From Bacteroidia bacterium (lineage in GTDB: Bacteria; Bacteroidota; Bacteroidia; J057; JAIXKT01): 51,683 nt of DNA. The notes under the pieces were generated by a model. The model saw only the letters and a program-made list of their open reading frames with translations, did no database searches and was not told where the DNA came from. Location of the stretch: positions 1 through 51,683 of the forward strand of contig JAIXKT010000029.1 of NCBI GenBank assembly GCA_026932145.1, given 5' to 3'. Both the position numbers and the translations under genes were made by a program. Positions 1 through 51,683 of this stretch are shown piece after piece; position 1 is the stretch's first letter; each line of letters opens with the position of its first letter.

Positions 1-491
1 TGCGTCATGCAAAATCCGACTGGAATATTTCCACCCGGTCAGATTTTGATAGAACCCTAAATGAACGTGGATTTAGAGATGCCTCCAATATGGCTAACCG
101 CCTAAAAACAGCTCCATATTTACCGCAGCAAATACACCACAGTGCCGCTATACGCACTCAACAAACAGCTCAACTTGTCGCAGAAAAAATCAACCTATCC
201 TCAGAATACCTTACCGCCCACCAAAGTTTATATGAAGCCGGAATCAATGAGTGTCTGAAAGTTATCCGTACAATACCGGATACCTTTCAAACAGTATTAC
301 TCGTTGGTCATAACCCAACTATTACGCATTTAGTCGGATACCTTACCCCCCAAAATATTACACACATGCCCACATCTGCCATAACCTGTATTCAGTTTGA
401 GATAGGCTCATGGACAGCCATTGAGCCTCTACTGGGAAAATTTTATTGGTTCGATTACCCCAAAAATGAATTTATCCCTGTATATTTGTAA
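1..491 (+). CDS. SixA-type histidine phosphatase, 5' end cut by window edge
   Basis: The reading frame is open from the left edge (first full codon at base 3) and begins with an Arg-His-Ala-Lys-Ser stretch, the catalytic RH(A/G) motif of the histidine phosphatase superfamily in its SixA form. The start codon therefore lies outside the window; the Met at base 90 is internal. Further family marks are the SAAIRTQQTA segment (SixA 'SPALRARQTA' type) and LLVGHNPT with the second catalytic His. SixA proteins dephosphorylate phosphohistidine on signalling or phosphotransfer proteins in the cytoplasm; the substrate here is unknown. It ends at a TAA that directly follows a TATATTTG box serving the next gene. 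The family is sure, the substrate is not. Confidence 0.85.
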   Translation, partial: RHAKSDWNISTRSDFDRTLNERGFRDASNMANRLKTAPYLPQQIHHSAAIRTQQTAQLVAEKINLSSEYLTAHQSLYEAGINECLKVIRTIPDTFQTVLLVGHNPTITHLVGYLTPQNITHMPTSAITCIQFEIGSWTAIEPLLGKFYWFDYPKNEFIPVYL

Positions 492-503
492 ACGTAGCTA
501 CGT
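481..503 (+). promoter_or_regulatory. -7 box TATATTTG and adjoining 12-bp palindrome upstream of the PAS-SpoIIE gene
   Basis: TATATTTG at 481-488 fits the Bacteroidota -7 consensus TAnnTTTG and overlaps the end of the preceding gene. The perfect palindrome ACGTAGCTACGT at 492-503 sits where transcription would start, 15 bases before the ATG at 518. This could be an operator, but the evidence is sequence symmetry only. Confidence 0.35.
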
Positions 504-517
504 ATTAAATAATAATT

Positions 518-1738
518 ATGGATACCGCAATATACATAAGCCAACATACCGAACTGTTAGCCCATACATTAAAAAGCCTTAATGAATGTATTGTTATAGC
601 TGATTCATCAGATATTATAAGATACGTAAATCCGGCCTTTGTGGAAACCTATGGTTATTCAGAGGCGGAAATTATCGGTAAGCCGTCTTCTATAATGTGG
701 TCTGCTAAAAATAAACCTGAAGTTACTCAGAAAATTCTGGAAGAAACAAAGCTATTTGGCTCTTTTAGAGGAGAATTATTTAATCGGAGAAAAGATGGCT
801 CAGATTTTCCTATTTTATTAGTTACTTCAATCGTCCGTGATGACGATAAAAATCCTATTGCTTTTGTAGGCATTTCCAAAGATATAACAGACATAAAGCA
901 ATACGAATTAGAATTACAAACCAGAGCCAAGACTATAGAGGAACAAAATAGAGCTATTTCTATTCGGAATGCTCAGTTTGAAATTGGCATCGAATATGCC
1001 AAGAGTTTACAGGTTTCATTACTAACCCAGCGAGAAACAATAGAGCGTTTTTTGTTCAATCCAGTATTTTTTCATCATCCAAAAGAGAAAGTATTTGGGG
1101 ATTTTTTCTGGGCTGACCAAAAATTTGACAGATTGTTATTAGCCTCTGTTGAAGGTGGAGCTTCCGGAATTGCCGGAGCAATGCTTTCTATGCTGATTAA
1201 TAATTATCTCAACCAAATTGTTTCAGATGAGCACTTAAACCAGCCCAATGTTATTTTGGAAAAACTACATGAAAAACTAAGTATTCATTTTAACAAAGAA
1301 GAGCCCTTAAATTTGGAAAAAGGGATTCATATTGGGCTGATTACAATCCCTAAAAATCTACGGTCGTTTAAATACAGTGGGGCGGACACTGATTTGATGT
1401 TGCTGCGGGACGGTCGCTGGATAAAACTTTCCGGAGATAAAGCAGATTTAGGATTTTTGGTTCAACGAACACACGGCAATTACAGACCTTGCTCCTTCAT
1501 AACGCATAATCAATCGCTTAGGCCGGGCGATTATATGTTTATGTTTACCGGCGGAATTGTTCGGCAAATAAACCCCTCCGGTGAATCTCTCGGAGTAGAA
1601 AGATTGCTTGACTTTCTACAGACAAAAGAGCACAGTCCCGCCCAACAAGTTGAAAAATCATTAGAAGCCTTTATCCAAAAATGGAAAGGCTCTGCCGACC
1701 AAACCGAAGATTGGATGCTATTAGGATACCGGTTCTAA
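518..1738 (+). CDS. PAS domain plus degenerate SpoIIE/PP2C-like domain regulator
   Basis: Residues about 13-125 form a PAS domain (NPAFVETYGYSEAEIIGK, then the GISKDITDIK exit), residues 128-170 a helical linker, and residues about 185-406 a SpoIIE/RsbU-like phosphatase fold (FGDFFWAD at 193-200, SGADTDLMLLRDG, PGDYMFMFTGG). Such proteins normally dephosphorylate anti-sigma-factor antagonists in response to the PAS signal. Two of the usual metal-binding aspartates are changed: the GDxxGHG motif reads VEGGASG (211-217) and the SDG motif reads TGG (344-346), while GDF (194-196) and the terminal ED (397-398) survive. It has no transmembrane segment, so it is probably cytoplasmic. A binding or sensor role without catalysis is likely, though this is inferred. 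Confidence 0.8.
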   Translation: MDTAIYISQHTELLAHTLKSLNECIVIADSSDIIRYVNPAFVETYGYSEAEIIGKPSSIMWSAKNKPEVTQKILEETKLFGSFRGELFNRRKDGSDFPILLVTSIVRDDDKNPIAFVGISKDITDIKQYELELQTRAKTIEEQNRAISIRNAQFEIGIEYAKSLQVSLLTQRETIERFLFNPVFFHHPKEKVFGDFFWADQKFDRLLLASVEGGASGIAGAMLSMLINNYLNQIVSDEHLNQPNVILEKLHEKLSIHFNKEEPLNLEKGIHIGLITIPKNLRSFKYSGADTDLMLLRDGRWIKLSGDKADLGFLVQRTHGNYRPCSFITHNQSLRPGDYMFMFTGGIVRQINPSGESLGVERLLDFLQTKEHSPAQQVEKSLEAFIQKWKGSADQTEDWMLLGYRF

Positions 1739-1886
1739 AACACTGATTTTCAATAAAATACCGAATTATAGTTAAATTGGTAAAAACATTACTTTTAGGC
1801 TACTATCATAATTTTTGCTGCATAAACCCAAATATCAGCAAACATACTTGCTTTTGGCCTAAATTCGCGCTTTAACTTATTCTATT

Positions 1887-3284
1887 ATGAGCGTTCAAGA
1901 CCTTCATACATCTGTTAAACAGTACCTTGCAGCAAATCAAGATAGATTTTTGGCAGAATTATTTGATTTATTACGGATTCCGAGCGTAAGTGCTGATCCT
2001 AAATATAAACCCGATGTTTTAAAAACAGCCGAATTGGTAGCAACCCATTTTTCCGCAATAGACTTAGAAAATGTTCTGCTGATAGAAACATCCGGATTTC
2101 CGGCTGTGTATGCAGAAAAAATATTAAATAAAGACTTTCCCACTGTACTTGTTTACGGTCATTATGACGTTCAACCCCCGGACCCATTAGACCTTTGGCA
2201 AACGCCGCCTTTTGAGCCTGTTATCAGAGAAGGAAAAATATACGCAAGAGGATCTTGTGATGATAAAGGGCAGTTTTTTATGCACACAAAGGCTATCGAA
2301 ATCCTGCTAAAACTACAAAAACTGCCGGTAAACGTAAAGTTTTTAATCGAAGGCGAAGAAGAAGTGGGAAGTGCTAATTTAGAAACCTTACTTCAAAAAT
2401 ATCAAGAGAAACTTCATTGCGATGTTATTTTGATTTCAGATACCTCAATGATTGCCAATGATAGCCCCTCCCTAACGGTGGGTTTACGCGGGCTTGCCTA
2501 TATGGAAGTAGAAGTCATTGGTCCCAATAGAGATTTACACTCAGGGGTTTATGGCGGCGCAGTAGATAATCCGGTGAATGTCTTGTGCGAAATCATCGCA
2601 TCCCTAAAAGATGAAAAAGGCCACATCACCATCCCCGGATTCTATGACGATGTACTGAATCTTTCTACCGAAGAACGTAACGAAATGGCAAAACGCCCAT
2701 TTGACAAACAAGAATATTTGGATCATTTAGATATACAAGATACTCGTGGTGAAGATGGCTATTCAATTATTGAGCAAACATCTATCCGGCCAACCTTAGA
2801 TGTAAATGGAATTTGGGGGGGATACATTGGTGAAGGTGCTAAAACGGTATTACCGTCTAAAGCAAATGCGAAAATATCCATGCGTTTAGTACCTAACCAA
2901 AGTTCAGAAAAAATCATGAAGCTATTCACTGAACATATTCAGAAGATAGCTCCTCCGACAGTAAAAGTTACTATAACGCCGCATCATGGAGGAGAAGCTG
3001 TGGTAACATCCACAAAATCAACAGGATACTTAGCTGCCGAAGAAGCTATGTTGCAATCTTTTGGGAAAAAGCCTATTCCTACCCGTGAAGGCGGCTCAAT
3101 CCCTATTGTAGCATTATTTACCAGCATTTTACAAGCTCCGGTAGTTTTGATGGGCTTCGGCTTAGATTCAGATGCTATTCACAGCCCCAATGAGCATTAC
3201 GGCGTATTTAACTTTTTAAAAGGAATCGAAACTATTCCGTTATTTTATGCTCATTATGCTCAATTAACCCAAGAAAAGCACTAA
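1887..3284 (+). CDS. M20-family dipeptidase (carnosinase/CNDP-like metallopeptidase)
   Basis: A 465-residue di-zinc peptidase of the M20 family. Metal-site motifs are visible in order: YGHYDVQPP (His92, Asp94), RGSCDDKGQ (around Asp125) and IEGEEEVGS (Glu157/158), followed by the lid domain (residues about 205-355, with DLHSGVYGG) and a C-terminal AIHSPNEH. The enzyme hydrolyses dipeptides or short peptides in the cytoplasm; no signal peptide is present. Length and motif order match CNDP-type dipeptidases rather than ArgE or DapE. It is the first gene of a tight five-gene run ending with cdsA; only 4 bases separate it from the barrel gene that follows. Confidence 0.9.
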   Translation: MSVQDLHTSVKQYLAANQDRFLAELFDLLRIPSVSADPKYKPDVLKTAELVATHFSAIDLENVLLIETSGFPAVYAEKILNKDFPTVLVYGHYDVQPPDPLDLWQTPPFEPVIREGKIYARGSCDDKGQFFMHTKAIEILLKLQKLPVNVKFLIEGEEEVGSANLETLLQKYQEKLHCDVILISDTSMIANDSPSLTVGLRGLAYMEVEVIGPNRDLHSGVYGGAVDNPVNVLCEIIASLKDEKGHITIPGFYDDVLNLSTEERNEMAKRPFDKQEYLDHLDIQDTRGEDGYSIIEQTSIRPTLDVNGIWGGYIGEGAKTVLPSKANAKISMRLVPNQSSEKIMKLFTEHIQKIAPPTVKVTITPHHGGEAVVTSTKSTGYLAAEEAMLQSFGKKPIPTREGGSIPIVALFTSILQAPVVLMGFGLDSDAIHSPNEHYGVFNFLKGIETIPLFYAHYAQLTQEKH

Positions 3285-3288
3285 GATA

Positions 3289-4314
3289 ATGCTAACACGT
3301 TGTTTATACCTCCTTTGTTTGATTTTGGGTGGTTTTATGAATACACTCAATGCCCAGATTTTTCCAAATTTAGGGGGGCAACGGGTAGGTATTTCGGCTC
3401 TTTCATTTATGAAGTTAGACCATAATCCCAGAACTAGTGCTATGGGGGGAGCTGCTGCTGCTGTTTCAGGCGATCCATTTGCCTGCCAATGGAATCCCGC
3501 AGCTATAACGGACTTAACTTCTATTCATACTGCTGCTTCTGCTACCTTGTGGCCGGCTGGCTTAAATCAAGGAAGTTTTGTAGCCATTTTACCAACGCTA
3601 AAAACAGGAACCTTTGGACTATCGGCTGCATCTTTGACCAGCGGCCCTATGGAAAAACGAACCGAGTTTTTACCCAACGGAACCGGAGAAACATTCTATG
3701 TAACCAACACGGCTATCGGTGCTACTTATGCCAAAACCCTAACAGAAATGTTTAGCTACGGAATAACTGCACGATACATCAACGAAACAATAGACCAATT
3801 TTCAGCCCATACAGTAGCTTTTGACTTGGGATTTGCCTACAGAACAGACTTCAAAGACCTACGTTTCGCAGTGGTAATAAACAACTTTGGCCTAAACTCG
3901 AAACTAAAACCCAGATTAAAATCAAATATGGCTCCCGTTGATTTAGAAAGCTACGCCGCCCCAACAATATTCAGTATTGGTGCTTCTATGAACGTTTGGA
4001 AAAACGAACGAAACACGCTATTGGCAGCATTTCAGCTGAATCACCCCAGCGATAATGCAGAAAACCTCCGAATTGGTGTAGAATATAGCTGGAGAAATTT
4101 GCTCTATTTACGAGCCGGCTACAAAATTAACGTCCCTGACCAAAATTTACCAACTGCCGGAATTGGATTCAGAGGCAGAATAGCCCGAAACCCATTGCAA
4201 CTCGACTATATGATTGAACCAATGCAGCGTTTAGGTTGGGCTCAACGGCTTGCCTTAACCCTCAGCATTAACCGCGAAAAACGTACCGATCCGGAAAACT
4301 CCCAGCCAAAGTAA
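3289..4314 (+). CDS. PorV/PorQ-family outer-membrane barrel (type IX secretion-associated)
   Basis: This 341-residue protein opens with a signal peptide (residues 1-22, cleavage near LNAQ). Residues about 43-72 carry the family signature: NPRTSAMGGAAAAV, then DPFACQWNPAAI, equivalent to the 'ARxxAMGGA...DDP..xxNPAxL' block of PorV/PorQ proteins. The rest alternates short aromatic/glycine strands as in FadL-like barrels, ending in LALTLSIN. PorV shuttles type IX cargo and PorQ takes part in attaching cargo to the surface; the length (about 340) is nearer to PorQ, but I cannot separate the two by eye. It sits in the M20-exonuclease-CPBP-cdsA gene run, which gives no further clue. Confidence 0.75.
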   Translation: MLTRCLYLLCLILGGFMNTLNAQIFPNLGGQRVGISALSFMKLDHNPRTSAMGGAAAAVSGDPFACQWNPAAITDLTSIHTAASATLWPAGLNQGSFVAILPTLKTGTFGLSAASLTSGPMEKRTEFLPNGTGETFYVTNTAIGATYAKTLTEMFSYGITARYINETIDQFSAHTVAFDLGFAYRTDFKDLRFAVVINNFGLNSKLKPRLKSNMAPVDLESYAAPTIFSIGASMNVWKNERNTLLAAFQLNHPSDNAENLRIGVEYSWRNLLYLRAGYKINVPDQNLPTAGIGFRGRIARNPLQLDYMIEPMQRLGWAQRLALTLSINREKRTDPENSQPK

Positions 4315-4329
4315 AACCAACAAAACCCA

Positions 4330-5067
4330 ATGACTATAGACGACCTAACCCGATTCCTCTTTTTTGACATCGAAACAGTTCGCTCAACCCATACATGGGA
4401 AGATTTATCAGAAAAATGGCAACATTTGTGGGCACAAAAAGCAGCTACTTTTCCCGAATTTAAACAAGGAACGGCTACTGCCGAGCAACTTTATCTCGAA
4501 AAAGCCGGAATATTCGCAGAATTTGCCAAAATAGTCTGTATCTCATTTGGCAGAATAGATAGTTTTAAAAACGAAAATCAAGAAACTTCCTACAAAATCA
4601 GCCTAAAAGCTATTCAAAACCACGATGAAAACCAACTCCTAAAGGAAACTTGCACCCTATTAACGTCTTTTTTTGATAGAAATATTAACCTATTAGCCGG
4701 ACATAATATTAAAGAGTTTGATATTCCCTTTTTAGCTCGTCGCTTATTGGTTCAAAGTGAACCCTTACCTCCCCAAATCCAACAATTACGCGGTCGTTCA
4801 AAATTTGAAAATAAACACTTAGATACCTTAGAACTTTGGCGGTTCGGAGATTACAAAAACTACACCCGATTAGACCTAATCGCCGCTTGCTTAGGAATAG
4901 ACTCTCCCAAAAATGACATAGACGGAAGCCAAGTAGGGGAAGTCTATTGGTCAGAAAATAATTTAGCCAGAATATCCGACTATTGCACATCTGACGTTGA
5001 AGCAACAGTTCAGATAGCATTGCGGCTCTTTGGCCATAATATCATAGACAATGTTGAAAGAAAATAA
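4330..5067 (+). CDS. Predicted DEDDy 3'-5' exonuclease, PolB-exonuclease-like
   Basis: The RNase H-fold motifs of DnaQ-like nucleases can be read directly: ExoI FFDIETV (Asp13, Glu15), ExoII LLAGHNIKEFDIPFLARR with its catalytic Asp, and ExoIII YCTSDVEATVQIALRL, the YxxxD form that defines DEDDy enzymes. The 245-residue stand-alone size and the HNIKEFD segment fit the group related to the exonuclease domain of family B DNA polymerases (DNA_pol_B_exo2). It would degrade DNA or RNA ends in the cytoplasm; the physiological substrate is unknown. Its last 17 bases overlap the next gene, suggesting coupled translation. Confidence 0.82.
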   Translation: MTIDDLTRFLFFDIETVRSTHTWEDLSEKWQHLWAQKAATFPEFKQGTATAEQLYLEKAGIFAEFAKIVCISFGRIDSFKNENQETSYKISLKAIQNHDENQLLKETCTLLTSFFDRNINLLAGHNIKEFDIPFLARRLLVQSEPLPPQIQQLRGRSKFENKHLDTLELWRFGDYKNYTRLDLIAACLGIDSPKNDIDGSQVGEVYWSENNLARISDYCTSDVEATVQIALRLFGHNIIDNVERK

Positions 5068-5959
5068 CCTAAGAACAGATAAACTGTATTTACAATTACT
5101 GTTAGCCAGCGGTGTGTTGATTTGCTGCTTAGTGTTGATGCAGCAAATTGCTGTTCAGGTGATTGGCCCTTTATTTGGTATTTCATCGGAAAATACAGCT
5201 ATGATGCTGGCTAACTTTACCTTTCAAAATTCCCAAGAAATACTTGCCTTCAAATGTATATTAGCTTCCATCCAAGCAGGGGCATTTGGCTTAGCAACAT
5301 TGATATTGGTGTTGATTTATCCAGATAGAAAAAAGACTTTGGGAATTTCAACGCCTATTTCTGCTGTAACTGCGTTTTTGGTTATCTTAACATTACTTAT
5401 TTCTTTACCGTTTATTCAGTTTACGACATTCAATCCGGAGACGTTTCATTTACCGGAAAGATTTAAAGAATGGGAACAAGCACTCAAAGATGCCGAATCT
5501 AAAACAGAATTAATGCTCAGGACAATTTTGAAGCAAGATTTAGCGTTGAATATATTGGTTGTAGCACTATTTCCGGCAGTTATGGAAGAGTTATTTTTTA
5601 GGGGCTACATCCAGCAGTTATTTCGCCAATATTATTCTGCGAGGGTTTCGATTATCTGTGCGGGATTCATTTTTAGCATAGCTCATTTTCAGGTTTATGG
5701 CCTGATTCCCAGAGCATTGTTAGGCATCGGATTAGGTTTTTTGTTGGAATGGAGCGGCAGCTTGTGGTTGAGTATTTTGGCACATTTTACCAACAATGCC
5801 ATCAGTGTCTTAATTGCATGGTTCGTTTTACAGGGAAATATTTCTGAAAAATTTATGGATAATTCGTTCCAACCGCATTGGACTCTTGTGCTTTTATCCG
5901 CAATATTGGTTCTTTTAGGTTTAAATTTTATCAAACGAATTATTCAAAAAAACAACTGA
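5051..5959 (+). CDS. CPBP-family intramembrane metalloprotease (CAAX/Abi type)
   Basis: A 302-residue multi-pass membrane protein with the three CPBP motifs: EELFFRGY (Glu179, Glu180, Arg184), AHFQVYG (His212) and SILAHFTNNA (His245). About eight hydrophobic segments are visible, with a charged loop at 130-155. CPBP proteins are glutamate-type intramembrane proteases that process prenylated or membrane-anchored substrates, and some take part in bacteriocin immunity. The start overlaps the exonuclease gene by 17 bases and the stop lies 2 bases before cdsA, so it is translated within the operon. The substrate is unknown. Confidence 0.88.
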   Translation: MLKENNLRTDKLYLQLLLASGVLICCLVLMQQIAVQVIGPLFGISSENTAMMLANFTFQNSQEILAFKCILASIQAGAFGLATLILVLIYPDRKKTLGISTPISAVTAFLVILTLLISLPFIQFTTFNPETFHLPERFKEWEQALKDAESKTELMLRTILKQDLALNILVVALFPAVMEELFFRGYIQQLFRQYYSARVSIICAGFIFSIAHFQVYGLIPRALLGIGLGFLLEWSGSLWLSILAHFTNNAISVLIAWFVLQGNISEKFMDNSFQPHWTLVLLSAILVLLGLNFIKRIIQKNN

Positions 5960-5961
5960 TA

Positions 5962-6786
5962 ATGAATAATTTACAACAAAGAATTTTAACCGGAATTATT
6001 GCTGGATCGGCTGTTGTAGCCGCTATTTATAGTCATCCGGTTGGTTTGTTGGTTTTCTGCATCATTGTTTCTGTACTTAGCTATATCGAATACAAAAATC
6101 TACACGGACTAAGCAGCATAATAACAGCCGCATTGGGCGTTGGCGCAATTGCGCTGTGGGTAAGTGTTACAGCAAATTACTTTTTGCAACCAATTCATAA
6201 TCAATTAATCTGGATGATACAACTGCTAATTATCTCATTTTCAGGTATTATCATTTTGTATCGTAAACCAATTCAGCAATCTTTTTTGCAATGGGCGGTA
6301 GCCTTAGCCGGCTATGGATATATTTTTATTCCATTTGTGCTGCTGTTTTGGCTTTCTTTTCCCAACGATTCTAAGGAATATCACTTTATGGGTTCTTTAG
6401 GGTTACTATTTCTTATGTGGACTGCCGACATTGGGGCTTATTTTGTTGGAAAATTTTTGGGAAAACATTATATATTTCCGAGCATAAGCCCTAAAAAAAC
6501 GTGGGAAGGTTTTATAGGCGGGTTATTGCTAACGTTATTATTGGGTTACTTTCTGCAGCAATATCAGGCATTATCAGACAGAAATTGGGTTATTTGTGGC
6601 GGAATAATTGCCGTTTTGGGCTTGTATGGAGATTTATTTGAATCTCTGATGAAACGAAACGCAGATAAAAAGGATTCGGGATCGTTGCTGCCTGGCCATG
6701 GCGGCTTCTTAGATAGATTTGACGGCGTTTTTTTGGCAATCCCGCCGGTCTATGTCTATATCCAACTATTAAAAATAGTTTATTGA
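5962..6786 (+). CDS. cdsA: Phosphatidate cytidylyltransferase
   Basis: Makes CDP-diacylglycerol from phosphatidate and CTP, the entry step of membrane phospholipid synthesis. The 274-residue protein has about seven membrane segments and ends with the CdsA signature at residues 228-254: SLMKRNADKKDSG, LLPGHGG, DRFD, all key residues present. A longer frame opens at 5878 inside the CPBP gene, but the ATG at 5962, 2 bases after the upstream stop, gives the normal N-terminus MNNLQQRILTG and is chosen here. It is the last gene of the run beginning at 1887. Confidence 0.95.
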   Translation: MNNLQQRILTGIIAGSAVVAAIYSHPVGLLVFCIIVSVLSYIEYKNLHGLSSIITAALGVGAIALWVSVTANYFLQPIHNQLIWMIQLLIISFSGIIILYRKPIQQSFLQWAVALAGYGYIFIPFVLLFWLSFPNDSKEYHFMGSLGLLFLMWTADIGAYFVGKFLGKHYIFPSISPKKTWEGFIGGLLLTLLLGYFLQQYQALSDRNWVICGGIIAVLGLYGDLFESLMKRNADKKDSGSLLPGHGGFLDRFDGVFLAIPPVYVYIQLLKIVY

Positions 6787-6821
6787 AAACCAGCAATTCA
6801 TTTCCATAATTGATTTTGGAT

Positions 6822-6829
6822 TAACTTTG
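6822..6829 (+). promoter_or_regulatory. -7 promoter box TAACTTTG for the DPP III-like gene
   Basis: Exact match to TAnnTTTG, placing the transcript start about 22 bases before the ATG at 6855. I see no clear TTTG at the -33 position. Confidence 0.4.
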
Positions 6830-6854
6830 TATCAACTAATTAAACAAATTATCT

Positions 6855-8912
6855 ATGAACCATTATCTAAAACTATCCTTATTTGTGATCCTGATTTATT
6901 CTTCGGGCTGTAAGCCTAATGCTCCACAAACGAACAATACCGCTCCTACTGATGACTTTCAGTATTTTTCAGAGCAATTTGCAGATTTAAAGGTTTTACG
7001 GTATCAGATTCCGGGATTTGAAAAACTTGATTCCAAACAAAAAGAGCTTTTATATTACCTATACCAAGCCGCTCTAAGTGGCCGAGATATTATCTGGGAT
7101 CAAAATTATAAGCATAATCTATTGATTCGCAGAACATTAGAGGCTGTACAAGAAAAATATACCGGAGATAGAAATAGCCAAGATTTCAAAAATTTTGAGA
7201 TTTACTGTAAGCGGGTGTGGTTCTCTAATGGGATTCATCATCACTACTCAAATATGAAATTTATCCCCGAAATATCCCCGGAATATTTTGCGACCCTAAT
7301 CAAAGAAACCAAAGCAGATTTTCCCAAAGAAGAAAAACAATCTCTGGATGAGTTTATCAAGTTTATAACACCCCTTATTTTTGACCCAAACGTTGCCACC
7401 AAGCGGTTAAACCAAGATGCTAAGCAAGATATGATTACAACTTCTGCCGGCAATTACTATGAAGGCGTTACCCAAAAAGAAGCAGAAGCCTATTACAGCA
7501 GCATTATAGATAAAAAAGACCATCAGCCTATCTCTTACGGACTTAACTCCAAAATGGTAAAAGAAAAAGGAAAAGTTACCGAAAAAGTTTGGAAAGTAGG
7601 CGGTATGTATGGCCAAGCCATCGAAAAAATCGTATTCTGGTTAGAAAAAGCCGTTGCCGTTGCCGAAAATGACGTTCAAAAGAAAACACTGCAATTATTA
7701 GTAGATTTTTACAAAACCGGCAGCCTGAAAACTTTTGATGAATACAACATTTCTTGGGTACAAGATACCGCTGCTTCGGTAGATGTCGTGAACGGCTTTA
7801 TTGAGGTTTATGGAGATCCACTTGGCTATAAGGCTGCTTATGAATCTGTTGTGTCTTTCAAAGATATGGAAGCCACTAAACGTATTGATGCAATCAGCAA
7901 AAATGCCCAGTGGTTTGAAGACAATTCACCCCTAATTCCGGAACACAAAAAGAAAAACGTAACGGGAATTTCAGCCAAAGTGATTACCGTAGTAGTAGAA
8001 TCCGGAGACGCTTCCCCCACAACGCCTATTGGAATAAACCTACCCAATGCTGAATGGATACGAAAAGAGCATGGATCTAAATCTGTGAATCTGGGAAATA
8101 TCGTCAATGCTTATGACGAATCCGCCAAATCAAGTGGAATGCTACAAGAGTTCGCCGCTTCAGAAGAAGAAATGCAGCGAACCAAGCAGTATGGCGCATT
8201 ATCAAGTAAACTGCATACCGATATGCACGAAGTCATTGGCCACGCCTCCGGCCAAATTAACCCCGGTATTGGTACTCCCAAAGAGACCCTTAAAAGCTAC
8301 GCATCTTGCTTAGAAGAAGCCCGCGCAGACCTCGTCGCCCTTTACTACATCTATGACCAAAAACTCATTGATATTGGCGTTCTGCCCAACTTTGACGCTT
8401 CCAAAGCAGAATACGATGGCTACATCCGAAACGGCCTAATGACCCAACTTGTACGGATAAAAGAAGGAGAAGAAATCGAAGAAGCACACATGAGAAACCG
8501 GCAACTTATTGCAAAATGGGTATTTGAAAAAGGAAGTGCCGATAAAGTTATCGAAAAAATAACCCAAAACAATAAAACCTACTTTGTAGTTCGGGATTAT
8601 GCGAAGCTAAGAACCCTTTTTGGGCAATTATTACGTGAAATTCAACGAATTAAATCCGAAGGGGACTACAAAGCCGGTAAAGATTTAGTCGAAAATTATG
8701 GCGTTAAAGTAGATGCAGAATTACACAAAGAAGTTTTAGAACGCTATAAAAAGCTAAATATCGCTCCTTACGCAGGGTTTATTAACCCAAAATTAGTTCC
8801 GGTAGAGCAAAACGGTAAAATAGTGGACGTAAAAGTAGAATATCCGGCAGACTTTACGAAGCAAATGCTTGAGTATGCCAAAGAATATTCATTCTTACCA
8901 ACCCAAAATTAG
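6855..8912 (+). CDS. Dipeptidyl-peptidase III-like M49 metallopeptidase, lipoprotein
   Basis: A 685-residue peptidase of family M49. The zinc motif HEVIGH (His458, Glu459, His463) is the six-residue HExxxH form unique to M49, and LEEARADLVALYY (Glu487/488) supplies the third ligand. The N-terminus is a lipoprotein signal, IYSSG followed by Cys19, so the mature enzyme is probably anchored in the periplasm or outer membrane, unlike cytosolic eukaryotic DPP III. It would release dipeptides from peptide N-termini, in keeping with the other peptidases and the POT transporter nearby. It is a single-gene unit with its own promoter and a strong terminator. Confidence 0.9.
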   Translation: MNHYLKLSLFVILIYSSGCKPNAPQTNNTAPTDDFQYFSEQFADLKVLRYQIPGFEKLDSKQKELLYYLYQAALSGRDIIWDQNYKHNLLIRRTLEAVQEKYTGDRNSQDFKNFEIYCKRVWFSNGIHHHYSNMKFIPEISPEYFATLIKETKADFPKEEKQSLDEFIKFITPLIFDPNVATKRLNQDAKQDMITTSAGNYYEGVTQKEAEAYYSSIIDKKDHQPISYGLNSKMVKEKGKVTEKVWKVGGMYGQAIEKIVFWLEKAVAVAENDVQKKTLQLLVDFYKTGSLKTFDEYNISWVQDTAASVDVVNGFIEVYGDPLGYKAAYESVVSFKDMEATKRIDAISKNAQWFEDNSPLIPEHKKKNVTGISAKVITVVVESGDASPTTPIGINLPNAEWIRKEHGSKSVNLGNIVNAYDESAKSSGMLQEFAASEEEMQRTKQYGALSSKLHTDMHEVIGHASGQINPGIGTPKETLKSYASCLEEARADLVALYYIYDQKLIDIGVLPNFDASKAEYDGYIRNGLMTQLVRIKEGEEIEEAHMRNRQLIAKWVFEKGSADKVIEKITQNNKTYFVVRDYAKLRTLFGQLLREIQRIKSEGDYKAGKDLVENYGVKVDAELHKEVLERYKKLNIAPYAGFINPKLVPVEQNGKIVDVKVEYPADFTKQMLEYAKEYSFLPTQN

Positions 8913-8924
8913 TTAAGAACTCCT

Positions 8925-8972
8925 AAAACAGAATGAAGCCGCCAAAAACATTTGGCGGCTTCATTCTGTTTT
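8925..8972. terminator. Bidirectional intrinsic terminator between convergent genes
   Basis: A perfect 22-bp inverted repeat (arms 8925-8946 and 8951-8972, loop AACA) with a GC-rich core GCCGCC/GGCGGC, flanked by A- and T-runs on both sides. It can stop the DPP III-like transcript and the opposing epimerase transcript. Confidence 0.9.
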
Positions 8973-9030
8973 ATTAAGAAAATCAGTTTTTTTAAGTTAT
9001 TAGCTAAGCAAACTACTTACTCTTACAAAC

Positions 9031-9996
9031 TTAAATCAGTTCTTTGATAATATCTTCAAGCGAGCGTGTAATCTTAAAACCAGTTACTTGGCACAATTTA
9101 GAAATATCGGCAGTTCTTCTATCCATATCTTCAAAGCCTTTTCCATAGGCCTCTTCGTAGCTCATGTAATTTATCACAGAACTACTCTTGGTCATAGAAA
9201 TAATTTTTTGCGCAAGTTCCTCGATGGTGATTTCTATAGGGTTTCCAATATTAAATACTTCTCCCATAGCTTTTTCTGTGCTCATTAAGGTAGTAATCGC
9301 TTGGATTGTATCTGAAACATGAATAAAACTGCGTTTTTGTTTACCTGTCCCATAAATTTGAATAGGTTCATTTTTTAGTGCCTTCTGAATAAAGTTTGGG
9401 ATAACCATACCATACTGAGATAACTGCTTAGGTCCTACAGTATTAAAAAAGCGAGCTATAACTACCTTTGTACCAAATTCTTTGTAATAAGCCAATGCTA
9501 AAAACTCTCCCATAGCTTTGGTATTAGCGTATGCCCAGCGATGATTATATGTCGAACCCTCGATACGATAATCTGTTTCTGATAGTTTTCGAGTTTTTGT
9601 TAAATCTAAAAGGTCAAGGCTTTTTCCATATACTTCTGATGTTGAAGCTATTAAGATAGTTTTTTTATATTGATTAGCTAAATTAAGAATTACATCTATA
9701 CCGCGAATATTTCCCAATATAGCTAATACCGGATTTTGCATGATATACTTAACTCCAACTGGGGCTGCAAAGTGGTATATATGGTCTGCCCACTGAACAA
9801 GAGACTCCATAAGGGGTTTATCTGCAACATCACCATAGATAAACTCAAAATTAGGATTCTGCTGCAATGCTTGGATATTTTCAATCCTGCCGGTTGAAAG
9901 ATTATCTACTACACGAACAATTTGTCCAGATAACAATAAGGAATCAGCTAAATTAGAACCAATAAAGCCTGCCCCGCCTGTAATTAGAATATTCAT
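9031..9996 (-). CDS. NAD-dependent nucleotide-sugar epimerase/dehydratase (extended SDR)
   Basis: The 321-residue protein starts with the Rossmann motif TGGAGFIGS (6-14) and has the SDR catalytic Tyr156-x3-Lys160 in WAYANTK, preceded by STSEVYG. RFFNTVGP and GKQKRSFIHVSD are typical of nucleotide-sugar enzymes, close to UDP-glucuronate decarboxylases and UDP-glucose 4-epimerases; the exact reaction cannot be read. The product probably feeds surface polysaccharide synthesis. It lies 25 bases after pnp on the same strand, so it may be transcribed with rpsO-pnp, an unusual partner for that operon. Confidence 0.85.
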   Translation of the reverse strand: MNILITGGAGFIGSNLADSLLLSGQIVRVVDNLSTGRIENIQALQQNPNFEFIYGDVADKPLMESLVQWADHIYHFAAPVGVKYIMQNPVLAILGNIRGIDVILNLANQYKKTILIASTSEVYGKSLDLLDLTKTRKLSETDYRIEGSTYNHRWAYANTKAMGEFLALAYYKEFGTKVVIARFFNTVGPKQLSQYGMVIPNFIQKALKNEPIQIYGTGKQKRSFIHVSDTIQAITTLMSTEKAMGEVFNIGNPIEITIEELAQKIISMTKSSSVINYMSYEEAYGKGFEDMDRRTADISKLCQVTGFKITRSLEDIIKELI

Positions 9997-10021
9997 AGAG
10001 AATTACCGTTGTTTTTTAGGA

Positions 10022-12223
10022 TTAACGTCTTTTAGGTCTATCATTAGAGTATCTGTCGTTTCTCCTCTGCGGTCTATCTTCTCTATTATTATTGTGTTGT
10101 TGCTCTTCATTAGTACCTTCTTTTGGTGGTAGTAATGCTTTTCTACTCAGGCGAAACTTACCTGTTTTAGGATCTATTCCGGTAATTTTGATTTCAAATT
10201 CTTCTCCGATTTCTAAAACTCCTTCCATAGAAGCTAAACGGTCATGAGATATTTCTGAAATATGTAATAAACCTTCTTTACCGGGTAAATATTCCATAAA
10301 TGCACCAAACTCCTTAATAGATTTTACTTTAGCTAAGTAAACATCACCTACTTCGGGAACTGTTGTAATGCCTTTTATCCAATTAGCAGCGGCATCTAAG
10401 CAAGTTTTATCTGGAGAAGATATAGTTACGATTCCTTCTTTACCTACTTCTTCTATCGAAATAGAGGTATTTGTAACGCGCTGTATTTCCTGAATAACTT
10501 TTCCGCCTTGCCCAATCACAGCACCAATAGTATCTTGAGGAATTGCCATTTTCAATATTCTGGGAGCATATTGAGATATATCTGTTCTTGGAGAAGCTAT
10601 GGTTTCAAGCATTTTTTCTAAGATATGGGCACGGCCACGTTTCGCTTGCGCTAAAGCTTCTGCGATAATTTCATACGAAATTCCGCGTACTTTAATATCC
10701 ATTTGGCAAGCAGTTAGTCCTTGCGTAGTTCCGGTTACCTTGAAGTCCATATCACCCAAATGATCCTCATCGCCCAAAATATCGGAAAGAATTGTATGTT
10801 GATTTTCGCCTACGACTAAGCCCATAGCAATTCCGGAAACTGGCCGAGTTATGTTAATTCCGGCATCCATTAAGGCAAGAGTACCGGCACAAACAGTAGC
10901 CATTGAACTTGACCCGTTTGACTCTAAAATATCTGAAACAACGCGGATAGTATATTCATTATCAGCAGGAATCATCGGTTTTAAAGCTCTCTCGGCAAGG
11001 TTTCCATGCCCTACCTCTCTTCTGGCAGGTGCGCGGAGTGGCTTGATTTCACCCGTAGAATATGGCGGAAAATTATACTGCAGCATAAAACGCTTAACAC
11101 CTTGAACGGTAGCTAAATCAATCATTTGCTCATCTAATTTTGAGCCAAGCGTAACGGTAGTTAAACTTTGTGTTTCCCCGCGTGTAAATATTGCTGATCC
11201 GTGCGCGCGAGGTAAATAAGAAACTTCACACCATATTGGGCGAATTTCATCAGGCTTTCTACCATCTAAACGCAATTTGTAATCTAATACTTGGCTTCTA
11301 ACTACATGATATTCAACCTCATTGAAGAATGAGGTAATCTCCTCTTTTCTATCTAATATATCAAAGCCGGTACGCTCCGAAAAAGAATCTATTAATTGTT
11401 GCAGAATATCTTTAATTTGTTTCCGGCGTTCGTCTTTGGGAAGTGAAGCACGTACAATTGCCGTAAGCGGCTCAGTTGCAAATTCGGCAACAGCTTGGTA
11501 TAGAACTTCATCTCTTTGTTTTTGCTCATACTGACGTGTAGTTAGATTTACCTCAGAACGAAGTTCTCTTTGCAGTTGATTTAATGATTTAATTGCATCA
11601 TGGGCAACCTTGATAGCGTCAAGCATGATTTCTTCTGAAACTTCACGCATCTCTCCTTCAACCATCACAATAGAATCATCGGTAGCAGCTACTATCAAGT
11701 CTAAATCATTTCCTTCGCATTGGCTTATACATGGATTAATGTAAAAAGTACCATTCTTGCGCAGTACACGGACTTCCGATACAGGGTCAGGAAAAGGAAT
11801 ATCTGAAACCATCAATGCTGCCGAAGCCGCTAAGCAAGCCAATGAATCTGCTTGATGCTCTCTATCAGAAGAAATTAAGTTGATAATCACTTGAATATCT
11901 GCATGATAGTCATCAGGAAATAATGGACGTATAGCTCGATCTACCAATCGAGATATTAGAATTTCATAGTCGCTGATTTTGCCGTCGCGTTTGAGAAACC
12001 CTCCGGGAAAACGCCCCGTAGAAGAAAATTTCTCTATGTAATCAACGGATAATGGCAAAAAGTCAATTTCCGGGCGAACTTCTTTATTGGCTACAACGGT
12101 TGCTAAGAGCATTGTTTCACCACAGCGTAAGACTACGGAGCCGTCTGCCTGCTTGGCTAAACGTCCCGTCTCTATGGAGATGTTCTGGTTTCCGACCGTT
12201 ACGGATTTGGTAATACTTCGCAT
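10022..12223 (-). CDS. pnp: Polyribonucleotide nucleotidyltransferase (PNPase)
   Basis: A phosphorolytic 3'-5' exoribonuclease of RNA decay, 733 residues. It contains two RNase PH-like domains (residues about 1-230 and 315-545, with GRFPGGFLKRDGK and DFKVTGTTQG), a KH domain (about 555-615, IGQGGKVIQEI) and an S1 domain (about 620-690, GDVYLAKVKSIKEFGAFMEYLPGKEG split across two strands). The tail is Arg/Asn-rich. It lies 18 bases after rpsO, the classical rpsO-pnp arrangement. The ATG at 12223 gives the normal N-terminus. Confidence 0.98.
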   Translation of the reverse strand: MRSITKSVTVGNQNISIETGRLAKQADGSVVLRCGETMLLATVVANKEVRPEIDFLPLSVDYIEKFSSTGRFPGGFLKRDGKISDYEILISRLVDRAIRPLFPDDYHADIQVIINLISSDREHQADSLACLAASAALMVSDIPFPDPVSEVRVLRKNGTFYINPCISQCEGNDLDLIVAATDDSIVMVEGEMREVSEEIMLDAIKVAHDAIKSLNQLQRELRSEVNLTTRQYEQKQRDEVLYQAVAEFATEPLTAIVRASLPKDERRKQIKDILQQLIDSFSERTGFDILDRKEEITSFFNEVEYHVVRSQVLDYKLRLDGRKPDEIRPIWCEVSYLPRAHGSAIFTRGETQSLTTVTLGSKLDEQMIDLATVQGVKRFMLQYNFPPYSTGEIKPLRAPARREVGHGNLAERALKPMIPADNEYTIRVVSDILESNGSSSMATVCAGTLALMDAGINITRPVSGIAMGLVVGENQHTILSDILGDEDHLGDMDFKVTGTTQGLTACQMDIKVRGISYEIIAEALAQAKRGRAHILEKMLETIASPRTDISQYAPRILKMAIPQDTIGAVIGQGGKVIQEIQRVTNTSISIEEVGKEGIVTISSPDKTCLDAAANWIKGITTVPEVGDVYLAKVKSIKEFGAFMEYLPGKEGLLHISEISHDRLASMEGVLEIGEEFEIKITGIDPKTGKFRLSRKALLPPKEGTNEEQQHNNNREDRPQRRNDRYSNDRPKRR

Positions 12224-12241
12224 AGTTATGCCGTCTCAAAA

Positions 12242-12517
12242 TTAACGGCGAATTCCTAATTTTTTAATCAGTACCCGATAGCGCTCAATATCTATGCGGC
12301 TTAAGTAATTTAGTAATCTGCGACGTTTTCCAACTAATTTTAAGAGAGAAAGTTCTGTGGATTTATCGTGCCTATGTTGCTTTAAATGCTCTGTTAAGTG
12401 TGCTATTCGGTGGGTAAAAAGAGCAACTTGTGATTCCGGTGAGCCGGTGTCTTGCGCATCTCCGCGGAGGCTATTCTCCTGAAAGATAGTGCGTTTTTTC
12501 TCTGTGTTTAAATACAT
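12242..12517 (-). CDS. rpsO: 30S ribosomal protein S15
   Basis: S15 is a primary 16S rRNA-binding protein of the small-subunit platform. The 91-residue product contains the family core [27 protein letters not shown] and [11 protein letters not shown] longer frame opens upstream, but the ATG at 12517 gives the normal S15 length and leaves room for a promoter box (TTACTTTG on the minus strand, 12545-12552). It heads an operon with pnp. Confidence 0.97.
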
Positions 12518-12558
12518 ATTTGTACGTCCCTGTAAATGAACCCGCAAAGTAACGGCTT

Positions 12559-12592
12559 TTTGTGCAAAAAACAAAAAACCTTTTCAAATTTG
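12559..12592 (+). promoter_or_regulatory. purC promoter: TTTG (-33) and CAAATTTG (-7), nearly leaderless
   Basis: TTTG at 12559-12562 and CAAATTTG at 12585-12592 (one mismatch to TAnnTTTG) are 22 bases apart. The predicted transcript start falls at about 12596, next to the ATG at 12597, so the mRNA may have almost no leader. Confidence 0.4.
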
Positions 12593-12596
12593 CAGC

Positions 12597-13556
12597 ATGA
12601 ACGCTTTCCAACAAACAAGCTATCAATTTCCGCGTCAAACCGCTTTTTATCGGGGAAAAGTGCGTGATGTCTATGAAATTGAAGAACAAGTATTGGTCTT
12701 GATTGCCAGTGACCGTATTTCGGCATTTGATGTAATCCTCCCAGCTCCTATTCCACACAAAGGCCAGGTTCTAAATCAAACGGCGGCCTATTTTTTAAAT
12801 TCCCTAAAAAATATTGTCCCAAACCATTTTTTGGTTTCTCCTGACCCAAATGTAACACTTGCTTTAAAGTGCAATCCTTTTCCGGTTGAAGTTGTAGTAC
12901 GCGGCTACCTCTGTGGGCACGCATGGCGCGTGTATGCAGCCGGTGAAAGAACCCTGTGCGGAAATAAGTTGCCAGACGGATTACGAGAAAATGACCCTTT
13001 CCCAGAGCCAATCATTACGCCAGCCATCAAATCTAAATTTGGCCATGATGAAGATATTTCTGAATATGAAATTCTGAAATCTAAGCTCTTAGATGAAGAA
13101 GATTGGTTTCCAATTCGGCATTATGCGCTACAATTATATCACGAAGGAACAAAATCTGCTGAAAAACAAGGGCTTATCCTCGCTGATACAAAATATGAGT
13201 TTGGAACTTTTGAAGACAAAATTCTATTGATTGACGAAGTGCATACGCCTGACTCTTCGCGGTATTTTTGGGCTGATGGATTTAGTGAACGCCAGCAAGC
13301 CGGCGAATCTCAGATGCATCTTTCAAAGGAATTTGTGCGGGAATGGCTTCTCTCGCAGGGATTTCACGGCCAAGAAGGAGCATCGCCTCCGCCAATGTCT
13401 TCCGAAATCATCACAGAAATTCGGCAACGATACATCCAACTGTATGAGCAAATTACCGGTCAGCACTTTGAACCCAGAAATTATTCCGCCAGCACAGAAC
13501 AAGAATTATTTGAAAAAACAGTACAAACACTACTCGATATGGGGCTAAAAGTGTAA
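12597..13556 (+). CDS. purC: Phosphoribosylaminoimidazole-succinocarboxamide synthase
   Basis: Catalyses the ATP-dependent joining of aspartate to CAIR in purine synthesis. The 319-residue length is that of the long (yeast Ade1-like) SAICAR synthases. Visible motifs are YRGKVRDVYEI at the N-terminus, SDRISAFDVILP, VVRGYLCGHAW, KSKFGHDEDIS and ADTKYEFG with LIDEVHTPDSSRYF. It is a single-gene unit divergent from rpsO and closed by a strong hairpin terminator. Confidence 0.97.
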   Translation: MNAFQQTSYQFPRQTAFYRGKVRDVYEIEEQVLVLIASDRISAFDVILPAPIPHKGQVLNQTAAYFLNSLKNIVPNHFLVSPDPNVTLALKCNPFPVEVVVRGYLCGHAWRVYAAGERTLCGNKLPDGLRENDPFPEPIITPAIKSKFGHDEDISEYEILKSKLLDEEDWFPIRHYALQLYHEGTKSAEKQGLILADTKYEFGTFEDKILLIDEVHTPDSSRYFWADGFSERQQAGESQMHLSKEFVREWLLSQGFHGQEGASPPPMSSEIITEIRQRYIQLYEQITGQHFEPRNYSASTEQELFEKTVQTLLDMGLKV

Positions 13557-13559
13557 CAT

Positions 13560-13600
13560 AAAAAAGAGGCTGCCCAAAAAATTTGGGCAGCCTCTTTTTT
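13560..13600 (+). terminator. Intrinsic terminator after purC (usable in both directions)
   Basis: A perfect 19-bp inverted repeat (13560-13578 and 13582-13600, loop AAA) with core GAGGCTGCCC, an A-run before it and six T after it. It lies 4 bases after the purC stop and 12 bases before the end of the convergent barrel gene. Confidence 0.93.
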
Positions 13601-13612
13601 ATAAGATACTTG

Positions 13613-14500
13613 TTATTGTGGAATAACAAACGTCATCCCGAGATTAATAGCTCCTACAATATTGGTAGCTGTTTCACGAACTTTGGGTGATGGGTTGTTT
13701 GCATCCGGAGTAAACCAAATAAATGGATTAGTAGGGTTATCTCCAAATCGGTGATAACGGTCTTTCCAGTATTTTACGTTGCTAAATGTACCAAGTGTTT
13801 GACCACTATTAGTTTTGTAAGATCCGCTAATGGTAGCATCCTTGTTTTCAGCATTAGAAAGGCTGTAATCAAAGCGGACATCGAAGTTAATATGGATTCT
13901 ATCGCTGACTTTAAAGATAACTCCCATTCCGAATACGGCATCAAAGAGGGTTTTACTAAACTGTGATTCGTTAAACTGAAAGGACATAGTTTGACCTAAT
14001 GTTTTGTTGGTAATGCTGCCATTTACTCCGTCAATTTTGATGTCTGTGAAGCCGTCATAGCTGTGTTCTTCCTTAGATCCCATTAAAAAAGATAATTGCG
14101 GACCTAAGAAAAAGGAGAACATAGTTCCGGCATCCGGCGAGGTATTAAATTTAAGCAATAAGGGCATTTTGAAGTAGTTTAGATTTGTAAGTCCCTTAAT
14201 ATCATGGGTTACCGTTTCCACTGGGCTCTTATAGGTACCTTTCCATTTTTGCCCTTGGCTGGAGTATAAAAAGTTTAATTCCAAACCAATGTTATCCGTA
14301 AAGTGGTATCCGCCAAAGATACCGCCTGACAAACCATACTTATAGTCATAATCTAAGGTTGAGTTAGCATCTGCGTCATTTTGGTTTCGCAGCCACGTAG
14401 ATTGTGGGGAAACTTTAAAACCCAAATGAAATCCTTTTTGGCCAAAAGCGATATTCTGGCTCAGTACATAAACAGTAAGTAGTAAGAGTAATTTTTTCAT
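13613..14500 (-). CDS. Outer-membrane beta-barrel protein, PorT-like fold
   Basis: This 295-residue protein has a signal peptide (MKKLLLLLTVYVLSQNIAFGQ), followed by KGFHLGFKVSPQSTWLRN and a series of amphipathic strands (GLSGGIFGGYHFTDNIGLELNFLYSS in pieces, YFKMPLLLKFN, MFSFFLGPQLSFLMG, FDAVFGMGVIFKV). It ends GAINLGMTFVIPQ. This is the 'outer membrane beta-barrel' (OMP_b-brl_2/PorT) pattern common in Bacteroidota. No function can be assigned; PorT itself helps type IX secretion, but this is not clearly an orthologue. It has its own tandem promoter boxes upstream. Confidence 0.75.
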   Translation of the reverse strand: MKKLLLLLTVYVLSQNIAFGQKGFHLGFKVSPQSTWLRNQNDADANSTLDYDYKYGLSGGIFGGYHFTDNIGLELNFLYSSQGQKWKGTYKSPVETVTHDIKGLTNLNYFKMPLLLKFNTSPDAGTMFSFFLGPQLSFLMGSKEEHSYDGFTDIKIDGVNGSITNKTLGQTMSFQFNESQFSKTLFDAVFGMGVIFKVSDRIHINFDVRFDYSLSNAENKDATISGSYKTNSGQTLGTFSNVKYWKDRYHRFGDNPTNPFIWFTPDANNPSPKVRETATNIVGAINLGMTFVIPQ

Positions 14501-14514
14501 TTCTCTGTTTTTTT

Positions 14515-14558
14515 CAAATATACAGCAAATATATGTGAAAAGTATTTATACAAAGGTA
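14515..14558 (-). promoter_or_regulatory. Promoter region with tandem -7 boxes for the barrel gene
   Basis: On the minus strand TATATTTG occurs twice (14515-14522 and 14526-14533), with TTTG at 14551-14554, 17 bases upstream of the second copy; TACCTTTG at 14551-14558 is a third match to TAnnTTTG. The gene starts at 14500. Confidence 0.45.
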
Positions 14559-14638
14559 GGGGTTTTATTTTTAGGAGATTTTTGGCTTGTGATTTAATAA
14601 TCAATCATTTCTGTGGGTATCTATTTTCGTATTTGCTT

Positions 14639-14670
14639 TTTGTAAGAAGGTTTAAAATTCCGTAACTTGC
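14639..14670 (+). promoter_or_regulatory. Promoter of the biotin-carrier/dapA operon, possibly leaderless
   Basis: TTTG at 14639-14642 and TAACTTGC at 14663-14670 are 20 bases apart. The predicted start point is about 14674, adjacent to the ATG at 14675. Confidence 0.4.
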
Positions 14671-14674
14671 CCCC

Positions 14675-15160
14675 ATGTTTGTTTTTCAAGTTGCCGGTAA
14701 TAGCTATCAAGTATCTGGTAATACTATAAACAATGTTGATTATCAGCCTAATATATGTAGTTTAGAAACTAACTCATGGCATATTTTGTTGGATAATTTT
14801 TCGTATCGAATCCAATTATTAGAATGGGATTCGGCGGAAAAGACTATTCAGTTTCAGATAAACGGAAAATCAATTTTGTATAAATACTTAGATGAGCAAG
14901 ATATTTTACTGCAAAAATTAGGATTAAATAAATTAGACACACAAAAAAATAGCATCATAAAAGCACCTATGCCCGGTCTAATTCGCAAAATATTGGTAAA
15001 CCCGGGAGATACTGTGCAAAAAGGAGACTCTTTGCTCGTTTTGGAAGCTATGAAAATGGAAAATGTCCTAAAAGCATCTGCTAACGGAACTGTTCAAACT
15101 ATAGAAGTAACAGCAATGCAAGTGGTCGAAAAAAATCAAATCTTAATTAAATTCCAATAA
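14675..15160 (+). CDS. Biotin carboxyl carrier protein-like (biotinyl-domain) subunit
   Basis: Residues about 92-161 form a complete biotinyl domain: KAPMPGLIRKILVNPGDTVQKGDSLLVLEAMKMENVL, given here in two parts of one run, with the biotinylated Lys127 inside EAMKMEN. The first 80 residues are a Bacteroidota-type extension rather than the acetyl-CoA carboxylase AccB N-terminus, and resemble carriers of propionyl-/methylmalonyl-type carboxylases. It would carry CO2 between a biotin carboxylase and a carboxyltransferase, neither of which is in the window. It ends 1 base before dapA, so the two are co-transcribed. Confidence 0.85.
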   Translation: MFVFQVAGNSYQVSGNTINNVDYQPNICSLETNSWHILLDNFSYRIQLLEWDSAEKTIQFQINGKSILYKYLDEQDILLQKLGLNKLDTQKNSIIKAPMPGLIRKILVNPGDTVQKGDSLLVLEAMKMENVLKASANGTVQTIEVTAMQVVEKNQILIKFQ

Positions 15161-15161
15161 T

Positions 15162-16061
15162 ATGTTGTTTCAAGGTCTTGGTGTTGCGCTGGTTACGCCT
15201 TTTCATGCGGATGGAAGGTTGGACAAAACCGCCCTACGAAATTTAGTAAAGCATACTTTACCACATGTAGATTTTTTAGTTCCATTAGGCACAACGGGAG
15301 AAAATCCGGTATTGTCAGATCTTGAAAGCCAGCAGGTTATAGAAATTGTTTTAGAAGAAAATCAAGGGAAAAAGCCAATTTTAGTTGGTTGTGGTGGAAA
15401 CGATACCCGCAAGGTTTGTTTACGTATTGAGCAATATACCAAACTATATCCGATTCAGGGTTTTTTGAGTGTTACTCCGTATTACAATAAACCTTCCCAA
15501 GCCGGCCTGATTTTGCATTACAACCAAGTTGCGCAGGCTACCCAATTGCCGATAGTTTTGTATAACGTTCCGGGTAGAACGTCTGTAAATATGCTTCCTA
15601 AAACCGTATTGGAAATTGCCCATGCACATCATAACATTGTAGCTATCAAAGAGTCATCAGGGAGTTTAGAACAAGGGATGGAGATTTTTCGCTCAAAGCC
15701 GGCTCATTTTTCGGTTCTTTCCGGTGATGATCCCTTAGCCCTTCCCGGAATAGCACTCGGCTTTTCAGGGCTTATTTCTGTGGTAGCCAATGTTTTTCCG
15801 GCAGAAACAGCTCAATTAGTTCGGCTATGTCAAAAACAGTCGTTTGAATCTGCCTTAAAAATCCACTATTCATTACTACCAACTATTTCTTTATTATTTC
15901 AAGAGGGAAATCCAACGGGCATTAAAGCCTATCTTGCTGAAAAAGGCATTTGTGGTTCACACACCCGCTTACCCGTTCCCCCGGCATCTAATCAATTAAC
16001 TAAAGCCATTCAACAAGATATTGAACGAATTCAAGGCGAATTTGTATTGCTATCAACATGA
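15162..16061 (+). CDS. dapA: 4-hydroxy-tetrahydrodipicolinate synthase
   Basis: Condenses pyruvate with aspartate semialdehyde in the lysine/diaminopimelate pathway. The 299-residue TIM barrel keeps the catalytic residues: GTTGE (Thr44, Thr45), Tyr134 in VLYNVPGRT and the Schiff-base Lys163 in AIKESSG. The LSGDDPLALPGIALG stretch is also typical. It is translated one base after the biotin carrier and overlaps the flavin reductase by an ATGA junction, so the three form one operon. Confidence 0.95.
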   Translation: MLFQGLGVALVTPFHADGRLDKTALRNLVKHTLPHVDFLVPLGTTGENPVLSDLESQQVIEIVLEENQGKKPILVGCGGNDTRKVCLRIEQYTKLYPIQGFLSVTPYYNKPSQAGLILHYNQVAQATQLPIVLYNVPGRTSVNMLPKTVLEIAHAHHNIVAIKESSGSLEQGMEIFRSKPAHFSVLSGDDPLALPGIALGFSGLISVVANVFPAETAQLVRLCQKQSFESALKIHYSLLPTISLLFQEGNPTGIKAYLAEKGICGSHTRLPVPPASNQLTKAIQQDIERIQGEFVLLST

Positions 16062-16582
16062 TTGCACTGATAACCGCTACGAATCGTTCTAATAGCTATT
16101 CCAGTAAAATTGCTGCCATTTATGATAAATTTTTAACAGAATTAACCGAAGAACCTGTTTTTCGGTATTCTTTAGACCAGTTGCCTGCAGATTTTCTGGC
16201 CTCAAACCTATACGGAAAAAGAAGCGATAACTTTATACCCATAGAAGCAGCTATGCGTGAAGCGAATAAGTACTTATTTGTTGTTCCGGAATATAACGGG
16301 AGTTTTCCTGGCGTTTTAAAGCTATTTATAGATTCATTGAAGCCGCAGGAAACATTTTATGGGAAAAAGGCCGCTTTGGCAGGTGTTTCCAAAGGAAAAT
16401 TTGGAAATATTCGCGGGTTAGACCACTTAGTATGTGTCTTAAACTACCTGCGAGTTATAGTTCTTCCCAATCGTGTTCATATAATTTCAGTACATCGCAT
16501 CTATGACGAAGCTACTCAATCCCTTGATCCTACGAATACAGAAGATATTCGTACCCAAATCAAGCAGTTTGTTGAATTATAG
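16058..16582 (+). CDS. NAD(P)H-dependent FMN reductase (flavodoxin-like fold)
   Basis: A 174-residue member of the NADPH-dependent FMN reductase family. Visible are the N-terminal phosphate-binding segment TATNRSNSYSSKIA, and FVVPEYNGSFPGVLKLFIDSL, the strongest family motif, followed by GKKAALAGVSKGKFGNIRG. Such enzymes reduce flavin or quinone substrates in the cytoplasm; the substrate is unknown. It starts inside the dapA stop (ATGA), which indicates translational coupling, though a link to lysine synthesis is not obvious. Confidence 0.85.
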   Translation: MIALITATNRSNSYSSKIAAIYDKFLTELTEEPVFRYSLDQLPADFLASNLYGKRSDNFIPIEAAMREANKYLFVVPEYNGSFPGVLKLFIDSLKPQETFYGKKAALAGVSKGKFGNIRGLDHLVCVLNYLRVIVLPNRVHIISVHRIYDEATQSLDPTNTEDIRTQIKQFVEL

Positions 16583-16646
16583 TTTTTCTTAAAAACCTGT
16601 TTTTTAAATACTTACAAAATAAGTTTATTTTTTCTTTGACATTCAA

Positions 16647-16679
16647 CCTTTTTGTTGCAACTTTGTTGCAACAAAAAGG
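16647..16679. promoter_or_regulatory. 33-bp dyad (14-bp perfect arms) over the MerC-like gene start
   Basis: Left arm 16647-16660 and right arm 16666-16679 are perfect reverse complements (core TTGTTGCAA...TTGCAACAA) around CTTTG. The dyad ends 2 bases before the ATG at 16682, so a bound repressor would block transcription or the RNA hairpin would mask the start. GTTGCAA-type dyads recall Fur-superfamily (Zur-like) sites, but that is inference. Confidence 0.6.
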
Positions 16680-16681
16680 GT

Positions 16682-17026
16682 ATGCGTAAAATAGGAGATT
16701 GGTTGGGAATTTTCAGCACAACGGTTTGTTTAATACATTGTATTGCAACGCCATTGTTGATATTGGCTTCCGGCTTAGTGTTGGGCTATGAAGGTATTGA
16801 ATATGTTTCTTTGTTGGGGGCTTTTGTTGCTGTATATTTTGTTTGGTCTCATTCTCGCAATAAAGTTACCAAAACTGCATTAGCGTTTGGTTTGGTTTTT
16901 TTAACGATTGGAATTTGTGCGGAGCATTTTACAGAGCATTTTATGCAATTAGTTCCCTACGTAAAATATGCCGGATCCGGTATCTTGATAACTACTCATT
17001 TAAACAATATTCGCTCAAAACACTAA
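16682..17026 (+). CDS. MerC-domain membrane protein
   Basis: The 114-residue product has four hydrophobic segments and, near the N-terminus, the TTVCLIHCIATP motif, the CxxHC-type metal site of MerC proteins. MerC was described as a mercury uptake protein; in Bacteroidota similar small proteins are widespread and may handle another soft or transition metal. A TTG frame starts at 16652 inside the dyad, but the ATG at 16682 gives the family's normal N-terminus (MRKIGDWLGIFSTT) and is used here. The large palindrome just upstream suggests metal-responsive control. Confidence 0.8.
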   Translation: MRKIGDWLGIFSTTVCLIHCIATPLLILASGLVLGYEGIEYVSLLGAFVAVYFVWSHSRNKVTKTALAFGLVFLTIGICAEHFTEHFMQLVPYVKYAGSGILITTHLNNIRSKH

Positions 17027-17072
17027 GGAATTATATTTTGTAATTTTCTTTGAATAAGGAATTTACAAAAAA

Positions 17073-17681
17073 TCACGTAATTCGGGATGGGTTTTCTTTT
17101 ACAAAGTTTTCCCAATTACTGTTGGCTTTAGGCTTTCGTGATGATGTTTTTGGGTTTAAGGTTTTTTCAGTTTGGTACTGAAATAGGTGGCATACAGCAA
17201 CGGCTAAGGCATCGGTAGCATCTAATAATAGTTTTTCGGTAGGAAATTGGTTTCCGAATAGTTTTTGGAGTACAAACGCGACTTGTTCTTTGGTGGTGTT
17301 TCCATTACCGGTTACAGATTGTTTGATTTTTCTGGGGGCATATTCAAAAATAGGGAGTTTATGCTGCAAGGCAGTTGCCATAGCGATTCCCTGTACACGG
17401 CCTAACTTTAAAAGTGTTTGTATATTTTTTCCATAAAAGGGAGATTCTATGGCAAAATAGTGGGGCTGAAATTGCTGAATGATATTATTTAGCTGTTCAA
17501 AAAGGGTTCCAAATTTCTCATAATCAGATTGTTCTGTTTTTTCAAGATGAAGTACGCCGATGGTAATAAGTTCGAGGCTATTTGCTTTCATAGCGGCTAC
17601 GGCATAACCGGTAATTTGCGTTCCGGGGTCAACGCCCAACACAATGGTATTAGTTTCTTTCGTCGTCATCAAAGATGTCAT
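17073..17681 (-). CDS. ruvC: Crossover junction endodeoxyribonuclease RuvC
   Basis: Resolves Holliday junctions with RuvAB. The RNase H-fold catalytic residues are all visible: Asp18 in VLGVDPG, Glu79 in AIESPFYG, and Asp154/Asp157 in LLDATDALAVA. KLGRVQGIAM and YAPRKIKQSVTGNGNTTKEQV (in two parts) are typical RuvC stretches. There are two possible ATG starts, 17681 and 17669; the second leaves the usual short N-terminus. The gene overlaps the end of the upstream MORN protein by 20-32 bases, so it is translated as the last gene of the lyase operon. Confidence 0.95.
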   Translation of the reverse strand: MTSLMTTKETNTIVLGVDPGTQITGYAVAAMKANSLELITIGVLHLEKTEQSDYEKFGTLFEQLNNIIQQFQPHYFAIESPFYGKNIQTLLKLGRVQGIAMATALQHKLPIFEYAPRKIKQSVTGNGNTTKEQVAFVLQKLFGNQFPTEKLLLDATDALAVAVCHLFQYQTEKTLNPKTSSRKPKANSNWENFVKENPSRIT

Positions 17682-19629
17682 CAGAATAACGTTTTTTTTC
17701 GGTTAGTTTTCCTGATTCAGAGTAGTAACGCCAAGTTCCTACTTTTTGTCCATTTTGGTAATAACCGGTTTCAGCTTTTTTTCCGTTAGGGTGGTAAAAT
17801 GTGTATTTCCCGTGTAAGCGGCCATCTTTGTAGTTAGCAACAATTTTATGGGTTTTATCGGGATAATCTTCAACATATTTACCATTTTGTTTTTCTTTAT
17901 CTAAATCATTGTTGTTTAGATTGTTTGATATTTCTTCTTGCGTGCTTGAGTCTGGTTCAGAGGTGGCGGCTTGTGTATTTTTCAGGATAGTGTCTTCGGC
18001 TTGGTAGTGAAAGCCGAACTTCATTGAGTAATGGTCTTCTTGGCTTGCCCAGTGGATGCCTCCATTTCGGAATGCTTGGATGTAAGGAGCATTTTTTTCG
18101 ATGCCGGATAAGTTTTCTTTGGAAACATAGTTCGGGATTATGCGGTACAGAGATGGCATATACCAATATGCCCGAATAGTTGATTTCGCAGGTGTATTTT
18201 TCCAAAAGGCAGAATAATCTGTCTTCTTAGCCAGAATTTTTTCACTGTTGTAGCTGTCTAAGGTCGCTTTAAGGGTTTCTAAGTCATTGGAAAACAGAAC
18301 AAAGTTACCAACGGTAGCAAAAAAAGGTCTGTCAAAACTGGCAAATAACTTTCCAAATAGTAGTTTGAAGAGTCCTTTTATTTCGAGGTAACGAATGTCA
18401 TGGCCGTTATAGTCAAGTAGGTCAAATTTTAGGGGTGTTTTTCTTTTTACCTGCCTGACCATCAGGTCTAATCCTATTTTTGCTTTGTCGGGTTCTGCTG
18501 TATGCAGCACCATTAGATGGCCCGGCTTGGTGGAATTGGATTTTGGGATAACTGCCAATGCTATTTCCTGCCCAATCCAAGATAAAAAATGCTTTTCAAG
18601 GTCATAATTAAGCCATTTCTGTATTTTGTCTAAGTTTTTTTGCCAATTAGAGGTCTTTGCGTTGCCCTCATTATATTGCTTTTTTAATGCTTGCCAAAAT
18701 GTATCCCAATCTTCAAAACCAATACTGCAATATAAAGCAGTATTGGTTGGTAAAATATTGTGTATCAATGGTTCAGCAGGAGAAACACCTTGTAGTGCAT
18801 GAAAGTATGTTTGGTTGGTGTCATTGAGCAAAATAGCTCCTTCTAACCACACTTCTTGGTTGTCTAAATTGATTTGGATACCGGCAAAGGAAAGCATTGT
18901 AGCTAAATCTTTGGTAAAATGATCGTCATCTTGAAAATAAATTCTGAGATAATCATCAAAGCGGTTAAATTGGATATAGAGATTAGCTAAGCCGGTTTCT
19001 GTAAGTTGTTGTGTTTTAAGTAGATTAGGGTCAGTAGCTAAGGTTGGATTTTGGGCTGCTTCGAGAGAGGCTTCTACCAAAGACGGAGTATAGCTTGCTA
19101 ATAGATAATTTTGATATAAGCATAAAGTAAGAATATCTCGATTTTTGGGGTCATAGAGTTCAATCAGTTCATTTCCTTGAAAAGATCGTTCTGTAACTTT
19201 AAATCCTTGCTGACCGGCAATCGTTCTAATTAGCTTTCCTAAAAAATATATTTTGCTAATTTCTTGTAAATCAACGATATACAGGAAGTCGTAATCTTTA
19301 AGGCGGGTTAAATGGGCTGATATTAACAATTGTCTGGAGCCTAAGAAACTAAGCGTACTTTCATTTTGCTGGATTAGGGAATCTAAGAAGAGGCAGCTAT
19401 TATTTATTTCTGCAAATTCCGGGTGGGTTCTCAGATGTTTCCAAAAGTTAGTTTGCCGAAGTGTGTTCCATGCTTGGATAGGTTCATGGGTTTCTACCAC
19501 AAACACAGTATTGGCAGGTACTAAGCCCCATGAGCGCGTAGCCGGTGTTTTTTTTAGGAAATATAAATATCCTACGTAACCCAAACCGGCTATTACCAAC
19601 AAGAAAAAAAGCCATTTAGCTACTTTCAT
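17650..19629 (-). CDS. Membrane-anchored DUF3352-like protein with C-terminal MORN-type repeats
   Basis: This 659-residue protein has one N-terminal membrane segment (residues about 5-25) and then a long soluble region (40-560) beginning LVPANTVFVVET, which resembles the DUF3352 type of bacterial surface proteins. Residues about 590-655 hold MORN_2-like repeats (YKDGRLHGKYTFYHPNG, YQNGQKVGTWRYY, SGKLTEKKRY). The body is probably periplasmic. The function is unknown. It overlaps the lyase gene by 4 bases upstream and ruvC downstream, so all three are one transcription unit. Confidence 0.65.
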   Translation of the reverse strand: MKVAKWLFFLLVIAGLGYVGYLYFLKKTPATRSWGLVPANTVFVVETHEPIQAWNTLRQTNFWKHLRTHPEFAEINNSCLFLDSLIQQNESTLSFLGSRQLLISAHLTRLKDYDFLYIVDLQEISKIYFLGKLIRTIAGQQGFKVTERSFQGNELIELYDPKNRDILTLCLYQNYLLASYTPSLVEASLEAAQNPTLATDPNLLKTQQLTETGLANLYIQFNRFDDYLRIYFQDDDHFTKDLATMLSFAGIQINLDNQEVWLEGAILLNDTNQTYFHALQGVSPAEPLIHNILPTNTALYCSIGFEDWDTFWQALKKQYNEGNAKTSNWQKNLDKIQKWLNYDLEKHFLSWIGQEIALAVIPKSNSTKPGHLMVLHTAEPDKAKIGLDLMVRQVKRKTPLKFDLLDYNGHDIRYLEIKGLFKLLFGKLFASFDRPFFATVGNFVLFSNDLETLKATLDSYNSEKILAKKTDYSAFWKNTPAKSTIRAYWYMPSLYRIIPNYVSKENLSGIEKNAPYIQAFRNGGIHWASQEDHYSMKFGFHYQAEDTILKNTQAATSEPDSSTQEEISNNLNNNDLDKEKQNGKYVEDYPDKTHKIVANYKDGRLHGKYTFYHPNGKKAETGYYQNGQKVGTWRYYSESGKLTEKKRYSDDIFDDDERN

Positions 19630-21110
19630 GGTGATTTTTTGTCATTTTGAGTATCTATATCTTGGGGAGTAGGAGTGTTTAGTTTATCCAACATATCCAG
19701 CACTATGGTATGTAAATCGCCCCGATTGGGAAGAACTCCCATCATTCCATACATAGCTGCTTGCCGTTTGGGTATTCCTTCACCACCCATATTGCTACCA
19801 AAGGAAGTTAATTTGCTAACTACTTTTTCCGGTAATAGTCGGGTTAGTGTTTTGGCTATTCCTACTACTACTTTGTTTGAAACTTTATTAAGGCTAAATT
19901 TTTGTACTTTTTCGCAGGCTAAGGATAGGTCATTAATAAATTCATCAACAAAAGGGGTATTTCCGAATGAGATTGTTAGGTGTATAGATGGCGGAAGTTG
20001 CTGTCTATCTAATGCCCAGCCTTTTAAGGTGAGTTCATCTGCTACCTGATAGATGTCAAATTTATCTGAAGCGAGGGCAAGTACAGTAGCTTCTGGGTTT
20101 GAAATCACATATAAACCGGATATTTTTTTTACAGCTTCTTGGATTTTAAGGCTGGCATCCATCACTGATTTGGTGAGTTCTAAGTAGCCCTCTATTCCTA
20201 AGTGGTTGATTAAAGCCCATGCAGAGGCTATTGCGCCTCCTGGTCGGGTACCCGTTATGGTGGCAGAAGCATAAAGTCCGCCCGTCCACTCTGTATAAGC
20301 AAAGAACTGATGCCTGCGATAGCTTTTATCTCGGTACAAAACGACCGATGTTCCCTTTGGGCAATATCCGTACTTATGTAAATCAACAGACATAGAGCGC
20401 ACTCCCGGAACCCGAAAATCAAATACCGGAATCGGATAGCCTAATTTCTCTACAAAAGGGAGCAGCATACCCCCAACACAAGCATCTACATGAAGCCAGA
20501 TGTCGTATTCTACGGCAAGGTCTCCCAACTCAGCAATTGGATCAACAAGCCCATGCGGATAAGAAGGAGATGAACCTACTATCAAAATGGTATTTGGATT
20601 AATTATTTTTCGGACAGCTTCAGTATCCACTCTGCCGTCTGGGCGCAGTGGAGCATGATGAATGGTAAGGTTAAAGTAATGAGCTGCTTTATCGAAGGCG
20701 GGGTGTACAGAGACAGGGACTATTATTTCCGGTTTCTGAATGTGGGTTTTGTAGGCACATGCACGCTCGCGGGCAGCAAATACCGCCATCAAAATACTTT
20801 CGGTACCTCCGGCAGTCATACTCCCGGCTCCATTTTGGGGCAAATTGAGTAAATCTCCAACCATAGATACTGTTTCTGTTTCAAATTTCCGAAGGCTTGG
20901 GAAAGCACTGATATTTAGACCGTTTTCACAGAAAAAACGAGTATAGGCTTCTTTTGCAAATTGCAAAATCTCCTCTCCCGGGTAATATACCAAACTGAAT
21001 GTTCTTCCTTTTTTCCATACAACATCTTGCTTAGCGGATTCTTCCATACGGGAAAAAATAGTGCTTTTTAAGGTTTTGTTTTGGGGAAATATAATTTTTG
21101 TTGATTCCAT
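19626..21110 (-). CDS. Sphingosine-1-phosphate-lyase-like PLP enzyme
   Basis: A 494-residue fold-type I PLP enzyme of the group II decarboxylase superfamily. Motifs: TAGGTESILMAVFAAR (99-114), HVDACVGGMLLPF (207-219) and SVDLHKYGYCPKG with the cofactor Lys246, followed by YRDKSYRRHQFF, a run characteristic of sphingosine-1-phosphate lyase rather than glutamate decarboxylase. The enzyme would split a phosphorylated long-chain base into an aldehyde and phosphoethanolamine. There is no N-terminal membrane segment, unlike the eukaryotic enzyme. It heads an operon with the MORN protein and ruvC. Many Bacteroidota make sphingolipids, so a lipid-turnover role is plausible. Confidence 0.85.
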   Translation of the reverse strand: MESTKIIFPQNKTLKSTIFSRMEESAKQDVVWKKGRTFSLVYYPGEEILQFAKEAYTRFFCENGLNISAFPSLRKFETETVSMVGDLLNLPQNGAGSMTAGGTESILMAVFAARERACAYKTHIQKPEIIVPVSVHPAFDKAAHYFNLTIHHAPLRPDGRVDTEAVRKIINPNTILIVGSSPSYPHGLVDPIAELGDLAVEYDIWLHVDACVGGMLLPFVEKLGYPIPVFDFRVPGVRSMSVDLHKYGYCPKGTSVVLYRDKSYRRHQFFAYTEWTGGLYASATITGTRPGGAIASAWALINHLGIEGYLELTKSVMDASLKIQEAVKKISGLYVISNPEATVLALASDKFDIYQVADELTLKGWALDRQQLPPSIHLTISFGNTPFVDEFINDLSLACEKVQKFSLNKVSNKVVVGIAKTLTRLLPEKVVSKLTSFGSNMGGEGIPKRQAAMYGMMGVLPNRGDLHTIVLDMLDKLNTPTPQDIDTQNDKKSP

Positions 21111-21137
21111 AGGCGTAAATTAACGCACTTTAATTTC

Positions 21138-21145
21138 CAAATTTA
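21138..21145 (-). promoter_or_regulatory. -7 box TAAATTTG for the lyase operon
   Basis: CAAATTTA on the plus strand reads TAAATTTG on the minus strand, an exact TAnnTTTG match, about 28 bases before the ATG at 21110. No clear -33 element. Confidence 0.35.
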
Positions 21146-21224
21146 AAGCATTTTTGTATAATAACTGTACCATCGTGATAAACAAAATAATCAACTGCTA
21201 CGCGAACTATTTAGTTTTTTTTAA

Positions 21225-21255
21225 GTAAATAGCTATCAACTTGATAGTAATTTAC
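21225..21255. promoter_or_regulatory. 31-bp near-perfect dyad between the lyase operon and ssb
   Basis: GTAAAT-AG-CTATCAA-C-TTGATAG-TA-ATTTAC: 13 of 15 positions per arm are paired around a single central base. A one-base loop makes an RNA hairpin unlikely, so a protein-binding operator is the better reading. It lies in the 283-bp gap between divergent genes, about 80 bases upstream of the lyase -7 box and about 90 bases upstream of the ssb -33 box. Apart from this dyad and the two promoter boxes I see nothing else in this gap. Confidence 0.55.
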
Positions 21256-21345
21256 AGTATAATAATTCTAATGTTCCACCAATGAATTGTTTATTATGAT
21301 ACAGCCATGGTTCTCAGTGTCTTATATGGAGGATTTAGAAGATAG

Positions 21346-21379
21346 TTTGTATATGTATAAAATTTTTTACATAAATTTG
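21346..21379 (+). promoter_or_regulatory. ssb promoter: TTTG (-33) and TAAATTTG (-7)
   Basis: TTTG at 21346-21349 and TAAATTTG at 21372-21379 are 22 bases apart; the ATG follows at 21394, leaving a leader of about 11 bases. Confidence 0.5.
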
Positions 21380-21393
21380 GGTAATTTTTGGCC

Positions 21394-21750
21394 ATGCGCG
21401 GATTAAATAAAGTTTTATTAATTGGAAAATTGGGAAAAGATCCTGAAATTCAGACTCTTGAAGGTGGTGTTACTTTAGCTAAGTTCTCATTAGCTACGTC
21501 TGAAAGTTACAAAGATGATAAAGGTATTTTACATTCAGAAGCAGAGTGGCATAACATTTTGCTTTGGCGTAATTTAGCAGAGTTAGCTGAAAAATACCTA
21601 AGAAAAGGAAGTACTATTTATCTTGAAGGTAAGATAAAATCCCGCAGCTATGAAGATAAAGCCGGTAATAAAAGATATATAACAGAAATTGTGGGTGATA
21701 GCTTTATTATGCTGGATAAAAAAACCGAAACTCAACAACCACCGTTGTAA
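21394..21750 (+). CDS. ssb: Single-stranded DNA-binding protein, short form
   Basis: The 118-residue protein is almost entirely an OB fold: MRGLNKVLLIGKLGKDPEI, LAKFSLATSESYKD, EWHNILLWRNLAELAEKYL, GSTIYLEGKIKSRSYED. It binds single-stranded DNA in replication and repair. It ends ETQQPPL and lacks the flexible linker and acidic DDxPF-like tip through which SSB recruits partner proteins. A TTG codon at 21388 would add two residues; the ATG at 21394 is preferred. It may be an accessory paralogue. Confidence 0.92.
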   Translation: MRGLNKVLLIGKLGKDPEIQTLEGGVTLAKFSLATSESYKDDKGILHSEAEWHNILLWRNLAELAEKYLRKGSTIYLEGKIKSRSYEDKAGNKRYITEIVGDSFIMLDKKTETQQPPL

Positions 21751-21774
21751 AATAGCCCTTCTAAAAAAACAACA

Positions 21775-21815
21775 GTAGCCCTAAAAGTATCAAAAATCTT
21801 TACTTTTAGGGTTAC
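21775..21815. terminator. Possible weak terminator hairpin between ssb and the opposing gene
   Basis: Arms 21775-21789 and 21801-21815 pair over 15 bp with one G-T wobble (core CCCTAAAAGTA), loop of 11. No strong T-run follows directly on either strand, so termination is uncertain. Confidence 0.4.
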
Positions 21816-21833
21816 TACAATATTGTGAAGTTA

Positions 21834-22349
21834 TTAGACTGCTTTGCTCGGTTGTCTTTGAAAGGAGGCAATGAAGATAATCAGCCCACTCAGTAAACTA
21901 ACGAAGAATAAGTCTCCCAGTAAGGAATAATGGAAAAATGGAATGGCTGCTGCATAGCACATAAATAAGCCGGATAAATTAGGTGCATACATACCGGTTG
22001 TGAGCCAAACTCCCAAATTTGTAAGTATAAAAAATACAATACTTGCTAATAATGAAGCTAATATCGTTTTTTTCCAAGTAATTGAGGCTATCCACTTTCC
22101 GATAAAAGTAGTTAGAACCACCCCGATATAGACAAACAGCATCGTTTCATGGAAGCCTATCCATAAATCAGAGAGAAAGACTGCTGCTAATGGAATCACT
22201 ATCGGCAGAACTGTTCCGGAGAGAAACATCCCGCCAAGTAAGGCCATTGCGCCTATGGGAGTAAAATTTGGCGGATGTGGAATTAGGCGCGCAAAGGCTG
22301 CCAATAAAATAATAACGGAAATTTGAAAAATAGTTGGTTTAAGTTTCAT
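21834..22349 (-). CDS. Small integral membrane protein, DUF6580-type putative transporter component
   Basis: This 171-residue, very hydrophobic protein has five or six membrane segments and starts with ARLIPHPPNFTPIGAMALLGG, the conserved N-terminal motif of a Bacteroidota/Planctomycetes family (DUF6580) that resembles ECF-transporter S components. The substrate is unknown. The ATG at 22349 overlaps the acyl-CoA dehydrogenase stop (TGATG), so the two are translationally coupled; a GTG three bases upstream is less likely. Confidence 0.7.
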   Translation of the reverse strand: MKLKPTIFQISVIILLAAFARLIPHPPNFTPIGAMALLGGMFLSGTVLPIVIPLAAVFLSDLWIGFHETMLFVYIGVVLTTFIGKWIASITWKKTILASLLASIVFFILTNLGVWLTTGMYAPNLSGLFMCYAAAIPFFHYSLLGDLFFVSLLSGLIIFIASFQRQPSKAV

Positions 22350-23491
22350 CACGATGTAGTTAAAGCTCTTGATATAACAATTTTTTGTATCTCGGTAGTT
22401 CCCTCGTAAATCTCTGTAATTTTTGCATCCCTAAATAACCGTTCTACGTGGTATTCTTTGACGTATCCATTACCGCCATGAATCTGAACGGCTTCTGTAG
22501 CTACGTAATTAGCCATTTTAGAGGCATAGTATTTAGCCATAGATCCGGATAAGTCATAATTGGCGTGCATATCTTTGTCGTGGGCAGCTTTCCATACTAA
22601 CAATCTGGCAGCGTCCACTTCTGTGGCCATATTAGCTAATTTAAACTGAATAGCTTGATGATTAGCGATTTCTGTTCCGAAGGCTTTCCGCTGTTTTGCA
22701 TATTCTACGGCAAAATCATAGGCACCTGCCCCAATTCCGAGAGCTTGTGCAGCTATGCCTATACGCCCTCCTGACAACGTTTTCATGGCAAACTTGAAGC
22801 CAAAGCCGTCTTCACCTATTCGGTTTTCTTTGGGAACAATAACGTCATTAAACTGCAAAGTATGTGTATCTGAGCCGCGTATTCCAAGTTTATCTTCTTT
22901 GGGGCCGATTTCAAAGCCTTTCATACCACGTTCTATAATCAGGCAATTGATTCCGTGATGTCCTTTATTTCGGTCTGTTTGGCACATAACTAAATAAGTT
23001 TTGGCGCGTCCTCCGTTGGTTATCCAGTTTTTAGTGCCGTTTACTACGTAGTGGTCTCCTTTGTCAATAGCGGTAGTGCGTTGGGCAGTAGCATCGCTAC
23101 CGGCTTCCGGCTCTGATAAGCAAAAAGCACCAATATCAGTTCCTTGTGCTAAGGGAACAAGATATTTACGTTTTTGCTCTTCTGTTCCATAGGTTTCCAA
23201 GCCCCAGCAAACTAATGAATTATTTACCGAAACCATAACGGAAGCAGAGGCATCTAACTTTGATAACTCCTCCATTACCAGCACATAGGATATTGTGTCT
23301 AATCCTTGGCCGCCATATTCCGGTGAAACCATTAGGCCAAGATAGCCCATTTTGCCCATCTCCAATACTAATTCTTGAGGAAACGTCTGGTTATTATCAC
23401 GTTCAATAACTCCCGGCAGCAAGATGTTTCTTGCAAAATCCCGCGTAGATTGTTGAATCATGGTATGTTCTTCGGACAGTTCAAATAGCAT
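22349..23491 (-). CDS. Acyl-CoA dehydrogenase (short-chain/butyryl-type)
   Basis: A 380-residue FAD enzyme oxidising acyl-CoA to trans-2-enoyl-CoA. Visible are AFCLSEPEAGSDA (FAD/substrate segment), GTKNWITNGG, and the C-terminal FRDAKITEIYEGTTEIQKIVISR with catalytic Glu363 in YEGTTE. The length and the Glu position are those of butyryl-/short-chain acyl-CoA dehydrogenases. It has its own promoter and is followed by a coupled membrane protein. With the 2,4-dienoyl-CoA reductase at 41447 it points to fatty-acid or amino-acid acyl-CoA oxidation. Confidence 0.95.
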   Translation of the reverse strand: MLFELSEEHTMIQQSTRDFARNILLPGVIERDNNQTFPQELVLEMGKMGYLGLMVSPEYGGQGLDTISYVLVMEELSKLDASASVMVSVNNSLVCWGLETYGTEEQKRKYLVPLAQGTDIGAFCLSEPEAGSDATAQRTTAIDKGDHYVVNGTKNWITNGGRAKTYLVMCQTDRNKGHHGINCLIIERGMKGFEIGPKEDKLGIRGSDTHTLQFNDVIVPKENRIGEDGFGFKFAMKTLSGGRIGIAAQALGIGAGAYDFAVEYAKQRKAFGTEIANHQAIQFKLANMATEVDAARLLVWKAAHDKDMHANYDLSGSMAKYYASKMANYVATEAVQIHGGNGYVKEYHVERLFRDAKITEIYEGTTEIQKIVISRALTTS

Positions 23492-23510
23492 AACAGTTTA
23501 TATTCTCGTG

Positions 23511-23544
23511 CAAAAATACATTTTTTAGGTGTTGGTTGCTACAA
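23511..23544 (-). promoter_or_regulatory. Acyl-CoA dehydrogenase promoter: TATTTTTG (-7) and TTG (-33)
   Basis: CAAAAATA at 23511-23518 reads TATTTTTG on the minus strand; CAA at 23542-23544 gives TTG 23 bases upstream. The gene starts at 23491, about 16 bases after the predicted start point. Confidence 0.4.
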
Positions 23545-23570
23545 TAATTGGGGTGTAGTTATTTTAATTT

Positions 23571-24257
23571 TTAGGGTAGATTCCCAAAGATGCTACGGAT
23601 TTGTATTTCTTCGGTTACGGCGTATTCAGGAAGCGAAAGTGCTGAGACAATCATCTTTGCGATTTCGTTAGGGTTTAAAAGTCTTCCGTTAGGGAAAGAA
23701 GAATCTCCCCAGCTTTCGGTTTGTGTTGAGGCTGGATAAACACCTATTACGCGAATTTGGTGTGGGCGTAACTCTTCCCGTAGTGATCTGGTAAAGCCGT
23801 CTAAGGCAAATTTAGTGGTGGTATAGCCCACACAGTTAGGTAATATTTCACGGGCAGCTATGCTCACAATGTTGAGAATAGTACCTTGTTTACGGGTTAT
23901 CATCGCCGGCAAGACCGCTTGGGTTAATTCATAAGGCGTTACTACATTGAGTTGCCATTGCTTACCAAAGTCAGTTGCACTTTCTTTCCAAAATTCTCCT
24001 GAGAAAAAGATGCCGACATTATTTATCCAAATATCGAAGGCCGGCAATTCTTTTAGAGAAGTGCAGAACTTTTGCCGTGCTGAAGAATCTGCTAAATCAA
24101 CTGGATATAGTATGCAATTTGGGTTTTCTGTTTGAAATGCCTGAAAAGCAGTACCTTGCCGTGCGCAGCCGCTTACCTCGTAGCCTGCTTGTAGCAAAGC
24201 TAACGCTATTGCTTTTCCAATGCCTTTGGTGATTCCGGTAACGAAAGCTTTTTTCAT
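23571..24257 (-). CDS. Short-chain dehydrogenase/reductase (classical SDR)
   Basis: The 228-residue protein has the NAD(P)-binding TGITKGIG (7-14), NNVG (79-82) and the catalytic Ser132, Tyr145 and Lys149 (IVSIAAREILPNCVGYTTTK). The substrate cannot be read. It starts 22 bases after the M28 peptidase on the same strand and is probably co-transcribed with it. Confidence 0.88.
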   Translation of the reverse strand: MKKAFVTGITKGIGKAIALALLQAGYEVSGCARQGTAFQAFQTENPNCILYPVDLADSSARQKFCTSLKELPAFDIWINNVGIFFSGEFWKESATDFGKQWQLNVVTPYELTQAVLPAMITRKQGTILNIVSIAAREILPNCVGYTTTKFALDGFTRSLREELRPHQIRVIGVYPASTQTESWGDSSFPNGRLLNPNEIAKMIVSALSLPEYAVTEEIQIRSIFGNLP

Positions 24258-24279
24258 GGGTTAAAAGAGATTATAAAAA

Positions 24280-25539
24280 TCAAAATTCTACAGGTAAAGT
24301 TAGTTTTTTATCTCCTCTGAGAACAACAACTGTTGTTTTGTTACCTGCTTGAAATGTAGCTAAGGCTTTCATATAGGTTTCCACATTGGTAACGGTATTT
24401 TCTCCCAGAGCTATGATAATATCACCGGCTTGGATGCCGGCTTTGGCAGCGGGTTTATCTTTGGTAACTCCATCCACCCGAAGCCCATTACCGTCATAGC
24501 TATAATCAGGCATAATCCCTAAAGTTACTTTAAACCTTACCCCGCTGCTCTCCGGAGCGCGTGTTTCTAAGTAGGGAAATTTATCTGGATATTGTTTTGT
24601 GCCAAGTTCAATTATCTGGATAATAAACTCTAACACATCTTTTTCGCCTGAAAAATTTATTTTTTCAACATCATCGCTGGGTTTATGGTAGTCGCTGTGC
24701 TGCCCGGTAAAGAAAAATAGAACGGGAATTTTTTTTAGATAAAAAGAAGTATGGTCTGATGGGCCTATTCCACTGCTATCCGTTTTAATAGAAAAAGTAT
24801 TGGATATATTTTGAATCAGCGGAATCCAATGTGGGGAAGTGCCCACGCCATAAATCATCAAGGAGCGTGTATGTTCATTCAACCGCCCGACCATATCGAG
24901 GTTAAACATAAAGTTAATATTATCTGGTTGAATTACAGGGAGTTCGCAGAATTTTTTAGAACCGATTAGGCCAAGCTCTTCTGCGCTAAAGCAGACAAAT
25001 ATAATGTTGAATGGTTCTTGGATGTTATTTTGAGAAAAGTAACGGGCAAGTTCGAGGATGCCGGCTGTGCCGGAGGCATTATCATCTGCGCCATTATGGA
25101 TTTTTCCTTCAGGATTAGCTTCCAGCGAGTTATGGTCATGCCCAAGCCCTAAATGGTCATAATGCGCTCCCAATACAACAGTGAATTTAGCGCCGTTATC
25201 TAACTTAGCGGCAACATTGTAAGCCGTTCGGGTTGGTGTGCCTTCGGTAGCTGTGCTATGTGGATTTTTGGGCGTTTTGAAAGAAAAAGGGAGCAAATAA
25301 TCTTTATCTACCGGTTTTAATCCTAATTTTTGGAAGCGTGCGGCAATATATTTAGCAGCTTTTTTTTCTTCTTTAGAGCCGCTGCCCCGCCCTTTGAGTT
25401 TATCCGAAGCTAAAAAGCCAATATCACTTTTTAGCCGGTCAGGACAAGCATTGTCTAAAATCTGCGCATGAGCATAAACTACAAACGCACAGAAAATAGT
25501 TAGTAAATTAAACTTGATATTAAACTTAATAGCAAACAT
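24280..25539 (-). CDS. Secreted M28 aminopeptidase with C-terminal PDZ domain
   Basis: A 419-residue zinc peptidase. The signal peptide covers residues 1-26 (VVYAHAQ). The di-zinc ligands are all readable: GAHYDHLG (His126, Asp128), NGADDNASG (Asp152), SAEELGLIGS (Glu187/188), FNLDMVGR (Asp215) and HSDYHKPSDD (His285). Residues about 335-419 form a PDZ domain (GLRVDGVTKDKPAAKAGIQ, GDIIIALGE). It should cleave N-terminal residues from peptides in the periplasm or outside. Its place next to an SDR gene and the POT peptide transporter fits peptide use as a food source. Confidence 0.92.
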   Translation of the reverse strand: MFAIKFNIKFNLLTIFCAFVVYAHAQILDNACPDRLKSDIGFLASDKLKGRGSGSKEEKKAAKYIAARFQKLGLKPVDKDYLLPFSFKTPKNPHSTATEGTPTRTAYNVAAKLDNGAKFTVVLGAHYDHLGLGHDHNSLEANPEGKIHNGADDNASGTAGILELARYFSQNNIQEPFNIIFVCFSAEELGLIGSKKFCELPVIQPDNINFMFNLDMVGRLNEHTRSLMIYGVGTSPHWIPLIQNISNTFSIKTDSSGIGPSDHTSFYLKKIPVLFFFTGQHSDYHKPSDDVEKINFSGEKDVLEFIIQIIELGTKQYPDKFPYLETRAPESSGVRFKVTLGIMPDYSYDGNGLRVDGVTKDKPAAKAGIQAGDIIIALGENTVTNVETYMKALATFQAGNKTTVVVLRGDKKLTLPVEF

Positions 25540-25610
25540 AACAACTCAGATTTAAACTCCGTTTGCGGATAAATTATTGAAAATGAATTACTTTTATTTC
25601 AGTATTATGG

Positions 25611-26996
25611 CTACTGAACGCCGTGCATCATTTGCAGTAATTTTTTGTAGCTGAGAAACAAGACACCGGAAGCTATTAATGACATGGTCATAAACAGCAT
25701 AAAAAAGGCGTATAAGCTGTCTATTTCGTAGCCTAAGAAAACCGGAAATGCTTTGCCTGCTTCTGGATAATAGCTACTTAACACACCGGCAAATTTGTTT
25801 GCAAGGGCAGTAGATAAAAACCAAACACCCATAAGTAATGAACCAAATTGTGGGGGTGAGAGCTTGGTAACCATAGAAAGCCCAATTGGCGATAATGAAA
25901 GCTCCCCAAAAGTGTGCATTAAATACATGGTTACTAACCAAAGCATACTTACTTTGACACCCGGCTCTATACCTTTAACACCGAAAGCTATTATTAGGTA
26001 TCCCATAGAGAGTAGGAATAAGCCGATTGCCATTTTTAGGGGGGAGGAAGGTTCCAAACCGGCTTTATTCAGTTTGGTCCATAGCCAAGCAAATAGTGGA
26101 GCAAATATAAATATTGCTAATGCGTTGATAGACTGAAAGAATGATGCCGGTATAACCTTACCAAAAAGGTTTCGGTCGGTTTGTTCTTCGGCAAAGAAAG
26201 TAAGTGATGCTCCTGCCTGCTCAAAAGCTGCCCAGAAAAATATCACAAAAAATGACAGGATAAAAATTACGGCAATACGTTCTTTTTCTTGTTTGGTCAG
26301 TGGAGCTTTGGCTGCTCCGCCTTCACCTTTGGCTTTGGATGCAGGTGGTAAACCAACGGGAGTGCCATCAGGGCCTTTGATGTATTGGTCTTTTAAGGCG
26401 ATAAATACTCCTAAGGAAACAAGCATTCCTAAGCCGGCGGTAAGAAACCCCCATTTAAAATCAGCAGGATTCCCTGTATCTCCCAGAGAACCACATACTA
26501 ACGGAGAAAAGAAAGCGCCTAAGTTAATCCCCATGTAGAAGATAGTAAAGGCAGAATCCCGCCGAGAGTCCCCTTCCCGATACAAAGAGCCAACCATTGT
26601 GGAAATATTGGGCTTAAAGAATCCGTTACCTAAAATAAGTGCAGCTAAACCGAGATACATTATTGGTACTGCTGTACCGGGATTTTCATAGATTAAGCCG
26701 GAAGCAAACATTAAAAACTGGCCTATAGCCATCATAAGCCCACCAATGATAATGGATTTTCGGTTTCCCCAAAAGTTATCTGACAAATAGCCCCCTAATA
26801 ACGGTGTTAGATATACTAAACCGGTGTAGTTTCCATACAAATCAGATGCCTGTTCTTTGGTCCATAACAACGCCTTTACTAAAAATAACGTAAAAATGGC
26901 GCGCATTCCATAATAGCTGAAACGCTCGGCCATCTCTGTTGCAAAAAGCAGGTATAATCCTTTAGGATGCCCTTTTTCTGTTGTGTTTGTTTCCAC
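25611..26996 (-). CDS. POT/PTR2-family proton-coupled peptide transporter
   Basis: An MFS permease with about 12-14 membrane segments, importing di- and tripeptides with protons. The POT signature is clear: FATEMAERFSYYGMRAIFTLFLV (ExxERFxYYG) in helix 1 and NGFFKPNISTMVGSLY in helix 4-5. The frame is open to a TTG at 27020, but the best -7 box (TACTTTTG on the minus strand, 27018-27025) lies over that codon, so I prefer the GTG at 26996, giving 461 residues. Neighbouring peptidases (M28, M61) suggest coordinated peptide scavenging. Confidence 0.93.
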   Translation of the reverse strand: METNTTEKGHPKGLYLLFATEMAERFSYYGMRAIFTLFLVKALLWTKEQASDLYGNYTGLVYLTPLLGGYLSDNFWGNRKSIIIGGLMMAIGQFLMFASGLIYENPGTAVPIMYLGLAALILGNGFFKPNISTMVGSLYREGDSRRDSAFTIFYMGINLGAFFSPLVCGSLGDTGNPADFKWGFLTAGLGMLVSLGVFIALKDQYIKGPDGTPVGLPPASKAKGEGGAAKAPLTKQEKERIAVIFILSFFVIFFWAAFEQAGASLTFFAEEQTDRNLFGKVIPASFFQSINALAIFIFAPLFAWLWTKLNKAGLEPSSPLKMAIGLFLLSMGYLIIAFGVKGIEPGVKVSMLWLVTMYLMHTFGELSLSPIGLSMVTKLSPPQFGSLLMGVWFLSTALANKFAGVLSSYYPEAGKAFPVFLGYEIDSLYAFFMLFMTMSLIASGVLFLSYKKLLQMMHGVQ

Positions 26997-27017
26997 GATA
27001 TAAAACCTTGACTTGGG

Positions 27018-27025
27018 CAAAAGTA
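27018..27025 (-). promoter_or_regulatory. -7 box TACTTTTG for the peptide transporter
   Basis: CAAAAGTA on the plus strand, an exact TAnnTTTG match on the minus strand. It overlaps an upstream TTG codon and so argues for the GTG start at 26996. Confidence 0.35.
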
Positions 27026-27105
27026 GAATATTTTTTGCTTACAGTATGATTTCTCATTAACTTTTCATAAGAAAATATCCTTAGAAATGAATTGTATCTT
27101 TTTTT

Positions 27106-28977
27106 TCAGTAAGGTTTTAGCCAAGCGTTACGTATTTTTAGCTGGTTAGTAGTTGGATTTTTAAGTGATTTTACAGCAAAACGTTCTTCTTTTTTGATAA
27201 CTACCGCTTTGGCTGAGAGTGTGATTAATTTAGGTTTATTATTTTTGGCTGGTCGGTTTACCACTATTTGAAGTTCATCTCCACTGCGAACCTGCCGTAG
27301 CCACTCTCTAAATAACTGGCTATAATTTTCCACATCAATTGGCTTTCCGTTAAATAAAATAAGCTCATCACCAATTTTAAAACCAAACTGTTTGCCAAAG
27401 TTATCAATATCCTTTAGAGAGCTTATTATCAGCCGGTTATTTTCTAAGTTTACACTTAGGGTAATATTTCCGAGAGAAAACGACTCTGATTCAAATTGGT
27501 CATAATATTGGACTCCTATTTTGTTGAATATTTCATTTAGGGGGAGTGGTTCTTTGCCGGCTACATATTTTTGGAGAAAGGTTCCAACTTCGGGAAAGGT
27601 ATATTCTTCAATAACTTTAAAGAGGGTGGAGTCTTCAAAGGGTTTTTCTGCGCCGAAATTCTGTGATAATTTTCGCAAAAGATGTTGCAAGCCCATTTCT
27701 CCTTGTGAAAGATCTCGCAGTAAAATATCTAAGCAAAGCCCAATCAAAGCACCTTTTTCATAAACATTATCATATTGTTTTTCATATTTTGACAAAACCC
27801 CTAAGCTCATTTCGGTGAATGGGAGTTTATCTTGATACATTGTGCGGCTATTTTGTATTTTTTGCTGGATTTGGCTCCAAAACTCATCATAACGGATAAG
27901 GCCGTACATCATCAAACAATGTTGCGCTTGATATTCCGTAATTCCTTCATAGAGCCATAAATGTCTGGACATTTTAGGCTCTAAAAAATCAAAATAGGCA
28001 ATTTCTTTGGAGTGAATGTTCAGCGGTGTTAGTATATGAAAAAATTCATGTGCAGCAAACTCTTTGATAATCCGCGATAATTCTTCACTGTCTTCAATGG
28101 GCAGATAATACATCGAGGAGTGGTTATGCTCCAAAGCTCCGTATCGGTAACTGCGTTTGTTAGACGGATCAAATAAGTATATCAAAAAAGAATATTGCGA
28201 TACGGGTAATTTTCCGCCCATATAACGCTCTATCGCTTTGAGTACATCCTGAATATGTTCGGTAATTTGTTTCGCATATTTCTTATTGTCAGGAGAATAG
28301 ACAGAAACTAAAACAGTGGTATTGGATAATTGAAGAGTTTGGGTATCCGGAACACAAAATAGAATCGGATTATCGGCGAGTTCATAATAAGACGGGGTAA
28401 AGAAAACCGTTTCGCTACCGGAAACTATCTTGCCGGGTAATGACGTACTGGCATAAAATCCTTCTGGATATTTGATGGATAGCTCATAATCATCCTCTTC
28501 ATGACCCTCAAAAAAACCAACTGTTGTGTAAGGATTTAACACGAAAGCAGAATCTTTTTCAAAGCTGCTCCCTGCCGGCTGAAACACAAAATTATCGAAA
28601 GCACTTGCATCAAAAGTATCATCTACTCGATATGTGATTTTATGAATATTTTTTTCAGTTTCCCACACATTAGCATTTAAGCGACTGATAATAATTTTGT
28701 TACCTATTGAATCAAAGGCTTGAACATCTTTTACAAAACGCCCAAAATCATAAATTGCATAAGTACCCGGAACTATTTTGGGGAAACAAAAACGTTTTCG
28801 TCCTTGTTCGGGAGCCGTTAATTCTACCGTAAGTTGGTCCTTTTGCACAGAACGCAAGTCAATATTTACCCGACAAACCTGCCCTCTAAGACTCAAAAAA
28901 CTAAGCAGTAACAGCAGATTAAAAATTGCTGTAATAAACAGTTTGTTTCTTTTTTCTGTAACCGGATGAAGTACCAT
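27106..28977 (-). CDS. M61-family (glycyl aminopeptidase-like) metallopeptidase with PDZ domain
   Basis: Starting at the ATG at 28977 the protein has 623 residues and a signal peptide (about residues 10-35, ending SLRGQ). It carries the M61 N-terminal beta domain (VELTAPEQGRKRFCFPKIVPGTY in part), the zinc motif HEFFH (His310, Glu311, His314) with LYEGITEY about 30 residues later, and a C-terminal PDZ (about 480-580, GFKIGDELILFNGKPI). It probably works in the periplasm. A TTG 13 codons upstream falls on a -7 box (29014-29021) and is rejected as start. Confidence 0.88.
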   Translation of the reverse strand: MVLHPVTEKRNKLFITAIFNLLLLLSFLSLRGQVCRVNIDLRSVQKDQLTVELTAPEQGRKRFCFPKIVPGTYAIYDFGRFVKDVQAFDSIGNKIIISRLNANVWETEKNIHKITYRVDDTFDASAFDNFVFQPAGSSFEKDSAFVLNPYTTVGFFEGHEEDDYELSIKYPEGFYASTSLPGKIVSGSETVFFTPSYYELADNPILFCVPDTQTLQLSNTTVLVSVYSPDNKKYAKQITEHIQDVLKAIERYMGGKLPVSQYSFLIYLFDPSNKRSYRYGALEHNHSSMYYLPIEDSEELSRIIKEFAAHEFFHILTPLNIHSKEIAYFDFLEPKMSRHLWLYEGITEYQAQHCLMMYGLIRYDEFWSQIQQKIQNSRTMYQDKLPFTEMSLGVLSKYEKQYDNVYEKGALIGLCLDILLRDLSQGEMGLQHLLRKLSQNFGAEKPFEDSTLFKVIEEYTFPEVGTFLQKYVAGKEPLPLNEIFNKIGVQYYDQFESESFSLGNITLSVNLENNRLIISSLKDIDNFGKQFGFKIGDELILFNGKPIDVENYSQLFREWLRQVRSGDELQIVVNRPAKNNKPKLITLSAKAVVIKKEERFAVKSLKNPTTNQLKIRNAWLKPY

Positions 28978-29013
28978 TTCTCTAAGTCTTGCTAAGCTGT
29001 GCCAAAACAGTGG

Positions 29014-29021
29014 CAAAAATA
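29014..29021 (-). promoter_or_regulatory. -7 box TATTTTTG for the M61 peptidase
   Basis: CAAAAATA on the plus strand reads TATTTTTG on the minus strand, about 37 bases before the ATG at 28977. No clear -33 element. Confidence 0.35.
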
Positions 29022-29075
29022 CCGGATTTATGCAAAGAACATCATGAATAGGTGGCTTTTAGACCCCCAAAGGTT

Positions 29076-32000
29076 TTAACGTAAAACGGTAACAGACCCC
29101 GTTTTGCTACCATACAGAAGTTTTCCGATCCCACTATAAAATTGATAATCAACTTTATAGTAATAAACCCCTTCTGCTACAATAGAACCGGAATACATCC
29201 CGTCCCATTTTGGCTTATTTGTTCCAGAAAAAACCAAGTTCCCCCACCTATCAAAAATAAATAAAGAATAATTTTCAACACCCTCTAAATCAGTTGGTTG
29301 AAAAAAATCATTTATTCCATCTCCGTTTGGCGTAAAAACATTAACATAACTAATATTGCAATGACCTACTTGTATTTGCAGGGTATCGCAAACCTGTACT
29401 TGGCTGGAACAATTTGTGGTATCGGTAGAGCAAAACCGCACAGAAATCAACTTATCTGCTGCATAACAATTGGGTTCTAAGCAAACTGTTACACTAAGTG
29501 GATTTCCCAAAGTAGTATCTTCAATAAAAGTATTGCTCCCGAAGCTAAAATCATCATCCCATGATTCACCGATAGGTTCAATGGTTAGCAGTGAGACTGT
29601 ATCCGGGTCTGTTACTTTTATTTGGTAGCAAAATTTTTCGCCAACAGTTACACTCACCGTGTTTGGCAAAATATATGGCTTGGTAACGTGATGCGAAATT
29701 ATAGGCGGACGACTGGCTAATTCATCTACCCAAATCCAAATACTGTCATTCACGAAGGAAACCGGCTCACATAAAAATGATTTTTTTCCGATGATATTCA
29801 GCAGGATATAATTTTGAAAAAAATCACAAGTTGGTCTCCAGCAGATAGTTGTATGAAGGTTTAAGCTGTCTTTTTGGGTAAAAATTTCCACAGGAATACT
29901 TACTCCGGAAGGGGTGTAAGCAGTTACCGTCAGGTCTAATGTTCCGGGGTAATTTGGCTGTATATCTGTTAAAATTAGATTAAAGCAATTTCGTTGATTC
30001 GCACGGTAGAGAAGGGTATCATTTTGTGCCGGAATTGAGCCAAACTGGGCCGTTAAAACTGGCTTGATTAAAATAGGAGGAATTAACCGAACTTTTAGGG
30101 TATCTGTAATAACATAATCTTGCGAACAAGCACTTGAGTCTATTAAGCTGATGATAACGTAAAAGGTTGCGGGGGTGTATCCGCAAGGTGCTTTCCAGCA
30201 GGCTTTTCCTTGCCAGAGAATTGGTGTTTGGGTAGTCCAATATAGCATCGGCGTATTGTTAGTAGATTCTCCGGTAGAGCTAACTACCCGAATAGCCGTA
30301 AATAAGCGGCTTGCCGGAAGGCTGTCTGTAATCAATATAGCTGCGCAAAATGCTGAATCCGGATTTAATAAAACGGTATCTCCTGATGTAACTAAGTTAT
30401 TCAGAGAAAGCTGCAACGTAGGACGCGGGTTTTCAGGAGGAATTATCTGAAAATAAATGGTATCCTGAACGGTAGTTATCTCTTCGCAGGAATTGTGCGC
30501 TAATCCAGTCAAGATAACATAATCAACCATTCCTTGTGCGGCGCAAGTAGGCTTGTAGCAAAATTCTCCGGTTAAGGTAGAATCATTTTGGATAAAAATA
30601 TTGGTTAGTGCTGTTCCTAATCTACTTGTTTTTACCAAAAGTTGGTTGATTTTACCGGTTTTTGAAGTTCGTTTTAGGGAGAATTTTATGCAGGGAGATT
30701 CATCCGGTTTTAAAATAATCGTGTCATGATGAGCCGAAAAATTTATAGGAAAAGTGGTGCCTAATGATAGTTCTACGGGTAATGGTGTGGTTATTTTTAC
30801 CCAAACGGTATCAAAAACACGATTGTAATTCGCACAGTCTGCAACGTCCCAAGCCATATAAACCAACGGAATAGTTTGGCCAATATATTTACAAGAAGGT
30901 TGCCAACAAATGGACGTTGTGATACTATCTGAGGCTGTGAAGATATTAGCCGGACTTGCATACGGAGTTGAGAACAGCGTATTTCCGAAGGCAGAACTAA
31001 TTCCACGTCCTTGTAAACCTCGGCGGTTAAAGCCATCCGCAATCGTTAGCTGATAGCAGAATGGTTCGCCGCCGGCTACCATTATCGTATCTTGTTGAGT
31101 AGTAAGCCCGCTTAAATTGTGCTTAATAGTAGGGGCTGCTTCTTGGATTTGACAGTTTAAGACAACAAATTGGAAATCTCGGCGGCTTTCACTGATTAAT
31201 TTGCCATTACGGTATTCAAAAACGGCGATAGCCACCACAAAAAGTCCAGTTTCTGTTGGGTAAATCTGCAAGAATCCGGTTTGTGGGTTCAGAATAGTGG
31301 TGCTGCCCGGGCCAAAGGGTTGTAGATAAGAGTACCCAATATTGAAAGGAGTAGTTAGGTAAGGCGGTGGCCCCATCGGATTGCTGGCAGGAATCCGGCG
31401 AGGATTATTTAGGTACACATCCGGCGGATTAGCACCGGGGTTCAACTGGGTGTTATCAACCCCTAAGCCTTGTATATTTAGCCCGTCATAGGGGCGCACA
31501 AGTTCATAAACTAAGGAATCACCGTCAGGATCTATTGCGCTATGGTCAAAACTTAACCATTGTTTATTGCATAAAAAAACAGGTGGTAATTCACGAAATT
31601 TAGGTTGGGAATTACAGGCAGCGACTTCGGGCCCCGGAATAAATGTGATAAAGGTAATCCCCCGTTCAAGCGGGTTGTATAAGTTGCGTATCGTTTTATT
31701 TCGGCAGCAACGCGCCCAGCCAATATAGTATCCCCCCACACGGGCAGGCATATCCATCCGCCACTGATAACGCCCAACTTGTACACAAATATCAGGAGTC
31801 CTCGCAACACAAGCACCTAAGTTATTCATCTGCAACTGAGGCGTTTGCAAAGGCTTATAGATTTGCAACACCTTGTACAATTGATTGTTATCACCTAAGA
31901 AAATAAACACTTCAATAGGGTCATCAAAGGGAGCTTCTCCATTAATGCAATCACGGTATAAGGTGAGTGTAAAGTCATAGAAATCACCTCCTAAGCAGGT

Positions 32001-32102
32001 ATAATTGAACTCTGCGCCGGCAATGTGGGTAGCATATAGACGGGGCAAAGAACAGATTATGATCCCGATACTTAAAAGTAGTTTCTTAATACAGGTAAGC
32101 AA
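29076..32102 (-). CDS. Secreted 1008-residue protein with five Cys-rich repeats and a CHU_C (type IX) C-terminal domain
   Basis: A signal peptide (1-24, RLYATHIAG) leads into a conserved N-terminal region (25-320) with THIAGAEFNYTCLGG and DFTLTLYRDC, typical of large gliding-associated proteins. Residues about 324-913 are five tandem units of about 119 residues, each with four cysteines; the clearest motif is Cys-x4-Cys (ICWQPSC 399-404, FCYKPTC 515-520, ACWKAPC 635-640, ICWRPTC 754-759, VCLEPNC 874-879). Residues 918-1008 are the CHU_C domain (NVFTPNGDGINDFF, FDRWGNLVF, GVYYYKVDYQ), which directs export by type IX secretion and surface attachment. The start is a TTG with no in-frame ATG close upstream. 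Adhesion or matrix function is inferred. Confidence 0.85.
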   Translation of the reverse strand: MLTCIKKLLLSIGIIICSLPRLYATHIAGAEFNYTCLGGDFYDFTLTLYRDCINGEAPFDDPIEVFIFLGDNNQLYKVLQIYKPLQTPQLQMNNLGACVARTPDICVQVGRYQWRMDMPARVGGYYIGWARCCRNKTIRNLYNPLERGITFITFIPGPEVAACNSQPKFRELPPVFLCNKQWLSFDHSAIDPDGDSLVYELVRPYDGLNIQGLGVDNTQLNPGANPPDVYLNNPRRIPASNPMGPPPYLTTPFNIGYSYLQPFGPGSTTILNPQTGFLQIYPTETGLFVVAIAVFEYRNGKLISESRRDFQFVVLNCQIQEAAPTIKHNLSGLTTQQDTIMVAGGEPFCYQLTIADGFNRRGLQGRGISSAFGNTLFSTPYASPANIFTASDSITTSICWQPSCKYIGQTIPLVYMAWDVADCANYNRVFDTVWVKITTPLPVELSLGTTFPINFSAHHDTIILKPDESPCIKFSLKRTSKTGKINQLLVKTSRLGTALTNIFIQNDSTLTGEFCYKPTCAAQGMVDYVILTGLAHNSCEEITTVQDTIYFQIIPPENPRPTLQLSLNNLVTSGDTVLLNPDSAFCAAILITDSLPASRLFTAIRVVSSTGESTNNTPMLYWTTQTPILWQGKACWKAPCGYTPATFYVIISLIDSSACSQDYVITDTLKVRLIPPILIKPVLTAQFGSIPAQNDTLLYRANQRNCFNLILTDIQPNYPGTLDLTVTAYTPSGVSIPVEIFTQKDSLNLHTTICWRPTCDFFQNYILLNIIGKKSFLCEPVSFVNDSIWIWVDELASRPPIISHHVTKPYILPNTVSVTVGEKFCYQIKVTDPDTVSLLTIEPIGESWDDDFSFGSNTFIEDTTLGNPLSVTVCLEPNCYAADKLISVRFCSTDTTNCSSQVQVCDTLQIQVGHCNISYVNVFTPNGDGINDFFQPTDLEGVENYSLFIFDRWGNLVFSGTNKPKWDGMYSGSIVAEGVYYYKVDYQFYSGIGKLLYGSKTGSVTVLR

Positions 32103-32374
32103 TTTCCGGCTGTGGTTTAGAATGTATAACAGATATAAACTTGCTGCGAAAAAATAATGATAACAGCGGATTTCATTCTATTAAAGGCTTTGCTGGGATT
32201 TTTAGCTAAAAAAAATCTCAGCATTAGTGTTGCTTGTTGTTAATCTTTTTACTTCTTAATAAGAAGAAAGACTTGCACTTTTGTACTTGGAGGTTTGTAT
32301 AATATTGAAACTGCATTTGTATTTTATAGATACAAAACAATACTCAAAATCAAGCGTATTTCAAGTAAAAGTTG
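32103..32374. other. Non-coding stretch upstream of the secreted giant; two symmetric elements
   Basis: No gene is visible. A hairpin (arms 32191-32203 and 32211-32223, one G-T wobble) would lie in the mRNA leader of the minus-strand gene, and CTTCTTA-A-TAAGAAG at 32252-32266 is a perfect 7-bp-arm dyad. I found no -7 box close to the TTG start at 32102. Confidence 0.4.
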
Positions 32375-32448
32375 TACACTCGCTGCGATTCGAACGCAGG
32401 ACCTTCAGCTCCGGAGGCTGACACTCTATCCAGCTGAGCTACGAGTGC
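32375..32448 (-). tRNA. tRNA-Arg (anticodon CCG)
   Basis: A complete cloverleaf reads on the minus strand: acceptor GCACTCG/CGAGTGT (first pair G-U), D stem GCTC, anticodon stem TCAGC/GCTGA with loop CTCCGGA (anticodon CCG, codon CGG), T stem CTGCG/CGCAG with TTCGAAT. The discriminator is A and CCA is not encoded. It stands alone. Confidence 0.95.
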
Positions 32449-32733
32449 TTATTTAAGCCGCAAAGCTAACACTTTTTGAGGATTCGTGGTTACTTTTTTA
32501 GGCTGAATTTTCTATCAATATTTTTGACAATACTAAAAGATGCCCCAAAATGCTTGGTTAAGCTACCCAACTTGATTGTTTTCAGTGTGATTTCTTTTTT
32601 TAAGAAAGTTCTAAAATTCATTTTTTGGAATTGATTTGAAACAAAACAGACTTTCTCAAATCAGAGTAAGTATAACGTGATTTTAAGCAATTCTATATTT
32701 GGAAATCAACCGGTTACCCATAAGCATGGAGCT
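32449..32733. other. Non-coding spacer between tRNA-Arg and the Bax-inhibitor gene terminator
   Basis: AT-rich; it holds the tRNA promoter box but no reading frame with coding character and no long repeat that I can see. Confidence 0.5.
32461..32468 (-). promoter_or_regulatory. -7 box TAGCTTTG for tRNA-Arg
   Basis: CAAAGCTA on the plus strand is an exact TAnnTTTG match on the minus strand, 13 bases before the tRNA 5' end. Confidence 0.45.
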
Positions 32734-32786
32734 ATAAAATAGAGAGGGACTGGCCAAACTCTGTTGGTCAGCCCTCTCTATTTTAT
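32734..32786. terminator. Intrinsic terminator downstream of the Bax-inhibitor-1-like gene
   Basis: Arms of about 22 bp (32734-32756 and 32765-32786) share the core TAGAGAGGG/CCCTCTCTA, with one bulged A and one G-T wobble, and end in A/T runs on both sides. Confidence 0.85.
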
Positions 32787-32820
32787 ATTATTTTTATATT
32801 ATTTAAAAGTTATAGCTATT

Positions 32821-33555
32821 TTAGCGGCGATTACCCATAAACCGAAGTAAGTATAGGAATAGGTTGATGAAGTCTAAGTATAAAGTTAAAGCTCCGATAA
32901 TTGCTCCTTTGCGGGCTTCATCACTAGTAGGGTTTAGGCTAAGTCCCATACGCATGATTTTTTGGGTATCATAGGCAGTAAGAGCGCAAAAAATAAGCAC
33001 TCCTAAAATACTTACGATAAAGGCAAGTGTAGAACTACCTATCCAAATATTGATAATTGAAGCGATGATAATTCCAATTAAGGCCATCATAGCGTAGGAA
33101 CCTACTTTACTTAAATCCATCTTAGTAAACATTCCGATAAAGGCCATTGCCCCAAAAGTACCGGCAGCAGTAAAAAATGTAGCTGCTATAGAGCCACTTG
33201 TGTAAACTAAAAAGATAAAAGATAAACTCAAACCCATTACTACCGCGTAAGCACCAAATAGCAATGTAGCCATTGAATAACTCATACGATTAATACCAAA
33301 ACTCAACACTAATACAAACGCTAATGGAGCAAACATTAATACATATTTTAAAGGTGTTGTAAATACCGTGAGCATAAATTCTGCGTTAGTCTCCATATAA
33401 TTGGCAAATAAGTATGCAGAAAATCCAGTAATTACCAATCCCGCAGACATAATAAAATAAACCATTCGTAGGAAATCATTTATTACTCCTGTAGAAAGAT
33501 GCTCTGTGGGTTTATCATATTCATTCCACCGCTGTTGTCCGTAATAATTATTCAT
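32821..33555 (-). CDS. Bax inhibitor-1/YccA-family membrane protein
   Basis: A 244-residue protein with seven membrane segments. Diagnostic stretches are FITGFSAYLF-like first helix after a hydrophilic head, the AATFFTAAGTFGAMAFIG block, and the C-terminal ALTAYDTQKIMRMG and GALTLYLDFINLFLYLLR, the conserved BI-1/YccA end with its acidic residues. Family members act as pH-sensitive calcium leak channels or modulators of membrane proteolysis (YccA with FtsH). The frame extends to 33648, but the ATG at 33555 (MNNYYGQQRWNEYD) matches the family and follows a -7 box at 33579-33586. Confidence 0.93.
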   Translation of the reverse strand: MNNYYGQQRWNEYDKPTEHLSTGVINDFLRMVYFIMSAGLVITGFSAYLFANYMETNAEFMLTVFTTPLKYVLMFAPLAFVLVLSFGINRMSYSMATLLFGAYAVVMGLSLSFIFLVYTSGSIAATFFTAAGTFGAMAFIGMFTKMDLSKVGSYAMMALIGIIIASIINIWIGSSTLAFIVSILGVLIFCALTAYDTQKIMRMGLSLNPTSDEARKGAIIGALTLYLDFINLFLYLLRFMGNRR

Positions 33556-33578
33556 AATATAATAGTTAAACTTGGTTG

Positions 33579-33586
33579 CAAATATA
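33579..33586 (-). promoter_or_regulatory. -7 box TATATTTG for the Bax-inhibitor-1-like gene
   Basis: CAAATATA on the plus strand, exact TAnnTTTG on the minus strand, about 24 bases before the ATG at 33555; a CAAA at 33602-33605 is a possible -33 element at short spacing. Confidence 0.4.
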
Positions 33587-33728
33587 AACGCAAAAACCAT
33601 GCAAAATGTTTCAGCCTGCCAAAATAGCAGAACAAAATAATACAGCATTTGCTAATAATAGCTATAATATACCGGTTATTTAAGTACATAATTTTTCTAT
33701 TTTTTAAGTTTAGATACAAACAAAACCG

Positions 33729-33736
33729 TAACTTTG
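33729..33736 (+). promoter_or_regulatory. -7 box TAACTTTG for tRNA-Val
   Basis: Exact TAnnTTTG, 13 bases before the tRNA 5' end, the same spacing as at tRNA-Arg. It probably serves the downstream lipoprotein gene too. Confidence 0.45.
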
Positions 33737-33749
33737 CGCGGTTAATTAA

Positions 33750-33824
33750 GGGATGTTAGCTCAGTAGGTTTAGAGCACTATCTTGACAGGGTAGGGGCCA
33801 TTGGTTCGAATCCAATACATCCCA
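33750..33824 (+). tRNA. tRNA-Val (anticodon GAC)
   Basis: Cloverleaf: acceptor GGGATGT/ACATCCC, D stem GCTC/GAGC, anticodon stem CTATC/GGTAG with loop TTGACAG (anticodon GAC, codon GTC), T stem ATTGG/CCAAT with TTCGAAT. The discriminator is A and CCA is not encoded. Only 5 bases separate its 3' end from the ATG of the next gene. Confidence 0.95.
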
Positions 33825-33829
33825 CAGCA

Positions 33830-34735
33830 ATGAGATACCTTTGGTCTTTTCGGTTCATCCAATACAGTCTCTCTGTATTAGCAGGTTTTTTTTTATTAAC
33901 TTCTTGCAAACCAGAACCTAAAAAAATATCTGTGGTTAAATATGTTACCCAATTAGATGGAATTAAACTCTATGAAAAACCGGATACATCTTCAAAGGTA
34001 ATGATGGATTTGCTGTATGGAACAACATTGCATTGCTCCGCTGAAATGCCAGGAAAAGTCAAGTTTGTAGAGAAAGATGCTGACAATAATATAATTACCG
34101 AAAAAATATCTGATTGGGTACAAGTAACCTTTAAGAAAAAGACCGGCTGGGTATTAGGATATTATTTGGCAAATTTTTATGATAACCGCCCTAAAACGGA
34201 GGCAACTTTGGTAGATTCTCTTACCCAAGAATCTATTCCGGCAGACCACCCCAATGCACGTATTAAATCCCCCCGTGAAAGCAGTGATATTATTAATATT
34301 ATCCACGACAAGCACTACCCTGCCTTTACTTATAATAATGACATCGAAGACTTACGTGTACCGGGAGATTCTTTGCACGTCTGGAGTTTACCGGACGTTG
34401 AATACGTAGGGAAATATCAAGCTGCCTTAGCTTCTAATATTTCAACATTACAGGTAAGTTTAGAAAACGGAGCGCTGAAATATACCCTAACCTACACTTC
34501 CGAAAATATCTCACCAGAAGGAATGGTAGATGACGAAGTTCACGAAGTTACCCTAAAGGCCACTAAAAAAGGATCATTTGTTAGCTGGGAAAAAATTCCG
34601 GATATAGATGAAACCTACGGAGAATTTGTCTATTGGAATACCGCAAACGGAAAACATGAATATGGATTTTTAATGTACCAAGTTCACGCCAGAATCCCTA
34701 AACTAATCTTACTACACCTAACATCGGCAGATTAA
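33830..34735 (+). CDS. Lipoprotein with SH3-like domain
   Basis: A 301-residue protein with a lipoprotein signal (FFLLTSCKP, Cys26). Residues about 38-120 form a bacterial SH3-like domain (YVTQLDGIKLYEKPDTSSKV in pieces, ISDWVQVTFKKKTGWVLGYYLANFY). The remainder has no family I recognise. SH3b domains bind cell-wall or protein ligands; here it would face the periplasm. It starts 5 bases after tRNA-Val, with no other usable start codon before the lipobox, and is followed 22 bases later by the acyl-CoA-synthetase-like gene, so all three probably share the tRNA promoter. Confidence 0.75.
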   Translation: MRYLWSFRFIQYSLSVLAGFFLLTSCKPEPKKISVVKYVTQLDGIKLYEKPDTSSKVMMDLLYGTTLHCSAEMPGKVKFVEKDADNNIITEKISDWVQVTFKKKTGWVLGYYLANFYDNRPKTEATLVDSLTQESIPADHPNARIKSPRESSDIINIIHDKHYPAFTYNNDIEDLRVPGDSLHVWSLPDVEYVGKYQAALASNISTLQVSLENGALKYTLTYTSENISPEGMVDDEVHEVTLKATKKGSFVSWEKIPDIDETYGEFVYWNTANGKHEYGFLMYQVHARIPKLILLHLTSAD

Positions 34736-34757
34736 CGGATGCCTCAAAAATAGATTT

Positions 34758-36224
34758 ATGTCTCTTATTTTGGGTACAGACCCCAAAGACGGGCTTAAAA
34801 AACTCAAAAATATGGTTCAGCATTGGGAATTTTGCTACGGGCAGAATATTTCCGAAAACGTAGCCTTTGTGAGTGTTAGCCCAGATGGTAAAAAAACAGA
34901 ATATTCTTTTAAAGAAATCCATGCACGCCAGCAATGTTTAGCAGCCTTTTTGGTACAGCAAGGTGTAAAAAAAACGGATGTAGTAACTATAATCGCAGAA
35001 AACACCCCTACCAGTATATTAAGCAGCTTATCCGTAACCTATGCAGGCGCAATACTATCTCTACTACCGGCAGATATCCCCATCCCACAGCTAAAGAAAA
35101 TAACCCAAACACTTCCCTCCAAAGTTATAATCTTCACCAGCTATAAGCTATTCAAATACTTTCAAAACGAAATATTTCCGCTACCCAAAGACCAAATAGC
35201 TGTTGTTTGGACAGAACACTATGACGAAATTTCAGAAGATGACAAAATTATTACTGCCGAAATAGCCATAGAACTTGGAAAAAATTTCTGGAGAGAAGAT
35301 GTAGCACTAATACGCTCTGTTCGAGAAAACATAAACTCAAATGATATTTATTGCATTGAATGGAATCGAGATTCTAAAAATAACTTTAGCGGATATTATA
35401 TTTCACACACGAACTATCTAAAAGCAATCATACGTTGGTTAGATACATTCAAAAATTTCCCACAAAAGAGCAATATCGGCTTACTAAAATCCCCGGCAGA
35501 ACCTCACCTAAGAACAATTGGGGTTTATGCAGCCATGAGTTATTTCAATGTTGTGTGGTTCTTGAAAATATCCCCCAGAGCACTCAAAATACTATCTAAA
35601 GAAGATATAAAAGTGCTGATAACCAATGGATCTGCAATGAATCTTTTTGCTACATGGATAACAAATAAAGTAAATTACTTAAACTGGTTATCTAAAAAAG
35701 TAGCACAATCCGGATTCAAAACAAATGTTCAATACACCTCATATCTTGATAAACAACTCTCCCCTCCCATCGGAATTAAAGCCCGAAAGTGGTTTTCATA
35801 CCAGTATGTTTTAAGAAAACTAAAACAGCAACTAATCGGGAAGAAAAATATCATCATTATTACCAATGATTTAAAACTTCGACCAGATTCTCAACTTATT
35901 TTAGAAACCCTTGGCATTCAAGTATTTATTGGCTCTTCGGATGCTGCGGTTGCCGGATTCTGGGCAGTTAATACCCCCAATGAAAAGAAAACATATTCTA
36001 TTGGTAAAATATTTAAAGATATTCAACATATTCTCAAACTTGACCAACAGGAAAAAAGCGATAGTGAGCAAATTTCTTTGGGGAGAATAATTTTAAAAGG
36101 TGAAGAGACCTCAAACCGGCCAACAGAAGGTAGCCTTGCTAAGGAAGGAGTTATTGTAAGCGGCAGATTCCATGTAAAAGACGGTTTTTTATACCGATAT
36201 ACCAGCTCAAGCAACAAAGAATAA
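34758..36224 (+). CDS. Acyl-CoA-synthetase-like (ANL) protein lacking all catalytic motifs
   Basis: The 488 residues follow the long-chain acyl-CoA synthetase plan: N-terminal part (VSPDGKKTEYSFKEIHARQQ, VTIIAENTPTSILSSLSVTYAGAI), HTNYLKAI at 217-224 where FadD proteins have THxNLxxN, and VNTPNEKKTYSIGKI then DGFLYRYT near the end. Every catalytic motif is gone: the YTSGTTGxPKG loop reads IEWNRDSKNNFSGYY (200-214), GYGxTE reads IGSSDAAVAG (391-400), and TGD reads SGR (468-470). The C-terminal subdomain with the catalytic lysine is absent. The frame is intact with no stop or shift, so it looks like a retained pseudoenzyme, perhaps a binding or scaffold protein. It lies between the SH3 lipoprotein and sdhC. 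Confidence 0.75.
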   Translation: MSLILGTDPKDGLKKLKNMVQHWEFCYGQNISENVAFVSVSPDGKKTEYSFKEIHARQQCLAAFLVQQGVKKTDVVTIIAENTPTSILSSLSVTYAGAILSLLPADIPIPQLKKITQTLPSKVIIFTSYKLFKYFQNEIFPLPKDQIAVVWTEHYDEISEDDKIITAEIAIELGKNFWREDVALIRSVRENINSNDIYCIEWNRDSKNNFSGYYISHTNYLKAIIRWLDTFKNFPQKSNIGLLKSPAEPHLRTIGVYAAMSYFNVVWFLKISPRALKILSKEDIKVLITNGSAMNLFATWITNKVNYLNWLSKKVAQSGFKTNVQYTSYLDKQLSPPIGIKARKWFSYQYVLRKLKQQLIGKKNIIIITNDLKLRPDSQLILETLGIQVFIGSSDAAVAGFWAVNTPNEKKTYSIGKIFKDIQHILKLDQQEKSDSEQISLGRIILKGEETSNRPTEGSLAKEGVIVSGRFHVKDGFLYRYTSSSNKE

Positions 36225-36246
36225 CGCTCCCAAAAATTATGGTTTT

Positions 36247-36281
36247 TTTGATAATAATTCCAAAAAGAAAACTTACCTTTG
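36247..36281 (+). promoter_or_regulatory. sdhCAB promoter: TTTG (-33) and TACCTTTG (-7)
   Basis: TTTG at 36247-36250 and TACCTTTG at 36274-36281, 23 bases apart; about 25 bases of leader, with TAGGAG at 36303-36308 just before the ATG at 36311. Confidence 0.5.
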
Positions 36282-36310
36282 TTGCCTAAAATAATAGGAA
36301 GTTAGGAGAT

Positions 36311-36985
36311 ATGATAACTACAAAAAGCAGACCTTTTTATGCGGCATCTATCGGCAAAAAGCTGATGGTGGGCATAACAGGTCTTTTTTTATGCTCATTT
36401 TTAATTGTTCATTTAAGCGGAAACTTTCTGCTTCTCAAATCCGATGGTGGCTCTGCGTTTAATACTTATGCAGATTTTATGGCACATAGCCCGCTTATCC
36501 GAATTATGGAACTTGTATTAGTAGCAGGTATTGGATTCCATATTTTCTTTGCGATCAAGTTGTTACGCGAAAACAACGAAGCCAGACCCCAAAAATATAC
36601 CTTTTCTAACCCTAACGCCAATTCAAGTGTATTCTCAAGAATTATGGGACCTACCGGAATGGTAATATTGATATTCGTGGTAGTTCATTTATTAAACTTC
36701 TTTGCCAAACATCGTTTTGGAGAACCGGGGGAAACAATGTACGAAACCGTAAAAAATGCGTTTGAATGCTGGTATTATGTGCTGTTTTATGTTACTTGTA
36801 TGGTTTTTTTAGCCTTCCATCTAAGTCATGGTTTCCAAAGTGCTTTTCAAACATTAGGCTTAAACAGCTCCACAAGTGCTTTTCATCAACGCATTAAACT
36901 CTTAGGAAAAATATTTGCCTTTGGGATATTTGCAGGATACGCATCTATCCCATTATTTTTCTTCATAAAATCATTCTTAAATTAA
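36311..36985 (+). CDS. sdhC: Succinate dehydrogenase/fumarate reductase cytochrome b subunit
   Basis: The 224-residue membrane anchor has five hydrophobic helices and several helix-borne histidines (LIVHLSGNF, GIGFHIFFAIKL, VVHLLNFFAKHRF, FHLSHGFQSAFQTLG) that suit a di-heme type-B anchor. It passes electrons between the Fe-S subunit and the quinone pool. It heads the order cytochrome b, flavoprotein, Fe-S protein usual in Bacteroidota, starting from its own promoter. Confidence 0.93.
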   Translation: MITTKSRPFYAASIGKKLMVGITGLFLCSFLIVHLSGNFLLLKSDGGSAFNTYADFMAHSPLIRIMELVLVAGIGFHIFFAIKLLRENNEARPQKYTFSNPNANSSVFSRIMGPTGMVILIFVVVHLLNFFAKHRFGEPGETMYETVKNAFECWYYVLFYVTCMVFLAFHLSHGFQSAFQTLGLNSSTSAFHQRIKLLGKIFAFGIFAGYASIPLFFFIKSFLN

Positions 36986-37006
36986 TTAGGAAAAATAATA
37001 TCAAAC

Positions 37007-38917
37007 ATGAATTTAGAGTCTAAGATACCGGAAGGAACTATTGAAGAGAAATGGAAGCGATATAAGTCTTCGATTCGCTTAGTAAATCCGGCCAATAAGC
37101 GAAAGTTTGAAGTTATTGTAGTAGGAACAGGTCTTGCAGGGGCATCAGCAGCCGCAACCTTAGCCGAATTAGGCTATCAAGTGAGTGCATTCTGTTTCCA
37201 AGATAGCCCACGCCGCGCCCACTCCATAGCTGCACAAGGAGGTATCAATGCTGCCAAAAACTATAAAAATGACGGAGATAGCGTTTACCGGCTATTTTAT
37301 GATACAGTAAAAGGAGGCGATTATCGAGGACGAGAAGGAAATATTTATCGCTTAGCCGAAGTCAGCGTCAATATTATTGACCAATGCGTTGCGCAAGGTG
37401 TTCCATTTGCCCGTGAATACGGCGGAACCTTAGATAACCGTTCCTTTGGCGGCACACAGGTATCCAGAACTTTTTATGCACAGGGGCAAACAGGTCAACA
37501 ACTTTTATTAGGAGCTTATTCCGCTCTAAGCCGTCAGATTGGCTTAGGTACGGTAAAAATGCACCCCAGAACAGAACTCTTAGACCTCATTATTATTGAC
37601 GGCAAATGTAGAGGAATTGTTGTCAGAGATTTAAAAACAGGCGAAGTTTCTGCTCACCACGCTCATGCCGTTTTACTTTGCACAGGCGGCTACGGAAACG
37701 TATTTTATCTTTCTACAAACGCAAAAGGCTCAAACGTAACCGCAACATGGAAAGCCCACAAAAAAGGAGCATTCTTTGGAAACCCCTGCTACACCCAAAT
37801 TCACCCAACTTGTATTCCCGTAAGCGGTGATTACCAGTCAAAACTAACCCTTATGTCCGAATCCTTACGGAATGACGGCCGCGTATGGGTACCCAAAAAC
37901 CCCAATGATACCCGAAAACCACAGGATATTCCCGAAAATGACAGAGATTATTATTTAGAGCGAAAATACCCCGCCTTTGGTAATTTAGTGCCACGAGATA
38001 TAGCCTCCAGAGCTGCCAAAGAACAATGCGACCTCGGAAAAGGCGTTGGCCCCTCTAAGATGGCCGTTTACTTAGATTTCGCAGACGCAATCAGCCGGCT
38101 GGGAGATGACAAAATCAAAGAACGTTACGGAAACTTGTTTGAAATGTATGAACACATTACAAATGAAGATCCTTATAAAACTCCCATGCGGATTTATCCA
38201 GCAGTTCACTACACAATGGGCGGCCTCTGGGTTGATTACAACCTGATGACTACCGTTCCCGGACTTTTTGCCCTTGGTGAAGCTAATTTTTCTGACCACG
38301 GAGCCAATAGATTAGGAGCAAGTGCCTTAATGCAAGGCCTTGCAGACGGATATTTCGTAATTCCTTATACTCTCGGAAATTACCTCGCCGGTGAATCTTC
38401 CGCAACCATCGCCGCAAATCATCCCGCCTTTCAGCAAGCAGTTCAGGAAGTTAATGATAGAATTAAGTTACTTCTGAGTATTAAAGGAAAAAAAACACCC
38501 GATGAATACCACCGTGAACTCGGCAAAATCATGTGGGACTACTGTGGTATGGCCAGAAATGAAAAAGGTTTAGAATATGCCAAAGCTCAAATCCGTGCTT
38601 TACGTGAAGACTTTTGGAAAAATGTACTCATTCCGGGAAATGCACAAGAACTAAATGTAACTCTTGAAAAAGCCTTGCGCGTGTCAGACTTTTTGGAACT
38701 GGGAGAACTTATGGTTATTGACGCATTACACCGCAAAGAATCCTGCGGTGGCCATTTCCGCGAAGAATATCAGGAAGACGGAGAAGCTAAGCGCGATGAC
38801 GAAAACTTCACCTACGTTGCCGCATGGCAATATCAAGGCGAAGGAAATGAACCTGTCTTACATAAGGAAGACCTTGTTTTTGATTATGTTAAACCTACTA
38901 AACGCAGCTATAAATAA
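37007..38917 (+). CDS. sdhA: Succinate dehydrogenase/fumarate reductase flavoprotein subunit
   Basis: The 636-residue catalytic subunit oxidises succinate or reduces fumarate. FAD-binding [19 protein letters not shown], the [20 protein letters not shown] segment near the covalent flavin site, [16 protein letters not shown] and the C-terminal [18 protein letters not shown] are all present. Size and motifs match type-B enzymes of Bacteroidota and Epsilonproteobacteria. Its stop and the sdhB start share one base (TAATG). Confidence 0.97.
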
Positions 38918-39675
38918 TGAGTGCCACTCGTAATTACACACTTCGAATTTGGAGGCAATCTTCCGCAAATCAGTCTGGATCTTTGCAAGAATATAAGGCA
39001 AGCAATATTTCTCCAGATACATCTTTTTTGGAAATGTTAGATATTGTTAATGAGTCTATTTTGAAATCCGGAGGAGACCCAGTAGCCTTTGATCACGATT
39101 GCAGAGAAGGTATTTGTGGAATGTGTAGCTTATACATAAACGGTCGCCCACATGGGCCGCTACAAAAAACGACTACTTGCCAGCTATTTATGCGTAACTT
39201 CCCAGACGGTGAGGTTATTTACATAGAACCTTGGCGAGCAAAAGCCTTTCCGGTTATTAAAGACTTAGTTACAGATAGGTCTGCATTTGACAGAATCATG
39301 GCTGTCGGCGGTTTTGTTTCTGTCAATACCGGTGCTGCCGTAGATGCTAACGCAATCTTAATTGGAAAAGAGCTTGCAGACCAAGCCTTTGATTCTGCGG
39401 CTTGTATTGGCTGTGGAGCATGTGTAGCTGCCTGCAAAAATGCTTCTGCTATGCTTTTTGTGTCTGCAAAGGTAAATCAGTTAGCCATTTTGCCGCAAGG
39501 CGCACCCGAAAGAAGAAAACGGGTGGAAGCTATGGTCGCCCAAATGGATGCCGAAGGCTTTGGTAACTGCACCAATACCGGTGCCTGTGAAGCTGAATGC
39601 CCCAAAGGAATTTCAGTAACGAACATCGCAAAAATGAACCGTGAGTTCATCTCGGCTACATTAGATTTACTTTGA
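38917..39675 (+). CDS. sdhB: Succinate dehydrogenase/fumarate reductase iron-sulfur subunit
   Basis: The 252-residue subunit carries three Fe-S clusters: the [2Fe-2S] site [16 protein letters not shown], and the two cubane sites [13 protein letters not shown] and [16 protein letters not shown]. It links the flavoprotein to the cytochrome b anchor. Overlap with sdhA by one base shows coupled translation. It is the last gene of the sdh operon. Confidence 0.96.
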
Positions 39676-39764
39676 TAACAGCAGTACCCAAATAACTGCA
39701 ACGTATTACCAACAATTTTATCGTATAAGCTATCCAATAAGATAAGCTCAGATTTCGAGATTTT

Positions 39765-40661
39765 ATGGCCAGCGTAGTCCAAATTCAATCTGTTTCTAAA
39801 TCCTATGCAGATAAGGTTGCTGTTAATCAGATAAGTATAGATATTCCGGAGGGCATTATATTTGGGTTATTAGGTCCAAACGGGGCAGGTAAAACAACCC
39901 TAATTCGGATGCTAACCCGAATTACTTATCCAGATTCTGGAAGTATTCTTTTTCAAGGAGAAATATTACAGGAAAAACACCGACAATTAGTTGGTTATAT
40001 GCCGGAAGAACGCGGCTTATATCGTAGAGATACACTCTTCAACCAATTATCATACCTACTCCAGCTAAAAGGATTTTCCCCTCTCGAATCCAAAACACGT
40101 ATTGACTACTGGTTAGAGCGATTTCAGGTTGAAGATTGGGCAAGTAAAGAGTTAGGAGAACTTTCTAAGGGAATGCAGCAAAAAGTTCAGTTTATAGCTA
40201 CGGTTGCCCATAGCCCCAAATTACTGATATTAGATGAACCCTTTTCCGGATTAGACCCATTAAATTCAAAAATAATAGAAGACATTCTTTTTGAATTGAA
40301 AAGTAAGGGAACAACGATAATTTTTTCTACCCACCGGATGGAGCAAGTTGAATACCTTTGCGACCAAGTTGTGCTGATACACCAAGGACGTATTTTGGTA
40401 AACGATACCATCAAAGAGCTAAAATACCGTTTTTGGAATCAATCATATCAATTAGAAACATTAGATGTATGTGATTGGTTATCAACAGATTCACGCTTGA
40501 ATGTTACTGTACATACACCCAATCGGTTAAGTTTTACATTGTTAGAAAATACTACTATAAAAGATATTTTGAGCGAGATAATTCAAAAAAACACCATAAT
40601 TTCTTTTAGCCAACAGCTTCCTCCATTAAGCGATATTTTCATAAAACTGGTTCAAAACTAA
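39765..40661 (+). CDS. ABC transporter ATP-binding protein (NatA-like), no adjacent permease
   Basis: A 298-residue ATPase with Walker A GPNGAGKTT, signature LSKGMQQKVQ, Walker B LLILDEPFSGLDP and the switch His in STHRMEQ. VGYMPEERGLYRRD and a C-terminal extension (residues about 225-298) are typical of NatA-like exporters. Such proteins normally pair with a NatB-like permease, but none follows: the next gene is a small HMA protein. It is alternatively a relative of GldA, though it lies nowhere near other gld genes. Start at ATG 39765. Confidence 0.9.
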   Translation: MASVVQIQSVSKSYADKVAVNQISIDIPEGIIFGLLGPNGAGKTTLIRMLTRITYPDSGSILFQGEILQEKHRQLVGYMPEERGLYRRDTLFNQLSYLLQLKGFSPLESKTRIDYWLERFQVEDWASKELGELSKGMQQKVQFIATVAHSPKLLILDEPFSGLDPLNSKIIEDILFELKSKGTTIIFSTHRMEQVEYLCDQVVLIHQGRILVNDTIKELKYRFWNQSYQLETLDVCDWLSTDSRLNVTVHTPNRLSFTLLENTTIKDILSEIIQKNTIISFSQQLPPLSDIFIKLVQN

Positions 40662-40810
40662 GATAAAAATACAAAGCATAGGCAAACAAGTTCTTTTACA
40701 AGTTGCTTATTTCTCTGATTTTGGTATTGAGTTAAGCTAACTTAAATTGTAAGTAGTTTCTAATTATGGTTATACCAAAAATTCGCAAATTATTTTTTAT
40801 AAATTATATT

Positions 40811-40838
40811 TTTGGTAGCAAAAAAAGTTATATATTTG
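40811..40838 (+). promoter_or_regulatory. Promoter for the HMA protein: TTTG (-33) and TATATTTG (-7)
   Basis: TTTG at 40811-40814 and TATATTTG at 40831-40838 with a short 16-base spacer; leader of about 25 bases to the ATG at 40867. The 205-base gap before this gene holds nothing else I can name. Confidence 0.4.
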
Positions 40839-40866
40839 TGCATTAATTGTATTCTTACAGAAAATT

Positions 40867-41298
40867 ATGAAGAATCTCGTATTATTATTTGCTTTATTCG
40901 TAGTATTTACTACAGTTCGTGTTCAAGCTGCACCCTGTGTAGGTTGTGCTACAGAGTCTTTCATCTTAGGTGGAGACGAATCTTCAGTAATGGTTTTAAA
41001 TGTGAGCCAAGTTAAAGGTTCAGAAAAGAAAGCCCACAAACTGAAAGAGTCTTTATTGAAAGTAGAAGGCATTACCGATGTTGATATAAACGTTGCAGAG
41101 GGAACTGTTAAAGTTGTCTATGAAAAGTCAAAAATCGGATGCTGCTCACGCATTACTTCTACTGTTAAAAGTGCTGGTTGTGACTACAAAGTAGTTTCTA
41201 ACGACGAGAAAGGTGCTGGTAATGGTGCTTGTTCAGGAAGCAAAAAATCTTGCCCATCCGAAAATAAGTGCTGCTCCAAAAAATCTAAGGAATCTTAA
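40867..41298 (+). CDS. Exported HMA-like domain protein, Cys-rich at both ends but without the HMA CxxC
   Basis: The 143-residue protein has a signal peptide (1-22), then CVGC at 24-27, an HMA-like ferredoxin fold at about 40-110 (KLKESLLKVEGITDVDINVAEGTVKVVYE split at Gly68), and a Lys/Cys-rich tail (Cys122, 129, 135, 136). The loop where HMA domains have MxCxxC (about 46-55) reads VSQVKGSEKK without cysteine; other cysteines are at 92, 93 and 105. It probably binds metal in the periplasm through the outlying cysteines. It is transcribed alone and closed by a strong terminator. Confidence 0.75.
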   Translation: MKNLVLLFALFVVFTTVRVQAAPCVGCATESFILGGDESSVMVLNVSQVKGSEKKAHKLKESLLKVEGITDVDINVAEGTVKVVYEKSKIGCCSRITSTVKSAGCDYKVVSNDEKGAGNGACSGSKKSCPSENKCCSKKSKES

Positions 41299-41315
41299 TC
41301 AAAGTCAAAAGTTTA

Positions 41316-41356
41316 AAAACAGGAATGGCTGCCCAAAAGGCAGCCATTCCTGTTTT
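41316..41356 (+). terminator. Intrinsic terminator after the HMA protein
   Basis: Perfect 18-bp arms (41316-41333 and 41339-41356) with core GGAATGGCTGCC and loop CAAAA, ending in TTTT. Confidence 0.92.
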
Positions 41357-41414
41357 CAATAAGCTTATAGCAAAAACAATCAAGCTGCACTTAAATAGAA
41401 GCCCCAAAAAAATG

Positions 41415-41422
41415 TAGTTTTG
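41415..41422 (+). promoter_or_regulatory. -7 box TAGTTTTG for the dienoyl-CoA reductase gene
   Basis: Exact TAnnTTTG, 25 bases before the ATG at 41447; no clear -33 element. Confidence 0.35.
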
Positions 41423-41446
41423 TTTTTTACTTCATTACTTCAAGAA

Positions 41447-42298
41447 ATGTTTCAGGAAAATACCCTAAAAGGGAAAACCATTATAGTTACCGGAGGCGGG
41501 AGCGGTTTAGGCTTCTTTATGGCAAAAGCTATGGCAAAGGTAGGAGCTAATATTGCCATTTGTGGCAGGCGAGAATCTGTTTTGCAATCTGCAAAAGAAG
41601 AATTAGCATCAATGGGTTGCAGAGCTAATGCTTATACATTAGATGTCCGTAACTATAACGAAGTAGAATCAGCATTTAAACAAATTGCTTCAGATTTTGG
41701 AACTATTGATGGATTAATTAACAACGCAGCCGGAAATTTTCTCTCTGCATCAGAAGATATTTCACCTAACGGGTTTAAAACTGTGGTAGATATTGTACTC
41801 CACGGAACGTTTAATTGCACTCAAAACGCAGCTAAATATTGGATAGCCAAGAAGCAACCGGGAGTTATCTTGAATATTGTAACAACTTATACCGAAACGG
41901 GTTGCGCTTTTGTGCTTCCATCAGCTTGCGCCAAAGCCGGTGTGTATGCACTAACCAACACTTTGGCCTACGAGTGGGCAACTTACAACATTAGGGTAAA
42001 CTCAATAGCTCCGGGACCTTTCCCAACAGAAGGAGCTTGGTCTCGGCTAATGCCCGATAGTAGCTTTGAATCTACGTATCTCAGTAACCTACCCATGAAA
42101 CGATATGGGAAACCCGAAGAATTAACCAATTTAGTGGTATTTTTAATGTCAGATATGGCACCATATATCACTGGAGAATGTATTAGTATAGACGGAGGCG
42201 AAAGACTTAGTGCGGGTATGTTTAACTATATGGCTACCCAGATGCCCCGCGAAAACTTAAAAGCTGCCTTTGCAGCAATGCGTAGTATAAAAAAATAA
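41447..42298 (+). CDS. 2,4-dienoyl-CoA reductase (SDR type)
   Basis: The 283-residue SDR has TGGGSGLG (15-22) and NNAAGNF (92-98). The usual YxxxK is replaced by SACAK, but TTYTETG with Tyr148 followed by Lys163 reproduces the shifted Tyr/Lys arrangement of mitochondrial-type 2,4-dienoyl-CoA reductases, as do FNSIAPGPF-like and GAWSRLMP segments. It would reduce 2,4-dienoyl-CoA with NADPH during breakdown of unsaturated fatty acids. The ATG at 41447 is chosen over an upstream TTG because the -7 box covers the latter. It is 4 bases before sdaAB. Confidence 0.85.
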   Translation: MFQENTLKGKTIIVTGGGSGLGFFMAKAMAKVGANIAICGRRESVLQSAKEELASMGCRANAYTLDVRNYNEVESAFKQIASDFGTIDGLINNAAGNFLSASEDISPNGFKTVVDIVLHGTFNCTQNAAKYWIAKKQPGVILNIVTTYTETGCAFVLPSACAKAGVYALTNTLAYEWATYNIRVNSIAPGPFPTEGAWSRLMPDSSFESTYLSNLPMKRYGKPEELTNLVVFLMSDMAPYITGECISIDGGERLSAGMFNYMATQMPRENLKAAFAAMRSIKK

Positions 42299-42302
42299 TA
42301 AC

Positions 42303-42995
42303 ATGACAGAAAGGAGCAGTATTTTTGATATGATAGGACCCGTTATGATTGGTCCTTCGAGTTCACACACCGCAGGAGTAGTTCGGATAGGGCGCGTAGC
42401 ACGAAGAATATTAGGAGCAAAACCTGAAACCGTACTGGTTACGTTTTACAATTCTTTTGCCACCACCTTTGAAGGGCATGGCAGCGATAGAGCCGTATTA
42501 GCCGGCCTCTTAGACTATGCCACCGATGACCCCAAAATCAAAGAAGCATTACAAATTGCCATAGAGCAAAATATAAACTTTACGTTTAAACCGGTTATTT
42601 CTCAGGCAATGCCCCACCCAAACACCGTCCGGATAAAAGCCTCTACGAATCAAAAAGAAGTAGAAATAATTGGTATCTCCAGAGGGGGCGGACTTATATC
42701 TATTATCGAAGTAAACCATTTCTCCTGCAATTTTACAGCCCAACTACACACATTGATTATCTTCGCTGACGATATAAAAGGAAGTATTGCTTTCATTACA
42801 GACATAATAGCACATGACGACTGCAATATTGCAACCATGACCGTTACCCGAAAAGCCAAAAACAACCTCGCCAGCTTAATATTAGAAATGGACTCCGGCC
42901 TTAAACACACAACAATAGCATATCTTAAAAATCTATCTTGGGTAAAAGAAGTAATCTACTTTCCAGATATAGATACTCCCTATAACCCGGTATGA
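42303..42995 (+). CDS. sdaAB: L-serine dehydratase, iron-sulfur-dependent, beta subunit
   Basis: The 230-residue protein starts with the beta-domain signature SIFDMIGPVMIGPSSSHTAG and continues GRVARRILG, FYNSFATTFEGHGSDRAVLAG. Residues about 150-225 resemble an ACT domain. With an alpha subunit it deaminates serine to pyruvate using a [4Fe-4S] cluster. No alpha subunit (SdaAA) is in the window. It is 4 bases after the dienoyl-CoA reductase and overlaps the glycosyltransferase by ATGA. Confidence 0.92.
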   Translation: MTERSSIFDMIGPVMIGPSSSHTAGVVRIGRVARRILGAKPETVLVTFYNSFATTFEGHGSDRAVLAGLLDYATDDPKIKEALQIAIEQNINFTFKPVISQAMPHPNTVRIKASTNQKEVEIIGISRGGGLISIIEVNHFSCNFTAQLHTLIIFADDIKGSIAFITDIIAHDDCNIATMTVTRKAKNNLASLILEMDSGLKHTTIAYLKNLSWVKEVIYFPDIDTPYNPV

Positions 42996-43747
42996 ACCAA
43001 CCCAAAGTATCAATCATTACCATTGTCTATAATGGAGAAAAATATTTAGAAAAAACCATTCTCAGTGTCATCAATCAAACGTATCCGGCCATAGAATATA
43101 TCATTATTGACGGAGGTTCTACGGATAAAACACCCTCAATTATTAACCAATATCGTTCTGAAATTCAGATAGTTGTTTCAGAGCCAGATAAAGGAATTTA
43201 TGACGCAATGAATAAAGGTTTGCAGAATGCTACCGGAGATTTCGTGTGGTTTATGAACGCAGGCGATACTATTTATGAGCCTGAAACATTAACAAAAGCT
43301 ATACAACAATGGCGTGGAGAGGACGCTTTGTACGGAACAGCTGCTATTGTGGATGAAACCGGAAATTTCTTAGGTATGAGAAGACTACAAGTTCCCGAAG
43401 CCCTTACATGGAAATCTATGCAAACGGGAATGGTAGTATGCCACCAAGCATTAATCATAAGACGTTCTATTGCAGCATTTTATGACTTATCTCATCCCTA
43501 TTCAGCAGATATTGACTGGGCTATTCGCAGCCTTCAAAAAGCCCAAAGTACTTTAAACACACATTTACCCCTATGTCGCTACTTAGAGGGGGGATTTTCA
43601 GCTAAAAATCGTATTGAATCACTTCTTGATCGGTGGAAAATCATGACTAAACATTATGGATTAGCTACAACAACCCTAAACCATTTCATAATTCTCTATA
43701 ACTTAATTTACTACCGCTTAAAAAGCCTTTTTGTAAAACCTTCCTGA
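42992..43747 (+). CDS. Family 2 glycosyltransferase
   Basis: The 251-residue GT-A enzyme begins VSIITIVYNGEKYLEKTILSV, then IEYIIIDGGSTDKT, SEPDKGIYDAMNKGL and DFVWFMNAGDTIYE, the standard GT2 motifs; the last Asp region binds the nucleotide sugar. It lacks membrane segments and would add a sugar to a cell-surface glycan at the inner membrane. The acceptor is unknown. Its start overlaps the sdaAB stop, an odd functional partner, so the coupling may be incidental. Confidence 0.9.
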   Translation: MNQPKVSIITIVYNGEKYLEKTILSVINQTYPAIEYIIIDGGSTDKTPSIINQYRSEIQIVVSEPDKGIYDAMNKGLQNATGDFVWFMNAGDTIYEPETLTKAIQQWRGEDALYGTAAIVDETGNFLGMRRLQVPEALTWKSMQTGMVVCHQALIIRRSIAAFYDLSHPYSADIDWAIRSLQKAQSTLNTHLPLCRYLEGGFSAKNRIESLLDRWKIMTKHYGLATTTLNHFIILYNLIYYRLKSLFVKPS

Positions 43748-43863
43748 CTATTTCTTACATCATCGTAACTACTCAAAGAAGTTATATGGATATTTGAGTA
43801 TAATCTGGAAAATTATCTGCCAATAAATGTATCTGAACGGTAAATGAATTCCTTAAAGGTTTG

Positions 43864-43871
43864 TATCTTTG
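43864..43871 (+). promoter_or_regulatory. -7 box TATCTTTG for the panB operon
   Basis: Exact TAnnTTTG, leaving about 11 bases of leader to the ATG at 43887. No clear -33 element. Confidence 0.4.
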
Positions 43872-43886
43872 CCCGATTGTAAGTGT

Positions 43887-44705
43887 ATGTCTATCCATAA
43901 ACCAAATCCCAAAAAAATAACTACTTACACTCTATCCGAGATGAAAGCGCGGGGAGAGAAGATTTCGATGCTCACTGCCTACGATTTTTCATTTGCCCAG
44001 ATTTTAGATGATGCCGGAATAGACGTATTGTTGGTTGGAGATTCAGCCTCTAATGTTATTGCCGGCCATGAAACGACCTTGCCCATTACCTTAGACCAGA
44101 TGATTTATCATGCTTCATCAGTAGTACGAGGCGTAACAAGATCTCTTGTTGTGGTAGATTTACCTTTTGGAACATATCAGGGGGATTCCTTAAATGCACT
44201 TAAAAGCTCTATCCGAATTATGAAAGAATCCGGAGCCCACGCTATTAAGTTAGAAGGCGGAGAATATGTATTAGAATCCGTCAAACGAATTACGGCCTCC
44301 GGAATACCGGTAATGGGGCATTTAGGGCTTATTCCGCAAAGTATCTATAAGTTTGGTTCTTATGTAGTAAGAGCCAAAGAAGAAATCGAAGCCGCTCGGT
44401 TATTGGAAGATGCTAAGTTATTAGAAGAAGCCGGTTGTTTTGCTATAGTTTTAGAGAAAATACCGGCCTCATTGGCAGCAAAAGTAACCCGTTTGATTTC
44501 TATTCCGACTATCGGAATCGGAGCCGGCTCTGAATGTGACGGCCAAGTATTAGTAACCCACGATATGCTCGGGATCACCCACGAATTTGCCCCCCGATTC
44601 CTACGCCGCTACAATAATTTATATGATTCAATGAAGGCTTCTTTCCAAGCCTATAGCCAAGATGTTAAAAATCGCAATTTTCCCAATGAAAAAGAAAGTT
44701 ATTAA
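43887..44705 (+). CDS. panB: 3-methyl-2-oxobutanoate hydroxymethyltransferase
   Basis: First step of pantothenate synthesis: transfers a hydroxymethyl group to 2-oxoisovalerate. The 272-residue barrel shows [27 protein letters not shown] (in parts), [31 protein letters not shown] and [15 protein letters not shown], all typical PanB stretches. An upstream TTG at 43869 overlaps the -7 box, so the ATG at 43887 is used. Its last 20 bases overlap the next gene. Confidence 0.96.
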
Positions 44706-45555
44706 TCAGTTACTTATAGCCACATTGCTCGGTATCTTTATTACCGGATTTGCTTTTGCACAAAAAGGGAAATCGGAAAAAGAAACTAAACCTAAAAAAG
44801 AAAAGACTGCTAAGTCCCAAAAACAATCTGAACAAGATACAGCAGCCCCTGACTCACCGCCGGTAAATACAACCGGTAATGATCCAAATTTTCAGTACCA
44901 CTTTGAAGCCTATGATGATAGGTATTCTGTTTCCAAACCTTGGGAGTTAGCTATTGCTCCGCAAATTACCTTTTTGCACAGCAGCCAGCAGGGAAAAATT
45001 GGTGGCTATGGAAATTATGATTATCACGTAGTAGAAAATACCAAGCCGGGGTTTGGAGGCATGTTAGGCGTATGCCGCCATTGGGCGTCTGATAACAAAC
45101 GCTGGAACGTAGGAGCAGGACTGTTCTTTTCTTACAACTCCGCTTCTTTTGTTTACACACATACACTCTACCACACACGGGTTGCCACAGATTCTATACA
45201 CGGCAAAGTAAATTATGGCGTAGTTTCGGCTTACCTGCCCGTAATGCTCCGCTGGTACGTGAAACCAAGTAAATTTTACCTTTCCACCGGACCATACTTT
45301 ATGCCAGCACTCATGAATCTAAACAAAACTGACTTTTTTACTTACCAAAATGCCGCTTCAGGAAGCGAAAGCCACCAAAATATAAATGTGCCGCCTAAGA
45401 CTAAAATGAGCATGGGGCTTCATGCCGGCATTGGAGCACATCTTGGAAGTACTTTAGAGTTAGAACTTAGGGTAAATAAAAGTTTGATGGTAGTTAGTGA
45501 ATCCCCCAATTTGGGTACTATCATGGTTCAAGCTATTATTGGTCTTCGTTTTTAA
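44686..45555 (+). CDS. Outer-membrane beta-barrel protein
   Basis: Starting at ATG 44686 the protein has 289 residues: signal peptide (1-26, GFAFAQ), a Lys/Glu-rich low-complexity stretch ([18 protein letters not shown]), then amphipathic strands ([65 protein letters not shown]) ending IIGLRF with a terminal Phe as usual for barrels. Function unknown; a porin- or PorT-like barrel is most likely. It overlaps panB by 20 bases. Confidence 0.75.
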
Positions 45556-45575
45556 TTAAATTTTTCTCCTCGATT

Positions 45576-46112
45576 ATGAGTTGGGAAACTATTCTTGCAG
45601 AAAGCATTCGTTCTGCGATACCAGCAGCCTTGTGTCTATTAATGGCATGGATAGTTTTTCGGTCTATGCACCGCCAAGCAGAGTTAAAAGACCTCCGCAG
45701 ACTTAGGCTGAAAGCATTTGCTACCTATGTTCCGATGAAAATAGCTGCTCATGAGCGTATTATTTTGTTTTTAACAAGAACAGAAATTATCCCCTTAATT
45801 CAGCGCTGCGACCCAAATAACAAACCCGTAGAACTATTTCGTGCTCAATTAGTTGAAGAAATTAAAGCAGAATTTCAGCATAATATCGTTCAGCAACTTT
45901 ATGTTTCTGCTAAATCTTGGGGATTGGTTACCAGCGCAAAAGAACAAATAATTTCATTTATCAATCAAGGTTCAGCCTCTTTACCGCCCGAATCTCCGGC
46001 TATCGAGTTAGCTAAAATTCTAATCACGTCTGCACCGGAATTAGAACCCTCTTTGATTCAGCAAGCGGTTGACTCTTTAAAACAAGATGTTTCTGAACTT
46101 TTTAACTATTAA
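45576..46112 (+). CDS. Membrane-anchored Bacteroidota protein of unknown function
   Basis: The 178-residue protein has one N-terminal membrane helix (residues about 10-28, SAIPAALCLLMAWIVF) and a soluble helical part with RLKAFATYVPMKIAAHERIILFL, a pattern I associate with a conserved Bacteroidota family (DUF7935-like), though I am not certain. It would face the cytoplasm or the periplasm with its C-terminal part. It is 20 bases after the barrel gene and 25 before the PRPP-synthetase-like gene, so it is part of the panB operon. Confidence 0.6.
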   Translation: MSWETILAESIRSAIPAALCLLMAWIVFRSMHRQAELKDLRRLRLKAFATYVPMKIAAHERIILFLTRTEIIPLIQRCDPNNKPVELFRAQLVEEIKAEFQHNIVQQLYVSAKSWGLVTSAKEQIISFINQGSASLPPESPAIELAKILITSAPELEPSLIQQAVDSLKQDVSELFNY

Positions 46113-46137
46113 AAAAACAACCGGCTATTTTTAAACC

Positions 46138-47055
46138 ATGTTATTATACGCTATAGCATCCTATCAATATCTTGCTGATGAATTATTAAGTCATCATAAT
46201 TTTGAGCAAGGATTAATTGAGCGCAAGATTTTCCCGGATGGGGAGTTGTATCATCGAATTATAGATGATGTAGCCGATAAGGAAGTGGCTCTTATTGCTG
46301 GAACTCCCACAGATTACGACCTTGTAGAGCTTTATGATTTGGCAACGGCATTGGTTATGGGCGGTTGCAGACGGCTGCAAATTATTATCCCATACTTTGG
46401 CTATTCAACTATGGAACGTTCTGTAAAGTCGGGTGAAATCGTTAAGGCCAAGAACCGCGCCAATATTTTATCGGCTTTACCGCATGGAAATAAACCTATT
46501 GAATTTACCCTATTAGACCTTCATGCTGAGGGGATTCCGTATTATTTTCAACTCCCGATTGCGCCACACCATCTATATTGCAAGCAAGTTGTGCTTGAAG
46601 CTGCTACTTCTTTGGGTGGTAAAAACTTTGTTTTGGCCTCAACAGATTCCGGTAGAGCCAAGTGGATAGAATCTTTAGCAAAAGATATGGAAATTGAGGC
46701 TGCTTTTGTTTATAAAAGACGCCTTAGTGGCAAAGAAACCCAAGTAACCGGAATCAATGCAGATGTGTCTGGCAAAACAGTGGTAATTTATGATGACATG
46801 ATACGAACCGGAGGCTCATTACTCAAGGCAGCAAAAGCTTATCAAGAGTATGGTGCTAAGGATATTTTTGCCGTCTGCACCCATGCCATTTTACCGGATA
46901 ATTCTCTTGATATACTACAAAGCAGCGGATTAATAAAAAAGATAATCGCTACAAATACTCATCCACGCTCTATTATATTGAAAAATAGTTTCTTAGAGAT
47001 TCGTTCGGTTGCCTCTATCATTAAAGCACATTTGCTAAAAGGGCAATCTCGTTGA
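46138..47055 (+). CDS. Divergent ribose-phosphate pyrophosphokinase (PRPP synthetase-like)
   Basis: A 305-residue relative of Prs. Recognisable are ERKIFPDGELYHRI, IIPYFGYSTMERSVKSGE where Prs has PYFGYARQDRK, LLDLHAEGIPYYF, VYKRRLSG with the KxR flexible-loop residues, and the PRPP loop VIYDDMIRTGGSLLKAA (DDMIDTGG in Prs). It probably makes PRPP from ribose 5-phosphate and ATP, but the altered ATP-loop and an Arg in the PRPP loop set it apart from the main line; a related phosphoribosyl enzyme is possible. Its last 21 bases overlap the end of mnmH on the other strand. Confidence 0.75.
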   Translation: MLLYAIASYQYLADELLSHHNFEQGLIERKIFPDGELYHRIIDDVADKEVALIAGTPTDYDLVELYDLATALVMGGCRRLQIIIPYFGYSTMERSVKSGEIVKAKNRANILSALPHGNKPIEFTLLDLHAEGIPYYFQLPIAPHHLYCKQVVLEAATSLGGKNFVLASTDSGRAKWIESLAKDMEIEAAFVYKRRLSGKETQVTGINADVSGKTVVIYDDMIRTGGSLLKAAKAYQEYGAKDIFAVCTHAILPDNSLDILQSSGLIKKIIATNTHPRSIILKNSFLEIRSVASIIKAHLLKGQSR

Positions 47056-48099
47056 TTCTATCAGCACATCTTTGGCTTTGATTAGTTCCTGCAATAATAT
47101 TTCAGTCGGCTGATTTTTCGGATAAACAGCTTCTATTCTGGTATTTTCACGGTTTTGCAAGCCGGTAGCGTATGTTTTGTCATAATAACGTAAGGCGATT
47201 TGGCAGGCTTGGGCTAAATCTTGGCTTTGAATAGCGTTAATAGCTTGTTGGATTGCTTGTGGTCCTAATTTTTTCTGAATTTTTTGAAATGCAGTTTGTA
47301 AACTTTCCGAAGATATTTTTCCATAACATTCAACCAAATAGCGTGTTCTCTCTTCTAAGCTGCTGTTTATCTGAACGATAGGGGCTTTTCGCATAGAATT
47401 CCAAACTCCTTCCGGTATGGTTAATTTACCGATTGTTCGGCTTTCATCTTCTATCCAAAAATATTTTTTGGGGTCTAATAATCTAATAGAATGAGCAAGC
47501 AGGTTTTCAAAATGCTCTTGGCTTGGCTGCAGGATATTTTCTAAATTTCCAAAAGCAGAGCCTTTATGGTTAGCTAACTTTTCTAAGTCTATTACCGGTT
47601 CTTGGGCATCTGCAAGTTTGCTCAGCAACATAGTTTTTCCCGTTCCGGTAAAGCCACTCAATACCACAAGAGCAAAATCTGCATCCAAGCTGGTTAAAAC
47701 CCAATTTCTAAATGATTTGTAACCTCCTCGCAGCAGATAGGTATCAATTCCATATTGGCTTGCTAACCAAGCTACTGATTTGCTGCGCATTCCGCCTCTC
47801 CAGCAGTATAAAAATAGTTTTCCGGAAGAATTTGCCGCACGTAATTGCCGAGCTAAATCCGCTAATCTACTTCCTAATAAGTTAAACCCTGCATCAATGG
47901 CATTATTTTTTCCTGATTTATGGTAAATAGTTCCCAAATAAGCTCGTTCGGTATTTGAAAATAGCGGTATATTTATAGCATCAGGAATATGCCCAGCCAG
48001 AAACTCGTCCGGTGAACGAACGTCTATAATGCAATAATTCCGGGCATTGGATAAAAATGTTTGAATGTCTAAATAAGTATCTACATTCATCCGACCCAT
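47035..48099 (-). CDS. mnmH: tRNA 2-selenouridine synthase (SelU/MnmH)
   Basis: The 354-residue protein joins a rhodanese domain (residues about 8-130; IIDVRSPDEFLAGHIPDAINIP, catalytic Cys99 in FLYCWRGGMRSKS) with a P-loop domain (GFTGTGKT at 149-156). It replaces sulfur by selenium at the wobble 2-thiouridine of tRNAs via a geranylated intermediate, using selenophosphate. Its start overlaps the 44-residue peptide gene by 13 bases, and its end overlaps the PRPP-synthetase gene tail-to-tail. Confidence 0.93.
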   Translation of the reverse strand: MGRMNVDTYLDIQTFLSNARNYCIIDVRSPDEFLAGHIPDAINIPLFSNTERAYLGTIYHKSGKNNAIDAGFNLLGSRLADLARQLRAANSSGKLFLYCWRGGMRSKSVAWLASQYGIDTYLLRGGYKSFRNWVLTSLDADFALVVLSGFTGTGKTMLLSKLADAQEPVIDLEKLANHKGSAFGNLENILQPSQEHFENLLAHSIRLLDPKKYFWIEDESRTIGKLTIPEGVWNSMRKAPIVQINSSLEERTRYLVECYGKISSESLQTAFQKIQKKLGPQAIQQAINAIQSQDLAQACQIALRYYDKTYATGLQNRENTRIEAVYPKNQPTEILLQELIKAKDVLIESTRLPF

Positions 48100-48221
48100 T
48101 TAGTAATAACTTCTTTTCCCAGCCATAACGCTAATAACCAGACAATTCCCTTTATTAAAAAAAAGAGAAAAGCACCAACCCCCATTCGTTTTAGCCAATA
48201 TAACCACTTAGGACTGTTCAT
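48087..48221 (-). CDS. 44-residue single-span membrane peptide between galT and mnmH
   Basis: ATG at 48219-48221, TGA at 48087-48089. The peptide is MNSPKWLYWLKRMG, then a hydrophobic stretch (GAFLFFLIKGIVWLLALWLG, about residues 16-35) and KEVITKWVG: basic N-terminus, one or two short membrane passes. It overlaps the galT end by 14 bases and the mnmH start by 13 bases, so all three are likely to be translationally coupled. It fills exactly the gap between the two genes, which supports it being real. Function unknown; it was below the size limit of common gene finders. Confidence 0.7.
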   Translation of the reverse strand: MNSPKWLYWLKRMGVGAFLFFLIKGIVWLLALWLGKEVITKWVG

Positions 48222-49209
48222 TATATTGCTGGATTATGGTACGCATCTCAAGCGCTTTTTCTTCAGGAGAGGTTGGATTTCCGTGTACCCAAGCTCCTGT
48301 TTCTGAAGAAGCATTAAATTTTTGAGTGTTTGCAGTACGTAATGGAGGGTAAAACTCAACATGAAACCGGTAATAAGAATAATCTTTACCGGTATTTATC
48401 GGGGCAGCATGAAAAACCATCATATAAGGAAATAAAGATTGATAAATTTGGTCATACATCCAAACAATTTGCTGTAGTAGCTTTCCAAAAGCTAACAAAT
48501 CATTTGTTGTAAAGTTCGATAAAGTTAAGAACTTTTTTTTCGGAATTACAGTAAGTTGGTAAGGATATTCTGCCCAAAAGGGAACAAAAACGCCCCAAGA
48601 ATCTGTTTCAAAAACCATTCTTGACTGAACAGCCTTTTCTGCCAAGAGCCAATCATCGTGAAAATTACGATGATTGGCAAGATTATAGTTAGAGCAAAAA
48701 TCTAATTCTTCTTGCATCTTTCTGGGAATGAATGGGTAAGCATACAGTTGTCCATGTGGGTGAGGCATGGTTACGCCTACTGCTTCCCCACGATTTTCAA
48801 AGATATAAATATAGTTAAAATCAGGATTTCTGCTTAGTTCATCAACGCGGTTTTGCCAAAGTTGTACTAACCGCAGCAGATGTTTTTCCGATAAGTCATA
48901 CAAGCGGCCAAAATGATCCGGAGAATACAAGATAACCTCGCACTGCCCAATAGAAGGTTTCTTTTGAAAGATTCTATCTACTAAATCCTGATTTTCAGGA
49001 TTTAGTGAAATTTCTGGATTAGGGGTGCTTGGTTTAGTAAGAAGTATCGGAAAGTCATTTGGATAAACATAAACTTGGTAGTCATCCGGTACTTTAGTGC
49101 TTTTGGGGCAAAATGGGCACCAGCCTTGAGGCATTAAGGGGCGATGCTGACGATTTGTAGCCAACATCACCCACCATTTATGCACTGGATTCCAACGTAA
49201 TTCTTGCAT
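48208..49209 (-). CDS. galT: Galactose-1-phosphate uridylyltransferase
   Basis: Leloir-pathway enzyme exchanging UMP between UDP-glucose and galactose 1-phosphate. The 333-residue protein has the zinc site CPFCP (31-35), the SPDHFGRLYDL segment, and MPHPHGQLYAYP with the nucleophile His152 in HPHGQ; FVPFWAEYPYQ and FHVEFYPP complete the second HIT-like half. No other gal gene is in the window. It lies 48 bases after the YbjN gene and overlaps the small peptide gene downstream. Confidence 0.95.
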   Translation of the reverse strand: MQELRWNPVHKWWVMLATNRQHRPLMPQGWCPFCPKSTKVPDDYQVYVYPNDFPILLTKPSTPNPEISLNPENQDLVDRIFQKKPSIGQCEVILYSPDHFGRLYDLSEKHLLRLVQLWQNRVDELSRNPDFNYIYIFENRGEAVGVTMPHPHGQLYAYPFIPRKMQEELDFCSNYNLANHRNFHDDWLLAEKAVQSRMVFETDSWGVFVPFWAEYPYQLTVIPKKKFLTLSNFTTNDLLAFGKLLQQIVWMYDQIYQSLFPYMMVFHAAPINTGKDYSYYRFHVEFYPPLRTANTQKFNASSETGAWVHGNPTSPEEKALEMRTIIQQYNEQS

Positions 49210-49257
49210 CAGCAGGAATTACTAAGATTCTGTAATGTTTTGAGCGTGAATGAAATT

Positions 49258-49683
49258 TTATGAAGTGCGCTTTGCACCATATTTTTGCACTAATTGGTCG
49301 TCGTAATGGTCTGCATAGTTTCCAATACGGAAAATCATATCAGCAGCTTCGTCATAGTCTAAGCCACGAACTTCGCGTATCATTTTGATATAGATTACGT
49401 CATTGTATTTTGTAAAAGCTACGCCAAAAAGCTGGTGGTTCGTTTCCAATAATTCTTGCATAAATGCAACTTGATTACCCGCTGGCATATAGCATATTGG
49501 AGACATCGTCTGAAAATAGGAACGTTTTTCGCTTTCTAAATAGAAAATATCAACCCAAACGGGAGCAGATCCTTTCACTAAATTCCATTGTCCGGGTTTT
49601 TCACCTCTACAGCCCGCAGGATCAATGCCTAAGTTAGTAATAAATTTTTCTACGATGTCGTAGTACACTTGTAAGTCTTCCAT
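49258..49683 (-). CDS. YbjN-domain protein (type III secretion chaperone-like fold)
   Basis: The 141-residue cytoplasmic protein contains IDPAGCRGEKPGQWNLVKGS, VWVDIFYLESEKRSYFQTMSP, LLETNHQLFGVAFT and a C-terminal GNYADHYDDQLVQKYG, the Bacteroidota form of the YbjN family. These proteins fold like secretion chaperones and may bind partner proteins; a definite role is unknown. The frame runs to 49734, but the ATG at 49683 gives the standard start MEDLQVYYDIVEKF. Confidence 0.82.
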   Translation of the reverse strand: MEDLQVYYDIVEKFITNLGIDPAGCRGEKPGQWNLVKGSAPVWVDIFYLESEKRSYFQTMSPICYMPAGNQVAFMQELLETNHQLFGVAFTKYNDVIYIKMIREVRGLDYDEAADMIFRIGNYADHYDDQLVQKYGAKRTS

Positions 49684-49791
49684 AAAAATTTCAAAAAATA
49701 CGTGGCAATTTATAAAAAAAGTTAGTACAGACAAAAAATCCGTAAAAAAACTTGTCGGTTTAAATGATTTGCGGGGTATAAACTTTTTCTT

Positions 49792-51495
49792 TTAGAAAGC
49801 TATTGCGCCTCCCGCTTTAAAGTCAAAAGGACGTTCTTGGTAGCCATACCAACGATAGTATTTGGTATTGAGTAAGTTATTTGCTGCTATAAACACCGAA
49901 AAACGTTTAGAGAAGCGGTAATCTATATGTGTGAATAAATCTAAAAAGCCATTTTCGGTTATTAATTTTTGCGTACTCTGGTCGTAGGCCATAGCTCTAC
50001 TGCCTACAAATGCTCCTCCAATAGTTGCGGTTAGTTTGTCAGCAAAGCGATAGGATCCGCTAAATTGCATCCGAAGAGCCGGTAAATGAAAGGCGGCTTG
50101 TAAGTTACTGGTTTTTAGGTTGTAATAACTAACTTTGGCATTAACGCGAGTTTTTAGTTGTGAATCATAGTTAAATTCTGCTGTGAATCCAGTTTGCTTA
50201 AAGTTTTTCTCATAGATAGGAATAAGGTATCCTAAATTTGGCATCCACGTTGATGAATCTACACTTTTAGGAGTAGCAAAAATAACAGCTTGTTCTACGT
50301 TTCGGGTATGGAAAGCTACGTCATAGCTAATTCCCTGTCCGGTACTCCCGCGTACGCCAATGCGGAGATTAAGTTTTTCTGAACCCGGTAGTACATTGAA
50401 AGATTGATATAGATACCGATTTTCTTGAAGAATACTTTCTAATGTATTAACAATCAAGCCTCCGGAATAAGACACATAAGGTGTAAGAATATCTGGAACA
50501 GCCAAGTAGCTTAATTCTGCTATTGGGGCAAACCGAAATACGCTGCTATCCCCAAAAGATAGGTTGCTTAACCGAAACCCACCTTGAATCCGAAACTGGT
50601 CTGTCAAATCATATCGAACTTGCGGCTGGAAATCTAACGCTATCCGGTTGTAAGAAGTGTCTGTAATAGACGGAAATCTAAACTGCTGATTTGCTTTGTA
50701 ATACGTAGCCGAAAGCGGAAGTATTATTCCTAATTGGTCATCAATCTTGATAGTAAGGCTTGGGCTAATACCAACTGAAAGTTCTTTTAGATTAGATTTA
50801 GTAGAAAAGTGATTGATATTCAGGCGAGTATTGTGAATTACCTTTTGGGTGGCGGAAAAATTACTCCCGAGATTAGCCACAAACCCAAATGATTGTAACC
50901 AATTTTCAAAATCCGGAAAAGGCAATCTATCTCTATCTGATGTAGTATCTGCAAAATACCGGTATCCCGTTCGGTTGTAATAAATTTGAGCTGAAAGTGT
51001 GTGTTTGGCTAAATAATAACTTGTTTTGGCAGAGAGTTTTAGCTGACTCCGTTTTGTGTTGGGCAGATATTGGTTTTGGAGGCTGGAATAATCTACATGA
51101 ATGCCCCAATCATAATCATCATTGCGGCCATTGGATAGAAACAGTTGAAGAAAAGGGTTGTCAAACCGTCCGTAGCCAAACTTTAAGTAATTGGGCAATA
51201 GTTTTTCCCACTTAGGCTTAGGAAGCGGCGTTGGTGTGATAGCCGGAGCCGGAAAAGTTGGCATAAACTTAGTCTCTATAGGATTGTAACTCAATGGCTT
51301 TGTCTCTAATTTAGAAACATTAGGTTCGGGAATATCCAGATTGATTTTCGAGCCAATTATAATTTCTTCTTGGCGTTCTTTTTCCAGCAGCATAGTGTCT
51401 TTTCCTGCAAGAGGGTTGTTTTTCTGGGCATTTAAGTCCGAAAACATTACACAGAAGCATAACAAAAACAGAAAATGGCGAAAGCTATAATCCAT
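49792..51495 (-). CDS. TonB-receptor-like outer-membrane barrel without a plug domain
   Basis: The 567-residue protein has a signal peptide (1-23, SDLNAQ), a Pro-rich linker (residues about 75-95, FPAPAITPTPLPKP) and then only beta-barrel strands; it ends AANNLLNTKYYRWYGYQERPFDFKAGGAIAF (read in parts), the C-terminal pattern of TonB-dependent receptors. The plug (carboxypeptidase-like/plug domains with TonB box) is missing. Such proteins are known in Bacteroidota as receptor-like barrels of unknown role. It lies upstream of ybjN-like and galT on the same strand. Confidence 0.8.
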   Translation of the reverse strand: MDYSFRHFLFLLCFCVMFSDLNAQKNNPLAGKDTMLLEKERQEEIIIGSKINLDIPEPNVSKLETKPLSYNPIETKFMPTFPAPAITPTPLPKPKWEKLLPNYLKFGYGRFDNPFLQLFLSNGRNDDYDWGIHVDYSSLQNQYLPNTKRSQLKLSAKTSYYLAKHTLSAQIYYNRTGYRYFADTTSDRDRLPFPDFENWLQSFGFVANLGSNFSATQKVIHNTRLNINHFSTKSNLKELSVGISPSLTIKIDDQLGIILPLSATYYKANQQFRFPSITDTSYNRIALDFQPQVRYDLTDQFRIQGGFRLSNLSFGDSSVFRFAPIAELSYLAVPDILTPYVSYSGGLIVNTLESILQENRYLYQSFNVLPGSEKLNLRIGVRGSTGQGISYDVAFHTRNVEQAVIFATPKSVDSSTWMPNLGYLIPIYEKNFKQTGFTAEFNYDSQLKTRVNAKVSYYNLKTSNLQAAFHLPALRMQFSGSYRFADKLTATIGGAFVGSRAMAYDQSTQKLITENGFLDLFTHIDYRFSKRFSVFIAANNLLNTKYYRWYGYQERPFDFKAGGAIAF

Positions 51496-51499
51496 AGCA

Positions 51500-51507
51500 C
51501 AAAAATA
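51500..51507 (-). promoter_or_regulatory. -7 box TATTTTTG for the plugless barrel gene, near-leaderless
   Basis: CAAAAATA on the plus strand is an exact TAnnTTTG match on the minus strand. The predicted start point is at about 51496, one base before the ATG at 51495. The remaining 170 bases to the window edge show no gene. Confidence 0.35.
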
Positions 51508-51683
51508 TATTTCAGCTACGGCAACAGCGCTATTTTGGGGAAAAAATGCTTCTTAATATAAAGCACATTATTTTTGGGGATAACCTTTGTTTTTTAGACT
51601 GGGGTTAGCTATCTTGAGCGTGTTGCACAACCTCTAAATTTTAAAAAAGCCCAAATTTTCTCCCGTTCAAAATAAATTTTGAT

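Follow-up and report, generated by a model that had tools for sequence, protein, structure and literature searches.

A single-origin family of acyl-CoA-synthetase-like proteins without adenylation motifs in one bacterial order

Within the window, a 51,683-nucleotide stretch of contig JAIXKT010000029.1, we identified a gene for a 488-residue protein, P0001, that resembles the N-terminal domain of long-chain acyl-CoA synthetases (LACS) and lacks both their catalytic motifs and their C-terminal domain. Its match to Pfam AMP-binding (PF00501), together with the predicted N-domain fold, establishes P0001 as a member of the ANL superfamily by descent. The protein is one of eight diverged homologues of 365–488 residues, the other seven being approximately 16–22% identical to it, and these constitute a pseudo-ANL family of single origin that is restricted to one order. 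We consider it probable that the family consists of LACS-derived, order-restricted pseudoenzymes that act by partner binding through a newly conserved surface.

Frame, lost motifs and predicted fold

The P0001 frame is intact, running over 488 codons from ATG to stop with exact coordinates, and it resembles the neighbouring genes in base composition by codon position. The sequence shows no evident signal peptide or membrane segment. PF00501 matches residues 34–136 with an E-value of 6.8e-13 and a score of 48.6 bits, above the gathering cut-off of 29.9, although only profile positions 11–100 of 384 are covered. The NCBIfam models for acyl-CoA synthetases also hit this stretch, with scores far under their cut-offs. 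P0001 has in common with LACS enzymes, such as ttLC-FACS from Thermus thermophilus (PDB: 1v25/1v26) and Bacteroidota LACS like L002, from the same genome as P0001, the N-domain fold and, along the first third, a similar sequence (PF00501). In contrast to these enzymes, it lacks the P-loop, the GYGxTE and TGD motifs, the hinge and the C-terminal domain carrying the catalytic lysine, and it possesses an additional motif, GKx[FYW]WRE.

The first-pass annotation had described an uninterrupted frame on a FadD/LACS-like backbone in which the residues of these three motifs are replaced and the C-terminal subdomain is missing, and both descriptions hold. Alignment to LACS enzymes places NRDSKNNFSG at the P-loop and GSSDAA at the A5 (GYGxTE) position, and the chain stops six residues after DGFLYRYT, so that both the hinge and the domain carrying the catalytic lysine are missing. 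The coordinates given for the former TGD, residues 468–470, need correction, as the alignment puts it at residues 480–482. Preserved spacing up to the DGFLY segment had also been proposed. The alignment bears this out, and it is the only source of that support because the C-terminal stretches have pLDDT values below 50 and the predicted fold is confident only over residues 7–393.

An AlphaFold2 model of P0001, built from seven family sequences, has a mean pLDDT of 76 and a pTM of 0.75, with pLDDT below 50 at residues 394–470, 472–479 and 482–488. Residues 7–393 are predicted to adopt the fold of an acyl-CoA synthetase N-terminal domain. The best 50 Foldseek matches of the model are all ANL enzymes, and VIA-align gives Z-scores of 33–31 to many ANL structures over approximately 340 residues. 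The model of a second member, from genome G010, shows the same fold, with Z-scores of 31–28 to ANL structures. A different fold, which the first-pass annotation had named as an outcome that would count against it, was therefore found for neither protein.

The top structural match of both modelled members is an ANL-like chain of 450 residues, chain E1 of the I+III2+IV respiratory supercomplex from Euglena gracilis (PDB: 8iuf), with a Z-score of 33.0 over 338 residues at 3.1 Å for P0001 and 31.2 for the G010 member. For P0001 this ties with 1v25, a long-chain acyl-CoA synthetase (Z 32.1, 343 residues, 3.1 Å). Chain E1 differs in being eukaryotic and is only 13–16% identical in sequence, with no sequence-level match found at E<0.001. 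Because of the tied Z-scores and the 13% identity, we see no special kinship between P0001 and chain E1. Judging from the chain name, E1 is probably NDUEG1, which belongs to the "FAS domain" of complex I, located in the peripheral arm, in Euglena gracilis (PMC10884005). The ANL N-domain-like fold is not named in main-text passages of that paper. By analogy, chain E1 offers a precedent for an ANL-like fold serving as a built-in accessory part.

Distribution, origin and selection

A protein search of 60 relatives returned weak matches with frames of 368–487 residues in the same order. A profile built from the eight members scores 450–590 bits to exactly these eight sequences within the order, and the next-best matches are full-length enzymes, at no more than 102 bits in the order and, across 395 class genomes, no more than 185 bits. 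Pfam AMP-binding matches every member at E ≤ 0.01. They come from seven of the eight sampled families (f1, f2, f3, f5, f6, f7, with two genera, and f8), each holder representing a different genus, and outside f4 eight of the nine sampled genomes of the order carry the gene. No pseudo-ANL gene was found in the 13 genomes of family f4. Members beyond the order were not found in the class scan (approximately 395 genomes), and in a scan of 395 genomes of the phylum nothing but the window gene passed 1e-60. We also scanned 84,980 GTDB species for [EDF]xGKx[FYW]WRE[NDH], a search that is blind to members without the motif; 71 stretches matched, of which six encode relatives, all of them members of the order that had already been found.

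The gene is also absent from G002, a close relative of G008, where a search with P0003 finds only LACS. This absence looks real, since the G002 contig that matches the G008 locus continues for 39 kb beyond the synteny break; these same two observations argue against an assembly gap as its cause. Near position 35314 of G002:C64, the synteny of the two relatives with L082:1176, at 87% DNA identity over 1.2 kb, breaks off just ahead of a lipoprotein gene and the pseudo-ANL gene, both of which G002 lacks. As it is missing from G002 and from all 13 f4 genomes, the pseudo-ANL gene is dispensable.

The survey of homologues for the same motif losses, suggested in the first-pass annotation, gave a uniform result. 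No member retains the P-loop, an exact A5 motif ((Y/F)GxTE) or TGD (0/8 in each case), whereas 31 of the 33 ANL enzymes used for comparison give a P-loop hit with the same patterns. All eight proteins stop before the C-terminal domain with its hinge and catalytic lysine, and their C-termini differ in length. In G006 and G010, the least diverged members with the shortest branches, the A5 position reads GFGLNET (P0002) and GFGVHAS (P0005). These two proteins end in DWIYLGTQ and DGWVYLED, at the same place as P0001; three of the eight members stop at about this point. Conversely, GKx[FYW]WRE is present in every member and in none of the 33 other ANL enzymes. W23, A56, C60, W178, R179 and E180 are invariant in the family and variable in 29 LACS-type enzymes.

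In the phylogenetic tree, the eight members form one clade (support 97/93) separate from the 33 ANL enzymes, with long branches that weaken its exact placement and leave its internal order unsure. The pseudo-ANL trait requires a single change on this tree, compared with 7.5 in shuffles. We conclude that the family arose once.

G006 and G010 are the only pair close enough for a dN/dS estimate. Their pseudo-ANL proteins are 48.5% identical, with a dN of 0.48, a dS of 1.36, which is near saturation, and a dN/dS of approximately 0.35; counted by codon position, the two genes differ by 0.38, 0.31 and 0.58. The adjacent M50 protease gene in the same two genomes gives a dN of 0.485 and a dS of 1.385. 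Because these values equal those of the pseudo-ANL gene, we conclude that purifying selection maintains the latter in this pair. Across families, pseudo-ANL identity is 22–27%, as against 43–55% for LACS genes of the same genomes, which indicates faster evolution. The proposal that P0001 is a selected, non-catalytic protein thus stands with respect to the catalytic motifs of all eight members and to selection in G006/G010, and the window gene lies outside that pair.

Frames are open in all eight members, the single in-match stops in G001 and G007 apparently falling past the ends of the ORFs. Homologues that keep the P-loop or are frameshifted, either of which would have counted against the first-pass annotation, were not encountered. 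A recent pseudogene is ruled out by the eight intact frames and the dN/dS value. A slower process, in which a relic under weak constraint decays gradually and is kept by chance in several lineages, would fit the long branches and low identity, the absence from G002 and family f4, and the variable C-termini. We regard it as very unlikely, given the open frames with a strictly invariant motif in eight lineages and a dN/dS equal to that of the intact neighbouring protease gene.

Gene surroundings

In the window, the pseudo-ANL gene lies between an SH3_3 lipoprotein gene and sdhCAB, with sdhC starting 86 bases downstream (Table 1). The tRNA-Val, lipoprotein and pseudo-ANL genes may share a transcript that starts from the promoter-like element at 33729.

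Table 1. Coordinates of the features discussed, in the window unless another locus is given
Feature	Position	Strand	Remark
Promoter-like element TAACTTTG, Bacteroidota-type -7	33729..33736	+	TAnnTTTG pattern match; upstream of tRNA-Val, lipoprotein and pseudo-ANL gene
tRNA-Val(GAC)	33750..33825	+	Ends 4 bases ahead of the lipoprotein start codon
SH3_3 lipoprotein	33830..34735	+	22 bases upstream of the pseudo-ANL gene
Pseudo-ANL protein P0001, 488 aa	34758..36224	+	N-terminal domain of LACS type; catalytic motifs and C-terminal domain missing
W23	34824..34826	+	Family-invariant; LACS enzymes have L or F and sometimes I
K52, A56, C60 and A62	34911..34943	+	Family-invariant; K52, A56 and C60 form one helical stripe (i, i+4, i+8); A56 and C60 columns variable in LACS
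GKNFWRE, residues 174–180	35277..35297	+	Family signature GKx[FYW]WRE; end of the helix preceding the former P-loop strand
Former P-loop, NRDSKNNFSG, residues 203–212	35364..35393	+	Replaces TSGTTGxPKG; by alignment to LACS enzymes
Former GYGxTE (A5), GSSDAA, residues 392–397	35931..35948	+	GYGLTE in LACS; by alignment to LACS enzymes
DGFLYRYT, residues 475–482	36180..36203	+	On the DGWFYTGD position; by alignment to LACS enzymes
Promoter-like element TACCTTTG of sdhC	36274..36281	+	TAnnTTTG type; pattern match
sdhC, sdhA, sdhB	36311..39675	+	Outside the system described; adjacency not conserved
M50 genes beside pseudo-ANL genes	L076:8014-9342, L077:10715-11911, L078:9711-10997, L079:10292-11497

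Neither flank of the window gene is conserved, as sdh genes and the SH3 lipoprotein were not found near any other family member. A search for relatives of the lipoprotein in 22 other genomes detected none, and the promoter-like site of sdhC suggests that sdhCAB forms its own transcription unit. These observations rule out the link to sdhCAB or to the lipoprotein as a conserved feature, and the ties to both that the first-pass context had hinted at are not upheld. Another possibility is that P0001 belongs to a respiratory complex, as a subunit or as an assembly factor. The proximity of sdhC and the top match to chain E1, a case in which an ANL-like fold sits within such a complex, point in that direction; however, ordinary acyl-CoA synthetases match as well as this chain, which is 13% identical, the other members lie away from sdh genes and sdhC carries its own promoter-like site, so that we consider this role highly improbable.

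No neighbouring gene is common to all members. In four of the eight (G004, G005, G006 and G010, from three families), a gene for an M50 site-2-type protease stands head-to-head with the pseudo-ANL gene. In G004, G005 and G010 the two starts are 26–84 bases apart, and this short distance suggests that the genes share a promoter region. Neither the window's genome nor G008 yielded this M50 gene, and most f4 genomes carry it in the absence of the pseudo-ANL gene. The protease is thereby rejected as an obligate partner and retained as a lead. In G007, the next gene downstream on the same strand (L080:7386-9152) encodes a full-length FadD-like ligase with P-loop-like and GYGLTE motifs. The M50 and FadD neighbours are leads toward lipid or membrane handling.

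Proposed origin, role and significance

The established ANL mechanism needs the P-loop, the adenine/ribose motifs and the C-terminal domain. As the family has none of these, canonical catalysis is not expected, and its sequences make it almost certain that adenylation and thioesterification have been lost. We propose that the common ancestor, derived from a long-chain acyl-CoA synthetase, lost its P-loop and was truncated before the C-terminal domain, and that the remaining adenylation motifs, A5 among them, later decayed at lineage-specific rates. The N-terminal domain would have been retained and a family-specific surface gained, putatively comprising the K52–A56–C60 stripe, W23 and GKx[FYW]WRE. 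For positions that are variable in the enzymes yet invariant in the family, a contact site appears to be the best explanation, and this new surface, on two helices, would contact a partner.

Two other functions could be served by the retained domain. A ligand-binding protein would keep the old acyl tunnel or pocket and would buffer or sense fatty acid or acyl-CoA without chemistry; this would be in keeping with the lack of an evident signal peptide or membrane segment and with retention of the N-domain that holds the LACS acyl pocket, a domain modelled confidently as far as residue 393. We nevertheless consider it unlikely, as the helices that carry the newly invariant positions are distant in sequence from the nucleotide motifs, and to our knowledge none of the family-invariant residues is a recognised acyl-pocket residue. 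Alternatively, C60, K175, R179, E180 and K52 could together serve as a new active site with no connection to adenylation. Their invariance despite approximately 16–28% overall identity is compatible with such neofunctionalisation, as is the restriction of the C60, R179 and E180 set to the family. Against it, no cofactor or metal motif is co-conserved, and the invariant W23, W178, A56 and A62 resemble packing rather than catalysis, which makes a new enzyme quite unlikely.

We lean towards the view that the family acts as a protein-binding partner. As the protein contacted, we would first suggest a true acyl-CoA synthetase or some other enzyme of membrane lipids, since it is through the N-domain that LACS-type enzymes dimerise and one member adjoins a FadD gene; a LACS as the actual partner is a tentative suggestion that we hold to be rather unlikely. 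Similarly speculative is a more specific version, in which the protein would be a non-catalytic, obligate subunit with a function in regulation or assembly, governing acyl-CoA synthesis or the handling of membrane lipids in the order and docking through GKx[FYW]WRE and the C60 stripe.

Other inactive or altered adenylation domains are known. FAAL-like or inactive domains, as in DIP2 and silent NRPS A domains, have lost or changed one half-reaction. Such domains occur within larger proteins and as a rule retain the complete fold, in contrast to the pseudo-ANL proteins described here. Our literature search returned nothing relevant on ANL pseudoenzymes or inactive adenylation scaffolds, and no paper joining pseudoenzymes with the ANL/adenylate-forming family.

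The Pfam AMP-binding matches of the eight members, with P0001 exceeding the curated cut-off, make it likely that automated annotation labels them as acyl-CoA synthetases, which their sequences rule out. A small pseudoenzyme family of single origin, with active relatives in the same genomes, provides a clean system for studying the roles of the ANL fold after catalysis, and the invariant GKx[FYW]WRE motif offers a direct handle for mutagenesis and partner searches. If the obligate-subunit reading were true, the family would represent a bacterial pseudoenzyme of the acyl-CoA-synthetase type that has its own dedicated partner.
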